From Bacteroidota bacterium (GTDB lineage Bacteria > Bacteroidota > Bacteroidia > Flavobacteriales > Flavobacteriaceae): a stretch of 49,434 nucleotides of DNA. The notes under the pieces are model-generated. The model did no database searches and was not told the origin of the DNA. It worked only from the letters and a program-made list of their open reading frames with translations. The stretch is taken from positions 1-49,434 of the forward strand of contig JAKQJQ010000143.1 in assembly GCA_029561105.1 (NCBI GenBank), in the 5' to 3' direction. Of the stretch, positions 1 to 49,434 are shown piece after piece. Positions within the stretch are counted from its first letter, which is position 1. Every line of letters begins with the position of its first letter. The position numbers and the translations under genes were made by a program.

Positions 1-775
1 CGAAAGCCAAACCAATCAGATCAACACCAGCGCGGGTATCGCTCCGGTTGTTGTAGATCGCGAAGTTTTTGAGCTGATCGAACGCAGCATCGCTATTTCG
101 ACTTTAACCCAAGGTGCTTTCGACCTCACTTACGGCAGCATAGACAAAAGCCTTTGGAATTTCGACAAGTCGATGACCGAATTGCCCTCGGCTGCGACCG
201 CGCTAAAAATGGTGCATTTGATCAACTACAAAAATATCCTCCTCGACAAAACCAACAGCAGTGTTTTCCTTAAAGAAAAAGGCATGCGAATCGGTTTTGG
301 CGGAATCGGGAAAGGTTATGCCGCCGAAAGGGCGAGGAAAATCCTCATTGACAGGAACGTCTCCAATGGTATCATCAATGCCAGCGGCGATTTGACCACT
401 TGGGGAAACCAACCCAACGGAAAGCCCTGGACCATCGGTATTGCCAACCCCGATTACCCGGAAGCAGCATTTTCATACATCGACATCTCCAATAAAGCCG
501 TGGCCACTTCTGGGAATTATGAAAAATTCGTGATGATTGGCGGCAAAAAATATTCGCATACGATAGACCCAAAGACAGGTTTGCCTATCTCGGGAATCAA
601 AAGCGTGACGGTCATCAGTAACAATGCCGAGTTCGCCGATGCGATGGCTACGCCGATAGCGGTGATGGGCATCCAGGCGGGATTGTACCTGATTGACCAA
701 ATCCCAAACCTGTATTGCATCATCATAGACGACAACAATAAAATTTACACCTCAAAAAATATCAACCTCAAATGA
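1..775 (+). CDS. apbE: ApbE-family FAD:protein FMN transferase (5' truncated by the window edge)
   Basis: The reading frame is open from base 2 to the TGA at 773-775, so the N-terminus lies outside the window; 257 codons are visible. ApbE enzymes move FMN from FAD onto a Thr/Ser of extracytoplasmic target proteins in a Mg-dependent reaction. Family marks visible in order: GAFDLTYGSI, GGIGKGYAAERA (the usual G-x-iaKGyA region), NASGDL, SHTIDPKTGLP and the metal-binding DAMATPIAVMG. The stop codon overlaps the ATG of the next gene (ATGA), so it is translationally coupled to the DUF4266 lipoprotein and, 22 bases later, the DUF3570 barrel. The signal peptide, if any, cannot be seen. The family call is secure; the substrate is unknown, although the small neighbour is a candidate. 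Confidence 0.9.
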   Translation, partial: ESQTNQINTSAGIAPVVVDREVFELIERSIAISTLTQGAFDLTYGSIDKSLWNFDKSMTELPSAATALKMVHLINYKNILLDKTNSSVFLKEKGMRIGFGGIGKGYAAERARKILIDRNVSNGIINASGDLTTWGNQPNGKPWTIGIANPDYPEAAFSYIDISNKAVATSGNYEKFVMIGGKKYSHTIDPKTGLPISGIKSVTVISNNAEFADAMATPIAVMGIQAGLYLIDQIPNLYCIIIDDNNKIYTSKNINLK

Positions 776-984
776 AAAAGACAATCCCTGTGCTGCTTGG
801 CCTGTGTGCCCTGGTGGTTTCCTGTAGTCCGGTCAAGGAATACGAAAAAGGCAAGATCAACGATTCTGAAATGGTGCTTTTTAACCGCAAGATAGAAAAG
901 ACCGAAATGAGTTTCCAATCCTACCGCGAAGGCGCCTCGGGTGCCAATGCCGGAAAAGTAGGCGGCGGCTGTGGCTGCAATTAA
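772..984 (+). CDS. DUF4266-type small lipoprotein with C-terminal GCGCN
   Basis: A 70-residue protein. The N-terminus is a lipoprotein signal (hydrophobic stretch followed by VVSC, predicted lipidated Cys at residue 18). The mature part is short and charged and ends in a Gly-rich tail, GGGCGCN. This matches DUF4266 as I know it: very small lipoproteins found next to ApbE and DUF3570 genes. It overlaps apbE by four bases and precedes the barrel by 21 bases. Near the C-terminus is EGASGAN, which resembles the ApbE target pattern D-x-x-S-G-A-T but has Asn where the flavin-accepting Thr/Ser would be. Function is unknown; the Cys tail suggests metal or redox chemistry, which is inference. Confidence 0.8.
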   Translation: MKKTIPVLLGLCALVVSCSPVKEYEKGKINDSEMVLFNRKIEKTEMSFQSYREGASGANAGKVGGGCGCN

Positions 985-1005
985 CCCCAAAAACCAAGCA
1001 AGAAA

Positions 1006-2187
1006 ATGAAAAGAATCATCATTACAGGATTGGCTTTGATGGCCTTATTCAAGGGATATTCTCAGGCAACGCCAGCAGATTCGTCGGCTTATAAGAGCCG
1101 CAAGCTCAAGATAGACGAGATCAATCTTGTGTCGAGTTACTACAAACAGGACGGGAACAACTCGGCTGTGACCGGCGGAATCGGCTCTGAGGAGCTCACC
1201 GATATCTCCAACACGCTCGATGTCAAACTCATCAAATACTCTAAAAAAGGGAAAAAGCAAACCTTTGACATCGAGGTAGGCATAGACCATTATACGTCAG
1301 CGTCTTCGGATAAGATTGACCTGAGCGCCAATTCATCGGCTTCATCGGCAGATAACCGCTTTTATCCTTCGCTAAGTTATACCGTCGAGAACGAAGCCAA
1401 AGGCAATACTTTGGGCTTTGGGCTTTCTTCATCTACAGAATTCGATTACCAGTCGTTTGGCGCCAACATCAGTTATGCCAAGAAGACCAAAGATCGCAAC
1501 GGAGAATTTTCTGCGCGGTTCCAGGCGTTCCTTGACCAGGTCAAGATCATCAAACCTATAGAATTGCGCGCTCCCAATGAAGGTTATGGCACCGAAGGGC
1601 GCAATACCTTTGCCTTGTCGTTGAGCTACTCGCAGATCGTAAACCAGAATTTCCAACTCATGTTCCTCGCCGATGTGATTACGCAACAAGGTTACCTGAG
1701 CCTGCCGTTCCACCGCGTGTATTTCAACGACGGATCGGTACATCAGGAAGCGCTGCCCGACACACGCCTCAAGATTCCGTTGGCGGTGCGAGCGAGTTAC
1801 TTCTTGGGTGACAACATCATCATCAGGGGTTATTACCGCTATTATACCGACGACTGGAAACTCACGGCGCATACGCTGAATTTAGAAATCCCGGTGAAAC
1901 TCTCGCCTGCGTTTTCTGTGAGTCCGTTTTACCGTTACTACACCCAAACCGAGACCAAGTATTTCAAAGGTTATGGGTTGCATACCGCGGCCGACCAATA
2001 CCACACGAGCAATTTCGACTTGTCTGGATTTGACAGCAATTTCCTCGGTGCAGGATTCAAGCTTACGCCAATCAAGGGCGTTTTTGGGATCAGGAGTTTC
2101 CATACGGTAGAAATGCGCTACGGGCATTACACCAAGACCACGCAGATGGTTTCGGATATTTTTAGCCTCAACCTTAAGTTCAAGTAA
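1006..2187 (+). CDS. DUF3570 outer-membrane beta-barrel protein
   Basis: A 393-residue protein with a signal peptide (cleavage expected after GYSQA) and long alternating hydrophobic/polar strands rich in Tyr and Phe, such as IIIRGYYRYYTDDW and FSVSPFYRYYTQTE. It ends in an aromatic-containing strand (IFSLNLKFK), as outer-membrane barrels do. It matches the DUF3570 family, whose members sit with apbE and DUF4266. It is the last gene of the cluster and is followed by a strong hairpin terminator. A role as an outer-membrane partner of the DUF4266 lipoprotein is inferred from context only. Confidence 0.8.
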   Translation: MKRIIITGLALMALFKGYSQATPADSSAYKSRKLKIDEINLVSSYYKQDGNNSAVTGGIGSEELTDISNTLDVKLIKYSKKGKKQTFDIEVGIDHYTSASSDKIDLSANSSASSADNRFYPSLSYTVENEAKGNTLGFGLSSSTEFDYQSFGANISYAKKTKDRNGEFSARFQAFLDQVKIIKPIELRAPNEGYGTEGRNTFALSLSYSQIVNQNFQLMFLADVITQQGYLSLPFHRVYFNDGSVHQEALPDTRLKIPLAVRASYFLGDNIIIRGYYRYYTDDWKLTAHTLNLEIPVKLSPAFSVSPFYRYYTQTETKYFKGYGLHTAADQYHTSNFDLSGFDSNFLGAGFKLTPIKGVFGIRSFHTVEMRYGHYTKTTQMVSDIFSLNLKFK

Positions 2188-2191
2188 TAAG

Positions 2192-2219
2192 AAAAGCCAC
2201 TGCAAAGTGGCTTTTTTTT
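2192..2219 (+). terminator. Rho-independent terminator after the DUF3570 gene
   Basis: AAGCCACT (2194-2201) pairs with AGTGGCTT (2206-2213) across a four-base GCAA loop and is followed by a run of T. It lies five bases after the DUF3570 stop codon. The A run on the other side could let it act on hemN transcripts coming from the minus strand as well. Confidence 0.85.
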
Positions 2220-2246
2220 ATGGCGATTTTTGGGCAAACCTTGGGT

Positions 2247-3602
2247 TTATACCGTCATAGAAAACAGTTGCGTTTCGGGTACGTTGCGTTTCATGCGCAA
2301 ATCAAACGCCATACAGATGTTGCGTACAAATGCCTTTCCGGCAGGCGTAACGGTAAGGCGGTCGTTGCCGATGGTGAGTAGCCCGTCGTATTTCATTTCG
2401 TTCAATTGAGCCAGTACTTCGCCGATTTCGGGGAAATAAAGCCCATTTTTCCAAGACGTTTCAAAACGACACATGAGATTTTGGATGTGCTCGCGGATGA
2501 TGAGGTCTTCTGCGGTTAAAATATGTCCTTTAACCAGCGGTAGTTTGTCCCACTCGAGCAATTGGTAATAGTCTTCGAGATTTTTGACATTCTGGGCAAA
2601 CGCAGTCCAGCTGTCACCAATAGACGAAACGCCAAGTCCCACCATGATTTTTGAGGCCGATGTGGTGTAGCCCATAAAATTGCGGTGCAGTTTTCCCGAT
2701 TCGGATGCTTTGTACAAGGAGTCGGTAGGCAATGCAAAATGGTCCATGCCGATTTCCTCGTAGCCGTAAAGCTGCAACAGTTTTTTCCCGATTTCGTAGA
2801 GGATGCGTTTCTCGTCATCTTTTGGGATGTCTTCATCCTTGAAACCGCGTTGCCCATTGCCTTTAATCCACGGCACGTGCGCATAACTATAAAATGCAAT
2901 GCGATCGGGAAGCAGGGTTTTTGTTTTTTCGATGGTGTCAACCACATCTTCAACGGTCTGGAAAGGCAGTCCAAAAATCAGGTCATGTCCCACTGAAGTG
3001 TAACCGATTTCCTTGGCGCACATCGTGACGCGTGCCACATTGTTGTAGGGTTGTATGCGGTTGATGGCCGTCTGTACTTTTTCTGAATAATCCTGTACGC
3101 CAAAACTCACTCTACGGAAACCCAGATCGTATAATTTTTGTAAATGTTCGCGCGTGGTGTTGTTGGGATGGCCTTCAAAACTCATCTCGCAATCGTCTGA
3201 TTTGCGCGAATAGGAAAGGATCCCGTTGATGAGGTCTTCAAGGTTTTTCGGTGAGAAAAAAGTAGGCGTACCGCCACCCAAATGGATTTCCCGAATCAAA
3301 GGCTTCTCATCAAATAAGCGGCAATACAGCAACCATTCCTTAAGCAAAGCCTGGATGTACGGATGCTCAACCTGATGGTTTTTTGTGATGCGTTTGTGAC
3401 AGCCGCAAAACGTACACATGCTTTCGCAAAAAGGCAAGTGGATGTAAAGGCTGAGGCCATCGGCTTTATGTGCCGTGTAAGCAGTGGTAAAAGTACGCTC
3501 CCAAACAGACTGATCAAAGTCGCTGTTCCAGTAAGGAACTGTCGGGTAGCTCGTGTAGCGTGGACCGGGCACATTGTATTTTTGGATCAGATTGGTTTCC
3601 AT
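2247..3602 (-). CDS. hemN: Oxygen-independent coproporphyrinogen III oxidase
   Basis: A radical-SAM enzyme that decarboxylates coproporphyrinogen III to protoporphyrinogen IX without oxygen, in heme synthesis. The ATG at 3602 is chosen because the family N-terminus starts there (METNLIQKYNVPGPRYTSYP); a longer frame upstream has no support. The protein has 451 residues, normal for true HemN rather than the shorter HemW. The radical-SAM cluster motif is CESMCTFCGC with Cys59, Cys63 and Cys66, plus the HemN-specific following Cys68. Later motifs are EIHLGGGTP and DLIFGLPFQT. It is monocistronic and preceded by a TGA-N6-TCA box and a perfect -7 element, fitting induction at low oxygen. Confidence 0.96.
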   Translation of the reverse strand: METNLIQKYNVPGPRYTSYPTVPYWNSDFDQSVWERTFTTAYTAHKADGLSLYIHLPFCESMCTFCGCHKRITKNHQVEHPYIQALLKEWLLYCRLFDEKPLIREIHLGGGTPTFFSPKNLEDLINGILSYSRKSDDCEMSFEGHPNNTTREHLQKLYDLGFRRVSFGVQDYSEKVQTAINRIQPYNNVARVTMCAKEIGYTSVGHDLIFGLPFQTVEDVVDTIEKTKTLLPDRIAFYSYAHVPWIKGNGQRGFKDEDIPKDDEKRILYEIGKKLLQLYGYEEIGMDHFALPTDSLYKASESGKLHRNFMGYTTSASKIMVGLGVSSIGDSWTAFAQNVKNLEDYYQLLEWDKLPLVKGHILTAEDLIIREHIQNLMCRFETSWKNGLYFPEIGEVLAQLNEMKYDGLLTIGNDRLTVTPAGKAFVRNICMAFDLRMKRNVPETQLFSMTV

Positions 3603-3619
3603 AACATCAATATTTGGGT

Positions 3620-3662
3620 CAAAATTAGCAACCGGGCAAATCAATTACCATGACAATTATCA
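3620..3662 (-). promoter_or_regulatory. TGA-N6-TCA box plus -7 element for hemN
   Basis: Read on the minus strand: TGATAATTGTCA (3662-3651), 23 bp, then TAATTTTG (3627-3620), a perfect match to the Bacteroidetes -7 consensus TAnnTTTG. The hemN ATG lies 17 bases beyond. The site has Crp/Fnr geometry, and the same layout recurs at eleven other promoters in the window. Confidence 0.85.
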
Positions 3663-3691
3663 GGTTTGCGATGTTTCTGCGGGTTTTGCTC

Positions 3692-4093
3692 TCACGATTT
3701 TTCGCGGTGCAGGAACATGCCTGCCAGAAACAGCATGACGCCCACCGTAAATAAAGTCAGGTGCAAGCCGTTGATTACCCGAAGCATACATACTTGTACA
3801 ATAATCCAACCCACAAGCACCAGTCCCTGAAATGAAACCAGAAACGCGTGGTACCTGGTCCTGAAAAAGACAAGTAAGGCAACAATGATGTTGAAACAGC
3901 CATTTACGGTAAACAACACGATGCCTGGAACCAAAAAATCGCCGAAAGGCGCAAAACGCAATGTTGACACAGACATGCCCATCAACGAGCCATCCGGCGA
4001 AACAATAAACAAAGTCCCCGCGACAATGGCGTTAAGACCCGTGAGCAATAAAAGTACGATGGCAATCCATCGGGGCATACAGTCTTTTTTCAT
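3692..4093 (-). CDS. Four-helix membrane protein, unknown function
   Basis: 133 residues from the ATG at 4093; the longer frame begins at a TTG inside the upstream gene and was not used. Four hydrophobic segments are visible: about 6-28, 50-72, 75-98 and 104-125. There are few charged residues outside the short N-terminal MKKDCMPRW and C-terminal HREKS. It is the last gene of the minus-strand stress operon, ten bases after the DUF6544-like gene. I do not recognise a named family or any catalytic motif. Confidence 0.7.
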   Translation of the reverse strand: MKKDCMPRWIAIVLLLLTGLNAIVAGTLFIVSPDGSLMGMSVSTLRFAPFGDFLVPGIVLFTVNGCFNIIVALLVFFRTRYHAFLVSFQGLVLVGWIIVQVCMLRVINGLHLTLFTVGVMLFLAGMFLHREKS

Positions 4094-4103
4094 AGGCTGG
4101 TTT

Positions 4104-4931
4104 TTATAATGGCTTTCGGTTGCCGTAGTCAATGTGGGTCAACCTGAACCGCGCGTATGGGTAATCTAAATCATTAAGCCGCCAACTGGCTTCAATGACT
4201 GTAGGAATCAACATTTTGTGGCGTCGTTTGTAACACGACAATTTCCCTATCCAGGTATCCAGGTTTTTTGCGTTGCGGTAGCGCTGGGTTTCAAGCTGAA
4301 TGATCTCGCCGTTTTTGTTGAATTCTACAGTATACCAAACGCGGTAATTGCCAAAATTAAAATCCAATCGGGCAGTGAAATAATCGATGGGTGTCCATTG
4401 CAAATATTCGCTCGGCAACAAATTGGTAGGAAACCAAACGCTTTCGCCGAGCCATCGCAGCAGTTCGGCCTGCGTAACAGTCTCATCCTGCACGTTGACA
4501 ACTTTAAAAATCCCAAACAATTTTACAATCAGGCTTCCGTTTCCGTCCACAAAACGATCAATCGCCTTAAACCAGTTTGTGCGTCCCACCCATATCATGC
4601 CCGGGTTGGCTGTAGTAAAATATTCCTCTGCGGTGATTTTGGTCCAGCTTTTATCGAGGCCGGTTTTCATTGTCCCTTGGTGTTTGAGACGTACGCGGTT
4701 GATGTACAGCTGCCCGTCGGTCAAAACATGGTTAAAGTAGCGTTGAACCGGTTCTGGCAAGCCTGCCGAATCCTCCCGATGAAACGCGCGGCCATTGTGA
4801 TGACCCGATTGGCGCAACATTTTCTTAACCGATTGACTGAGCTCCCAAGCCATTTGAATGCGCAACAAAGCAAAAGCCAAAACGGCGGCAAAAAATACCA
4901 ACGCGATCCAAAGTAGCAACGAAACCTCCAT
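4104..4931 (-). CDS. DUF6544/DUF6920-like membrane-anchored protein
   Basis: 275 residues from the ATG at 4931, one base after the stop of the beta-CASP gene. An N-terminal transmembrane helix (LLLWIALVFFAAVLAFALL) is followed by a soluble domain with PVQRYFNHVLTDGQ, IRVRLKHQG-like and RTNWFKAIDRFVDGNGSL segments. I recall this pattern from uncharacterised Bacteroidetes proteins listed as DUF6544/DUF6920. No catalytic residues can be assigned. It sits inside the nine-gene stress operon that starts at 9620. Family naming is moderate confidence; function is unknown. Confidence 0.65.
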   Translation of the reverse strand: MEVSLLLWIALVFFAAVLAFALLRIQMAWELSQSVKKMLRQSGHHNGRAFHREDSAGLPEPVQRYFNHVLTDGQLYINRVRLKHQGTMKTGLDKSWTKITAEEYFTTANPGMIWVGRTNWFKAIDRFVDGNGSLIVKLFGIFKVVNVQDETVTQAELLRWLGESVWFPTNLLPSEYLQWTPIDYFTARLDFNFGNYRVWYTVEFNKNGEIIQLETQRYRNAKNLDTWIGKLSCYKRRHKMLIPTVIEASWRLNDLDYPYARFRLTHIDYGNRKPL

Positions 4932-4932
4932 T

Positions 4933-6291
4933 TTAAACCGGTTCAATTTGTTGGTTCAACAGTGCGACAGTACACGCAAAACCATATTTCTCATTGATCT
5001 TGATCCGAAGCTCATCGGCGGGCTGGTTTTCGCCGTGCACCAGGAATATCCTTTCGGGTTTGTTCTCAAGTTCAGACAACCAATCGAGCAAGCCCTTCTG
5101 GTCAGCGTGTGCAGACATTCCTTTGATTTCAAGAATTTTGGCATTGACCCTAAAGTAATGGCCGTGGATTTTGATTTCGTCGGCACCTTCGAGCAATTTC
5201 CTGCCGCGTGTCCCTTCGGCTTGATAACCTACCATAATGACAGTGGTTTCGGGTTTGGCGATGTATTGCTCGAGATAGCTCAGGACACGTCCGCCGGTAA
5301 CCATACCGCTTGCAGCGATTACCACTTTAGGTTGCGGGTCGGCGATGGCCTGTAGCGTATCCTCATAATCATGAACCAACGTAAACAAAGCGCACATCTC
5401 GGTGCAGTCTTCTGCAGAAAGTTTGTGCCATTTGGTATGGTTCCGAAAGATAGACAGCACGCTGATGCCCATCGGCGTATCGAGAATGTACGGCACGTCG
5501 GGAATCCGGTCTTCTTTTCGCAATTGCCAAATCAGGTACATGATAGACTGGGCGCGCTCTACCGCAAAACCGGGAATGATGACCGTGCCGTTATTGCGCA
5601 ACGTATTGTTGATGTAGGTTTCGAGCTCGAGTTTGGCGTCGGTATCGGGATGCAGGCGGTTGCCATAAGTGCTTTCCAGAAAGAGGTAATCGGCGCGTTT
5701 GGGTTTGCTTGGCGCAAACATGAGCACGTCATTGTCGCGGCCAATATCGCCCGAGAAAAACAAGATTTTGTTTTCAATGTTGAGTTCAATGCTGCAAGCA
5801 CCGATGATGTGTCCCGCAGTTTTAAAAACAACCTGTACTTCGGCGTCGATTGCAAAGGCTTCGTTGCGTTGGATGACCTTGAACAAAGGGAGTACTTTTT
5901 CTGCTTGCGCTACGGTATATAGCGGTTCTGCGTTGTTGTGCTTGGAGTAATGCTCACGGTTGGCTTTTGCTGCTTCTTCTTCCTGGATTTTGGCACTGTC
6001 GAGCAGAATCAGCTTGGCGATTTCACGCGTAGGTGCCGTACAGTAAATCTTTCCGGAGAAACCTTCGGCAACCAAACGCGGTAGCCAACCACAATGGTCG
6101 AGGTGCCCGTGGGTGAGCAATACGGCGTCGATGGTTTTGGCACTTACCGCAAGCGGCTGCCAGTTCAATTCGCGCAAGGGTTTGATTCCCTGAAACTGGC
6201 CGCAATCTACCAGCAGCCGCAGGCCGTTGCTTTCTATGAGTGTCTTGGAGCCCGTCACGGTTTGGGCGCCGCCTAAGAATTGTATTTTCAT
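4933..6291 (-). CDS. Beta-CASP metallo-beta-lactamase-fold hydrolase (RNA-processing exonuclease type)
   Basis: 452 residues from the ATG at 6291, the natural family start MKIQFLGGAQTVTGSK; the longer frame overlaps the upstream gene. The fold motifs are LLTHGHLDHCGWLP (metal site), TAGHIIGACS, FSGDIGRDND and FLESTYGNR. The beta-CASP signature is visible as IIPGFAVERAQ, VVIAASGMVTGGRVL and the late ISAHADQKGL-like histidine segment (MSAHADQKGL). These are the marks of the CPSF/YSH1-like RNA-specific branch of the fold. It begins one base after the ATP-cone nuclease gene, so the two nucleic-acid enzymes are co-translated within the stress operon. A role in RNA turnover under stress is inferred. 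Confidence 0.88.
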   Translation of the reverse strand: MKIQFLGGAQTVTGSKTLIESNGLRLLVDCGQFQGIKPLRELNWQPLAVSAKTIDAVLLTHGHLDHCGWLPRLVAEGFSGKIYCTAPTREIAKLILLDSAKIQEEEAAKANREHYSKHNNAEPLYTVAQAEKVLPLFKVIQRNEAFAIDAEVQVVFKTAGHIIGACSIELNIENKILFFSGDIGRDNDVLMFAPSKPKRADYLFLESTYGNRLHPDTDAKLELETYINNTLRNNGTVIIPGFAVERAQSIMYLIWQLRKEDRIPDVPYILDTPMGISVLSIFRNHTKWHKLSAEDCTEMCALFTLVHDYEDTLQAIADPQPKVVIAASGMVTGGRVLSYLEQYIAKPETTVIMVGYQAEGTRGRKLLEGADEIKIHGHYFRVNAKILEIKGMSAHADQKGLLDWLSELENKPERIFLVHGENQPADELRIKINEKYGFACTVALLNQQIEPV

Positions 6292-6292
6292 A

Positions 6293-7135
6293 TCAGTGGT
6301 AATGGCAAAGCGCAGCGGCTTCTTTGATGATGTTCTTTTCCCGATTGGGGCTGATGCCGATTTTTTGGAGTTTCGACGGATTGTCAAGTAATTCCTTGAC
6401 CAGTAACAAATCGAGGATCAACAATTTTTCTTTTTCGATAGCCGACAAAGTCGTGAGGCAAGTGACGGGGTACAATGCTTTGTCGTCTATTTTGGTCTTG
6501 AGCCCTTTGTTTTTGGGGTAATCCCAAGCCAACAACTCCAAGCCCGAGCAACTGGCAAAAGCAATCGCATCGGCTGTAAAACGATTGTTGGTTGCAATGA
6601 TGCAATGGTCTATTTTCTGGCGCTTGGCAAACAGGGTATGGGTATTGCCTTTAAGATCGTTAAAACGCGATAGGATGTACATGGGCACTTTCACGTCCGA
6701 GTTGTTGGCGTTGCTGTTGTGAAACTTGCATTCTACCATGGCGATGCGTTGCGCTTTTTTAATCACCACATCGATTTCATGACTCACGCAATAGCCTTGC
6801 AGGTTGAGATTGATTAGAGTTTCGTAGCCCTCATATGCATAAACGCGCGCCATAAATTTCTCAAAGAAAAAACCTGCCGGTCCCAAGAGTTGCAAGGCGC
6901 TGCGCAGGTTGTAGCGCGCCGCATGCGAAGCCGATACTTTTTTGAGCAAGCTGCCGGCGAGCTGGTAAATTTTTTTGGTGGAAATGCCATCGTAGATTTG
7001 CTGCTGTATGGCTTGCAGTACGTTTGCTACAGCTACTTCATCGGCACCAGACCGCAATAAGGACTGTCGCAATTTCTGCGGATTAAAATCGGCGGCGATC
7101 CCCGAATGTTTGATGACTTTTAGTTGGCTTGCCAT
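6293..7135 (-). CDS. ATP-cone domain fused to a PD-(D/E)XK (Mrr-like) nuclease
   Basis: 280 residues. Residues 1-90 look like an ATP-cone (VIKHSGIAADFNPQKLRQSL, then SLLKKVSASHAARYNLRSAL), the nucleotide-sensing module of ribonucleotide reductases and NrdR. Residues 95-140 carry a restriction-endonuclease-like core: D122 in HEIDVVI, then E135 and K137 in VECK, the D-x12-E-x-K arrangement of Mrr-like enzymes. The C-terminal 130 residues are helical. It overlaps the upstream general-stress-like gene by 16 bases and is followed after one base by the beta-CASP hydrolase. A nuclease gated by adenine nucleotides is a reasonable inference; no substrate can be read from sequence. Confidence 0.8.
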   Translation of the reverse strand: MASQLKVIKHSGIAADFNPQKLRQSLLRSGADEVAVANVLQAIQQQIYDGISTKKIYQLAGSLLKKVSASHAARYNLRSALQLLGPAGFFFEKFMARVYAYEGYETLINLNLQGYCVSHEIDVVIKKAQRIAMVECKFHNSNANNSDVKVPMYILSRFNDLKGNTHTLFAKRQKIDHCIIATNNRFTADAIAFASCSGLELLAWDYPKNKGLKTKIDDKALYPVTCLTTLSAIEKEKLLILDLLLVKELLDNPSKLQKIGISPNREKNIIKEAAALCHYH

Positions 7136-7683
7136 TGGGCCTCATTCATTTTGCGCCAGTCGGTGGCATGGTGTTTTTCTTTGGGCAGGTGTAGCTCGAG
7201 GATTTCTACAGCGCGTTCTAAATCTTTAGGATCGGCTTGTGCCAGCAGCAGGTATTTGCCGGCTTTTACTGCGGTTTTGTATTTGATTTTTTTGGATTTC
7301 GGTGCCACCAGATCATACCCAAAAGCACCCAATGAACCCAAGGTTGCACCAACTGCCGCCATGACAACGGCTGCGATGAGTGCACCAATCCAACCCTGTA
7401 TGAGTACCGGCCCGATGAGCGGAATAGAATAAGTTGAAAATCCAAATAGCAATCCCCAAAACCCCGCCCAGAAACCACCCGAAAGTGCCCATTTTTTGAT
7501 CCGGTCGGAAGCACGGTAAAAGCCCAGTGCTTTTTCTGACAGAAACAAGTCTACCGCAACAATTGAAAAGCGCGTCACGTCAAAGCCGCTTTCCTGCAAT
7601 CGGATGATGGCATTCTCGGCCTTGTTGTGCGCATCGTAACTGGCCAAAACTGATTTAGCGGGATGGGTTAGGGAAGTATCCAT
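7120..7683 (-). CDS. General-stress-protein-like membrane protein (GS17M/YflT-type N-terminus)
   Basis: 187 residues. The N-terminal region (SVLASYDAHNKAENAIIRLQESGFDVTRFSIVA) has the form of the YflT/general stress protein 17M domain. A glycine-rich membrane hairpin follows (GGFWAGFWGLLFGFSTYSIPLIGPVLIQGWIGALIAAVVMAAVGATLG, given as 83-130). A soluble C-terminal part ends KMNEAQWQAN. It lies in the stress operon, 16 bases after the DUF2892 gene, and overlaps the nuclease gene by 16 bases. The family call is moderate; the biochemical role is unknown. Confidence 0.7.
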   Translation of the reverse strand: MDTSLTHPAKSVLASYDAHNKAENAIIRLQESGFDVTRFSIVAVDLFLSEKALGFYRASDRIKKWALSGGFWAGFWGLLFGFSTYSIPLIGPVLIQGWIGALIAAVVMAAVGATLGSLGAFGYDLVAPKSKKIKYKTAVKAGKYLLLAQADPKDLERAVEILELHLPKEKHHATDWRKMNEAQWQAN

Positions 7684-7699
7684 GTTGGTATTTTAGGGA

Positions 7700-7903
7700 T
7701 TACAATTCACTTTTATCTTTTTTGGTGCTGATTTTAAGCAAGGTGTACAGCGGGCAAAAATTCACCATTGCCGTTAGCGCCAGCAACACGAACAGCGAAA
7801 CCGCCAACAATCCGCTGATGCAATCGGCAAAGTAGAGCAGTACAGCCGTGAACGCAATCAGGAACCGGATGGCTTGGTCTATTATTCCCACGTTTTTTTT
7901 CAT
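7700..7903 (-). CDS. DUF2892 (YgaP-type) small membrane protein
   Basis: 67 residues: the DUF2892 opening MKKNVGIIDQAIRFLIA, two transmembrane helices, and the typical NFCPLYTLLKI segment after the second helix. DUF2892 is the membrane part attached to rhodanese in YgaP and also occurs alone. It is clearly paralogous to the gene at 46428-46634 and more distantly to the one at 37506-37691. It is an internal gene of the stress operon, between the coiled-coil lipoprotein and the general-stress-like protein. Confidence 0.85.
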   Translation of the reverse strand: MKKNVGIIDQAIRFLIAFTAVLLYFADCISGLLAVSLFVLLALTAMVNFCPLYTLLKISTKKDKSEL

Positions 7904-7914
7904 ATCTGGTTGGA

Positions 7915-8403
7915 TTATTTGTAATAGCCCGAACGCATTTTTTCAAACAGGCCGGTGAGCCGGGAGTTGATCGCCGCCATCTCTGTATTGAACTCGGCCT
8001 CAAAGGCAGCATTCCTTTCGTAAACGTCGCGGTCGTAATTTTTGATTTCATTTTCAAACGCCGTATTGCGCCTCGATCTTTTGGCTTTGAGCTTAAGTAG
8101 CGAACTGTTCGAAAAATCGCAAACCTCCTGCCACTGGATTTTCTGGTAGTCGTCGGCTTCATCGATTTTGGTTTCGAGATTGCCAATGTTGACTTCGGCA
8201 TTCCCGATGCTTTCCTGAGACCTTTTGAGGAAAATTTCCCAATCTTCGACCGCCATTTCTTGGGTCACCGTTTCATCGTCGGCATAGCGCACTGTGGCGA
8301 ATTCTGTATCGGCTTCGTTGTTTTCCTCATTATCCTTGGCGCAGGTTTGTAGCAACAAAAGCGGGAACACAGCAACAGATAGTATGTATTTTTGGAGTTT
8401 CAT
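7915..8403 (-). CDS. Coiled-coil lipoprotein, unknown function
   Basis: 162 residues. A signal peptide ending LLLQTCAK gives a predicted lipobox with Cys21. The mature protein is acidic at first (DNEENNEADTEF) and then almost wholly helical and charged, with heptad-like Leu/Ile spacing from about 55 to 155, suggesting a coiled coil. No known domain is recognised. It starts nine bases after the BON gene and is probably co-translated with it. A periplasmic or envelope stress role is inferred from operon context only. Confidence 0.7.
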   Translation of the reverse strand: MKLQKYILSVAVFPLLLLQTCAKDNEENNEADTEFATVRYADDETVTQEMAVEDWEIFLKRSQESIGNAEVNIGNLETKIDEADDYQKIQWQEVCDFSNSSLLKLKAKRSRRNTAFENEIKNYDRDVYERNAAFEAEFNTEMAAINSRLTGLFEKMRSGYYK

Positions 8404-8412
8404 TTTTGGGTT

Positions 8413-9081
8413 TTATATGTTGGTGAAATCAAAATCAATATTGAGCTGGTTGTCAACCTGGGTGACGCCAGGTGCTTTCCAGACTACTTTTTCGGCTTCT
8501 TCTTTTTGGTACAGCGAGCTTACAAATCCTTTGAGAATCACGGTACTTCCAGAAACGGTCACATGGATGTTGTTGGCGTTGATTGACCAATGGCGCAGCA
8601 AAGCGTCAATGACTTTCTGGCGGTCAATAGGCGTCGATTCCTTAGAGGTAATGTGAATCAGGTTCACGACTTCTTTCACGCCCTCAATGTCGTGTATTGT
8701 GCGTTTGGCGGCCTCGCGCTGGTAGTCCCAAGGCAGGGTTCCCGACAAGTACACATAACCGCGTTCCACTTGTACCTTGACGCAGTCGGCCGGGATATTC
8801 CAGTTGTCCTGCAATGCCGAGACCACATCAACGGCAATGTCGTAATCGGTTCTGGCTTTAGAGTCGGGGAGTTTTACATCGATGGTTTCTACCACTGCGG
8901 TAACACCCGCTACTTTTTTGGCCGCCTCTTCGGCCTGCATTTTCTTAAGGTAATTGTCTACGGTGCCACTGAGCGTGACGATGCCGTTTTTAACGGCGAC
9001 GCCGATTTCTGCAGCTTCGAGCAAAGGTTCCCATTTGAGGGCATCTTCTACATCCTGTTGTAAGTCTTCATTTGTTTTCAT
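8413..9081 (-). CDS. Triple BON-domain protein (copy 1)
   Basis: 222 residues made of three consecutive BON domains, about 4-72, 76-143 and 150-218. Each has a variant of V-x-V-x-x-G-x-V-x-L-x-G (VKNGIVTLSGTVDN, VERGYVYLSGTLPW, VSGSTVILKGFVSS) and a following aKkV.GVt.V.N strand. BON proteins bind membranes or lipids and are common in osmotic and envelope stress responses. There is no signal peptide, so it is likely cytoplasmic. It is second in the stress operon. A same-length paralog lies at 29996-30664 under its own copy of the same box. Confidence 0.9.
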   Translation of the reverse strand: MKTNEDLQQDVEDALKWEPLLEAAEIGVAVKNGIVTLSGTVDNYLKKMQAEEAAKKVAGVTAVVETIDVKLPDSKARTDYDIAVDVVSALQDNWNIPADCVKVQVERGYVYLSGTLPWDYQREAAKRTIHDIEGVKEVVNLIHITSKESTPIDRQKVIDALLRHWSINANNIHVTVSGSTVILKGFVSSLYQKEEAEKVVWKAPGVTQVDNQLNIDFDFTNI

Positions 9082-9092
9082 GCTTGTTTTTT

Positions 9093-9620
9093 TTAGGGGT
9101 TGGGCAGGTCAACGTATTCACCGGGTAGTTTTATTTCATTGACGATTTCGTTGGTTTTTATCCATTTCGATGGGTCGACTTTTGACGTATCCACATCATA
9201 AATCAGGTCAATGAACGGCAGCACTTTCTCGCGTTGCACGATTTGTTTCTTGTAACCAAAAGCAAACCGTTCGCCACGCATCCTGAATTCGATGGTCTTG
9301 TTCGGGTTTGCTGTATTGCGGTAGATGATGGTCTGCGTTTTCCAATCGCCACCCCAAGTAAGGAAAGCCATTAAACCGCAAATGGCCAAGGTCGAGAACA
9401 AAATCACAAAAATCCCGCTCGATGTCTTCTCGCCAAAAACGTAAACCAAAAGCAACACGGGCAAAGCCGTGACGGCGATGTAGAATACCACGAAATGAAC
9501 CAGCGTGTTGTTGATATATAACGCCGTGTACCGATCCAGGATCAACAACGGCGCAGTAATGATAAACAGCACAATGGCTACACGCTCAATTAACAGTTGG
9601 TTGTTGGCTCTCTTTTTCAT
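9093..9620 (-). CDS. Membrane protein with C-terminal soluble domain, unknown; first gene of the stress operon
   Basis: 175 residues from the ATG at 9620; a longer frame begins at TTG (9641) and was not used. Three hydrophobic helices occupy about 10-30, 36-58 and 65-87, followed by a soluble tail with RMRGERFAFGYKKQIVQREK and ending GEYVDLPNP. I do not recognise the family. It is first of nine closely packed minus-strand genes running to 3692 and is preceded by a TGA-N6-TCA box and -7 element, so it marks the operon head. Confidence 0.7.
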   Translation of the reverse strand: MKKRANNQLLIERVAIVLFIITAPLLILDRYTALYINNTLVHFVVFYIAVTALPVLLLVYVFGEKTSSGIFVILFSTLAICGLMAFLTWGGDWKTQTIIYRNTANPNKTIEFRMRGERFAFGYKKQIVQREKVLPFIDLIYDVDTSKVDPSKWIKTNEIVNEIKLPGEYVDLPNP

Positions 9621-9652
9621 CTGCAAGCGAACATTTAGCAAATCTTATCTTG

Positions 9653-9695
9653 TAAAGTTACAGTCCGCAACAGAAAATAAATATGATAATTGTCA
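9653..9695 (-). promoter_or_regulatory. TGA-N6-TCA box plus -7 element for the nine-gene stress operon
   Basis: On the minus strand: TGACAATTATCA (9695-9684), 23 bp, then TAACTTTA (9660-9653), a 7/8 match to TAnnTTTG. The 12-mer is the exact reverse complement of the hemN box, since the palindrome is imperfect and lies in the other orientation. Confidence 0.82.
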
Positions 9696-9722
9696 AGTTT
9701 ACAGGCTTATAAGCTGTTGGTT

Positions 9723-11015
9723 TTATACCAATACTGGCTTGGCCGACGCGTTGAGCATTTCGTAGTATTTGCGTTCTATGGCTTCCTGGTGGTTGGGATG
9801 CGCGATACCCACAAGTGCCTTGGCGCGTTGCTTGAGTGTCTTGCCATACAAATCGGCGATGCCATATTCTGTGATGATGTATTGCGCATGCGACCGCGTC
9901 GTGACCACACCGGCACCTTGCTTGAGGAACGGTACAATGCGGCTTTCTCCTTTTTTGGTTGTGGATGGCAACGCGATGATGGCTTTTCCGCCTTCACTTA
10001 AAGCCGCGCCGCGGATAAAATCCATCTGTCCGCCCACACCCGAATACATTTTGGCACCAATCGAGTCGGCACAAACCTGTCCGGTCAGATCCACTTCAAT
10101 GGCCGAATTGATCGCCACCATTTTTGGATTGCGCCTAATGATGGCCGTATCGTTCACATAATTCGACTCGCGCATTTCGATGAACGGATTGTCATCTACA
10201 AAATCGTACAGCCGTTGCGAACCGATCAAAAACGTCGCGAGCGCGCGGCCTTTATTGGAGCCTTTGTATTTGCAATTGATGGTTCCGTTTTCTATCAAAT
10301 CGATCACGCCGTCGGAGAACATTTCGGTGTGTAATCCCAAATCCTTGTGACCTTTAAGGTTAGACAGTGCGGCGTTCGGGATCGATCCGATACCCATCTG
10401 CAAGGTGCTTTTGTCATCAATCAGTGAGGCGATGTGTCGGCCGATTTTGTCTTCGGTTTCCGACACGGTTTCCATCTTATGGCCAAAAATCGGCACATCT
10501 ACATTGACGATATAATCGATTTCCTTGATGTGGATGATCCCGTCGCCAAAGGTGCGTGGCATCTGCACATTGACCTGCGCAATCACGACCTTGGCGTTCT
10601 GTATGGCGGCCAAAGTAGCTTCGACCGAAACCCCCAACGAGCAATAACCGTGTTGGTCTGGCGGCGATACATGGATCAGCGCAAAGTCTAGCGGGATTAC
10701 GCGTTTGCGGAAGAGATTGGGCAGTTCGCTCAAAAAAACCGGCGTATATGAGCCGTTTCCGGCGGCCAGCGTGTGGCGTACATTTTTCCCGATAAAGAAC
10801 GAGTTGACATGGAAAGCGTAGGAAAGTGCAGGGTTGGCGTAAGGTGCGTCACCTTCGGTATGCAGGTGGCAGATTTCTACATTGCGCAATTCAGACACAC
10901 GGTCGGTCAGGGCCTTGGTAAGTAACGATGGAGCGGCGGCTGCTGCCTGGACATAAACGCGGCTGTTGGAGTGGATGGGCTTAACGGCTTCTTCGGGCGA
11001 ATTGCATAGGGTCAT
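9723..11015 (-). CDS. Acetyl-CoA hydrolase / CoA-transferase family protein
   Basis: 430 residues from the ATG at 11015; the longer frame begins at TTG and was rejected because it overlaps the promoter. The protein matches the acetyl-CoA hydrolase/4-hydroxybutyrate CoA-transferase family in length and motifs: PDQHGYCSLGVSVEA, GIGSIPNAALSNL, HTEMFSDGVIDLIENG with the likely catalytic Glu, GVGGQMDFIRGAALSEGGKA and ITEYGIADLYGKTLKQRA. Such enzymes interconvert acyl-CoA and acids (for example acetate recycling). It is monocistronic and controlled by its own TGA-N6-TCA box, consistent with altered carbon flow at low oxygen. The exact acyl substrate is not decided by sequence. Confidence 0.9.
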   Translation of the reverse strand: MTLCNSPEEAVKPIHSNSRVYVQAAAAAPSLLTKALTDRVSELRNVEICHLHTEGDAPYANPALSYAFHVNSFFIGKNVRHTLAAGNGSYTPVFLSELPNLFRKRVIPLDFALIHVSPPDQHGYCSLGVSVEATLAAIQNAKVVIAQVNVQMPRTFGDGIIHIKEIDYIVNVDVPIFGHKMETVSETEDKIGRHIASLIDDKSTLQMGIGSIPNAALSNLKGHKDLGLHTEMFSDGVIDLIENGTINCKYKGSNKGRALATFLIGSQRLYDFVDDNPFIEMRESNYVNDTAIIRRNPKMVAINSAIEVDLTGQVCADSIGAKMYSGVGGQMDFIRGAALSEGGKAIIALPSTTKKGESRIVPFLKQGAGVVTTRSHAQYIITEYGIADLYGKTLKQRAKALVGIAHPNHQEAIERKYYEMLNASAKPVLV

Positions 11016-11033
11016 AGTCAAGTAATTTTTTGA

Positions 11034-11076
11034 CAAAACTACAGGTTGGCCGTACTTTAAAATATGATATAAGTCA
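11034..11076 (-). promoter_or_regulatory. TGA-N6-TCA box plus -7 element for the CoA-transferase gene
   Basis: On the minus strand: TGACTTATATCA (11076-11065), 23 bp, then TAGTTTTG (11041-11034), a perfect TAnnTTTG. The ATG at 11015 lies 18 bases beyond the -7 element. Confidence 0.85.
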
Positions 11077-11096
11077 CGTATGCGGCATTACGGTAA

Positions 11097-11870
11097 TTAT
11101 CCTTTGAATCCTTTCATATCCGAAAGGTCGAGTTGTATTTTTCGGATGACGTTTTCCAGGCTGCCCGCATCCCATTGCTCAGGCCTGAACTTTTCCCTTT
11201 CGATGCTGCCGGCGTATTCCCAGATCTCGGCAATTTCAGAAAACCTGATCTCGTAAGGTTGGTAAAAGCTGTTGTCGGAGTTGAGCGTGAAGGTATTTTT
11301 GCCATTTTTATTGAGGCGTTTGTACACAATTTCCTGGTTTTTGGTTACGATGATGTAAGTGTTGCCATCGATCACATCGCCGAGCTTTTCTACATATTTG
11401 CCCACCACATACGATTGGCTGTTGTGCGGCGGCATCGAATCGCCATCGATGGGAAAAGTGCGGTATTTCTCGTTTTTGCTGAGCCACGGCAAATGGATAT
11501 GGTCGAGTTCGGAGATGAAATTAAAATCGGCATAACCGCCAGCCGCGTATCCGGCCTTGGCTTTGTGGGTGACAATTTCGATGAGGTTGTCGCCTTGCGC
11601 ATCTACCTTGATGGGCAAAACAATGCGATTGTCATCGAGTCGGAGCAATGCATCCATGTCATACTTGCGCACGTCTACCGATAGCAGCAAATCGATACTG
11701 ATGCCAAAATAATGTGCAATTTTTTTCAATATTTCATACGGAGGTTCGACCTTTCCGCTCTCATATGGCTCGTAGCGTCCGCGCTTCATTTCGAGGCTGT
11801 TGGCGATTTCAAATTGGCTTTCCCCACGACTTTCTCGGAGGTAACGGAGGTTATCTGAAAAAAGTGACAT
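11097..11870 (-). CDS. LexA-like self-cleaving repressor (XRE HTH plus S24 peptidase)
   Basis: 257 residues. Residues 5-62 form an XRE helix-turn-helix (NLRYLRESRGESQFEIANSL). Residues 100-220 form an S24/LexA autoprotease domain. The expected cleavage bond is Ala106-Gly107 in KAKAGYA; the catalytic Ser145 lies in PIDGDSMPP and Lys184 in IVYKRL. The spacings (39 and 39) are close to those of LexA (35 and 37), so the protein should self-cleave on RecA filaments. It is divergent from the imuA operon across a 81-base region holding two palindromes that cover both -7 elements, so it probably represses itself and the mutagenesis cassette. It fills the SOS-repressor role for this locus; that is inference from layout. 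Confidence 0.88.
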   Translation of the reverse strand: MSLFSDNLRYLRESRGESQFEIANSLEMKRGRYEPYESGKVEPPYEILKKIAHYFGISIDLLLSVDVRKYDMDALLRLDDNRIVLPIKVDAQGDNLIEIVTHKAKAGYAAGGYADFNFISELDHIHLPWLSKNEKYRTFPIDGDSMPPHNSQSYVVGKYVEKLGDVIDGNTYIIVTKNQEIVYKRLNKNGKNTFTLNSDNSFYQPYEIRFSEIAEIWEYAGSIEREKFRPEQWDAGSLENVIRKIQLDLSDMKGFKG

Positions 11871-11876
11871 TGTTAA

Positions 11877-11893
11877 TGTTGTAAGTTACAACA
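11877..11893. promoter_or_regulatory. Operator 1 of the XRE-S24 repressor
   Basis: A perfect 17-base palindrome, TGTTGTAAGTTACAACA, centred on G11885. It sits just downstream of the repressor gene's -7 element and in the -33 region of the imuA promoter. The arm TTGT(T/A) is shared with operator 2. Confidence 0.75.
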
Positions 11894-11894
11894 A

Positions 11895-11902
11895 CAAAAG
11901 TA
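11895..11902 (-). promoter_or_regulatory. -7 element of the XRE-S24 repressor promoter
   Basis: Minus strand TACTTTTG, a full match to TAnnTTTG, 25 bases upstream of the repressor ATG. Operator 1 covers the expected transcription start. Confidence 0.65.
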
Positions 11903-11904
11903 AT

Positions 11905-11912
11905 TAACTTTG
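11905..11912 (+). promoter_or_regulatory. -7 element of the imuA operon promoter
   Basis: TAACTTTG, a full match to TAnnTTTG, with a TTG about 23 bases upstream inside operator 1. Operator 2 overlaps its last four bases and the expected start site. Confidence 0.7.
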
Positions 11913-11929
11913 TTGTGAATAACAACAAA
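11909..11929. promoter_or_regulatory. Operator 2 of the XRE-S24 repressor
   Basis: An inverted repeat with 8-base arms TTTGTTGT (11909-11916) and ACAACAAA (11922-11929) around GAATA. It overlaps the imuA -7 element and lies in the -33 region of the divergent repressor promoter, so occupancy should block both. Confidence 0.72.
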
Positions 11930-11951
11930 ATCTATTTAAAATTCACCAAAC

Positions 11952-12689
11952 GTGCAAGTTGAGGCAGAAAAAAAAGCAATCGCCAAACAGCTCCAGGCAA
12001 AAATCAATGCCATGCAAGGCTTAGGGAAACCATCGATTGCATCGGTGCCCGACGGTTTTGCTCCTTTTGATATGGCTTTTCCGGGGCGTATTTTTCCCAA
12101 GGCCGCCATCCACGAATTTGTCAGTTACCAGCCCACACAAGCAGCCGCCACAACCGGATTCATCACCGCACTCGCAGGAAAAATAATGAAAGACAACGGG
12201 CTTTGCCTTTGGGTGAGCAGTGACAAAAAGATTTTTCCTGCGGGATTGAACCACTTCGGTTTAGCCCCCGACCGCGTGGTTTTCATTAGTACAGCCAAAC
12301 CCAAAGACAAACTCTGGATTATCGAGGAAGCGCTCAAATGCGAAGCGCTCACCGTTGTTGTCGGTGAAATGAAAGAGCTCGGTTTTACAGAATCGCGCCG
12401 CTTGCAATTGGCGGTAGAGCGCAGCGGTGTCACAGGTTTCATTCATCGGTATTGGCCGCACTCCCAAAATGCCGTTGCCTGTACCACGCGCTGGAGCATC
12501 ACGCCCACAGCCAGTATCATTCCTGATGGCTTGCCCGGTGTGGGTTACAGTTGTTGGGACATACAGCTCCTAAAGGTAAGGAACGGAAAGCCCGGCGCCT
12601 GGCAAGTGGGTTGGCGCAAAGGCCAATTTATTGACCAAACCCATGACCACCAAACTGTTGTCGCAATTAATGAACGCCACGCCGGATAA
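11952..12689 (+). CDS. imuA: ImuA-like SOS mutagenesis protein
   Basis: 245 residues. The start is GTG at 11952; an in-frame stop at 11937 excludes a longer form, and the first ATG is 60 bases further in. ImuA proteins are RecA/SulA-like accessory factors of the ImuA-ImuB-DnaE2 translesion mutasome. Visible segments are FPGRIFPKAAIHEFVSYQPTQ-type start of the RecA-like fold, LCLWVSSDKKIFPAGLNHFGL and WQVGWRKGQF near the C-terminus. A clear Walker A motif is absent, as is common in ImuA. The stop overlaps the imuB start (TAATG). Control by the divergent S24 repressor is strongly suggested by two operators. Confidence 0.85.
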   Translation: MQVEAEKKAIAKQLQAKINAMQGLGKPSIASVPDGFAPFDMAFPGRIFPKAAIHEFVSYQPTQAAATTGFITALAGKIMKDNGLCLWVSSDKKIFPAGLNHFGLAPDRVVFISTAKPKDKLWIIEEALKCEALTVVVGEMKELGFTESRRLQLAVERSGVTGFIHRYWPHSQNAVACTTRWSITPTASIIPDGLPGVGYSCWDIQLLKVRNGKPGAWQVGWRKGQFIDQTHDHQTVVAINERHAG

Positions 12690-14179
12690 TGCCAAGATAC
12701 GCCTTCATATGGTTTCCTTTTCTGCTTACAGAATATGCGGCCCGAAAAAAGCCCGAACTCCGTGAGTTTCCGTTTGTATTGGCAGCATCCCAACGCGGTC
12801 GTATGGTCATTGAATCGGTGAGCGCCCTGGCGATGCAAAAAGGCATTCGTCCCGGCATGGTGCTCGCCGATTGCAAGGCCATCCTGCCCGAACTCCACAT
12901 GATCAAGTCCGAAGTGGGCAGGAACCAAAAATTGTTACAGGCGTTGGCCGAGTGGAGCATGGGTTACACGCCTTTTGTAGCCATCAACCTGCCAGACGGC
13001 CTGATCCTCGATACCAGCGGCTGCACGCATTTGTGGGGCGGAGAAATTCCCTATCTGGAGAGCCTCAAAACCAAATTGGCCGCTTATGGTTATACCGTAA
13101 GCGCTGCCATTGCCGATACTATCGGAGCGGCTTGGGCTGTGGCGCGATTTGGTCCACCGATAACTGCCGTAAAACCCGGACGCCAACGCGACGCATTATT
13201 GCCATTGCCCGCGGCGGCACTCCGGCTGGAGGCTGAGGTTTTGGCTCGGTTAAGGAAATTGGGGCTGCAACGCATAGACAGTTTTATCGATATGCCAACC
13301 TCCACGCTGCGGCGGCGTTTTGGTGCGTCATTGCCGATGCGGCTTGCACAGGCACTCGGGCAAGAGATAGAATTGGCGGTACCTGTAAAACCCGTCGAAC
13401 CTTATCAGGAAAGGCTTTGCAGTATGGATCCCATCGCTTCGGCCACCGGAATCAGCATTGCTTTAGAGCAATTGTTAACGACCCTTTGCCTGCGATTCGA
13501 ATCAGAAGGTATGGGTTTGCGCAGCGCCGTATTTAAGGCGTATCGCGTGGATGGCAACATCCAGCAGATTGCAATCGGGACAGGGCATCCCTCGCGCAAT
13601 GCCCATCATATCTTTGGTCTTTTCAAGCACAAGATTGCTACGCTCGAACCTGCCTTGGGTTTTGAATTGTTTGTGCTCCAAGCGCCTAAAGTAGAACCCG
13701 TCACCCAAGAGCAGGCCGCAATCTGGAACACTTCGTGCCAGAATGACAACAAGATTACAGAATTGCTCGACCGCGTTATCGCAAAGACCGGCAGCACCAT
13801 CAGCCGTTATTTGCCCGTCGAGCATTATTGGCCCGAGCGGTCGGTAAAAGAAGCGATGCCTTTATGGGAAAAGCAGGTTTCGGGTTGGCGTATTGACAGG
13901 ACGCGCCCCATCCATTTGTTGCCGCATCCCGAAGCGATTTCGGTGACGGCAGTTTTACCCGATTATCCGCCGATGCTTTTCAGGTACAAAGGGAAATTGT
14001 ATCCCATCGCCAAATCCGACGGACCCGAGCGCATTGAACAGGAATGGTGGCTCGCAGATGGGCTTTACCGCGATTATTATTGTGTTGAGGATGAAAATGG
14101 GGCGCGTTATTGGTTGTTCCGCGCCGGGCCATATCAAACCGGGCAACCCGAATGGTTTTTACACGGTTTTTTTGCATGA
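12689..14179 (+). CDS. imuB: ImuB, Y-family polymerase-like mutasome scaffold
   Basis: 496 residues with a DinB/Y-family layout. The N-terminal strand that carries the first catalytic Asp in active Y-polymerases reads YAFIWFPFLLTEYAARK here, without an acidic residue at the metal site; the usual S-x-DE motif is replaced by LILDTSGCTHLWGGE. This agrees with ImuB being a catalytically dead hub that brings DnaE2 to the clamp. The finger/thumb region has a helix-hairpin-helix-like LRKLGLQRIDSFIDMPTSTLRRRFG (about 188-212). The start overlaps the imuA stop and the end overlaps the dnaE2 start (ATGA), so the three are translationally coupled. Confidence 0.9.
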   Translation: MPRYAFIWFPFLLTEYAARKKPELREFPFVLAASQRGRMVIESVSALAMQKGIRPGMVLADCKAILPELHMIKSEVGRNQKLLQALAEWSMGYTPFVAINLPDGLILDTSGCTHLWGGEIPYLESLKTKLAAYGYTVSAAIADTIGAAWAVARFGPPITAVKPGRQRDALLPLPAAALRLEAEVLARLRKLGLQRIDSFIDMPTSTLRRRFGASLPMRLAQALGQEIELAVPVKPVEPYQERLCSMDPIASATGISIALEQLLTTLCLRFESEGMGLRSAVFKAYRVDGNIQQIAIGTGHPSRNAHHIFGLFKHKIATLEPALGFELFVLQAPKVEPVTQEQAAIWNTSCQNDNKITELLDRVIAKTGSTISRYLPVEHYWPERSVKEAMPLWEKQVSGWRIDRTRPIHLLPHPEAISVTAVLPDYPPMLFRYKGKLYPIAKSDGPERIEQEWWLADGLYRDYYCVEDENGARYWLFRAGPYQTGQPEWFLHGFFA

Positions 14180-17100
14180 TGGAATATACAGAATTACAAG
14201 TCACGAGCAATTTCAGTTTCCTGCGCGGCGGGTCGCATCCTGATGAACTCATGGAACAGGCCGCCTTGTTGGGTTACAAACAAATCGCCATTACAGACTA
14301 CAATACGCTGGCGGGTGTGGTGCGTGCGCATGTAGCCGCAAAAAAGGCCGGGATACGGGTCATTGTAGGTTGTAGGCTTGAGTTGCTAGATGGGCCGCCG
14401 CTATTGGCTTATCCTACCGATAAAGCGGCTTATGCGAGATTGTCTGGTTTGTTGTCTACAGGAAACCTTCGTGCCGAGAAAGGACAGTGTCACCTTTACA
14501 AAGCCGACGTATTGGCACATGCCGAGGGATTGCAATTGATTGCCATTGCACCGCTTTCGCTCAATGAAGCCTTCGATTTTGATCACACCTTCCCATCGGA
14601 GCTGGCGCAATATCGGGAAATGTTCGGACCGGCACTTCACCTTGGCATAAGCCGTTCCTACCAGGCCAACGACAACAAGCGCATGTACCGGCTCAAACAA
14701 CTTTCCCAATCGTTGGGCATAAGGCTTGCAGCTACCAATGATGTGCATTATCACGTGCCCGAGCGCAGACAATTGCAGGATGTATTGACCTGTATCCGGG
14801 AGAAATGCACCATCCATTCGGCGGGTTTTAGGTTGTACCAGCATGCAGAGCGCTATCTCAAACCCATTGATGAAATGCGGCGGCTCTTCAGGCAATACCC
14901 CGAAGCTTTGGTGGCGAGCCAGGAAATAGCCGATGCTTGCCGGTTTTCACTCGACAGCCTCGAATATCAGTATCCTGAAGAGATTACCTCAGGAGGGCGC
15001 AGCCCACAGCAAGAGCTTGAACTTCTGACCTGGCAAGGAGCAAACGAGAAATTCAATCCCCAAGAATTGGAGAAAGTAAAGCAAACGATTCTGTACGAAC
15101 TCGAATTCATGCAACGCAAAAATTACGCTTCCTATTTTTTAACCGTCCATGATTTTGTTCAATTTGCCCGAAGCCGCAATATTTTATGTCAGGGACGCGG
15201 GTCGGCAGCGAATTCGGTGGTTTGCTATTGTTTGGGTATCACTTCGGTGGATCCTTCTAAATTCAAGGTGCTCTTTGCGCGCTTCATGTCGGATGCACGC
15301 GACGAACCGCCTGATATCGACGTGGATTTTGAGCATGAACGCCGCGAGGAAGTCATCCAATACATCTATGAGAAATACGGGCGCGACCGTGCTGCGATTG
15401 TAGCCACCGTTACCCAGGTACACTGGAAAGGCGCCATCCGCGATGTGGCCAAGGCGATGGGATTGTCTACCGATGCGATAGATAAGCTCTCGGCGACGAT
15501 TTGGGAATTCCGCGATGCACTCGATAGCGAGCAGATCAGTTCCGAAGGATTCAATCTCGCCGACCCGCACCTCATGAAAGTATTGCAATTGACACGACAA
15601 TACGTAGGATTTCCGCGGCAACTTGGGCAGCATACGGGCGGTTTCGTAATCACCCAAGGTAAACTTTCTGATTTGTGCCCGGTGCTCAACGCCCGTATGG
15701 AAGACCGCACCAATATTGAATGGAACAAGGACGACATCGAAGCGCTTGGATTCTTAAAAGTAGATGTCCTCGCGTTGGGTATGCTCACCTGCATCCGAAA
15801 GGCGTTTGATTTGTGTGAGCAGCATTATGGACACGTGCATACGTTGGCCTCGATCAACAAAGAAGACGATCCACGCGTGTACGACATGATTTGTGCGGCC
15901 GATACCTTAGGGGTTTTCCAGATTGAAAGCCGTGCGCAAATGTCAATGTTGCCCAGGCTTAAGCCTAGAAAATTCTATGATTTGGTAATAGAAGTGGCCA
16001 TCGTCAGGCCAGGCCCCATACAGGGTGACATGGTGCATCCTTATTTAAGAAGACGCGATGGGATTGAACCGGTTGAATACCCGTCGGAAGAGCTCAAGGA
16101 AATCCTCGGCAGGACTTTGGGTGTTCCGCTATTCCAGGAACAAGCCATGGAAATCGCCATTGTGGCCGCCGGTTTCACGCCTGCCGAAGCCGATGGTTTG
16201 CGCCGCAGCATGGCCACCTTCAAAGCCAAAGGCAAGGTCAGTGATTGGAGAACAAAACTCGTAGCAGGTATGGTCAGCAACGGATATGACGAAGATTTTG
16301 CGGGTCGCGTATTCAAACAGCTCGAAGGTTTTGGGGCCTATGGTTTTCCCGAAAGCCATGCGGCGAGTTTTGCTTTGCTGGTGTATGTTTCTTCGTGGAC
16401 CAAGTGCTATTATCCCGATGTGTTTGCCACCGCGCTGCTCAATAGCTTGCCGATGGGATTTTACCAACCCGCACAGATTGTCATCGATGCCCGAAACCAT
16501 GGTGTTGAAGTGCGGCCGGTAGATGTGAATTATTCGCATTGGAACCATAAAATGGAGGAAAGAGCAGGGAAGTACTGGGCCATTCGTTTGGGTTTCAGGC
16601 AGGTCAAAGGCTTGTCTGGAGAGGATATGCAATTGTTGGTCGAGGCCAGGAAAAGGCCGTTCCCGTATGTACATTCGTTACTAGATGCCGGGGTTTCTAT
16701 GGGCGCGCTTGAAAAACTCGCCGATGCCGATGCGTTTCGTTCGATGGGACTCGACCGCAGGAAGGCGCTTTGGGAAGTTTCGGCTTTGTCTGACAGCCCG
16801 ATTGGGATGTTTGAGGGTCAGCCTTCCGAAAGTGCCCATGAACCCCAACTCGAGTTACCGTTTTTAACCGATGCTGCGCAAGTTGTGGAAGATTACGCTA
16901 CGACGGGCTTGTCGCTCAAGGCACATCCGGTGAGTTTCATTCGTCCGCAATTGAATGGACTTGGCGTGACGCCTTCTGGAAACCTAGGCCAAATGAAGAA
17001 TGGGGACGCGATCAAAGTGGCGGGCCTTGTTACCGTTCGGCAGCGACCGGGAACTGCCAAAGGCGTTTTATTTGTGACCATTGAAGACGAAAGCGGTTTT

Positions 17101-17364
17101 TCTAATCTTGTGATCTGGTCTAAGGTGTTCGAAAAATACCGCAAGGAAATCATCCAGGCGCGGTTACTTATGGTAGCAGGCCAATTGCAGGTAGCGGGCA
17201 AGGTAATCCATGTTGTTGCCAACCATTGTTTCAACCTGTCGCCGTTGCTGCACGGCATGACGGCCAATGACAAGGTAGAATCGGCGGTGTCTACCTTATC
17301 GCGTGGCGACGAAAAGAGCAGCGGCACCGAAGCAGTGTTTTACAAAGGGCGCAATTTCAGGTAA
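14176..17364 (+). CDS. dnaE2: Error-prone DNA polymerase III alpha subunit DnaE2 (ImuC)
   Basis: 1062 residues from the ATG at 14176, which overlaps the imuB stop; the longer frame lies inside imuB. An N-terminal PHP domain starts YTELQVTSNFSFLRGGSHPDEL. The polymerase palm carries PPDIDVDFEHERREEV with the catalytic acidic residues, preceded by GRGSAANSVVCYCLGI. A C-terminal OB-fold follows (DAIKVAGLVTVRQRPGTAKGV, VTIEDESGFSNLVIW). PQLELPF near residue 914 could be a beta-clamp contact. The length of about 1060 residues and lack of a long tail separate it from the replicative DnaE. It provides translesion synthesis after DNA damage. Confidence 0.95.
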   Translation: MMEYTELQVTSNFSFLRGGSHPDELMEQAALLGYKQIAITDYNTLAGVVRAHVAAKKAGIRVIVGCRLELLDGPPLLAYPTDKAAYARLSGLLSTGNLRAEKGQCHLYKADVLAHAEGLQLIAIAPLSLNEAFDFDHTFPSELAQYREMFGPALHLGISRSYQANDNKRMYRLKQLSQSLGIRLAATNDVHYHVPERRQLQDVLTCIREKCTIHSAGFRLYQHAERYLKPIDEMRRLFRQYPEALVASQEIADACRFSLDSLEYQYPEEITSGGRSPQQELELLTWQGANEKFNPQELEKVKQTILYELEFMQRKNYASYFLTVHDFVQFARSRNILCQGRGSAANSVVCYCLGITSVDPSKFKVLFARFMSDARDEPPDIDVDFEHERREEVIQYIYEKYGRDRAAIVATVTQVHWKGAIRDVAKAMGLSTDAIDKLSATIWEFRDALDSEQISSEGFNLADPHLMKVLQLTRQYVGFPRQLGQHTGGFVITQGKLSDLCPVLNARMEDRTNIEWNKDDIEALGFLKVDVLALGMLTCIRKAFDLCEQHYGHVHTLASINKEDDPRVYDMICAADTLGVFQIESRAQMSMLPRLKPRKFYDLVIEVAIVRPGPIQGDMVHPYLRRRDGIEPVEYPSEELKEILGRTLGVPLFQEQAMEIAIVAAGFTPAEADGLRRSMATFKAKGKVSDWRTKLVAGMVSNGYDEDFAGRVFKQLEGFGAYGFPESHAASFALLVYVSSWTKCYYPDVFATALLNSLPMGFYQPAQIVIDARNHGVEVRPVDVNYSHWNHKMEERAGKYWAIRLGFRQVKGLSGEDMQLLVEARKRPFPYVHSLLDAGVSMGALEKLADADAFRSMGLDRRKALWEVSALSDSPIGMFEGQPSESAHEPQLELPFLTDAAQVVEDYATTGLSLKAHPVSFIRPQLNGLGVTPSGNLGQMKNGDAIKVAGLVTVRQRPGTAKGVLFVTIEDESGFSNLVIWSKVFEKYRKEIIQARLLMVAGQLQVAGKVIHVVANHCFNLSPLLHGMTANDKVESAVSTLSRGDEKSSGTEAVFYKGRNFR

Positions 17365-17414
17365 ATACCTGGATAAAATCAGTATAAGAAATACTAAATA
17401 ACGTTATATCCTTC

Positions 17415-18830
17415 ATGAAATATCGCCAGTACGCCATAGTAGATATCGAGACCACAGGCGGGAATGCCAGTGGCAGCCGCATTACCGAGATTGCCATTGT
17501 GATCCACGACGGAACCCGCGTAACCGAACGCTTTGAAACCCTCGTGAATCCCGAAAAGGAAATCCCTCTGCCAATTTTTGCGCTTACCGGGATCAATAAC
17601 GAAATGGTTCGGGACGCACCTATTTTTGATGACATCGCCGAGAAAGTTGTGCAACTGCTCACCGACCGCGTTTTTGTGGCACACAATGTCAATTTCGATT
17701 ATTCGTTTGTGCGGCACCAGCTCGAGGCCAGCGGTTTGAAATGGACCGCAAAGAAACTGTGCACGGTTCGTGCCGCGAGAAAAATCAGGCCGGGATTGGT
17801 GTCGTATAGTTTGGGAAACCTTTGCCGATCTTTGGATATTCCGCTGCAGAACAGGCACCGCGCTGGTGGCGATGCTGATGCCACGGCGATTTTATTCTCG
17901 AAATTACTCGAATGGGACCAAACTGGGGAAATCGAAAAGATGATTAAAAAAACAGCACAAGACCAACGCTTACCACCCAATTTGCCACCTGAGGATTTTG
18001 TGCAATTGCCCGAAAAGCCAGGTGTTTACTATTTTTACAACCAAGCCCGTAAAGTCATTTATGTAGGCAAGGCGGTCAATCTCAAGAAGCGGGTGGCTTC
18101 GCATTTTTCGGGTCATAGTATACAGCCGCAACGTCAGCATTTCCTGCGCGACATCCACGGGATTTCTTTTGAAGTCTGCGCCACCGAACTCATGGCGCTG
18201 CTTTTAGAATGTACAGAAATCAAAAAGCTGTGGCCTGCCTACAACCGTGCGTTGAAACGTTTCGATGCCAAGTTCGGGCTTTACCAATATGAGGCGCGTA
18301 ATGGGTATAGGTACCTCGCTATCGGTAAACTGGCGCGGTTTCAGGGTTGCATCGAGGAGTTCGGAAGCCAGTATGAAGCGATTCAACTGCTGCAAAACCT
18401 AAGCAATTCGTTTGGTATAGATCCCAGGTTCTGCGTGTATGGTTTGCCGCCTGAAGGAACGGTTTTTAAAAGAGAAGATCCGCAATCGCTACCGGATATT
18501 GAGCAGCACAACAGCGCAGTTGCCACCGCCATCGCCTCACTTTCAGAAAATCGCAAGAGTTTCGCGATACTCGACAAAGGCCGATCCGAAGACGAACGCA
18601 GTTGCATCTGGATAGAGAAAGGCCATTTTTATGGTATGGGTTACTTCGCAGCCGATGTGGGTTTCGAGGAAATTTCGGCGGTAAAGGAATGTGTCACGCC
18701 TTACAAAAGCAATACATACCTAAGACGATTGGTTTTCTCGCATGCAACCAAATACCCGCGCAAAGTGTTTTATGAACAACAACAGCAAAAAGAATCCCTT
18801 AAACAAAACGAATCAAATGATATTTACTGA
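17415..18830 (+). CDS. DnaQ-like 3'-5' exonuclease fused to a GIY-YIG nuclease domain
   Basis: 471 residues. Residues 1-165 are a DEDDh exonuclease: DIETTGG (Exo I), HNVNFDYSF (Exo II) and HRAGGDADAT (Exo III). Residues 195-275 are a UvrC-like GIY-YIG domain: PGVYYFYNQARKVIYVGKAVNLKKRVASHF, with the catalytic Arg and a later Glu in LLECTEIKKLWPAYN. The rest (about 290-460) resembles the C-terminal part found in Cho-like/epsilon fusions. Such proteins are proofreading or nucleotide-excision nucleases. It begins 50 bases after dnaE2 and overlaps the DUF1810 gene by 14 bases, extending the damage cassette. Its position suggests a proofreading or excision partner for DnaE2, which is inference. 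Confidence 0.9.
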   Translation: MKYRQYAIVDIETTGGNASGSRITEIAIVIHDGTRVTERFETLVNPEKEIPLPIFALTGINNEMVRDAPIFDDIAEKVVQLLTDRVFVAHNVNFDYSFVRHQLEASGLKWTAKKLCTVRAARKIRPGLVSYSLGNLCRSLDIPLQNRHRAGGDADATAILFSKLLEWDQTGEIEKMIKKTAQDQRLPPNLPPEDFVQLPEKPGVYYFYNQARKVIYVGKAVNLKKRVASHFSGHSIQPQRQHFLRDIHGISFEVCATELMALLLECTEIKKLWPAYNRALKRFDAKFGLYQYEARNGYRYLAIGKLARFQGCIEEFGSQYEAIQLLQNLSNSFGIDPRFCVYGLPPEGTVFKREDPQSLPDIEQHNSAVATAIASLSENRKSFAILDKGRSEDERSCIWIEKGHFYGMGYFAADVGFEEISAVKECVTPYKSNTYLRRLVFSHATKYPRKVFYEQQQQKESLKQNESNDIY

Positions 18831-19269
18831 TAGCATAGACTTTACGCGTTTTCTCGACGCGCAAAACCAATTGTACCTCAGGGCACTTTCTGAAATCAAA
18901 AGCGGCCGCAAGCAATCGCATTGGATGTGGTTCATTTTTCCGCAACTCAAAGGTTTGGGACATAGTGAAACGGCTAGTTTTTACGCACTCAAACGCATTG
19001 AAGATGCCGAACTTTATCTGGCGCATCCCGTTTTGGGTAAGCACCTGATTGAAATCTCTCAAGCACTGCTCGAATGGACGAGCGATGATGCGCACGCTAT
19101 TTTTAGTAGTCCCGACGACCTCAAGCTGCGTTCGAGCATGACGCTTTTTGCCAACACGCGCAATGCCGATGCGGTATTTGACAAAGTCATCGATAAATAC
19201 TTCAATGGATTGCACGACGAACGCACCTTACAGCTTTTAATCAAGGATAAATTGCATGACACTGTTTGA
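18817..19269 (+). CDS. DUF1810 domain protein
   Basis: 150 residues from the ATG at 18817, where the family N-terminus begins (FTRFLDAQNQLYLRALSEIKSG). Characteristic DUF1810 motifs are SHWMWFIFPQLKGLG, YALKRIEDAELYLAHPVLG and SSPDDLKLRSSMTLFA. The family is a small, often calpastatin-annotated domain that also occurs beside ADP-ribose and nucleotide-handling enzymes; function is not established. It overlaps the exonuclease gene by 14 bases and the AlkB-like gene by 14 bases, so it is an integral part of the repair operon. Confidence 0.9.
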   Translation: MIFTDSIDFTRFLDAQNQLYLRALSEIKSGRKQSHWMWFIFPQLKGLGHSETASFYALKRIEDAELYLAHPVLGKHLIEISQALLEWTSDDAHAIFSSPDDLKLRSSMTLFANTRNADAVFDKVIDKYFNGLHDERTLQLLIKDKLHDTV

Positions 19270-19876
19270 CCAAACCGAATTGTTCGCGCTGGGCAAACAG
19301 GGTAAAATGAGGTTCGAATTGCCCGATGCCGAAGTGGTATTGATCGACGGGTTTTTCAATAAATCAGCGTCCGACTATTATTACCAAACCCTGCTCGCCC
19401 AAACGCCGTGGCGCGAATACCAGATGCCCATGTATGACAAAGTGGTTACGGCACCCAGGATGATTGCCTGGTTTGAGGACGCCGTAGACCCCAAAAATCC
19501 AGTCGCGCCAGAACTGACTCTCGATCTAAAATCCATTCGCAATAGGGTAGAGGCCCAAACCCAACTCCGCTTCAACGCAGTATTGCTTAACCTTTACCGC
19601 AATGGTAAAGACGGTGTGTCCTGGCATAGTGACAAAACCGATAAGTCAGGTATCGACCCGGTGATTGCGTCGGTTACTTTTGGTGAGACGAGGCTGTTTA
19701 GGCTCCGGCACAAGACGCGAAAGGACATACCGGTAATTGAAATTCCGTTGCATCACGGCTCGTTCCTTTTGATGGCGGGCACGACCAATAGTTTTTGGGA
19801 ACACCAGGTGCCCAAGACCGCCAGGGATATCTTTCCGCGGATTAACCTCACGTTCAGGCAGGTCATCCGCCGATAA
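19256..19876 (+). CDS. alkB: AlkB-like 2-oxoglutarate/Fe(II) dioxygenase
   Basis: 206 residues, typical of the short AlkB homologs. The iron ligands are visible as His and Asp in SWHSDKT and the distal His in WEHQVPKT; the 2-oxoglutarate-binding R-x-N-x-T-x-R signature reads RINLTFR. NLYRNGKDGVSWHSD and IASVTFGETRLFRLRH are standard AlkB segments. The enzyme removes alkyl groups from DNA or RNA bases oxidatively. It is the last gene of the operon that starts with imuA and overlaps DUF1810 by 14 bases, so alkylation repair would be induced together with translesion synthesis. Confidence 0.92.
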   Translation: MTLFDQTELFALGKQGKMRFELPDAEVVLIDGFFNKSASDYYYQTLLAQTPWREYQMPMYDKVVTAPRMIAWFEDAVDPKNPVAPELTLDLKSIRNRVEAQTQLRFNAVLLNLYRNGKDGVSWHSDKTDKSGIDPVIASVTFGETRLFRLRHKTRKDIPVIEIPLHHGSFLLMAGTTNSFWEHQVPKTARDIFPRINLTFRQVIRR

Positions 19877-19923
19877 TTTTTGATGAGATTAGTATTGAAT
19901 TTTTGGTAAATAATTGTGTTTTG

Positions 19924-19958
19924 TTTGCCCCATCAAACCATGGGAAACCGTAATTTTG
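19924..19958 (+). promoter_or_regulatory. Housekeeping-type promoter of the alcohol dehydrogenase gene
   Basis: TTTG at 19924-19927 and TAATTTTG at 19951-19958 (full -7 consensus), 23 bases apart, 36 bases before the ATG. There is no TGA-N6-TCA box at the matching position, so this promoter is not part of the boxed set. Confidence 0.6.
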
Positions 19959-19994
19959 AAACTCACGAATAAAATAACCATCAAATAACATATT

Positions 19995-21062
19995 ATGGAA
20001 AACATCACTACCAAACAGGCCAAGGCGTTTGGGACTACTGCTCCCGATGCCGACTTGATACCCTTGGACATCCAGCGCAGGAACGTAACGCCCAAGGATG
20101 TCGAAATAGAAATATTGTATTGCGGCGTCTGCCATTCTGATTTGCATACGGCGCGCAACGATTGGGGTTGGACTTCCTATCCGGTTGTTCCCGGCCACGA
20201 GATAGTGGGTCGGGTTACCAATGTAGGCAGTGATGTCACTAAATTCAAAGTAGGCGACCTGGCAGCGGTGGGTTGCCTTGTAGATTCTTGCCAGAGTTGC
20301 AGCAGTTGCGAGAAAGACCTCGAACAATATTGCCTCAACGGTTGGGTCGGGACATATGGTGGACACGACAAATACCTGGACAGCCCAACACATGGCGGGT
20401 ACTCTGAAAGCATCACCGTAACCGAAGGCTTCGTACTTAAAGTTCCCGAAAATCTTGATTTGGCCGCCGTGGCACCATTGCTCTGCGCCGGGATTACCAC
20501 CTGGTCGCCACTGAGGCACTGGAACGTTGGTAAAGGCAGCAAAGTGGCAGTCGTTGGTCTTGGCGGTTTGGGGCACATGGCCATCAAACTGGCCAAAGGA
20601 CTTGGTGCATCGGTCACTTTGTTTTCGCGTACGCCAGGAAAAATTGCCGAAGCGAAAGCCCTGGGTGCCGACGAGGTCATCATTTCTACAGACGCTGCGC
20701 AGATGGAATCGGTTCAGGGAAAATTCGATTTCATTCTTGACACCGTACCGTATGTGCATGATGTGAACCCGTACGTCATGTCACTCGGAATCGACGGTAC
20801 TTTGGTACTTGTGGGTTATTTGGGCGGGCTCGAACCCATTCTCAACACCGTACCGATGATCCTGGGCCGTAAAAAAGTAGCGGGATCGCTCATTGGCGGA
20901 ATCAAGGAAACCCAGGAAATGCTTGATTTCTGTGGTGAGCACAACATCGTCTCAGAAATTGAAATCATCAGCATGCAGCAAATCAACAACGCTTTCGAGC
21001 GACTCTTGAAAGCCGATGTCAAGTATCGTTTTGTGATTGACATGGCGTCATTGAAAGGCTAG
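19995..21062 (+). CDS. Zinc-dependent NAD(P) alcohol dehydrogenase (YahK/cinnamyl-alcohol-dehydrogenase type)
   Basis: 355 residues. Catalytic zinc ligands are in CGVCHSDLHTARND and the GHEIVGRV motif; the structural zinc loop is visible as four Cys in DSCQSCSSCEKDLEQYC. The Rossmann motif is VVGLGGLGHMAIKLAKGLGA. This is the YahK/CAD-like branch, aldehyde reductases that usually prefer NADPH. It is monocistronic with its own TAATTTTG promoter and ends at a clear terminator. The substrate is not assigned. Confidence 0.93.
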   Translation: MENITTKQAKAFGTTAPDADLIPLDIQRRNVTPKDVEIEILYCGVCHSDLHTARNDWGWTSYPVVPGHEIVGRVTNVGSDVTKFKVGDLAAVGCLVDSCQSCSSCEKDLEQYCLNGWVGTYGGHDKYLDSPTHGGYSESITVTEGFVLKVPENLDLAAVAPLLCAGITTWSPLRHWNVGKGSKVAVVGLGGLGHMAIKLAKGLGASVTLFSRTPGKIAEAKALGADEVIISTDAAQMESVQGKFDFILDTVPYVHDVNPYVMSLGIDGTLVLVGYLGGLEPILNTVPMILGRKKVAGSLIGGIKETQEMLDFCGEHNIVSEIEIISMQQINNAFERLLKADVKYRFVIDMASLKG

Positions 21063-21085
21063 TTCGCCAAATCATGAAAATTAAG

Positions 21086-21118
21086 AAAAGGGTGAATCGG
21101 AATGATTTGCCCTTTTTT
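21086..21118 (+). terminator. Rho-independent terminator after the alcohol dehydrogenase gene
   Basis: AAAAGGG (21086-21092) pairs with CCCTTTT (21110-21116); the stem is extended inward through two wobble pairs to GAATC/GATTT. A T run follows. It lies 23 bases after the stop codon. Confidence 0.82.
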
Positions 21119-21194
21119 GATTTGTAATCTTAGGATTGCCTCAATATTTACCAAAGCGGGTGGCTACAATAAAACTTTTATTATTTTTACGCTC

Positions 21195-21518
21195 GTGAAA
21201 CCAGCCAGCATCATATTGTCTTTTATCCTGATGGTACTCTCTTGCCTGCCTTGCGCCGATGCGGCCAATGACAGCGAACATTCACAGTCCACCGTGCAAA
21301 ACCACCACCATGAGACAAACGATGAGCACAGCGACCTGTGTTCGCCTTTTTGTATCTGCAATTGCTGTGGCGCGCAAATCCTAAATTTTACACCGGTCCT
21401 TTCTTTTGTCATCGAACCGATTCCGGCCATATTTTCTCCAAAGCCCGAAATCGGGTACAAATCACACTTGGCTTCTATGTTTTCGGGAAGCATTTGGCAA
21501 CCGCCTCGGATCGTATAA
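21195..21518 (+). CDS. DUF6660-like small exported Cys/His-rich protein
   Basis: About 107 residues from a GTG at 21195, where a signal peptide begins (VKPASIILSFILMVLSCLPCADA). The mature region has HHHETNDEHSD followed by CSPFCICNCCG, a His/Cys pattern that suits metal binding. I recall this layout as DUF6660, small proteins found immediately before CusA/CzcA genes in Bacteroidetes. The gene lies 93 bases before the pump gene. The GTG start is chosen because the signal peptide begins there; TATTTTTA at 21182-21189 could be a -7 element giving a nearly leaderless mRNA. A periplasmic metal-handling role is inferred. Confidence 0.72.
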   Translation: MKPASIILSFILMVLSCLPCADAANDSEHSQSTVQNHHHETNDEHSDLCSPFCICNCCGAQILNFTPVLSFVIEPIPAIFSPKPEIGYKSHLASMFSGSIWQPPRIV

Positions 21519-21611
21519 TGTTGCCCGGATCGTTCCGGGTTGAAATCACGTGTCTTTAACACAACCAAAAGCCATATAGGCCTTTGATTTTCAATCATTA
21601 TACCCTTTCAG

Positions 21612-24600
21612 ATGTTAGATAAAATTATGCAGTTCAGTATAAAGAACAAGTTCATTATACTGTTGCTTACCCTGGTTCTTGTGGCTTGGGGAAGCTATTC
21701 CTTAAAGAAATTGCCACTCGATGCGCTGCCCGATGTAACCAACAACCAAGTACAGGTTATCACGACAGCACCCACGCTTGCGAGCCAGGAAGTCGAGCAA
21801 TTGATCACCTATCCCGTAGAACAGTCGGTCAAAACCATCCCAAAGGTAGTTGAAATGCGCAGTATTTCGCGTTTTGGGCTTTCGGTCGTGACCGTTGTAT
21901 TTGAGGAGTCGGTTGATATTTATTGGGCGCGCGAACAAGTGTTTCAACGCTTAAAGCAAGCCGAGAACAATATTCCCGACTACGCCGGTGCTCCAGAGCT
22001 GGCACCAATCACCACCGGTCTTGGCGAAATTTACCAATACGATGTCTATGCGCAAAAGGGCTACGAGGAAGAGTACGATGCCACCCAACTCCGTACCATC
22101 CAGGATTGGATCATCATCCCGCAATTGCAAGGCATACAAGGTGTGGCCGAAGTAAGCACTTGGGGCGGTTACCAAAAGCAATATGAAATATCGGTCAACC
22201 CAAACCGCATGAACAGTTCGGGCGTGACGATTACTGAGATATTTGAGGCGCTCGAAAAAAACAACCAGAATACCGGCGGCGCATATATCGAGAAAGACCA
22301 ATATGCCTATTTCATCCGCGGTGTTGGGATGGCGAGCGGCATCACCGACCTGGAAAATATCGTCGTGAAAAACAGGAATGGTTCACCGGTATTGGTGCGC
22401 GACGTGGCTACGGTACGCAAAGGTACCGCAATCCGCTATGGCGCGACCACCAAAGATGGCAAAGGTGAGATTGTTGGCGGCTTGGCCCTGATGCTCAAAG
22501 GCGAGAATTCGAGCGCGGTAGTTGAACGGGTAAAGCAAAAAATGGTGCAAATCAACAAGACGTTGCCCCAGGGCGTGGTAGCCGAAGCCTTTATAGACCG
22601 CAGCAAACTAGTAGACAACGCCGTAGGAACCGTGACCAAAAACCTCATAGAAGGCGCACTCATCGTGATTTTGGTGCTGATCTTGTTTTTGGGGAACCTG
22701 CGTGCGGGATTGATCGTCGCTTCGGTGATTCCGTTGGCGATGCTTTTTGCGGTGATCCTGATGAACCTTTTTGGTGTCAGCGGTAACCTGATGAGCTTGG
22801 GCGCGATTGACTTTGGGATTATCGTGGATGGTGCTGTAATCATCGTCGAGGCTACGATGCACCATCTGTTCAGGCTCAAGCGCAGCACCAATCTCACCCA
22901 AGAAGAGATGGATGCCGAGGTGTACCGATCGGCATCTAAAATCCGCAACAGCGCGGCATTTGGTGAAATGATTATTTTGATTGTATACCTCCCAATCCTT
23001 GCACTTGTGGGCACCGAAGGAAAAATGTTCAGGCCTATGGCGCTTACCGTTGGGTTTGCCGTGATCGGCGCCTTCTTGCTGTCACTGACTTACGTCCCTA
23101 TGATGAGCGCATTGTTCCTTTCTAAGAAGACGCAGCACCAAACCAATTTCAGCGACCGGATGATGGCTTGGTTTGAGAAAATCTACACTCCGTTTTTACA
23201 GAAAGCACTACAATTCAAGCGACTCGTTTTGTCTATCGCACTCGGTTTGTTTTTGGCGGCCTTATTGGTATTCAACCAAATGGGAGGTGAGTTTATCCCG
23301 ACGATAGAAGAGGGCGATTTGGCGATCAATGCCACGATCATGACCGGGAGTTCGCTATCACAGATGGTGGCAACCGCTACCGAATACGAGAAAATGCTCA
23401 AAGCAAAGTTCCCCGAAATCAAAACCATCGTCACCAAAATGGGCAGCGGCGAAATCCCCACAGACCCGATGCCTATTGAAAGCGGCGATTTGATCATCGT
23501 ACTCAAGGACAAATCAGAATGGACGAGCGCCGACAATTGGGAAGACCTTGCCAACCTCATGAAAGCTGAAATGCAGAAAATACCAGGCGCGGCTGTAGAG
23601 ATTTCGCAACCCATCCAAATGCGTTTCAATGAACTTATGACCGGAAGCCGCAGCGACATCGCCATCAAGATTTTTGGCGATGACCTCGAAGTGCTCGACA
23701 ATAAAGCCAAGGAAATGATTCTCAAAATCGGGAAAATTGACGGAATTGGAGACCTCAAGGCCGACAAGGTTACGGGTTTGCCGCAAATCACCGTCAAGTA
23801 TGACTATGCCAAAATAGCGCTTTACGGACTCAACATCGCCGACATCAACCACATTATACGCGCCTCGTTTGCGGGGCAAAGCGCAGGCAAAATCTATGAA
23901 GAAAGCAGACGCTTTGATGTGGTGGTGCGTTTAGAGAAAGACAGCCGCTCGGGTCTCGACGACGTGAGCAACCTGTTCATCCCGTTGCCCAACGGCCAGC
24001 AGGTACCGCTTTCGCAGGTAGCCACGATAGCCTATGAGCAAGGCCCAGTACAGGTAAGCCGCGAGAATGGCAAGCGCCGCATTACCGTTGGGCTCAATGT
24101 GCGTGGGCGCGATGTAAAAAGCGTGGTGGGCGAAATACAGCAAAAGCTGGAATCGGGTTTTAATTTACCTGCCGGTTATTACGTGACCTATGGTGGGCAA
24201 TTTGAAAACCTGGTCGAAGCCAACAAACGTTTGTCTGTCGCTTTGCCTATTGCTTTGGGACTGATTTTGGTACTGCTTTATTTTACGTTCAATAGCGCCA
24301 GGCAAGCAGCTTTGATTTTCACGGCGATTCCATTGTCGGCTATTGGCGGTGTTTTTGCCTTGTGGCTACGAGGGATGCCATTTAGTATTTCGGCAGGGAT
24401 TGGATTTATTGCGCTTTTTGGAATCGCGGTACTCAATGGTATTGTGTTGCTGTCGTATTTCAATCAGCTCAAGGCCGAAGGTGTTGAGGATTCGTTGCAG
24501 CGCGTCATCACCGGAACCAAAGTCAGGCTGCGTCCGGTGTTGATGACCGCAGCGGTGGCTTCATTGGGTTTTATGCCGATGGCTTTATCTACGAGTGGCG

Positions 24601-25922
24601 GCGCCGAAGTACAAAAACCGTTGGCTACCGTAGTCATCGGCGGACTCATTACGGCCACGCTACTCACACTGGTGGTGCTCCCGATTTTGTACTTGTTGTC
24701 AGAAAAAACAACCCAATTGAAAAAGATGAATTTGAATAAAACGTTGACGGTCTTCCTGCTCCTTGCCAGTGGATTGACTTTCGGACAGATCAAAACCGTG
24801 AGCTTGCAGCAAGCGATTGCCATCGCCAAACAAAACAGCACCGAACTCAAGATAGCCGATAAGGAAATCGAGAAGCAGACGCTGCTTAAAAAGACCGCAT
24901 TTGAGGCCGATCCGTTGCAGGTACAATATCAAGGCGGGCAATTCAACAGTGGCGATTACGACCATAATTTTTCGGTGCAGCAATATTTCCCGATCGGGTC
25001 GATGGCTGCCAACCGCAAGCTCCAGGAAGAACTGGCCAAGCTCGCCGCGAAGCGCAAGGCGATTTCTGAATACGAGGTCGAAAAAGCAGTTTCATTGGCT
25101 TATTACCAATACCTGTATGGTGTTTCACTGCGAAAGCTCAATAGCGAACTCGCCGAAATCTATACCCGATTTTTAAAAAACGCCGAACTGCGTTTTGAAA
25201 CCGGTGAAAGCGGCAAGATCGAGGTCATCAGCGCCAAAGCCAAGATGAAGGAAATTGAAACGCGTCAGGCCCAGCTCAATTACGAACTCGAGATTTACGC
25301 CAAACAATTGCAGTATTTCCTGCAGACGCAGGAAGCTATCGTGCCCGATGAAACGGTAGCGCTGCAATATGAAATGCCCACTACAGCCGACCAGTCAAAA
25401 GAAGACGGTCTTTTAGAAGGTTATTACGAGCAGCAAATTTCGGTCTACCAAAAGGAGGCAGCGACTTTTAGTGCGCGGCGTTTGCCCAAACTGGGATTGG
25501 GGTATTTTGCGCAGAGCATCGACACCCAATTCTACTATCAGGGATTTACGGCTGGCGTGCAGTTGCCGTTGTTTGGAGGCTCAAATACCGCGAGGGCCAA
25601 AGCGTCACGGCTCAGTGCAGACCAGATTAGGTTTGAATTCGAAAAAGAAAAAATGGCATTGACGTTGCGCAAATCCCAACTGCAAAACGAATATGAAAAA
25701 CAGAAAAAAGGACTTGCCTATTACCAGAACGAAGGTGCGCAATACGCCGAGCAGATCATAGCAAGCGCGCAGAAAAGTTATGCCAACGGCGACATGGGTT
25801 ACTGGACCTACATCGGTTTTTTAAACCAGGCCATCGACATCAAGAAACAACATGCAGAAACCCTGAACCAGTATAACCAGAGCGCCATCGGGCTGCAATT
25901 TCCATCCATTCCCAATAACTAA
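21612..25922 (+). CDS. czcA: CzcA/CusA heavy-metal RND transporter fused to a TolC-like outer-membrane channel
   Basis: 1436 residues, far longer than ordinary CzcA (about 1040). Residues 1-1038 are a complete heavy-metal RND pump: N-terminal helix, two periplasmic loops, and the HME signature DFGIIVDGAVIIVEA in transmembrane helix 4. Residues 1039-1436 are TolC-like; they begin MNLNKTLTVFLLLASGLTFGQ, which looks like a full signal peptide with a cleavage site, and continue with helical coiled-coil repeats (QQAIAIAKQNSTELK). The fusion is in one frame with no break. It is followed three bases later by the adaptor gene, giving a complete tripartite system. Ion specificity cannot be set; divalent cations or copper/silver are likely. 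Confidence 0.95.
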   Translation: MLDKIMQFSIKNKFIILLLTLVLVAWGSYSLKKLPLDALPDVTNNQVQVITTAPTLASQEVEQLITYPVEQSVKTIPKVVEMRSISRFGLSVVTVVFEESVDIYWAREQVFQRLKQAENNIPDYAGAPELAPITTGLGEIYQYDVYAQKGYEEEYDATQLRTIQDWIIIPQLQGIQGVAEVSTWGGYQKQYEISVNPNRMNSSGVTITEIFEALEKNNQNTGGAYIEKDQYAYFIRGVGMASGITDLENIVVKNRNGSPVLVRDVATVRKGTAIRYGATTKDGKGEIVGGLALMLKGENSSAVVERVKQKMVQINKTLPQGVVAEAFIDRSKLVDNAVGTVTKNLIEGALIVILVLILFLGNLRAGLIVASVIPLAMLFAVILMNLFGVSGNLMSLGAIDFGIIVDGAVIIVEATMHHLFRLKRSTNLTQEEMDAEVYRSASKIRNSAAFGEMIILIVYLPILALVGTEGKMFRPMALTVGFAVIGAFLLSLTYVPMMSALFLSKKTQHQTNFSDRMMAWFEKIYTPFLQKALQFKRLVLSIALGLFLAALLVFNQMGGEFIPTIEEGDLAINATIMTGSSLSQMVATATEYEKMLKAKFPEIKTIVTKMGSGEIPTDPMPIESGDLIIVLKDKSEWTSADNWEDLANLMKAEMQKIPGAAVEISQPIQMRFNELMTGSRSDIAIKIFGDDLEVLDNKAKEMILKIGKIDGIGDLKADKVTGLPQITVKYDYAKIALYGLNIADINHIIRASFAGQSAGKIYEESRRFDVVVRLEKDSRSGLDDVSNLFIPLPNGQQVPLSQVATIAYEQGPVQVSRENGKRRITVGLNVRGRDVKSVVGEIQQKLESGFNLPAGYYVTYGGQFENLVEANKRLSVALPIALGLILVLLYFTFNSARQAALIFTAIPLSAIGGVFALWLRGMPFSISAGIGFIALFGIAVLNGIVLLSYFNQLKAEGVEDSLQRVITGTKVRLRPVLMTAAVASLGFMPMALSTSGGAEVQKPLATVVIGGLITATLLTLVVLPILYLLSEKTTQLKKMNLNKTLTVFLLLASGLTFGQIKTVSLQQAIAIAKQNSTELKIADKEIEKQTLLKKTAFEADPLQVQYQGGQFNSGDYDHNFSVQQYFPIGSMAANRKLQEELAKLAAKRKAISEYEVEKAVSLAYYQYLYGVSLRKLNSELAEIYTRFLKNAELRFETGESGKIEVISAKAKMKEIETRQAQLNYELEIYAKQLQYFLQTQEAIVPDETVALQYEMPTTADQSKEDGLLEGYYEQQISVYQKEAATFSARRLPKLGLGYFAQSIDTQFYYQGFTAGVQLPLFGGSNTARAKASRLSADQIRFEFEKEKMALTLRKSQLQNEYEKQKKGLAYYQNEGAQYAEQIIASAQKSYANGDMGYWTYIGFLNQAIDIKKQHAETLNQYNQSAIGLQFPSIPNN

Positions 25923-25925
25923 GAC

Positions 25926-27149
25926 ATGAACAATCAAATGAAATATCCCAATAGTAAAAAAACACTTTTAACCCTGCTGGCTGCAGCCTTGCTTTCATTT
26001 TCCTGTAATGAAAAGAAAACCCAGGAACCGGCTGCGCATGAGAATGCAGCCGAAGAAAAGACAGAAGTAGCGCTCACCCGCGACCAATACCAAACCGTAG
26101 GCATCCAGACCGGCGTGGTAGAAGACCGTAACCTCAATGCTGTAATCAAGGCCAACGGTTATACGACCGTGCCGCCGCAGAATGCCGCCAATGTGTCGGC
26201 GTTGATGAGTGGCGTGGTCAAGGACATTTTTGTTTTAGAAGGAACTTTTGTGAACAAAGGCAAAGTGCTCGCCACAATCCAGAATCTTGAAGTGGTTGAA
26301 ATCCGGAACGATTACCAATCGGCGATGGCCAATATCGAGTACCTGCAACTCGAGTTCAACCGCCAGAAAACATTGAGCGATGAAAACGTCAACCCAAGGA
26401 AAACCTTTCAGGAAGTCAAGTCGAAACTGGCCGTGGAGCGCTCGCGGGCGCAGGCAGCCAAAGCCAAACTGTTGGCATTGCACGTAGATGCTATGGGTAA
26501 CGGTTCGGTTTTTCCGTTGGTTTCACCAATCAGCGGTTATGTTGGCAAAATCTCAATTTCTAAAGGTGCTTTTGCCGATACGGGTTTGCCGCTCATTGAA
26601 GTGGTAGACAACAGCCAGATGCACCTAGACCTCAATGTGTATGAGAAAGATCTCGGCAGCATCGCGGTAGGCCAGGAAGTCGATTTTGTGCTCACAAACC
26701 AATCCAACAAGGCCATTAAGGGCAAAATCTTTGGTATCAACAAATCGTTCTCCAACGAAAGTAAAACCGTGGCCGTACATGCGAAAATCAATCCCGAAAG
26801 TGCTAAAGGGTTGATCTCTGGGATGTATGTGTCGGCCAACATCAATATCAAAAATGTAACATGTCCCGCTTTGCCCAAAGATGCGGTGGTTAGGAATGGC
26901 GATAAATATTTTGTGTTTGTGCTCGATGAAGACCACCAGGAATCGCACGCCCATGAAAACGAAGCGGCGCAAAGAGCAGAAGCCGATGAAGTCCATTTCA
27001 AGCCCGTTGAGGTAGTTCCCGGCACCACCGATTTGGGGTATACTGCCGTACAGTTTACGCAAAAAATAAAAGCCGACGCCAAGATTGTTACACAAGGCGC
27101 TTTTTACTTATTGTCGGTCATGAAAGGCGGCGGCGCGCACGCACATTAA
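25926..27149 (+). CDS. czcB: RND periplasmic adaptor lipoprotein (CzcB/CusB type)
   Basis: 407 residues. A lipoprotein signal ends LLSFSCNEKK, with the predicted lipidated Cys27. A membrane-fusion-protein layout follows: barrel-sandwich strands (VSALMSGVVKDIFVLEGTFVNKG, then SPISGYVGKISISKGAF), a helical hairpin between them (EYLQLEFNRQKTLSDENV) and a beta-barrel domain (LNVYEKDLGSIAVGQEV). A His-rich patch HQESHAHENEA and a C-terminal GGGAHAH may bind metal. It lies three bases after the CzcA-TolC gene. It links pump and channel in the efflux complex. Confidence 0.92.
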   Translation: MNNQMKYPNSKKTLLTLLAAALLSFSCNEKKTQEPAAHENAAEEKTEVALTRDQYQTVGIQTGVVEDRNLNAVIKANGYTTVPPQNAANVSALMSGVVKDIFVLEGTFVNKGKVLATIQNLEVVEIRNDYQSAMANIEYLQLEFNRQKTLSDENVNPRKTFQEVKSKLAVERSRAQAAKAKLLALHVDAMGNGSVFPLVSPISGYVGKISISKGAFADTGLPLIEVVDNSQMHLDLNVYEKDLGSIAVGQEVDFVLTNQSNKAIKGKIFGINKSFSNESKTVAVHAKINPESAKGLISGMYVSANINIKNVTCPALPKDAVVRNGDKYFVFVLDEDHQESHAHENEAAQRAEADEVHFKPVEVVPGTTDLGYTAVQFTQKIKADAKIVTQGAFYLLSVMKGGGAHAH

Positions 27150-27158
27150 ACCGAGATT

Positions 27159-27599
27159 TCACAGGAAATAGGTCATGCGATTGGCGTCATAACGGTTGAA
27201 ATCCAGATTGCTGTTGACAAGGTTCCCGATGACTTTGCGCAACCGATTAAAATCGTAGGGTTTGTTGATGAACACGTCGGCACCTTCAGAAAAAATGGCC
27301 GAGGTATCGCGCAAGCGTGAGCCTGAATCATACACGACCAAAGGGCAATCCTTAAACGACTCGTGATCCCTGATTTGGCGTACTTCGTTGCAACAGGCAT
27401 CGGCGCTGCTGTTGGTGTCCAGGAAAATGATGTCGGTTTTGGTTTGGCTTTGGGTTTCCTCGACGGCTTTGTTCAGCGAATAATAGTAGCCCACATTACA
27501 TGGTTTTCCCAGTTGCAGAAACGCATTTTTAAACAGGACGCGTGTTTCTATGTCTTCGCCAATGAGCATGAGGTTGAGTGAATGGTCTGGTTTGGGCAT
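27159..27599 (-). CDS. Stand-alone response-regulator receiver domain
   Basis: 146 residues with only a receiver fold: acidic residues in GEDIETR, phospho-acceptor Asp61 in DIIFLDTN, the switch Ser92 and the invariant-type Lys113 in INKPYD. There is no output domain. It is divergent from the PAS histidine kinase gene (start-to-start 174 bases) and carries its own TGA-N6-TCA box, unlike the kinase. A phosphate sink or feedback partner for the kinase is a reasonable inference. Confidence 0.87.
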   Translation of the reverse strand: MPKPDHSLNLMLIGEDIETRVLFKNAFLQLGKPCNVGYYYSLNKAVEETQSQTKTDIIFLDTNSSADACCNEVRQIRDHESFKDCPLVVYDSGSRLRDTSAIFSEGADVFINKPYDFNRLRKVIGNLVNSNLDFNRYDANRMTYFL

Positions 27600-27639
27600 A
27601 CCGGCAGTTTTGGTTTTTAAAAGCTTATTTATTGTTAGA

Positions 27640-27682
27640 CAAAACTATAAATGCTGATGCCCAAAAAATATGATGCTCGTCA
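27640..27682 (-). promoter_or_regulatory. TGA-N6-TCA box plus -7 element for the stand-alone receiver gene
   Basis: On the minus strand: TGACGAGCATCA (27682-27671), 23 bp, then TAGTTTTG (27647-27640), a perfect -7 element. On the plus strand there is no -7 element at the mirrored position, so the box is directed to the receiver gene only. Confidence 0.83.
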
Positions 27683-27710
27683 AGAACCCCGTTTGTTAAA
27701 AAAGTGACGC

Positions 27711-27743
27711 TTTGAGATTTTTGGATTAAAATCGTTATTTTTG
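27711..27743 (+). promoter_or_regulatory. Housekeeping-type promoter of the PAS kinase-regulator operon
   Basis: TTTG at 27711-27714 and TATTTTTG at 27736-27743, 21 bases apart, 29 bases before the kinase ATG. There is no TGA-N6-TCA box, suggesting the sensor pair is made constitutively. Confidence 0.65.
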
Positions 27744-27772
27744 CACGGAGCGCCAGTAAAGGCAATTGAAAC

Positions 27773-28960
27773 ATGAAGAATTCAGAACTCCTCCAAGCCA
27801 TTGTACAAAACGCGATAGACGGCATCATCACCATTGATGCCAAGGGAATCATGCAGCATGTCAACCCTTCGGCCTGCGCGCTTTTTGGATACGAACCACA
27901 GGCATTGCTTGGCAAGAATATCTCCATGCTCATGCCGCCGCCCGACAGCCAGCAGCACGACCAGTACCTGCGCCGCTACGACGTAACCCACCAACCACGC
28001 ATCATTGGCATTGGTAGGGAAGTGACGGGCTTGCGCAACGACGGGACGCGGTTCCCCATGAAATTAGGGGTGAGCGAGGTGAGGTACACCGATAGCGTTT
28101 TTTATGTAGGCTTTATCCACGATCTTACCAAACAAAAAGAAGATACAGAAAGGCTTAAGGAATATGCGCTGCATCTTGAAGAGCTCGTTGAAGTGCGTAC
28201 CCAAACGCTCCACGATACGATCCAGGAACTCGAGACGGCCAAAGAACAGATCAGTATTTCGCTAGAGAATGAAAAGGAACTCAACAGGCTCAAAAGCAGG
28301 TTTCTGTCTATGGCTTCGCATGAGTTCCGAACGCCGCTCAGTGCTGTGTTGTTATCGTCCTCGCTGATTGACAAATACGCCGAGCCGTATTGCAGCAATG
28401 AGATTATTAAGCATGTGGGGAAAATCAAAAGTTCGGTCGCCGGGCTGACGTTCATCCTCAACAATTTCCTGCAACTTGAAAAGCTCGAGAGCGGCAAGAT
28501 CGTCGCAGCCTACACCACCTTCGACCTAAGCGAGCTCGCCGAAGAGATTACCGAGGAAATGCAACTACTCGCCAAAGGTGCCCAAGTCATTACCTACACA
28601 CACAACGGCAATGAAACTGCCGTAACGTTAGACAAGAACCTGCTCAAGAACTCGATAGTGAATTTGATCACCAATGCGGTCAAATATTCGGGTGACAATG
28701 CCAAGATAGAATTTACCACCCAAATCGATACCGATACCATTACCATCACCGTAAAGGACAATGGCATCGGTATCCCAAAGGAAGACCAGAAGTATCTTTT
28801 CGATGCTTTTTTCAGGGCACACAATACAGGCAGCATTGCCGGAACGGGCTTGGGATTGAACATTGTGGCCCGCCATGTGGCGCTCATGGACGGAAAAATC
28901 AGTTTCAACAGCAGCGTAAACAAAGGCACTTTATTCACACTTTTATTCAACCGGATATGA
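27773..28960 (+). CDS. FixL-type PAS-heme sensor histidine kinase
   Basis: 395 residues, with no transmembrane segment, so it is soluble. Residues 5-118 form a PAS domain very like the heme PAS of FixL: MLMPPPDSQQHDQYLRRYD followed by IIGIGREVTGLRNDGTRFP. Aligned by eye with Bradyrhizobium FixL, His62 matches the proximal heme ligand His200, Arg68 matches Arg206 and Arg82 matches the oxygen-contacting Arg220. A coiled-coil linker (125-170) leads to the H-box SMASHEFRTPL with phospho-His183, then N, G1 and G2 boxes (NLITNAVKYS, DNGIGIP, GTGLGLNI). It overlaps the next gene by four bases (ATGA). Prediction: an oxygen- or NO-sensing kinase for the downstream regulator. Confidence 0.9.
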   Translation: MKNSELLQAIVQNAIDGIITIDAKGIMQHVNPSACALFGYEPQALLGKNISMLMPPPDSQQHDQYLRRYDVTHQPRIIGIGREVTGLRNDGTRFPMKLGVSEVRYTDSVFYVGFIHDLTKQKEDTERLKEYALHLEELVEVRTQTLHDTIQELETAKEQISISLENEKELNRLKSRFLSMASHEFRTPLSAVLLSSSLIDKYAEPYCSNEIIKHVGKIKSSVAGLTFILNNFLQLEKLESGKIVAAYTTFDLSELAEEITEEMQLLAKGAQVITYTHNGNETAVTLDKNLLKNSIVNLITNAVKYSGDNAKIEFTTQIDTDTITITVKDNGIGIPKEDQKYLFDAFFRAHNTGSIAGTGLGLNIVARHVALMDGKISFNSSVNKGTLFTLLFNRI

Positions 28961-30006
28961 CAAAAGTATTGATCATAGAAGACAACAACGACATCCGCGA
29001 GAACGTCGTAGAAATCCTGGCACTTTCGGGTTACGAGGTTTTCGAGGCCGACAACGGAAAGGTAGGCGCAGCGCTGGCCATTGCGCACCAACCCGACATA
29101 GTCCTTTGCGACATTATGATGCCGGGTATTGATGGTTATGCCGTGTTTGAAATCCTCCATGCCAACGAAACCACCAAGGCCATCCCGTTTATTTTCATCA
29201 CCGCCAAATCAGAACGGGTAGACGTACGCAAAGGCATGGAAATGGGCGCCGACGATTACCTCACCAAACCTTTTGACGATACCGAACTCATCGCGGCCAT
29301 AGAAAGCCGCTTGCGAAAAAAGCAAATCCAGCAAGAATTTTACAGTCAATCGCTTGAGCGCATCAGCGCCATGGTTTCTGGAAAAGATGGGCTCGACGCA
29401 CTCCAACAAGCCCTCGAGGATCGCAAGGTCAGGACCATCAAAAAGAAGCAACCCATTTACAACGAAGGCGACCGCGTCACCGGGATCTGGTTGTTGCTTT
29501 CGGGCAAAGTCAAGACCACTAAACTTACCGAGGACGGCCGCGAATTCCTTACCGGCGTTTTCAATCCCGATGAATTCCTGGCTACCAATGCCTTGTTTTC
29601 TGATGGGGTATACCTAGACAGCGCGGTGGCGTTAGAGGATTCGCATTTGGTGTTGTTTTCCAATGCGCAGTTTGAGGAATTCATCAACCTGTATCCTGAT
29701 GTGGCCGAAAAGTTCATTAAGATTTTATCCAACCAGATCCGCGAACGCGAAGAACACCTCATGCAATTGGCCTACAATCCGGTAAGAAAGCGGATTGCCG
29801 AGGCGTTACTGAGATTTTACAGGCAGCGCGACAACAGTGACAATAGCGTAAAGGTGAGCCGCAATGATCTCGCTGCAATGACCGGTACGGCACAGGAAAC
29901 CGTAAGCCGAACCCTAACCGACTTCTGCGATGAAGGCTTGATTGAAAAAGACGGCAATAAGATTTTGGTAGTGAGTGAACAAAAGCTTGAGCGGCTCAGG
30001 AATTAG
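28957..30006 (+). CDS. Receiver-cNMP-HTH(Crp/Fnr) hybrid transcription regulator
   Basis: 349 residues in three parts. Receiver 1-120 has Asp8/Asp9 region IIEDNND, phospho-acceptor Asp52 in LCDIMMPG, Thr82 and Lys104. A cyclic-nucleotide-binding-like domain (about 148-265) has IYNEGDRVTGIWLLLSGKV and a long dimerisation helix; no Fe-S cysteines are present. A Crp-type winged helix (about 275-345) has the recognition helix TAQETVSRTLTDF with Glu314, Ser317 and Arg318, the E-x-x-S-R pattern of FNR/FixK proteins that read TGA half-sites. It is coupled to the FixL-like kinase (ATGA overlap). It therefore joins FixJ-like input to FixK-like output and is the best local candidate to bind the eleven TGA-N6-TCA boxes. 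Confidence 0.93.
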   Translation: MTKVLIIEDNNDIRENVVEILALSGYEVFEADNGKVGAALAIAHQPDIVLCDIMMPGIDGYAVFEILHANETTKAIPFIFITAKSERVDVRKGMEMGADDYLTKPFDDTELIAAIESRLRKKQIQQEFYSQSLERISAMVSGKDGLDALQQALEDRKVRTIKKKQPIYNEGDRVTGIWLLLSGKVKTTKLTEDGREFLTGVFNPDEFLATNALFSDGVYLDSAVALEDSHLVLFSNAQFEEFINLYPDVAEKFIKILSNQIREREEHLMQLAYNPVRKRIAEALLRFYRQRDNSDNSVKVSRNDLAAMTGTAQETVSRTLTDFCDEGLIEKDGNKILVVSEQKLERLRN

Positions 30007-30664
30007 TTTTTTTGTTCTTAACGACCTGCAAGCGGTTGTCAATCTCTTTCACACCTGGTACACCACGAACAATTTTTTCGACGAGTTTTTTCTGGAAAAG
30101 TGTAGGAACATTTCCCAGAATGGCTACCGTATGCAAATCGAGACTGATATTGATATTTGATTGGATGAGCTCTTCGCTGTAGATGGCCGCGAGGATGTCT
30201 TTCTCGGTCACCGAAGGTTCTGGCTCGGTGGCAGTAGAAATGTTGTTTTGAATCGAACGAATCCCATCGATATAGGCAATGCAATCGGTGGCCAGTAATT
30301 TTTGGTATTTCCATTTGAGCGTACCGCCAAGGATAACATACCCTTCGTTTACCGCCACTTCGATATGCTTATGCGAGCTCCCGAAGTTTTTTTCGAATTT
30401 TTCGGCGATGGCTTGTGAAATTTGGCTATCGGTATGTTGGCTATCATTTGCAGGTTCTACGACAATCTGGTCGTCGATGCTCTTAATGCCCGACAGTTTC
30501 CTGATCGTAGCACACACCAAAGCTTTCTTAAAATAAAGATCCACGCTGCCTGATACCACAAGTTCGTGACCGCGGGTTTGCACCGAAACATGAGCGTTCC
30601 GCAAGAGCGGATCGGCTGCTATTTGTTGCGTTACTTTGAACTGTAAGCTTTCGTCGCTGTTCAT
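29996..30664 (-). CDS. Triple BON-domain protein (copy 2)
   Basis: 222 residues with three BON domains (about 3-68, 75-142, 149-216), the same length and plan as the gene at 8413-9081. Repeated elements are VSVQTRGHELVVSGSVDL, VAVNEGYVILGGTLKW and LDLHTVAILGNVPT. The first residues (MNSDESLQFKVTQQIAAD) differ clearly from copy 1, so the duplication is old. It converges on and overlaps the regulator gene by 11 bases at its 3' end. It is monocistronic with its own box. Confidence 0.88.
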   Translation of the reverse strand: MNSDESLQFKVTQQIAADPLLRNAHVSVQTRGHELVVSGSVDLYFKKALVCATIRKLSGIKSIDDQIVVEPANDSQHTDSQISQAIAEKFEKNFGSSHKHIEVAVNEGYVILGGTLKWKYQKLLATDCIAYIDGIRSIQNNISTATEPEPSVTEKDILAAIYSEELIQSNINISLDLHTVAILGNVPTLFQKKLVEKIVRGVPGVKEIDNRLQVVKNKKTNS

Positions 30665-30694
30665 TGGTAAATGTATTGACCGGCTGATTCGCTA

Positions 30695-30737
30695 CAAAAT
30701 TCGCGAAGCGACAGGGGCTGGAAAATGATATATATCA
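30695..30737 (-). promoter_or_regulatory. TGA-N6-TCA box plus -7 element for BON copy 2
   Basis: On the minus strand: TGATATATATCA (30737-30726), a perfect palindrome, then 23 bp and GAATTTTG (30702-30695), a 7/8 match to TAnnTTTG. The ATG lies 30 bases further on. Confidence 0.8.
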
Positions 30738-30792
30738 CACTTTTTGAAACGTTCGACTGATAATGCTAACCATTGACAAAAATTCGGTTCGG

Positions 30793-32049
30793 TCAGCAAG
30801 CGTTGCTTTTCATAGCTGTTTGGGTGTATGGTGCCAACGCTTCAAGGAATCCCGACAGGCTTTCGATTGCTACGTGTTCCATCACGACAATTTTATACCA
30901 ATGGTTTTTCCCGTTGTGCTGTTGAGGTACCAGATCGTATTGGCTGGCTATCGCTGGCGCAATGTGTGGGGCACGTATCGTGACAATGTTCATGTTGGCC
31001 TCCCTGAAATAGGCAATGCCCAGCGCATCGAGCTGTGCACAAAACCAATCGGTGCGCAGCTGTAACACCTTTACTTTTTCAAACCATCCGTGTTGTCCGT
31101 AGGCTTTTAGGATCATCCACACGGCAATCACATTGGCACCCGATCGGCTTCCGCTGAGTGTGAGGTCCATACCTTCTACGTACTGGGCTTCTTTGGTGAG
31201 TACGTGGTCGATGAGTCCTTTGCGGCAAAGGAAAATGCCGGTACCGTATGGCGCCTGGAGCATTTTGTGCGCATCCACAGCAATCGAGGAAATGTGCGGA
31301 TTGCCAAAATTGAGTGGATTTTCTGGAGCCAGGAACGGATACACAAATCCGCCATAAGCCGCATCCACGTGGAGGAAAAACGGCTGTTGATTTTTGCTAA
31401 ACCAGTCGGTATACGTTGAAGGATTGTCTACCGAGCCAAACATCGTCGTCCCCATATTAGCCACCGCAATGAAGTATTTTTTGCCTTGGGCCACCGCATT
31501 TTTGAGTTGGTTGTCTAGTGCTGTTGTATCGATGGCGCGGGTATCGAACACTACGGGAACGCTGATCCAGTCTACCATGAGCAGGTTGGCACCTTTGGCA
31601 ATAGAGTAGTGGGTGTCTTCTGAGGCGACAATGGCAATCTCGTGGAGACTGGCGTGGTGTTGCTTGAGGAAAATGTTGCGGTACATCCAAAGCGCCTGTA
31701 TGTTGGCCTCTGTACCACCGGCAGCGACATAACCGTCGAATTGGTTGGGTTCGGCTTTAAAAATCGTACAGGCCACCATCTCGAGCACCTCTCGCTCCAT
31801 GGCTTGCGTGCCCTTGAATGCCGATTCCGAACTCCCGAGCGTGTGGCAACCAATATGGTTTGGGTTAGCGACATAAGCCATAAGTAGCGGCGCGTCCTTG
31901 AGGAAAGGAGCCTCGTGAAAAATTTTACCGTCGAGCGCAGACACGGGATAACCCAATGCCTGACCATGGTTGAAGTTCACATTTTCGGCCAATGCGGCTA
32001 TGATACGCGTTTTGGCTTCTTCGGTACCGATTTTTTTCCAGTAGTCCAT
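30793..32049 (-). CDS. Group II pyridoxal-phosphate-dependent amino acid decarboxylase
   Basis: 418 residues from the ATG at 32049; the longer frame starts at TTG inside the promoter. PLP-binding features are TEANIQALWMYRN, HVDAAYGGFVYP with the cofactor Asp, and SIAVDAHKMLQAPYGTG with the Schiff-base Lys. The protein belongs to the glutamate/tyrosine/aspartate decarboxylase superfamily (GadB/MfnA-like). It is divergent from nadA-nadB and shares one regulatory box with them. Because its neighbours consume aspartate, an aspartate decarboxylase role is possible; glutamate or aromatic amino acid decarboxylation would also consume protons. The substrate is not decided. Confidence 0.87.
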   Translation of the reverse strand: MDYWKKIGTEEAKTRIIAALAENVNFNHGQALGYPVSALDGKIFHEAPFLKDAPLLMAYVANPNHIGCHTLGSSESAFKGTQAMEREVLEMVACTIFKAEPNQFDGYVAAGGTEANIQALWMYRNIFLKQHHASLHEIAIVASEDTHYSIAKGANLLMVDWISVPVVFDTRAIDTTALDNQLKNAVAQGKKYFIAVANMGTTMFGSVDNPSTYTDWFSKNQQPFFLHVDAAYGGFVYPFLAPENPLNFGNPHISSIAVDAHKMLQAPYGTGIFLCRKGLIDHVLTKEAQYVEGMDLTLSGSRSGANVIAVWMILKAYGQHGWFEKVKVLQLRTDWFCAQLDALGIAYFREANMNIVTIRAPHIAPAIASQYDLVPQQHNGKNHWYKIVVMEHVAIESLSGFLEALAPYTQTAMKSNAC

Positions 32050-32064
32050 AAGCGAGTTTTGGCG

Positions 32065-32107
32065 CAAAATTGAAATTAATAAATCATTGCGTATATGACT
32101 TTAATCA
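32065..32107 (-). promoter_or_regulatory. Shared TGA-N6-TCA box, decarboxylase-facing promoter
   Basis: On the minus strand: TGATTAAAGTCA (32107-32096), 23 bp, then CAATTTTG (32072-32065), 7/8 to TAnnTTTG. The same 12-mer serves nadA in the other direction. Confidence 0.8.
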
Positions 32108-32138
32108 TGTTTATGATATTGCTTTCCAGATAATTTTG
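32096..32138 (+). promoter_or_regulatory. Shared TGA-N6-TCA box, nadA-facing promoter
   Basis: On the plus strand: TGACTTTAATCA (32096-32107), 23 bp, then TAATTTTG (32131-32138), a perfect -7 element. The nadA ATG is 30 bases beyond. The spacing is identical on both sides of the box. Confidence 0.85.
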
Positions 32139-32168
32139 CATCAAAAATCATCGGCAAAGACAGCAGCA

Positions 32169-33098
32169 ATGAACCCACTACAACAAGCCATTATCGACTT
32201 GAAACACAAAAAGAATGCGGTAATCCTGGCGCATTATTACCAAATCGAGGCCATACAGGAAGTGGCCGATTATGTAGGTGACAGTCTCGGCTTGTCACAA
32301 CAGGCAGCCCAATGTGACGCACCGATTATTGTTTTTGCAGGCGTACATTTCATGGCCGAAACCGCCAAGATCCTCAATCCGGAGAAGAAAGTATTGCTCC
32401 CCGATTTGAGCGCCGGTTGTTCCTTGGCCGATTCGTGCCCACCAGATCTTTTTAAGGATTTTTTAGCCGCGCATCCCCATCATGTCGTAGTATCCTATAT
32501 CAATTGTTCGGCGGCTGTGAAGGCTTTGAGCGACTATGTTTGCACGTCTTCCAACGCGGTAAAGATTGTCGAATCGATTCCTGCGCACAAACCGATTATC
32601 TTCGCGCCCGACCGCAACCTTGGGCATTACATCAATACCGTTACGGGCCGCGATATGTTGCTTTGGGATGGTTCGTGCGTGGTGCACGAGGCTTTCTCTT
32701 TCGATAAACTCATGGCGCTGCACCGGCAACATCCCGACGCACAGATCATCGCGCATCCGGAATCAGAAACACACCTCTTGAAAGTTGCCGCCTACATTGG
32801 TTCTACCGCTGGGATGATCGACCATGTTGCGAAAGATCCGCACCAAAAATTCATCGTAGCCACCGAAGCCGGCATCCTATACAAGATGCAACAACAAGTA
32901 CCCCACAAAACCCTGATCCCGGCACCTGCCAAAGAAGACAACACTTGTGCGTGTAGCGAATGTGCGTTCATGAAAGTCAATACACTGCAGAAACTCTACG
33001 ATTGCCTCTGCGATGAAACGCCCGAGATTACCATCGCCGAACCGTTGCGTGAACGTGCCATCGTCCCTATTAACCGCATGCTCGAAATTTCCAGATGA
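32169..33098 (+). CDS. nadA: Quinolinate synthase
   Basis: 309 residues from the ATG at 32169, where the family sequence begins; a longer frame runs back through the promoter and is not real. NadA condenses iminoaspartate with dihydroxyacetone phosphate to quinolinate, using a [4Fe-4S] cluster. Motifs are [67 protein letters not shown] and [14 protein letters not shown]. It is coupled to nadB (ATGA overlap). The shared box places NAD synthesis in the same regulon as hemN and scdA. Confidence 0.97.
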
Positions 33099-34639
33099 CT
33101 ATGCAAACCCATTACCTGATTATCGGTTCGGGCGTGGCCGGACTGACTTTGGCCATAAAGCTCGCCGAGCGATTTCCCGAACGAAAGATTACCATCGTCA
33201 CCAAAGCCGGCGAATCCGAATCCAATACGCGTTACGCACAGGGCGGAATTGCCATTGTCACCGATGGTTCTGCAGATTCATACGAAAAGCACATACAAGA
33301 TACACTGGATTGCGGCGACGGGCTTTGTAACGAAGCGGTGGTGCGCATGGTAGTGCGCGAAGGTCCCCAAAGGCTCAAAGAATTGCTCGATTGGGGTGCT
33401 CGGTTTGACCGCGATGCCAAAGGCCAATTTGATTTGGGTAGGGAAGGCGGACACTCTGCAAATAGGGTCGTTCACCATAAGGACCAAACCGGTGCCGAGA
33501 TTGAACGGGCCATCCTGAGGCAAGTGCATCGGCTCGCGAATGTGCAGTTGCTCGACCATCATTTCGCAATCGATCTGTTTTCGGGCCAGAACCAATGTTT
33601 TGGCGCGATGGTTCTCGACACCAAAACCCAAAATATTGCGCTGATACAATCGGCATTTACAATCCTGGCTACAGGCGGAATCGGACAGGCGTATGGGCAC
33701 ACCACCAACCCGGCCATTGCAACCGGAGACGGCATCGCAATGGCGTATCGGGCAGGCGCGCAAATCAGCGATATGGAGTTCATCCAGTTCCATCCGACGG
33801 CGTTTTACAACGGGCAAGATGGTGCCGCCTTTTTGATCTCCGAAGCCGTACGGGGTTTTGGGGCACAACTCCGCACCAAGGATGGGCGGTATTTTATGTT
33901 GGATTACGACCCGCGCGGCGCATTGGCCTCACGCGATGTCGTGTCGCAGGCCATACACACCGAATTGGGCAAAAGTGACGACGCCTGTGTTTTTTTAGAT
34001 TGCACCGAGCTTGATACGAAAGCGTTCTGCCGCCATTTTCCTATGATTTACCAGTATTGCCTTGACCACGGAGTTGATATCGCGAAAGATTGGATTCCGG
34101 TGCTTCCGGCGCAGCACTATCTTTGCGGCGGCATAGCCGTGGATGTTTGCGGGCGTACCTCGGTAGTGAACCTGCTGGCTTGTGGCGAATGTTCGTATAC
34201 GGGCTTACATGGCGCGAATCGGCTCGCATCCAATTCGTTGCTCGAGGCATTGGTGTATTCTCAGCAGATTTACGAGTTCTTGTGTGCGGCACCGGCGCCA
34301 ATTGGCGAACCGATTTATCTGTTGCATTGCAGTCATGCTCAAGAGTCGACGGCGCATCGGGAACAGCTCGAGTCGGTTAAGCGCGGTTTGCAATCGTTGT
34401 TGCGTCAAGATGCTGGAATTATCCGCAATGACACCGATTTGAAGCGGGCGGCATTACAACTCGAAGCCTGGCAGACGCTGGTCAGGGAATGGGTGAGCGG
34501 TGGGCAAACTTCTGTAGCACTTTATGAATTGTTCAATCTGCTTTTGGTGGCCCATCTTATTGTGCGCCATTCTTTAGCCAGGAAAGAAAATCGCGGTGGT
34601 TTTATAAAAACAACCCATCCTAAAACACAAAAGATATGA
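33095..34639 (+). CDS. nadB: L-aspartate oxidase
   Basis: 514 residues. The FAD-binding N-terminus is [19 protein letters not shown]. Family motifs are [56 protein letters not shown] and the active-site Arg region [10 protein letters not shown], with the C-terminal helical domain present. The enzyme oxidises aspartate to iminoaspartate for NadA, passing electrons to oxygen or, without oxygen, to fumarate. The start overlaps the nadA stop by four bases. No nadC is adjacent within the window. Confidence 0.97.
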
Positions 34640-34653
34640 ACATTAGTTGTTTG

Positions 34654-34696
34654 TGATGAATGTCATATTTTGACTATTTCCTATTAAATAATATTG
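34654..34696 (+). promoter_or_regulatory. TGA-N6-TCA box plus -7 element for the ScdA/Ric gene
   Basis: On the plus strand: TGATGAATGTCA (34654-34665), 23 bp, then TAATATTG (34689-34696), a 7/8 match to TAnnTTTG. The ATG lies 70 bases beyond, the longest leader of the set. Confidence 0.82.
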
Positions 34697-34766
34697 CAGC
34701 ACCAGAATGAGCATCGCTTCAATCGGAGCGCAAAATTCAAACCCTTAACCCTATCAATCCCTACTT

Positions 34767-35504
34767 ATGCCAGCATCCCAATACATTACCATCGGAGAGT
34801 TTGTATCCCATGACTTCAGGACCACATCTGTCTTTAGCAAATACGGTATCGATTTTTTTTGCGGCGGACACCGAACCATTGAAGAAGTCTGCGATAAAAA
34901 ATCCATCAATCACGGCCAGCTTTTGGAGGAACTGACAGAAATTATCCTTTCTACCAACACCAACGCCATCGATTTCAATTCCTGGCCGCTGGATTTGCTG
35001 GTCGATTATATCTTAAAAAAGCACCACCGTTATGTAGGCGCAAAGATTCCGGCTATCCTAAGCGCGCTCGATAAATTATGCCAGACCCACAGTGGAGAGC
35101 ACCCCGAATTGCTGGAGATCAAGTCGTTGTTTGAAGGTTGCGCCACCGATTTGCTCGCGCACCTGAAAAAAGAAGAGCATCAGTTATTCCCTGTAATTGC
35201 CAAACTAGAAAAGGCAACGCCAGCAGATGGAATCCCTTGTGCGGCTGCTGTTCCAGTTATAGCCGACCCGATTGCTTCGCTGAGACAGGAACACAATCAT
35301 GAAGCCGTGCGTTTCAGGAAGATCAAGATCCTGACCCACAATTATGCGCCACCGGCAGATTCTTGCAATACCTATCGCATTACTTATTCGATGTTGCAGG
35401 ATTTTGAGCAGGATTTACAGGAGCACATCCACATTGAAAACAATATCTTGTTTCCCAGGTCTATTAAGTTAGAACAGGAGTTGGTGAAACGCTGTTGCAA
35501 TTGA
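34767..35504 (+). CDS. ric: Di-iron iron-sulfur cluster repair protein (ScdA/Ric/YtfE)
   Basis: 245 residues. The N-terminal ScdA_N (DUF542) domain has IGEFVSHDFRTTSVFSKYGIDFFCGG with the conserved Cys of the FCGGH segment. A hemerythrin-like domain follows with iron ligands His in KKHHRYVG, LKKEEHQLFP, RQEHNHEAV and LQEHIHIENNILFP. These proteins repair Fe-S clusters damaged by NO or oxidative stress and are usually under FNR/NO control. Own promoter with a TGA-N6-TCA box. This is the gene most diagnostic for a nitrosative/low-oxygen regulon. Confidence 0.95.
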   Translation: MPASQYITIGEFVSHDFRTTSVFSKYGIDFFCGGHRTIEEVCDKKSINHGQLLEELTEIILSTNTNAIDFNSWPLDLLVDYILKKHHRYVGAKIPAILSALDKLCQTHSGEHPELLEIKSLFEGCATDLLAHLKKEEHQLFPVIAKLEKATPADGIPCAAAVPVIADPIASLRQEHNHEAVRFRKIKILTHNYAPPADSCNTYRITYSMLQDFEQDLQEHIHIENNILFPRSIKLEQELVKRCCN

Positions 35505-35591
35505 CTCCATTAATCTCGCAAAGATTTATCCAATTCCTGTAAAGGCTGCTTGGGCCCGAATGGGTACATTTGGGTTTCAAATGCTTGCGAC

Positions 35592-36593
35592 ATGATTCAC
35601 AAACACGGCCTGATTCTAAAGAAACGGGACATCGACTTTGAAATAGAAGGTGTCTTAAATCCCGCGGTTATTGCCGAGAACGGAGACATCCATATCATAT
35701 ATCGCGCGGTGGCGCACGGCAACCATTCTACCCTTGGTTATTGCAGGCTTAGTGACCCGCTGACGATTGCCGAGCGGTATGACCATCCGATTATCGTGCC
35801 CGAGTATAACCATGAAAAATATGGAGTCGAAGATCCGCGCATTGTAAAAATAGACGGCGAATATTTCTTGTCGTATTGCGGTTATGACGGAGAAAATGCG
35901 TTTGGCTGCGTAGCCACTTCGACCGATAGGAAGAGTTGGAGAAAACACGGCATCATTGTCCCGCAGTTTACCGGCGATGAATTGCGCTCTTTGCTCAAAG
36001 GGCAGCAGGACCTCAATATCAAATATTTCCAGCCCAGCACCGGAAGCTCGTACGTTTGGGATAAAAACGTCATCTTTTTCCCCAGGCGAATCAATGGCAA
36101 ATTGTACTTCCTGCACCGCATCAGGCCAGGTATTCAGATTGCTGCGATAAATGAACTGGCCGACCTCAAGCTACAATTTTGGAGGGATTATTTGACAGAT
36201 TTGAGTCATCATATCGTTCTGGATCCCAAATACCCGCACGAACTAAGTTATGTGGGGAATGGCGCGCCACCCATAGAAACCCAGCACGGCTGGCTGCTGA
36301 TTTACCATGGCGTACACGATACAATCAATGGTTATATGTATGTGGCTTGCGCAGCGCTGCTGGACCTTGGAGACCCTCGTAAAGAAGTGGCGCGTTTGCC
36401 CTATCCGTTGTTTGTCCCTGACCAGCCGTGGGAGCTAAAAGGCTATGTCAACTACGTGTGTTTTCCTACGGGAACGGTATTGGTTGGGGATGATTTGTAC
36501 ATTTATTACGGTGCCGCCGATGAAGGGATCGCTTGCGCATCGGTAAGCCTCGAGACTTTGTTGGCCGAGTTGCTGGCCAATAAGGTACGGTAA
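35592..36593 (+). CDS. Glycoside hydrolase family 130-like phosphorylase
   Basis: 333 residues from the ATG at 35592; a longer frame begins at TTG and was rejected. The five-bladed propeller of GH130 is suggested by repeated strand motifs: NPAVIAENGDIHIIYRAV, YGVEDPRIVKIDGEYFLSYCGYDG (with the catalytic-type Asp of VEDPR), GAPPIETQHGWLLIYHGVHD and LYIYYGAADEGIACASV. GH130 enzymes phosphorolyse beta-mannosides. It lies 87 bases after the ScdA gene and may be co-transcribed; I see no boxed promoter of its own. Confidence 0.87.
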   Translation: MIHKHGLILKKRDIDFEIEGVLNPAVIAENGDIHIIYRAVAHGNHSTLGYCRLSDPLTIAERYDHPIIVPEYNHEKYGVEDPRIVKIDGEYFLSYCGYDGENAFGCVATSTDRKSWRKHGIIVPQFTGDELRSLLKGQQDLNIKYFQPSTGSSYVWDKNVIFFPRRINGKLYFLHRIRPGIQIAAINELADLKLQFWRDYLTDLSHHIVLDPKYPHELSYVGNGAPPIETQHGWLLIYHGVHDTINGYMYVACAALLDLGDPRKEVARLPYPLFVPDQPWELKGYVNYVCFPTGTVLVGDDLYIYYGAADEGIACASVSLETLLAELLANKVR

Positions 36594-36606
36594 GCCGCGT
36601 ACATCC

Positions 36607-36639
36607 TTTGTTGCGGATAGGTCATTTTTTTTACCTTTA
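36607..36639 (+). promoter_or_regulatory. Probable housekeeping promoter of the TauE/SafE gene
   Basis: TTTG at 36607-36610 and TACCTTTA at 36632-36639 (7/8 to TAnnTTTG), 21 bases apart, 33 bases before the ATG. The 12 bases expected to hold a TGA-N6-TCA box do not match. Confidence 0.5.
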
Positions 36640-36672
36640 TGAAACTAAACACCTCACGACCTCTCGCTGCTT

Positions 36673-37509
36673 ATGGATAGCATATTCCTTCTTATTTTTG
36701 CCGGTTTTGTGATAGGCACTTTCGGGACACTCATTGGTGCTGGCGGCGGTTTCATACTGGTGCCTTTACTGATCGTTTTCTATCCAAAGCTCTCACCCCA
36801 AACCACAACCGCCATCTCGATCGCCGTTGTGGCGGTCAACGCTATCTCTGGCTCAGTTGCCTATGTCAAATCGGGGCGCATCGATTTTAAGGCAGGTGTG
36901 GTGTTTGCGCTGTACACGATTCCCGGATCGATTTTGGGCGTGCTCACCGTGCCTTACTTGCCTCAAAAAATTTTCAATTTACTCTTCGGCATTTTGCTGT
37001 TGGTGCTATCGGTTTACCTTTTTTATAAAAATCGGACGGCAAGCCAAACGCTCGAAAACCTTCCAGTTGGCAAAGGGCTTAAATACCGTCGGCTTACCGA
37101 TAAAGCAGGAGTGCTTTATGAATACAGCTACAACCAACGGCACGGCATCTTTATAAGCATACTGGTGGGCTACCTTTCGCCGTTATTGGGCATTGGTGGC
37201 GGGATTATTCATGTACCGGCCATGGTTCATTGGTTGCAGTTTCCGGTGTATATTGCCACGGCCACTTCGCACTTCATCCTGGCCGTCATGGCCACGGTTA
37301 GTGTTGTGGTAAACGCCATCAACGGCACGTACAACGATCCCGAAATTCAGAAGATGATTGTGTGGCTCGCGGCAGGCGTGGTTCCGGGTGCGCAATTGGG
37401 CGCCTATTGGTCACACCGTATCAAGAGCCACGTCATCATTAAGGTTTTGGCGGGTTGCCTGATTTTGGTAGCAGTCAGGATTTTGATGAAAAGCCTGCAA
37501 GTTTACTAA
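36673..37509 (+). CDS. TauE/SafE-family sulfite exporter-like permease
   Basis: 278 residues with eight or so hydrophobic helices. The duplicated family motif is present as GTLIGAGGGFILVPLL (residues 18-33) and LSPLLGIGGGIIHVPAM (about 168-184), followed by ATATSHFILAVMA. TauE/SafE permeases export sulfite, sulfoacetate or related sulfur anions. The stop overlaps the convergent DUF2892 gene by four bases. Given the persulfide-oxidising CstB-like gene at 46736, sulfite export is plausible. Confidence 0.9.
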   Translation: MDSIFLLIFAGFVIGTFGTLIGAGGGFILVPLLIVFYPKLSPQTTTAISIAVVAVNAISGSVAYVKSGRIDFKAGVVFALYTIPGSILGVLTVPYLPQKIFNLLFGILLLVLSVYLFYKNRTASQTLENLPVGKGLKYRRLTDKAGVLYEYSYNQRHGIFISILVGYLSPLLGIGGGIIHVPAMVHWLQFPVYIATATSHFILAVMATVSVVVNAINGTYNDPEIQKMIVWLAAGVVPGAQLGAYWSHRIKSHVIIKVLAGCLILVAVRILMKSLQVY

Positions 37510-37691
37510 GGTTTTACCCCAAGTTTTTTGAGGATGTCTTCCATCAGGCACCATTTTGTAAAAGCAGATTGCAGCAGGTTGGCCCCGACAAAAGCGGTAA
37601 ACCAAAGCCAATTCTGATTGACATAGATAGCCAGCAAAAGGCTGATGAGGACAAAGCTCCCCGCGACGGCACGTATAATTCTATTGATCAT
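37506..37691 (-). CDS. DUF2892-like small membrane protein
   Basis: 61 residues: MINRIIRAVAGSFVLISLLLAI, a second helix WLWFTAFVGANLLQSAF and the Cys-containing TKWCLMEDILKKLG tail typical of DUF2892. It is the last gene of the RND operon, 12 bases after the PII-like gene, and overlaps the convergent TauE/SafE gene by four bases. DUF2892 is often linked to rhodanese and sulfur genes. Confidence 0.85.
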   Translation of the reverse strand: MINRIIRAVAGSFVLISLLLAIYVNQNWLWFTAFVGANLLQSAFTKWCLMEDILKKLGVKP

Positions 37692-37703
37692 TCTGTAAAG
37701 ATT

Positions 37704-38033
37704 TTAACGGACAATATTTAAATGCGGATGATTCGATGCTTCTATATGCAGTATCGCCACATGTACCTGCGAGGGTGACGCCTGCTTGTCATTGAACGCG
37801 TCCGAAAGGGCCAATACCTCCTGGGCAATTTCCTTGTTGACGATGGCATAAAAGAGCACCGAGTCTGTCTCATTGTTTTCTTGTGCAAACCAGTTGCCTA
37901 TGATGGATTCCTGGGCGTCGCCATTATAACCGGTCACGTCGCGGTACGAATATTTTGTAACCGCAGCGCTTTCCAGGAGGTCTTTGATGTCTGGTTCAAA
38001 TGCTTTGATGGCAGTAATCAGTAGTAATTTCAT
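37704..38033 (-). CDS. PII-like (DUF3240-type) small protein attached to an RND pump
   Basis: 109 residues with an alternating beta-alpha-beta pattern like the ferredoxin-like PII fold: MKLLLITAIKAFEPDIKDLLESAAV, then YSYRDVTGYNG, SVLFYAIVNKEIAQEVLAL, and a final HVAILHIEAS strand. It lacks the PII T-loop Tyr and nucleotide motifs that I can recognise. It starts 19 bases after the RND permease gene, so it is co-transcribed. Small PII-like proteins are known beside metal or HAE-type RND pumps, but the function here is unproven. Confidence 0.65.
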   Translation of the reverse strand: MKLLLITAIKAFEPDIKDLLESAAVTKYSYRDVTGYNGDAQESIIGNWFAQENNETDSVLFYAIVNKEIAQEVLALSDAFNDKQASPSQVHVAILHIEASNHPHLNIVR

Positions 38034-38052
38034 TTGATTTTTTTTAGAGGAT

Positions 38053-41000
38053 TTATTGTTTTTCCCACTTTTTCCTTTCGGTCACATAGTAAATAATCGG
38101 TACCACGAGTAAAGTAAGGATAGTCGATACAATCGCGCCAAAGACCAGCGATATGGCCAATCCCTGAAAGATCGGGTCGAACAGGATAATCGATGCGCCG
38201 ATAACCACAGCGCCCGTCGTCAATAAAATTGGCGTAGTCCTGACCGCGCCGGCTTCAATGATGGCTTGTTTTAATGGCACACCTTCGTTGAGGCGGATTT
38301 CGATGAAGTCTATCAGCAGCACCGAGTTGCGTACCATAACGCCCGCGAGCGCAATCATCCCGATAAATGAAGTCGCGGTAAAAAAGGCGCCCAACAACCA
38401 GTGTCCAAAGACAATCCCGATCAGCGACAGCGGAATGGCCATCATCATCACCATCGGCGTCTTGAAATTCTGGAACCAACCCACAATGAGCATGTAGATA
38501 ATGACAATCACCACCATAAACGCCACACCCAAATCGCGGAATACCTCGAGCGTGATTTGCCACTCGCCATCCCATTTGACGGTAAAGTCGCTTTCGTCTG
38601 TAGGCTGCTCCATATACAATTCATTGACCTTATATCCTTTGGGAAGTTTCATTTTTTGGAGTTTTTCATTCATTCCCAAAATGGCATACACGGGACTTTC
38701 TAGTGCGCCAGCCATATCGGCCGTGACATACACCACGCGTTTCTGGTCTTTGCGGTAAATGGTTTTTTGCAAAGTGTCGGTTACTACTTTTACCAGGTCT
38801 GCAACGGGCACCACATTGCCATGGCTGCCTTTGATCTTGAGGTTTTCAATGTCCTGCAACGTCGTTTTGTCTTTGTCATCCAACGACAATACAATCGCCA
38901 CATTGTCATTGGCGTTTTCATCGTATAAATTAGACACGGGATATTCCTTCAATAAATAAGTGAGGTTCCCCACGATTTGCTGCGGCGCGATTCCGTTGAG
39001 CATGGCTTTTTCTTTGTCTACCTCGAGTTTGTACTCGGTTTGGTCGTCTTCGGTCATCCAATCCACATCCACGATATCCGATGTGGTTTCTAAAATGCCC
39101 TTTACCTGATTGGCTACCTTAATCTGCTCTTTATAATTCGGGCCGTAAATCTCAGCCACTAACGTTGACAGTACCGGCGGTCCTGGCGGTACTTCTATCA
39201 CCTTGACGTTTGCACCGTATTTCCGGGCAATCTTCTGGATTTCGGGACGCACCATTTTGGCAATTCCGTGGCTTTGCAGGTCGCGGTCTTCTTTGTGCAG
39301 CAGGTTTACCTGGATATCGGCCATATTGCTGCCGCCACGCAAATCATAATGGCGCACGAGTCCGTTAAAGGTAATAGGAGCGGAGGTACCGATATAGTTC
39401 TGGTAATCTACGACTTCTGGAATCGTTGTGAGGTACTGCGCAATTTCCTGCGTGACCGCCGCGGTTCTTTCGAGCGTGGTGCCCTCGGGCATATCGATTA
39501 CAATCTGAAATTCATTCTTGTTGTCAAACGGTAGCATCTTCACCACCACCGACTGCGTGAAAAACATCACCACCGATCCCACCAAAAGCAAAACGGTAAG
39601 CCCTACGAGTAACCTTCTTTTCTTACTGCTCTCGAGCAAAGGGCGCTCGAGTTTGTTGTAGATTTTATAAATCCAACTGGTTTCTAAACCTTGTTCTTTT
39701 TTATGTTCCTGCGTTTCTTTTTCCTGAAGCAGGTGGTAACCCAAATATGGCGTTACGGTCAAAGCCACAAACAACGAAAGCAGCATGGCAATCGACGCGC
39801 CAATCGGCATGGGGCTCATATACGGCCCCATCATCCCCGATACAAACGCCATCGGTAAAATGGCGGCGATTACCGTAAAGGTTGCCAAAATGGTAGGATT
39901 TCCCACTTCGTTGATCGCGTAAATGGCCGCTTGCTTGAACGGCAATCGCTTCATCTTGAAATGCCGGTGCATGTTCTCGGCGATGATGATGCTGTCATCC
40001 ACAACAATACCCACGACAAAAACCAAGGCAAAAAGTGTGATGCGGTTCAAGGTGTAACCCAACAGATAGTAAGCAAACAAGGTCAAGGCAAAAGTCAACG
40101 GCACCGAGAAAAATACCACCAATCCGCCGCGCCAACCCATCGCCAAGATCACAAGGAAAGTCACTGCAATAATGGCAATTCCCAGGTGCAGCAAGAGTTC
40201 GCCTACCTTGTCCGATGCCGTTTCGCCATAATTTCGGGTCACTTCTACATGAACGTCATTGGGTATGAGCGTTTTCTTGAGTTGATCTACCCGCTCAAGG
40301 ATTTTCTCAGAGATTTTCATCGCGTCGGCGCCCTTGACTTTACCAATGGCAATGGTCACTGCCGGATATTCTGATGGTGCATGCTGATGTGCTACATTGG
40401 CTTTCCCAAAACCAAAAGAGACATAACTGCCCACCGACGATGGCCCGTCTACCACAGAGGCCACCTGTTTCAAATATACGGGCATATTGGCGTTGACACC
40501 TACTACCAGTCGCTCTACGTCTTCGGCAGATTTGAGGAATTGACCCGTCGTTACCAAATATTCTTTGTCCTGATTCACAAAACCACCCGATTGCGAACTG
40601 CTGTTCCCAGCCTGGATCATCTGCATAATCCCCATCGCATCCACACCATTTTCGGCCATACGGTCTTTGTCAAGAACCACTTTGAGCTGTCGGTTGCGGC
40701 CGCCAATTTCGCGGGTAATGGCCACATCCTTGACCTTCTCGATTTCGGAGGTGACTTCTTCCGCCAACTGTCGCAAGGCGTAATCATCCTGGGTTTCGCT
40801 CCAAAGCGTAAGCCCCAGCATAGGCACATCGTCTATCGCGCGGGTTTTCACGATGGGTTTGTAAACGCCTGTAGGGAACATATTTTCGTGTTTGGCGAGT
40901 TCGTCGTAGAGTTTCACATATGATCGCTCTACATCCTGGCCTACGTAAAACTGTACAATGAGCATCGCCTGCCCGTTCATGGCCATGCTGTGTACGTGCT

Positions 41001-41247
41001 CGACACCTTTGATATTCGAGAGGATTTTCTCTAGCGGCTTCACCACGCGGCTCTCCACTTCTGTGGGACTTGCCCCGGGATAACCCACCATGACATCGGC
41101 CATGGGTACGTTGATTTGCGGCTCTTCCTCGCGCGGGATCAAAAATGAACTGTAAACCCCAATGATCATGAGCGCCACCATGAGTAAAATGGTGAGCTTG
41201 GAGTTGATGAAAAAATGGGCAATTTTACCCGATATACCTTCTTGCAT
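38053..41247 (-). CDS. RND efflux permease (AcrB-superfamily)
   Basis: 1064 residues, a full RND pump: N-terminal helix (KLTILLMVALMIIGVYSSFLI), periplasmic porter domains, and transmembrane helix 4 with FVVGIVVDDSIIIAENMHRHF containing the paired Asp of proton-coupled RND pumps. The DDSIIIAEN form differs from the heavy-metal signature of the CzcA at 21612, so it belongs to another RND branch with unknown substrate. Upstream in the same operon are an adaptor and a TolC channel, separated from it by a 284-base structured gap. Downstream are the PII-like and DUF2892 genes. Confidence 0.93.
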   Translation of the reverse strand: MQEGISGKIAHFFINSKLTILLMVALMIIGVYSSFLIPREEEPQINVPMADVMVGYPGASPTEVESRVVKPLEKILSNIKGVEHVHSMAMNGQAMLIVQFYVGQDVERSYVKLYDELAKHENMFPTGVYKPIVKTRAIDDVPMLGLTLWSETQDDYALRQLAEEVTSEIEKVKDVAITREIGGRNRQLKVVLDKDRMAENGVDAMGIMQMIQAGNSSSQSGGFVNQDKEYLVTTGQFLKSAEDVERLVVGVNANMPVYLKQVASVVDGPSSVGSYVSFGFGKANVAHQHAPSEYPAVTIAIGKVKGADAMKISEKILERVDQLKKTLIPNDVHVEVTRNYGETASDKVGELLLHLGIAIIAVTFLVILAMGWRGGLVVFFSVPLTFALTLFAYYLLGYTLNRITLFALVFVVGIVVDDSIIIAENMHRHFKMKRLPFKQAAIYAINEVGNPTILATFTVIAAILPMAFVSGMMGPYMSPMPIGASIAMLLSLFVALTVTPYLGYHLLQEKETQEHKKEQGLETSWIYKIYNKLERPLLESSKKRRLLVGLTVLLLVGSVVMFFTQSVVVKMLPFDNKNEFQIVIDMPEGTTLERTAAVTQEIAQYLTTIPEVVDYQNYIGTSAPITFNGLVRHYDLRGGSNMADIQVNLLHKEDRDLQSHGIAKMVRPEIQKIARKYGANVKVIEVPPGPPVLSTLVAEIYGPNYKEQIKVANQVKGILETTSDIVDVDWMTEDDQTEYKLEVDKEKAMLNGIAPQQIVGNLTYLLKEYPVSNLYDENANDNVAIVLSLDDKDKTTLQDIENLKIKGSHGNVVPVADLVKVVTDTLQKTIYRKDQKRVVYVTADMAGALESPVYAILGMNEKLQKMKLPKGYKVNELYMEQPTDESDFTVKWDGEWQITLEVFRDLGVAFMVVIVIIYMLIVGWFQNFKTPMVMMMAIPLSLIGIVFGHWLLGAFFTATSFIGMIALAGVMVRNSVLLIDFIEIRLNEGVPLKQAIIEAGAVRTTPILLTTGAVVIGASIILFDPIFQGLAISLVFGAIVSTILTLLVVPIIYYVTERKKWEKQ

Positions 41248-41531
41248 GATGTTGTTTTTTTGTTGTTAGGCGTGCCCTTTCACAGCGGCCAGCGCAGCTG
41301 CTGGCTCCTCGCTAAAACAGTCCACTAGGCTTTTTCTTTACGCTCGGCCTGGGTCGGGCTTTGCTTTGCCAGTTCAGCTTTTAGCATCGGGTTGGCTGTA
41401 TCTTTTGTTGCACAAAAGGATGTCGCCGTTAATGAAATTCATCGAATTCCTATGATGAAATAATATCCGATGAGATAATCCCTCCCGCGGGCATTGGTTT
41501 AATTAATTACAATGGGGTTCAAGAACTTTGT
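41248..41531. repeat. Structured intergenic element inside the RND operon (possible dispersed flavobacterial repeat)
   Basis: 284 bases with no credible gene between adaptor and permease. It holds a GCCAGC/GCTGGC hairpin at 41288-41305 and a CTTTTGT/ACAAAAG hairpin at 41402-41418. A GC-rich stretch between them (41342-41360) is unlike the surrounding genes. It resembles intergenic repeats I have seen after genes in Flavobacterium, but this memory is imprecise and only one copy is in the window. It may act as a processing or attenuation site between adaptor and permease, which is inference. Confidence 0.45.
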
Positions 41532-42614
41532 TTATTCGACTTTCACTTTTGCTCCGTTATACAATTTGCTGTCGGCCCAGACAATATACGGCTCGTTGGC
41601 AGCCAAACCTGACAACACTTCTACCTGGTCTCCCATGGTTTTCCCTAGGCGCAGCCATCTTAAAATGGCAGTATTTCCCGAACCAATGGTGTAGATTCCG
41701 GTGAGTTGCCCTTTGCTAACCAGAGCACTTTTTGGTACCATCACGGTAGCCGTCGCAGTAGTTGTTTTCGCCCCGGCCACCGGGAATTGCACATTGACAA
41801 ACATCCCAGATAAAACCGTGGCCGGGGTTTTCTCAAGATTCACCTTCACGAGGAATTGTCCGCCGGTATTTCTGGCCGAAAGGCTCACTTCTGCAACTTT
41901 CCCCGCAAGAGATTCTCCAGTCGATTTGACGAGCACTTTGGCAGCCATACCGCTTTTAATCTGCGTGATGTCGTTTTCGGCAACCATGGCCGTAACCTGC
42001 AATCGCGAGGCACCTTCTATACTGAGCAGCGGCATTCCGGGATTGGCCATGTCGCCTTCCTTTACAAAAGTATTGGTGACCACGCCGGCAAAAGGTGCGG
42101 TGATATTGGCATAAGAGAATTGCGCCTGTACTTCATTGCGCATTTGTTTGGCGCCCTCCAAAGCTGCCCTGGCCATTTCGTAGCGCGAGGTCATGTCGTC
42201 GAGTTCTTTTTGCGAGGCACTTTGCTGGGCAAACAACGCCACAAAACGGTCGTAGTCTTTTTTGGTGTTGTTGTAAGCCGCATTGGCCTGTAACACCGAT
42301 GCGTCTACCTGCGCTTTTTTGGCCTGCAGATCGCTGTTGTTGATGCTTACCAATGGCTGTCCTGCCGCTACTTTTTGTCCTACCTTAACATTGACCTTGG
42401 TTACATAGCCCATCATACGGGTGCTGATGTTGGCGCTGTTTTCGGCTTCTATTTTTCCGCTGGCCATAACAAAAGGATTTTGGTTCGGGCCGGCAACACC
42501 GCTGAGCTTTACGGCAACCGCAGGACTGTCTTTTGGGGTTTCTTTTTTGTCTTTTGCACACGACACCGCTAAAATGGATGCGAGCGTTAAGGCGATTGTC
42601 AATCTCTTTTTCAT
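41532..42614 (-). CDS. RND periplasmic adaptor lipoprotein
   Basis: 360 residues. Lipoprotein signal ending ASILAVSCAKDKK. Membrane-fusion-protein layout: barrel-sandwich half-motifs (TRMMGYVTKVNVKVGQKVAAGQPL and ANITAPFAGVVTNTFVKEGDM), an alpha hairpin between (about 95-165) and a C-terminal membrane-proximal domain with VPKSALVSKGQLTGIYTI. It starts two bases after the TolC-like gene, and the permease gene follows after 284 bases. Confidence 0.92.
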   Translation of the reverse strand: MKKRLTIALTLASILAVSCAKDKKETPKDSPAVAVKLSGVAGPNQNPFVMASGKIEAENSANISTRMMGYVTKVNVKVGQKVAAGQPLVSINNSDLQAKKAQVDASVLQANAAYNNTKKDYDRFVALFAQQSASQKELDDMTSRYEMARAALEGAKQMRNEVQAQFSYANITAPFAGVVTNTFVKEGDMANPGMPLLSIEGASRLQVTAMVAENDITQIKSGMAAKVLVKSTGESLAGKVAEVSLSARNTGGQFLVKVNLEKTPATVLSGMFVNVQFPVAGAKTTTATATVMVPKSALVSKGQLTGIYTIGSGNTAILRWLRLGKTMGDQVEVLSGLAANEPYIVWADSKLYNGAKVKVE

Positions 42615-42616
42615 CG

Positions 42617-43933
42617 TTATTTCGTTAAAAATTGTAAGTATGCTTTGGTCAGGTTGTATTCATAAACGGCTTGCAACTGTTCGAGTTCCTTTTGGATGAC
42701 CTGGATTTCCGAGGCCAGCAAGTCGGTGGTTTTTTCAAGCCCTTGGGCGAATCGGTTTTGGCGGATTCTGTAGGCTTCCTGCGATTGGTCGAAAGCGCGT
42801 TGTGACAACGCCACTTTGTTTTCGGCATCTTTGAGCTGTCGGTTGGTTTTGTTCCATTCCAGTTGGCTTTGCGCTTTGTATTGCTGGGTTTCGAGCGATG
42901 ATTTTAAGAACTCGGCTTTGGCCTTGCCCGATTTCCCAATCGATTGATAACCGTCAAACAGGCTCCAGGACAATTGCGCGCCCACGAGATAACCTTTGGC
43001 CGCGGTACCAAAAAGATTCCGGTCATAGAGTTCGTAGCTCCCAAAGGCGTTGAGGCGTGGCAGGAAATTCATCTTGGCCGATTGCAGCATTTTCTGGTAG
43101 GCTGCGGTTGATTTGGCCATGGCTTGCAGGTCTTTGCGATTGTCTGATAAGGTTTCGGTTGTAATTTCGGGGTCAATGCGGTTGGCCAGTCCTTCGTCGG
43201 GTTTGAACACTTTTCCTTTAGCGTCTTCATTGATCAAAAACGCAAGGTAATCCGAGGCGTTCTGTACATTGCTTTTGGCGTATTGCAGTTGATTGGCGAG
43301 GTCGTTGACCCGAACTTCCACATTCAAAACGTCGGTTTTCTGCAAAATGCCTTGGTTGAAATAGTTTTGTACCAATTTCAAATTGGCTTTCCCGGTGGTA
43401 TTGGCTTGCTCTAAAACCTTTACGGCCCGATAGGCCAATTGCAGTTGCATGAACGCTTTGCTGGCTTCGAGTTCCAGGTATTCTGCCGATCGCAGGTTTT
43501 GCAATTCAAACGCCTGCATCTTAGCACGCGCTGCCTGTCTGGCGTATAAGCCATCTAAGTTGATTAAAGGCTGTAGCACCTCAATCTTTGTGGCAAAATT
43601 TTGCGTCTGTGCCGGATCGTTCAACAAAGCCGGATTAAAGTCAGACTGGGTCAGGATTTCCTGGTTCAATTTAGAGCCAAACGCCATAAGCGGATTGGTG
43701 GTAACCATCGCAGTAGCCGAGGCCGTAACCGATGGCAGGAAGATAGAATGGGTTTGACGGTAATCGGCTTTCGCGGCCTCAAAACCCTGTCCCGAAATCT
43801 TAAGCTGCAGGTTTCCCGATGCCGCTTTTTGCAAAAGGTCTTTCTTAGACAGCGCAATCGTGTCTTGGGAAAAGCCAACCACAGGTAAGGCAATCAACGA
43901 GACAAAAATGGTATTCTTTAACTGTTTCATCAT
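42617..43933 (-). CDS. TolC-family outer-membrane efflux protein
   Basis: 438 residues. Signal peptide ending PVVGFSQ. Two internally repeated helical segments typical of TolC: about 60-235 and 265-430, with NLKLVQNYFNQGILQKTDVLNVEVRVN and EAYRIRQNRFAQGLEKTTDLLASE as the repeated helix-turn pieces. It is first in an operon with the adaptor, permease, PII-like and DUF2892 genes. Two adjacent ATG codons (43933 and 43930) are possible starts. A regulatory box lies upstream. Confidence 0.93.
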   Translation of the reverse strand: MMKQLKNTIFVSLIALPVVGFSQDTIALSKKDLLQKAASGNLQLKISGQGFEAAKADYRQTHSIFLPSVTASATAMVTTNPLMAFGSKLNQEILTQSDFNPALLNDPAQTQNFATKIEVLQPLINLDGLYARQAARAKMQAFELQNLRSAEYLELEASKAFMQLQLAYRAVKVLEQANTTGKANLKLVQNYFNQGILQKTDVLNVEVRVNDLANQLQYAKSNVQNASDYLAFLINEDAKGKVFKPDEGLANRIDPEITTETLSDNRKDLQAMAKSTAAYQKMLQSAKMNFLPRLNAFGSYELYDRNLFGTAAKGYLVGAQLSWSLFDGYQSIGKSGKAKAEFLKSSLETQQYKAQSQLEWNKTNRQLKDAENKVALSQRAFDQSQEAYRIRQNRFAQGLEKTTDLLASEIQVIQKELEQLQAVYEYNLTKAYLQFLTK

Positions 43934-43953
43934 GATATTTAGAAATGATGAAG

Positions 43954-43996
43954 CAAAGGTATTGCTGCATGGCCAGCCAGTCAGTAACTAATGTCA
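43954..43996 (-). promoter_or_regulatory. TGA-N6-TCA-like box plus -7 element for the RND operon
   Basis: On the minus strand: TGACATTAGTTA (43996-43985; second half-site TTA instead of TCA), 23 bp, then TACCTTTG (43961-43954), a perfect -7 element. The exact spacing supports it despite one half-site mismatch. Confidence 0.72.
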
Positions 43997-44005
43997 CACA
44001 ACAAA

Positions 44006-44031
44006 AAAATGCCCGCTATAGCAGGCATTTT
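44006..44031. terminator. Hairpin terminator after the OsmC gene
   Basis: AAAATGCC (44006-44013) pairs with GGCATTTT (44024-44031); the loop itself contains the palindrome GCTATAGC. On the minus strand it follows the OsmC stop at 44055 by about 24 bases and has a T run. Confidence 0.8.
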
Positions 44032-44054
44032 GGGCAAAAAGGCGAAAGAGCTTT

Positions 44055-44507
44055 TTAGGTTTGTTGTACAATGATTGTGGTTGTCATGGTGACTTTAGAC
44101 TTCACCGAGTTCGAGATCAGACAAGCTGCTTCTGATTTTTGCAGTACCCGCTGGGCGCGTTCACGGTCTTTCTCGTCGGTGATGGTGACGGTGGGTTCCA
44201 GGACAATCTCGCTCATCATGAATTTCCCTTCGACGGTTTCAAGTTTACCGTGGGCTTTGCAACTAAAGTGGGTAAAGGCCAGCTTAGAATTTTCGGCCAC
44301 CGATAGAAAAGTAGTCATCAAACAACTACTCACCGCAGCGGTAAATAAATGTTCGGGCGACCAGATTCCCGGCATGCCCTGCGGGAATTCGGGAGGCGTA
44401 GCTACTTCGATAGTTGTGCCGCGGTGCAGCAGGAGTTCGGGCGATGACAAACTGCCTTTTCTTTGGGTGTCCCAGTCAAGGTCAACATGATATAAATGCG
44501 GTTCCAT
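44055..44507 (-). CDS. OsmC/Ohr-family protein
   Basis: 150 residues. OsmC family peroxidase-type thiol motifs: Cys in AAVSSCLMTTFLSVAEN (first redox Cys) and EAACLISNSVKSKV (second Cys). N-terminal HVDLDWDTQRKGSLSSPELL and PPEFPQGMPGIWSPEHLFTAAV are standard. These proteins reduce organic hydroperoxides or act on persulfide-type species. Monocistronic between two terminators, with a TGA-N6-TCA box upstream. Confidence 0.92.
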   Translation of the reverse strand: MEPHLYHVDLDWDTQRKGSLSSPELLLHRGTTIEVATPPEFPQGMPGIWSPEHLFTAAVSSCLMTTFLSVAENSKLAFTHFSCKAHGKLETVEGKFMMSEIVLEPTVTITDEKDRERAQRVLQKSEAACLISNSVKSKVTMTTTIIVQQT

Positions 44508-44540
44508 AAGTTTGAAGGTTTATAGGTTCAATGGTATGGA

Positions 44541-44583
44541 TAAAGGTAGCATCCCAAACCTGGAGAGAAAGTGATATTTGTCA
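44541..44583 (-). promoter_or_regulatory. TGA-N6-TCA box plus -7 element for the OsmC gene
   Basis: On the minus strand: TGACAAATATCA (44583-44572), 23 bp, then TACCTTTA (44548-44541), 7/8 to TAnnTTTG. The ATG lies 33 bases beyond. Confidence 0.82.
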
Positions 44584-44603
44584 CGCAAGTTATATTTGCA
44601 TAA

Positions 44604-44633
44604 AAAAAGCGCCCGGTTGTCCTGGCGCTTTTT
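44604..44633. terminator. Bidirectional-looking hairpin terminator
   Basis: AAAAAGCGCC (44604-44613) pairs perfectly with GGCGCTTTTT (44624-44633) around a ten-base loop. It lies 19 bases after the stop of the minus-strand Cys-rich protein gene and separates that operon from the OsmC promoter. Confidence 0.88.
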
Positions 44634-44652
44634 AATCCGAAAAAGGAGTTGG

Positions 44653-44826
44653 TTATTTTTTAGCACAACATCCTGCTTTTTTTTCTTTCGAGCAAGATTT
44701 CATCTCGTCTTTCGAGCAAGATTTTTCGGTCTTTGATTTTTCTTTCTTTTTAGGGGTTTCCTGTGCGTTGGCAGGCATTGAGAACAAGAAGGCAGCGATT
44801 GCCATCATCGAAATTGCTTTTTTCAT
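44653..44826 (-). CDS. Small exported Lys/Cys-rich protein
   Basis: 57 residues from the ATG at 44826. A clear signal peptide (MKKAISMMAIAAFLFSMPANAQ) is followed by a short mature part rich in Lys, Glu and Cys: SCSKDE, SCSKEK and a terminal GCCAKK, four cysteines in about 35 residues. An alternative ATG at 44850 overlaps the stop of the 37-residue gene upstream. No named family is recognised; it resembles small metal-binding or redox peptides of Bacteroidetes. It is the last gene of the cstB-to-here group, followed by a strong terminator. Confidence 0.7.
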   Translation of the reverse strand: MKKAISMMAIAAFLFSMPANAQETPKKKEKSKTEKSCSKDEMKSCSKEKKAGCCAKK

Positions 44827-44839
44827 GGGTTTGTTTTGA

Positions 44840-44953
44840 TTAATGTTCATTTTTATCCTTAGGCTGTTTTTTATTGAATTCAAGCTTGTAAATCAGCCAG
44901 CCAAAACCGATTACGAGGTGCAATATAACAATACCGAATAAAATTTTGTCCAT
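44840..44953 (-). CDS. 37-residue single-helix membrane protein
   Basis: A short open frame: MDKILFGIVILHLVIGFGWL, then IYKLEFNKKQPKDKNEH. It has one transmembrane helix followed by a charged, Lys-rich cytoplasmic tail. It starts 13 bases after the thioredoxin stop and ends where an in-frame start of the next small gene overlaps (ATGAACATTAA). Clean membrane-helix composition and operon spacing support it as a real gene. Homologs would usually be missed because of size; function unknown. Confidence 0.6.
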   Translation of the reverse strand: MDKILFGIVILHLVIGFGWLIYKLEFNKKQPKDKNEH

Positions 44954-44966
44954 TTTGTTTTATTTT

Positions 44967-45296
44967 TTAGGTTGCTGCGTTTGGCAGTTCGGGCCAGGTG
45001 CTCTTCTCGAGTATCACCGCGACGATTTCCATCTTAGACAAAACGCCCGATTGCCGCCAAAGCTGCTTGCCATTCTGGAACAGCATCATGGTAGGCACGC
45101 CTTTTACGCGGTAATGGATCGCCACCGCCTGGTTCTTGTCTACGTCTATTTTGATAATAGACACACGATCGCCAAGCTTGTCCTTAACTTCTTTTAAAAT
45201 CGGGCCCAACATTTGGCAAGGGCCGCACCAGGTGGCGTAAAAGTCCACCAATACTGGTTTTTCTGAATGGATGAGGTCATCAAAAGTTTCGTCCAT
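44967..45296 (-). CDS. trxA: Thioredoxin
   Basis: 109 residues with the active site WCGPC in VDFYATWCGPCQMLGP and cis-Pro in VKGVPTMMLFQNGK. No signal peptide, so cytoplasmic. It begins five bases after the methyltransferase-HMA gene and is followed by the 37-residue membrane protein. Context suggests reduction of protein or persulfide disulfides linked to the CstB-like enzyme. Confidence 0.95.
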   Translation of the reverse strand: MDETFDDLIHSEKPVLVDFYATWCGPCQMLGPILKEVKDKLGDRVSIIKIDVDKNQAVAIHYRVKGVPTMMLFQNGKQLWRQSGVLSKMEIVAVILEKSTWPELPNAAT

Positions 45297-45301
45297 GATG
45301 G

Positions 45302-46174
45302 TTAGTTTTTTGTTTCTATCAGGTATTTTTTATCGTAGGCGAGTATTTGCCTTAGCGATTCTATCGGAATTTCGCGGCTGCTCACCAATAGCAGTTCTTT
45401 AAAATCGGTACTGATGCTGCAATTGAGTACGCCCTCGACAGTCATGAATTGGCCAACAATCGTCTTGCTGCAATTACTACAGGTAATCCCATCGATGGCA
45501 TAAAGTGCTACGTTGATGCTGTCATCTTTCTGCAGTTCAATAAACAACTCGTTTCCGGCTCTTTTCTCAACCGACTCCTGGCAAGGTTCCACTCGATTGA
45601 ATGTAAACGCAGCTTTGAAAAGGTTTTCGTATTCGGCGCGGCTTCCTCCAAAGGGAGGCCCGTCTTCAAACTCTCGATCAAACAGCAAGCCCGAGAGGAT
45701 CCCGTTGTTGTTTAACAAGCGGTACATTTTGTTTGCATATCGCTGGCGCATGAATGGCGGTAGCGCGCAAAAAAAGGTCTGTTCAATAATCAGATCATAT
45801 TGGCCTTGATGGTCAAAGAAATCACCGGGAACAATCTTGATCCGGTCGTTACCCTCAAATTTTTCCTGCAGTTTCTCTACGAGCAACGGCGCAATGTCAA
45901 TCACGGTAACGTTGGTAAAACCCTGATCCATCAAGTAGGCCGCCTCATGGGCATTGCCGCAACCCGGAATCAGGATGCTGATGGTTTTGGAGGGGAGTTG
46001 GTCGATGTAGCGTTTGATCGCCGGAGCAACTTCACCCAAATCCCAACCCGTGGTGTTGGAGGCATATTGTTGGTTCCAGTAGTTTTGGTCAATAGGATTG
46101 TCGCAAGTCACGACACAACATTTTTCTTCTTGCATACCGTTTTGTATTAGGGTTTGATACGGCAATTGATTCAT
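45302..46174 (-). CDS. TPMT-type methyltransferase fused to a C-terminal heavy-metal-associated (HMA) domain
   Basis: 290 residues. Residues 30-212 form a thiopurine-methyltransferase-like class I SAM domain: YWNQQYASNTTGWDLGEVAP, SILIPGCGNAHEAAYL (SAM loop), VTVIDIAP and IIEQTFFCALPP. Bacterial members methylate tellurite, selenium compounds or thiols. Residues 222-288 form an HMA-like ferredoxin fold with ITCSNCSKTIVGQF and metal-site Cys232 and Cys235. An N-terminal CCVVTC adds three Cys. The start overlaps the upstream HMA gene's stop (TGATG), and thioredoxin follows after five bases. Confidence 0.87.
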   Translation of the reverse strand: MNQLPYQTLIQNGMQEEKCCVVTCDNPIDQNYWNQQYASNTTGWDLGEVAPAIKRYIDQLPSKTISILIPGCGNAHEAAYLMDQGFTNVTVIDIAPLLVEKLQEKFEGNDRIKIVPGDFFDHQGQYDLIIEQTFFCALPPFMRQRYANKMYRLLNNNGILSGLLFDREFEDGPPFGGSRAEYENLFKAAFTFNRVEPCQESVEKRAGNELFIELQKDDSINVALYAIDGITCSNCSKTIVGQFMTVEGVLNCSISTDFKELLLVSSREIPIESLRQILAYDKKYLIETKN

Positions 46175-46428
46175 CAGCCGAATTTGCCTACCGCACAGCT
46201 AAAATACGATTTTGCCTGACAAGCCATGGTGTTATTTCCTTTTTCGGGATAGCCGATTTGAGTGAGTTTGGCTACCAGTTCAGGTCGGAGCGCATCACCC
46301 ACAATAACAATGATTCCGTTCTCTACGTTGACTTTGACCGAGTCGACACCCTCGACTTTAAGCAGCGCTTTCTCGATACTGTTGGCGCAACCGCCGCATT
46401 TGATGTTTTCTACTTCTATCTGGTACAT
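46174..46428 (-). CDS. HMA-domain metal chaperone-like protein
   Basis: 84 residues from the ATG at 46428; the long open frame upstream is not coding. The fold is a copper-chaperone-like HMA with the site CGGC in VENIKCGGCANSIEKALLKVEGV, then VKVNVENGIIVIVGDA. An unusual tail ends ACQAKSYFSCAVGKFG with two further Cys. It overlaps the DUF2892 stop (TAATG) upstream and the methyltransferase-HMA start downstream (TGATG), so the three are translationally coupled. Confidence 0.9.
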   Translation of the reverse strand: MYQIEVENIKCGGCANSIEKALLKVEGVDSVKVNVENGIIVIVGDALRPELVAKLTQIGYPEKGNNTMACQAKSYFSCAVGKFG

Positions 46429-46634
46429 TATCGTTTGATTTTGCAGGTGTTGATGTTGAAAATCGCATAGAGCGAACAAAAACTGAGAAAAGAGGTGAGC
46501 AGAAAGACCACTGCGAGAATTCCCAAAACAAGGGCTAATGTGCCGCTGATTAGGTTGGTGAAATACAATACGCCAACCAGGACCGCAACGAGAATTCTGA
46601 TACTTTTGTCTGTAGAACCCATATTTTTTTTCAT
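46428..46634 (-). CDS. DUF2892 small membrane protein
   Basis: 68 residues: MKKNMGSTDKSIRILVAVLVG, two helices, and SFLSFCSLYAIFNINTCKI. Close paralog of the gene at 7700-7903 (same MKKN opening and the same Cys-x-Leu-Tyr position). Stop overlaps the HMA gene start. It follows the CstB-like gene, matching the known rhodanese-DUF2892 association. Confidence 0.88.
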   Translation of the reverse strand: MKKNMGSTDKSIRILVAVLVGVLYFTNLISGTLALVLGILAVVFLLTSFLSFCSLYAIFNINTCKIKR

Positions 46635-46735
46635 AATTGTTTTTTTTTTGGTTACTACTGTTTTTTTTCGGTTTGCCCGATGTTTGAATCGGGGTTGGCT
46701 TTGAGAATAGCCTTAGGCGGGATTTGAGTCCCTGT

Positions 46736-48148
46736 TTACAATACTTTACTTTGACAGACAAAGTCTGTTTGGGGCAGGTTGGTTTGCGCGATAGCATTGA
46801 ATCCGCCTTCTATTTCGGTGAAATTCCGATACCCACGCGAGAGCAGTATCGATGCCGCGATCATGCTGCGGTAACCGGCTGCGCAATGTAGATAGTAATG
46901 CGTTGCCGGATTAAGGTCTCTGATCCAATCGTTGATATACGCAAGCGGTTTGCTATAAGCTTCACCTAGGTGAGACGCGCGGTATTCGCTTTCTTTGCGT
47001 ACATCGATGACCACATCTTCCCCGATGGTGACTGCTTCGGCAAATTGTTCGGCGCTGATCCTATTGATGGTTTCGGTTTCATAGCCTGCGTTTTTCCAGG
47101 CATCGAAGCCGCCGTCGAGATAGCCTACCAAATTGTCAAAACCTACACGGCTTAAGCGGGTGATGGTTTCTTCTTCAAAACCGGGAACGACCACCAGTGC
47201 AATGGCCTGATTGACATCGCCTATGAGCGCTCCCACCCATGGGGCAAAATCACCATCGATTCCTATATTGATGGATTGCGGGATGAACCCTTTGTAAAAT
47301 ACGCTGTGCGGACGCGTGTCAAGGATGAGCGCGCCGGTTTGGGACACGACCGTTTCAAACGCCGCTACCGGTATTTTTTGCATCCCGTTGTGGAGCACTT
47401 TTTCAAAACTCACAATCCCCGATTTGTTCATGGCGACGTTCATCCCAAAATAGGCTGGTGGCGGTAGGAGCCCGTCGGTGACTTCCTGTATGAATTCGGC
47501 TTCGCTCATATTTTGGCGCAGTGCGTAGTTGGATTTTTTTTGCTCGCCAATCGTAGAGATGGTTTCCTTGCTCATGTTTTTGCCACAGGCGCTTCCGGCT
47601 CCGTGCGCGGGATACACAATCACCTCATCGGGCAGGGTCATGATTTTGGTGCGAAGCGAATTGTAGAGTATGGCAGCGAGTTCTTCTTTGGTTTTGGATG
47701 CAGCTTTCTGTGCCAGGTCGGGTCTCCCAACATCGCCTATGAAGAGCGTGTCGCCCGAGAAAATGGCGTGGCTTTTCCCGTTTTCATCCAATAGTAAGAA
47801 AGTGCTGCTTTCCATGGTGTGTCCCGGCGTGTGGAGTACTTTGATTTTTACTTTCCCGAGGGTAAATTCCTGGCCGTCGGTTGCCGAAGTATGCGGAAAA
47901 TCAGCTACAGCATTGGGCCCATAGACGATTTCGGCGCCAGTTTGCTGGTGCAGGTCTAAATGGCCTGAGACAAAATCGGCGTGGAAATGCGTTTCAAAAA
48001 TGTATTTCAGTGATACGTTATCGCGCTCGAGCCGCTCGAGGTAAGGCGCTGTTTCACGCAAGGGATCAACAATCGCGGCCTCGCCGCCTGAGGTGATGTA
48101 GTAGGCACCCTGAGCGAGGCATCCGGTATAGATTTGTTCGATTTTCAT
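46736..48148 (-). CDS. CstB-like persulfide dioxygenase: metallo-beta-lactamase fold plus two rhodanese domains
   Basis: 470 residues. Residues 1-250 are an ETHE1-like non-heme iron dioxygenase: ETHFHADFVSGH with His54, His56, Asp58 and His63, then HTPGHTMES, FSGDTLFIGDVGRPD and YPAHGAGSACG. Residues about 265-365 are a rhodanese domain whose active-site position lacks Cys (VVVPGFEEE), a pseudo-rhodanese. Residues 370-465 are an active rhodanese with Cys422 in HCAAGYRSM. This matches the three-part plan of CstB, which oxidises persulfides to sulfite and thiosulfate. It heads the minus-strand group down to 44653 and carries a TGA-N6-TCA box. Confidence 0.93.
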   Translation of the reverse strand: MKIEQIYTGCLAQGAYYITSGGEAAIVDPLRETAPYLERLERDNVSLKYIFETHFHADFVSGHLDLHQQTGAEIVYGPNAVADFPHTSATDGQEFTLGKVKIKVLHTPGHTMESSTFLLLDENGKSHAIFSGDTLFIGDVGRPDLAQKAASKTKEELAAILYNSLRTKIMTLPDEVIVYPAHGAGSACGKNMSKETISTIGEQKKSNYALRQNMSEAEFIQEVTDGLLPPPAYFGMNVAMNKSGIVSFEKVLHNGMQKIPVAAFETVVSQTGALILDTRPHSVFYKGFIPQSINIGIDGDFAPWVGALIGDVNQAIALVVVPGFEEETITRLSRVGFDNLVGYLDGGFDAWKNAGYETETINRISAEQFAEAVTIGEDVVIDVRKESEYRASHLGEAYSKPLAYINDWIRDLNPATHYYLHCAAGYRSMIAASILLSRGYRNFTEIEGGFNAIAQTNLPQTDFVCQSKVL

Positions 48149-48171
48149 GTTTGCTGTATTTTATTCGAACG

Positions 48172-48214
48172 TAAATTTAACGCAAGCATTTTTTTCAAAA
48201 ACTGACATCTGTCA
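48172..48214 (-). promoter_or_regulatory. TGA-N6-TCA box plus -7 element for the cstB-like operon
   Basis: On the minus strand: TGACAGATGTCA (48214-48203), 23 bp, then TAAATTTA (48179-48172), 7/8 to TAnnTTTG. The ATG lies 23 bases beyond. Confidence 0.82.
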
Positions 48215-48233
48215 TCTTTTACCCAAAACGATA

Positions 48234-48653
48234 CTACTTTTTTGCCGCATGCGCCACACCCATTTCCTTGGGTTGGTGGTATTTGTCATCATCGTGGAAA
48301 AACCACGAAAGCCAAAGCATTCGGGACCATCGCATGAAAAAAGGTTGCAGGAGCACCAGTAGGACGATGTTTGAGATGAGCCAGTAAAAAATCCGTCCAT
48401 CCTTAAGCCCAATGCCTGTGGTGGCAATCCAGGCCACAAAAGTGATGAAAGAAAATCCCACCGTAAGAGCGTAGCTCACATAACCCGTACCGTGATAAAA
48501 TCCGGGTTCGAGTTGGGTGCGCTGTTCGCAAACCGGGCAGTGCTCGACCATTTTATTGTTAGAACCCAGTTGGTACCATTTGTGGGTAAACATATCGCCT
48601 TTGTGGCAGCGTGGGCATTTTTCTGATAAGATGCTTCTGGTATACTTGAACAT
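48234..48653 (-). CDS. DUF983 membrane protein with zinc-ribbon-like N-terminus
   Basis: 139 residues from the ATG at 48653, where the family starts (MFKYTRSILSEKCPRCHKGDMF); the longer frame runs into the promoter. Two CxxC pairs (CPRC and CPVC) suggest a zinc ribbon. Two transmembrane helices follow (about 60-80 and 88-110), with a WFFHDDDKYHQPKEMG tail. DUF983 members often sit near cytochrome oxidase assembly genes, but none are here. Own promoter with a box. Confidence 0.9.
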   Translation of the reverse strand: MFKYTRSILSEKCPRCHKGDMFTHKWYQLGSNNKMVEHCPVCEQRTQLEPGFYHGTGYVSYALTVGFSFITFVAWIATTGIGLKDGRIFYWLISNIVLLVLLQPFFMRWSRMLWLSWFFHDDDKYHQPKEMGVAHAAKK

Positions 48654-48670
48654 AGCTGTTATTTTTTTGG

Positions 48671-48713
48671 TAAAATTACCATCGATTGACAGCGTAGACG
48701 GTGACATTTGTTA
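48671..48713 (-). promoter_or_regulatory. TGA-N6-TCA-like box plus -7 element for the DUF983 gene
   Basis: On the minus strand: TAACAAATGTCA (48713-48702; first half-site TAA), 23 bp, then TAATTTTA (48678-48671), 7/8 to TAnnTTTG. One half-site mismatch, but the spacing is exact and the ATG follows 17 bases later. Confidence 0.72.
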
Positions 48714-48879
48714 CACAGTGCAAAAAAACTTTGGCTAGTCCCGTTTGCTGGTGTCGACGGTCATATTTGGTAGGGAATCGTGTAGCCAAATATTTCGTGA
48801 CCGGTCTGAAAGATTCCCGGCACAATCCTACACCAAGAGCTGATAATTCAATACCTTAGCAATACATCTGCAACCTCCA

Positions 48880-49434
48880 ATGACAGTAAATAACTATGAC
48901 ATCAACGGCTTGACCAATGAGCAGGTAGATAAGGCCCGCCGCGAATTTGGGGAAAACAGCTTGCGCTACAAAAAGCGACACAGCTTTGCCGGGAAGGTAA
49001 AAGAAACCCTTAAAGAGCCGATGGTGGTGTTATTACTGGTGACCGCCGCGATTTATTTTGCCAGCGGTAAAACCGGCGACGCGCTTTTCCTGACGGTCGC
49101 GATATTTTTTGTGGTAGCCATTTCGTTGTACCAGGATTCTCGCAGCCGAAATGCACTCGAGAAACTCAAAGACCTCACGCAACCCCACTGCAAAGTCATC
49201 CGCGAAGGCGAGATCCGCGAAATTCCCAGTAGCGAAATTGTTTTGGGCGACAGCCTGATGGTAGAAGAAGGAATGGCCATCGCCGCCGATGCTACGATTG
49301 TTCACGCCAACGACTTCTCGGTAAACGAGTCGATCCTTACCGGAGAATCCCTGCCGGTTGCCAAAGACCAATCGCACGAAGCGCCGTTTATTTACCTGGG
49401 CAGTTCGGTGGCGAGCGGACTGGCCATTGCTACG
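48880..49434 (+). CDS. P-type cation-transporting ATPase (3' truncated by the window edge)
   Basis: 185 codons are visible from the ATG at 48880. N-terminal cation_ATPase_N-like region (INGLTNEQVDKARREFGENSL), first transmembrane hairpin (EPMVVLLLVTAAIYFA and ALFLTVAIFFVVAISLYQ), and the actuator domain with the TGES motif in VNESILTGESLPVAKD. The form matches P2-type (calcium-like) ATPases rather than heavy-metal P1B pumps, as there is no HMA domain or CPC helix in the visible part. The phosphorylation Asp lies outside the window. Confidence 0.9.
   Translation, partial: MTVNNYDINGLTNEQVDKARREFGENSLRYKKRHSFAGKVKETLKEPMVVLLLVTAAIYFASGKTGDALFLTVAIFFVVAISLYQDSRSRNALEKLKDLTQPHCKVIREGEIREIPSSEIVLGDSLMVEEGMAIAADATIVHANDFSVNESILTGESLPVAKDQSHEAPFIYLGSSVASGLAIAT

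Follow-up and report, generated by a model that had tools for sequence, protein, structure and literature searches.

A FixL-like sensor kinase coupled to a receiver-Crp regulator amid conserved promoter boxes in Bacteroidota: a fresh variant on the FixL/FixK theme

In the rhizobial cascade, as outlined in excerpts of PMC4999443 and PMC7888657, the heme PAS kinase FixL acts on a receiver protein and, through it, on a Crp/Fnr-type activator without Fe-S, which works at TTGAT-N4-ATCAA dyads. The hFixL-FxkR-FixK system of Rhizobium etli and R. leguminosarum, in an excerpt of PMC7888657, combines a FixL-type sensor with a non-FixJ regulator and is present alongside an Fnr-type sensor that has boxes in common with FixK. 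The window analysed here, a stretch of 49,434 nt from a Flavobacterium (Flavobacteriaceae) genome, resembles the rhizobial cascade in that a FixL-type PAS kinase, a receiver and a Crp/Fnr-type activator can be recognized by sequence; it departs from it in that receiver and activator are one protein, and because of this fusion the FixJ-to-FixK transcription step is missing. We found no description of such a pair in the open-licence literature searched, nor any study there of the use of FixL-type sensors in aerobic Bacteroidota (Flavobacterium, Mucilaginibacter, Pedobacter).

The first gene of the pair (27773..28960, forward strand) encodes a FixL-like PAS-HisKA-HATPase sensor kinase of 395 aa, identified from Pfam, PDB match and hydropathy, which is probably soluble judging from its highest 19-residue hydropathy mean of 1.17. 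Pfam places the PAS domain at residues 6-117 (E 6.4e-21; 27788..28123), HisKA at 174-241 and HATPase_c at 287-392; by homology the PAS domain is predicted to bind heme. A phmmer comparison with the PDB matched 77 sequences, the top seven being six FixL and one other histidine kinase, and the best match, a FixL heme domain (E 3.4e-29), runs ungapped across residues 7-130. His62, the predicted heme axial ligand (codon 27956..27958), Arg68 (27974..27976) and Arg82 (28016..28018) align on the H, R and R of the FixL segment RHDSYISRY...IIGIGR, presumably His200, Arg206 and Arg220 in FixL numbering. Of 70 adjacent kinases in the 80 closest loci, 69 have the ligand His, 59 have Arg at the Arg68 position and all 70 have Arg at the Arg82 position; conservation is highest for His62 and Arg82, and the register of FixL residues proposed by the first-pass annotation holds. 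The predicted phospho-acceptor His183 (SHEFRTP motif, 28319..28321), invariant in the alignment, is likewise found in 70/70. The kinase falls below the NCBIfam FixL equivalog cut-off (162.2 bits vs 850 bits), and with wider sampling 53 of 75 loci have the ligand His. We regard it as improbable that the PAS domain senses something besides O2 (NO, CO, redox) or is free of heme: Tyr replaces the ligand His in five related kinases, and target genes of ScdA_N/hemerythrin and rhodanese type would also suit NO or sulfur stress, but the strong conservation of His62 and Arg82 over the 80 loci, the fact that the nearest solved relatives of the PAS domain are FixL heme domains, and the fermentative or low-oxygen type of many box-linked genes all argue for an oxygen-sensing heme PAS.

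The second gene, coupled to the kinase as had been noted by an ATGA stop/start overlap (28957..28960), encodes a response regulator of 349 aa (28957..30006, forward strand; Pfam, AF2 and Foldseek). Pfam resolves it into a receiver (residues 4-116, 28966..29304, protein E 1.3e-29), a cNMP_binding-fold domain (residues 159-244, 29431..29688) and a Crp-type helix-turn-helix, HTH_Crp_2 (residues 278-347, 29788..29997). Asp52, the predicted phospho-acceptor (29110..29112), and Lys104 are invariant in a 31-sequence alignment. The proposed fusion of a receiver to a Crp-type module is borne out. So is the FNR-like character of the recognition helix (29890-29910), which reads AQETVSR in the regulator, TVETISR in E. 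coli FNR and SRETVGR in CRP. The alignment puts Thr and Leu at the sites of the cAMP-contacting residues of E. coli CRP, which we take to be Glu72 and Arg82, and these contacts are not kept. The [4Fe-4S] Cys cluster of FNR was sought in the regulator sequence and is absent, since Cys51 and Cys324 are its only Cys residues. The structure models reached medium confidence (mean pLDDT 78.0 and 82.5, pTM 0.47 and 0.41) and contributed little beyond the folds.

The pair lies among copies of TGAYN4RTCA. Of 11 occurrences of this dyad in the window, 8 are in intergenic DNA, which makes up 7.6% of the window by our own gene list. Each of the eight intergenic dyads is accompanied by a -7 element of Bacteroidota type, and the distance from this element to the centre of the dyad is always exactly 29 bp; adding a box found later at 32096 gives 10/10 promoters at 29 bp vs 6/770 at other distances. 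This spacing puts the dyad at -41.5, the position of a class II activator, in 8/8 cases, with the transcription start placed from the -7 element and the promoter numbering (-12) taken from an excerpt of PMC6847099. By their sequence context, then, the window boxes are promoter elements, and the earlier statement that the pair is surrounded by boxes it could read stands as far as the boxes are concerned. Score and -7 geometry identify minus-strand boxes before a radical-SAM gene that we take from its sequence to be hemN-like (3651..3662), before gene 9093-9641 (9684..9695) and before an acetyl-CoA hydrolase/transferase gene (11065..11076); with Pfam in addition, another precedes the BON-domain gene 29996-30664 (30726..30737, minus strand). 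The -7 geometry further places boxes before a ScdA_N/hemerythrin gene (34654..34665, plus strand), an OsmC-family gene (44572..44583, minus strand) and a metallo-beta-lactamase/rhodanese gene (48203..48214, minus strand). The box found by geometry, 32096..32107, lies between a PLP decarboxylase gene (minus strand) and nadAB (plus strand) and has a -7 element 29 bp away on each strand.

The remaining box, TGATGCTCGTCA (27671..27682), sits between the kinase gene and a divergently oriented gene for a receiver, a layout shared with loci L039 and L177. The divergent gene has its -7 element, TAGTTTTG (27640-27647), 29 bp from the centre of this box; the kinase operon, for which this is the nearest dyad, has its probable -7 element, TATTTTTG (27736..27743, plus strand), 59 bp away. 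This spacing assigns the box to the divergent gene, and the kinase promoter has no box in the proper position, in which sense the earlier claim that it has none is right. An early reading in which the window's kinase operon is autoregulated, adopted because 57/81 loci have a box upstream of the kinase, was given up on the strength of this spacing. Among 91 kinase promoters of relatives, an exact -7 element stands at 29 bp in 2 and at 30 bp in 9; with five of six -7 bases at 28-31 bp, 44/91 fit, as compared with 4-6/91 at six other settings, 12-18/91 at three and 25-27/91 at the two settings where a 22-bp twin is expected. Autoregulation of the kinase operon is therefore likely, from these promoter sequences, in part of the relatives.

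Around 80 such pairs, 289 intergenic boxes were counted vs 9.8 expected, and the box triplet ranks 1 of 64, while 20 arbitrary loci in pair-bearing genomes hold 3 boxes per 39,307 intergenic bases. The distance to the -7 element peaks at 29 bp (74 hits), and a smaller peak lies at 26 bp (24 hits). An exact -7 element was seen only 107 times among 387 box-gene combinations. The genes linked to boxes include those for hydroxyacid dehydrogenase, acetate kinase, phosphoketolase, FixG-type, Usp and Hsp20 proteins. The box core is short, with six fixed bases, and one might suspect ordinary repeats or chance AT-rich palindromes; the top rank near pairs, the background level at arbitrary loci and the exact 29-bp spacing make this explanation exceedingly improbable. 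In 20 stretches of the window's own genome chosen for box matches, the triplet test gave no intergenic enrichment (rank 20 of 64), and genus-wide counts of AARTGAYN4RTCAY do not separate by eye the genomes with the pair from those without.

A second feature of the pair loci is tandem arrangement: for 190 of 286 dyads around the 80 pairs, another dyad lies at a distance of exactly 22 bp, vs 0/51 dyads at Flavobacterium Fnr loci. At least three exact tandems occur in 28/55 regulator-positive genomes of the phylum vs 16/340 others, the latter counted twice by eye from the table and including misses because the regulator search scored 5 candidates per genome, with a Fisher value that ignores relatedness. 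The window's class gives 24/31 vs 5/18 (p 0.001), and the link is weak within the genus (10/20 vs 32/130, p 0.03). These comparisons support the view that a 22-bp tandem signature accompanies the pair and that Flavobacterium Fnr loci lack it. None of the eight window dyads has a 22-bp partner, even at 4/6 bases, and an exact tandem was sought in the window's genome and not found. One-mismatch tandems number six there vs one in the control, with promoter geometry in one of five examined; the near-tandem C109:11249 has a -7 element at 29 bp (5/6 bases) and a gene behind it.

Which protein reads the boxes has to be weighed against a stand-alone Fnr-like protein of the same genome (C289:4104-4781), with an N-terminal CxxC, which adjoins a Usp-like gene and a copper-ATPase gene, presumably ccoI, and has boxes at 29 bp there. 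It is unlikely, yet deserves to be taken seriously, that this protein reads most or all of the window boxes and that the pair controls few promoters or something else. The Fnr-like protein occurs in 135 of 150 genus genomes and the pair's regulator in 20 of 150; the Fnr locus of 20 pair-less genomes carries 36 intergenic boxes vs 2.7 expected, on which ground assignment of boxes to the pair by mere nearness was rejected; subtype scoring of the eight window boxes makes two Fnr-like (3651 and 9684) and two ambiguous; and the tandem signature is missing from the window. Against this, in pair-less genomes the 29-bp boxes of the Fnr locus are almost confined to ccoI (16/34) and a second promoter nearby (17 of the remaining 18, by position), and they are of a narrow subtype, 91% of half-sites having A at position 5 vs 26% at pair loci. 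Box 27671 is pair-like by score (-12.4), and genome G207, a single contig of 100% completeness, has the pair and no Fnr-like match at 1e-30, yet boxes at 29 bp precede its hemN-like and BON homologues. At the Fnr loci, a second distance peak at 16 bp (15 hits) comes from the opposite side of divergent promoters. The sequences suggest that the Fnr-like regulator uses a similar box at cco promoters. Two further Crp-type proteins of the window's genome carry E-x-x-[ST]-R helices, and another stand-alone Crp protein, lacking a Cys cluster, is encoded at 13 loci in Sphingobacteriaceae that show 22 boxes vs 3.0 expected; this protein could read tandems too, because 11/22 of its boxes have a 22-bp partner, some of its loci being near the pair. 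The claim that the pair is the best candidate controller of the regulon is retained on the box island, class II position, co-conservation and, elsewhere, the tandem signature; the idea that it is the only plausible reader is not.

From the domains, key residues, co-conservation, boxes, fixed geometry and tandem signature, we think it probable that a cytosolic heme kinase phosphorylates the receiver-Crp regulator, which activates low-oxygen and stress genes from boxes at -41.5. By analogy, the FixL-like kinase would hold heme in its PAS domain with His62 as ligand and with Arg82 near bound O2, where its counterpart lies in FixL. The kinase would be off while O2 is bound, and falling O2 would lead to autophosphorylation on His183 and passage of the phosphate to Asp52, so that the Crp part would be turned on by phosphorylation and not by cAMP. 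A regulator dimer would then bind TGAYN4RTCA at -41.5 for class II activation, in many relatives with a second dimer alongside at -63.5 (22 bp, two turns), and the stand-alone Fnr would share part of the sites, chiefly at cco genes. The receiver-only protein behind box 27671 (27159..27599, minus strand, 146 aa), at 29.8 bits just below the Pfam receiver cut-off of 30.2, may exert feedback on the kinase in the way FixT acts on FixL. It is possibly FixT-like: an excerpt of PMC7078487 describes Caulobacter FixT as a receiver-only protein controlled by a FixL-type pathway, and ours is likewise receiver-only and box-preceded next to a FixL-type kinase. Its four Cys (34, 69, 70, 85), unlike those of FixT, are not in the 53/56/59/64 spacing; Cys69 recurs in 6/8 homologue rows, too loosely to suggest an Fe-S site, and Asp61 becomes Asn or Tyr in more distant homologues (Tyr in L066). 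It is tempting, if still speculative, to envisage a Bacteroidota-wide O2 switch, assembled independently of the rhizobial one, in which a heme kinase phosphorylates a receiver-Crp protein in a single step, the phosphorylated receivers pair adjacent Crp dimers on tandem dyads at -41.5/-63.5 (22 bp) and the box-controlled receiver-only protein is the damper, that is, a FixL-FixJ-FixK-FixT equivalent in three adjacent genes.

If the proposed pathway is correct, two adjacent genes achieve what nitrogen-fixing rhizobia need three proteins for, and the pair supplies a sensor and a regulator that can be named, a precise operator (-41.5, often with a 22-bp upstream twin) and a target list, which would make O2 control in aerobic Bacteroidota directly testable. 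It would also be an example of a Crp-type activator under phosphorylation control and could naturally be set beside the rhizobial cascade to see what the extra transcription step contributes.

The label of a two-protein FixL-FixJ-FixK equivalent fits in part, for the FixL-type PAS and the receiver-Crp partner, and fails where it would make the regulator a fused FixJ and FixK, for the nearest relatives of its receiver are PleD/PhoB-type receivers. FixJ has a NarL/LuxR-type output domain, whereas the regulator ends in cNMP_binding and HTH_Crp_2 and has no such HTH. The box, TGAYN4RTCA without the outer TT/AA, and the Bacteroidota-type promoters also differ from the rhizobial cascade. Like FixK, the regulator is by sequence of Crp/Fnr type, without an Fe-S Cys cluster and without cAMP contacts, the latter setting it apart from CRP; unlike FixK, it is fused to a receiver instead of being a stand-alone protein with a FixJ-induced gene. 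With FNR, FnrN and FixK it appears to share the Crp fold, a Glu-x-x-Ser-Arg recognition helix and the class II position, and it differs from them in its N-terminal receiver. The hFixL-FxkR-FixK system comes close, with a FixL-type sensor, a non-FixJ regulator and an Fnr-type protein in the same genome; there, however, hFixL is a hybrid kinase, FxkR works via a K-box on fixK and three steps remain. The pair is thus a fresh variant on the FixL/FixK theme.

The closest solved structure to the kinase (27773-28960, + strand), which a domain search resolves as PAS-HisKA-HATPase, is the heme domain of FixL (E 3.4e-29), and the alignment runs ungapped over residues 7-130 and places His62, Arg68 and Arg82 on the H, R and R of FixL, so that the heme residues at FixL spacing proposed by the first-pass annotation are borne out. 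Against the NCBIfam model of rhizobial FixL the kinase reaches 162 bits, far under the cut-off of 850 bits, and it is therefore FixL-like rather than FixL. Hydropathy revealed no strongly hydrophobic stretch in the kinase. The start of the regulator gene (28957-30006, + strand) overlaps the kinase stop as ATGA, and its product combines a receiver with a complete Crp fold whose recognition helix, AQETVSR, carries Glu-x-x-Ser-Arg as in E. coli FNR (TVETISR); the ATGA coupling, the receiver-Crp fusion and the FNR-like ETVSR helix described at first pass are thus upheld by domain search and helix alignment. Unlike CRP, the regulator has Gln instead of Arg before the helix Glu, and Thr and Leu at the positions of CRP Glu72 and Arg82, which contact cAMP; it possesses only two cysteines. 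With AlphaFold models of medium confidence for both proteins, Foldseek returned CRP, FNR and, at rank 36, FixK2 for the regulator, while a WalK model and LOV-FixL chimera kinases head the list for the kinase. On plasmids of Runella and Hymenobacter (NZ_CP030856, CP014769, NZ_CP114768 and NZ_CP007144), the entire kinase has relatives (37-39% over 97%).

A GTDB scan with the regulator gave 561 confirmed matches, of which the best 80, mostly from Mucilaginibacter, Pedobacter and Flavobacterium, were kept; the nearest named locus belongs to a pond Flavobacterium MAG (75%), on which ground we assign the host to Flavobacterium. Within these best 80 loci the kinase directly adjoins the regulator in 70, and the 70 adjacent kinases all keep Arg82 and the phospho-His, 59 keep Arg68 and 69 keep His62, the other having Asn. 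As few candidates were scored in each genome, prevalence is a lower bound: at least 20/150 genomes of the genus (E 1e-50), 54/120 of the family (E 1e-40) and 55/395 of the phylum (E 1e-60). Recognition helices at these genus, family and phylum loci are roughly of the types ETVSR, xES/TLIR and TETAIR; the first two go mostly with kinases bearing an H-x-R PAS, the third with kinases without a matching PAS. His occupies the heme-ligand place at 24/27 phylum, 18/29 family and 11/19 genus loci, counting as a miss any locus that lacks a flanking kinase. It is worthy to note that nine receiver-Crp paralogues (L010-L015 and L017-L019) have a TETAIR-type helix and a kinase without a matching heme PAS; judged from sequence, they represent a related system with another sensor. 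Five other loci (L163, L171, L172, L173 and L289) encode kinases of the same family with Tyr at the heme-ligand place, which may reflect either heme loss or Tyr ligation.

The motif TGAYN4RTCA occurs at 11 sites in the window, including the intragenic 606 and 42945; eight are intergenic, in the 7.6% of the DNA that our own gene list leaves as intergenic. These eight dyads were chosen before any look at spacing, and every one has a Bacteroidota -7 element (TAnnTTTG, 5 or 6 of 6 bases accepted) whose first base is exactly 29 bp from the dyad centre and which lies on the same strand as a downstream gene, three of the elements being exact. A scan for this geometry found a further dyad (32096-32107), which sits between nadAB and the PLP decarboxylase gene, within an ORF that had been called too long, and has a -7 element at 29 bp on each strand. 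Since the first T of the element lies at -12, according to PMC6847099, the spacing puts the dyad centre at -41.5. Over all ten promoters, the two of 32096 being post hoc additions, the remaining distances between 12 and 89 bp account for 6/770. The -41.5 centre is the class II position of CRP/FNR, and the boxes are promoter elements. In a 482-kb sample of the same genome, which includes 20 stretches selected for box matches, the 29-bp spacing of dyad and -7 element occurs 18 times, whereas 49 other distances average 1.4 (0-4) and five control triplets yield 0-2; ten of the 18 fall in the window, which is therefore a dense island of the regulon. The ninth box-gene combination, from 27671 to the kinase, has its -7 element at 59 bp; this dyad is the nearest one, in agreement with the earlier statement that the pair's own promoter has no box.

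That the pair lies amid boxes it could read holds in relatives as well: intergenic DNA near the 80 pairs contains 289 sites vs 9.8 expected from coding DNA, ranking first of 64 triplets (runner-up by ratio, 47 vs 10.0). Twenty Flavobacterium pair loci hold 65 boxes vs 3.5, while 20 arbitrary loci of pair-bearing genomes hold three in 39,307 intergenic bases and another 20 of pair-less genomes three in 44,283. At the 80 pair loci, 190/286 dyads are joined by a second one (at least 5 of 6 bases) at a distance of exactly 22 bp, vs a mean of 4.2 and a maximum of 19, at 23 bp, for other distances; in the Flavobacterium set the proportion is 33/64. With an exact -7 element as reference, the upstream member of a twin is 51 bp away in 55 of 68 listed cases and its downstream member 29 bp away in 10/14; these spacings correspond to -63.5 and -41.5, and adjacent dimers would cooperate on one face of the DNA. 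At least three exact tandems were found in 28/55 regulator-positive genomes vs 16/340 others (Fisher 8e-17, relatedness ignored) and, within the window's class, in 24/31 vs 5/18 (p 0.001); in the genus, at least one occurs in 10/20 vs 32/130 (p 0.03). Seven genomes with at least three exact tandems gave no regulator match at threshold (G593, G628, G475, G704, G346, G503 and G595), pointing either to missed regulators or to another reader. No exact 22-bp tandem occurs in the genome of the window, and six come with one mismatch; of the five inspected, one, C109:11249, is followed at 29 bp by a -7 element and then by a 136-aa gene. The window's clade presumably uses mostly single dyads.

To name the genes that follow boxes at pair loci, one member of each cluster was scanned against Pfam; the counts predate the 29-bp rule. 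These genes encode a D-2-hydroxyacid (lactate-type) dehydrogenase (53 loci), Usp (21), L,D-transpeptidase (12), BON (11), YceI (6), alcohol dehydrogenase (5), Hsp20 (3) and phosphoketolase, acetate kinase and a FixG-type protein (2 each); two clusters of fair size, with 17 and 13 loci, matched nothing in Pfam. The window adds a radical-SAM gene, presumably hemN-like, acetyl-CoA hydrolase, ScdA_N/hemerythrin, OsmC and metallo-beta-lactamase-rhodanese. We read the box-linked genes as a low-oxygen and stress set. The window also carries a single 1436-aa open frame (21612-25922) joining what we judge from its sequence to be a CzcA-type transporter and a TolC-like outer-membrane factor.

The question arises as to which protein reads the boxes. 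Eight cNMP-domain matches, regulator included, occur in the window's genome, among them a stand-alone Fnr-like protein (C289:4104-4781, locus L137) with CxxC near its N-terminus, matched in 135/150 genus genomes (E 1e-30). Its gene adjoins a copper-ATPase gene, which we take to be ccoI-like, and a Usp-like gene; these two and another neighbour, presumably ccoS-like, are preceded at 29 bp by boxes of their own subtype. In 20 pair-less genomes the Fnr locus bears 36 boxes vs 2.7. With seven pair-bearing genomes added, the sample comprises 51 boxes of a narrower subtype, about TATGAYAWWTRTCATA, deriving mainly from two orthologous promoters, that of ccoI and a second one in the same region; A stands at position 5 in 91% of their half-sites vs 26% at the 80 pair loci, and 0/36 and 0/15 boxes at Fnr loci have a 22-bp partner. 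By log-odds between the two subtypes, window boxes 3651 (7.5) and 9684 (7.4) are Fnr-like and 11065 (1.1) and 30726 (2.0) ambiguous; 34654, 44572 and 48203 lean mildly towards the pair subtype (-2.6 to -4.1), and 27671 does so clearly (-12.4). The complete, one-contig genome G207 has the regulator and no Fnr match at 1e-30, and still shows 29-bp boxes ahead of genes homologous to the radical-SAM (66%) and BON (40%) genes of the window, with the BON box in DNA taken as coding by our ORF list; this favours the pair as reader. Counting against a simple picture, a Cys-poor stand-alone Crp protein of Sphingobacteriaceae has 22 boxes vs 3.0 at 13 loci, some close to the pair, with a 22-bp partner in 11/22, and E-x-x-[ST]-R helices also occur in two more Crp-type proteins encoded by the window's genome. 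The pair is a probable reader of the boxes; its sole control of the regulon is not supported, since Fnr-like loci carry boxes too.

Listings from the open-licence literature searched, together with passages of PMC4999443, yielded no description of a FixL-like kinase/receiver-Crp pair. The initial view of a two-protein FixL-FixJ-FixK equivalent is well supported as a statement of working likeness, not as one of membership. In Rhizobium, FixK and FnrN share the reading of boxes, as PMC7888657 reports, and in like manner the likeliest arrangement here would be joint reading by the pair and other Crp-type proteins. Next to the kinase lies a box-preceded receiver-only gene (27159-27599, - strand), divergent from it, and the dyad between them is 29 bp from the exact -7 element of the receiver gene, a layout kept in L039 and L177. 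Its homologues have Asp61 in these two loci, Asn in L047, L048, L055 and L182 and Tyr in L066. Caulobacter FixT, likewise a receiver-only protein, inhibits FixL according to PMC7078487, and the window's neighbour offers a lead as a candidate for FixT-like feedback.
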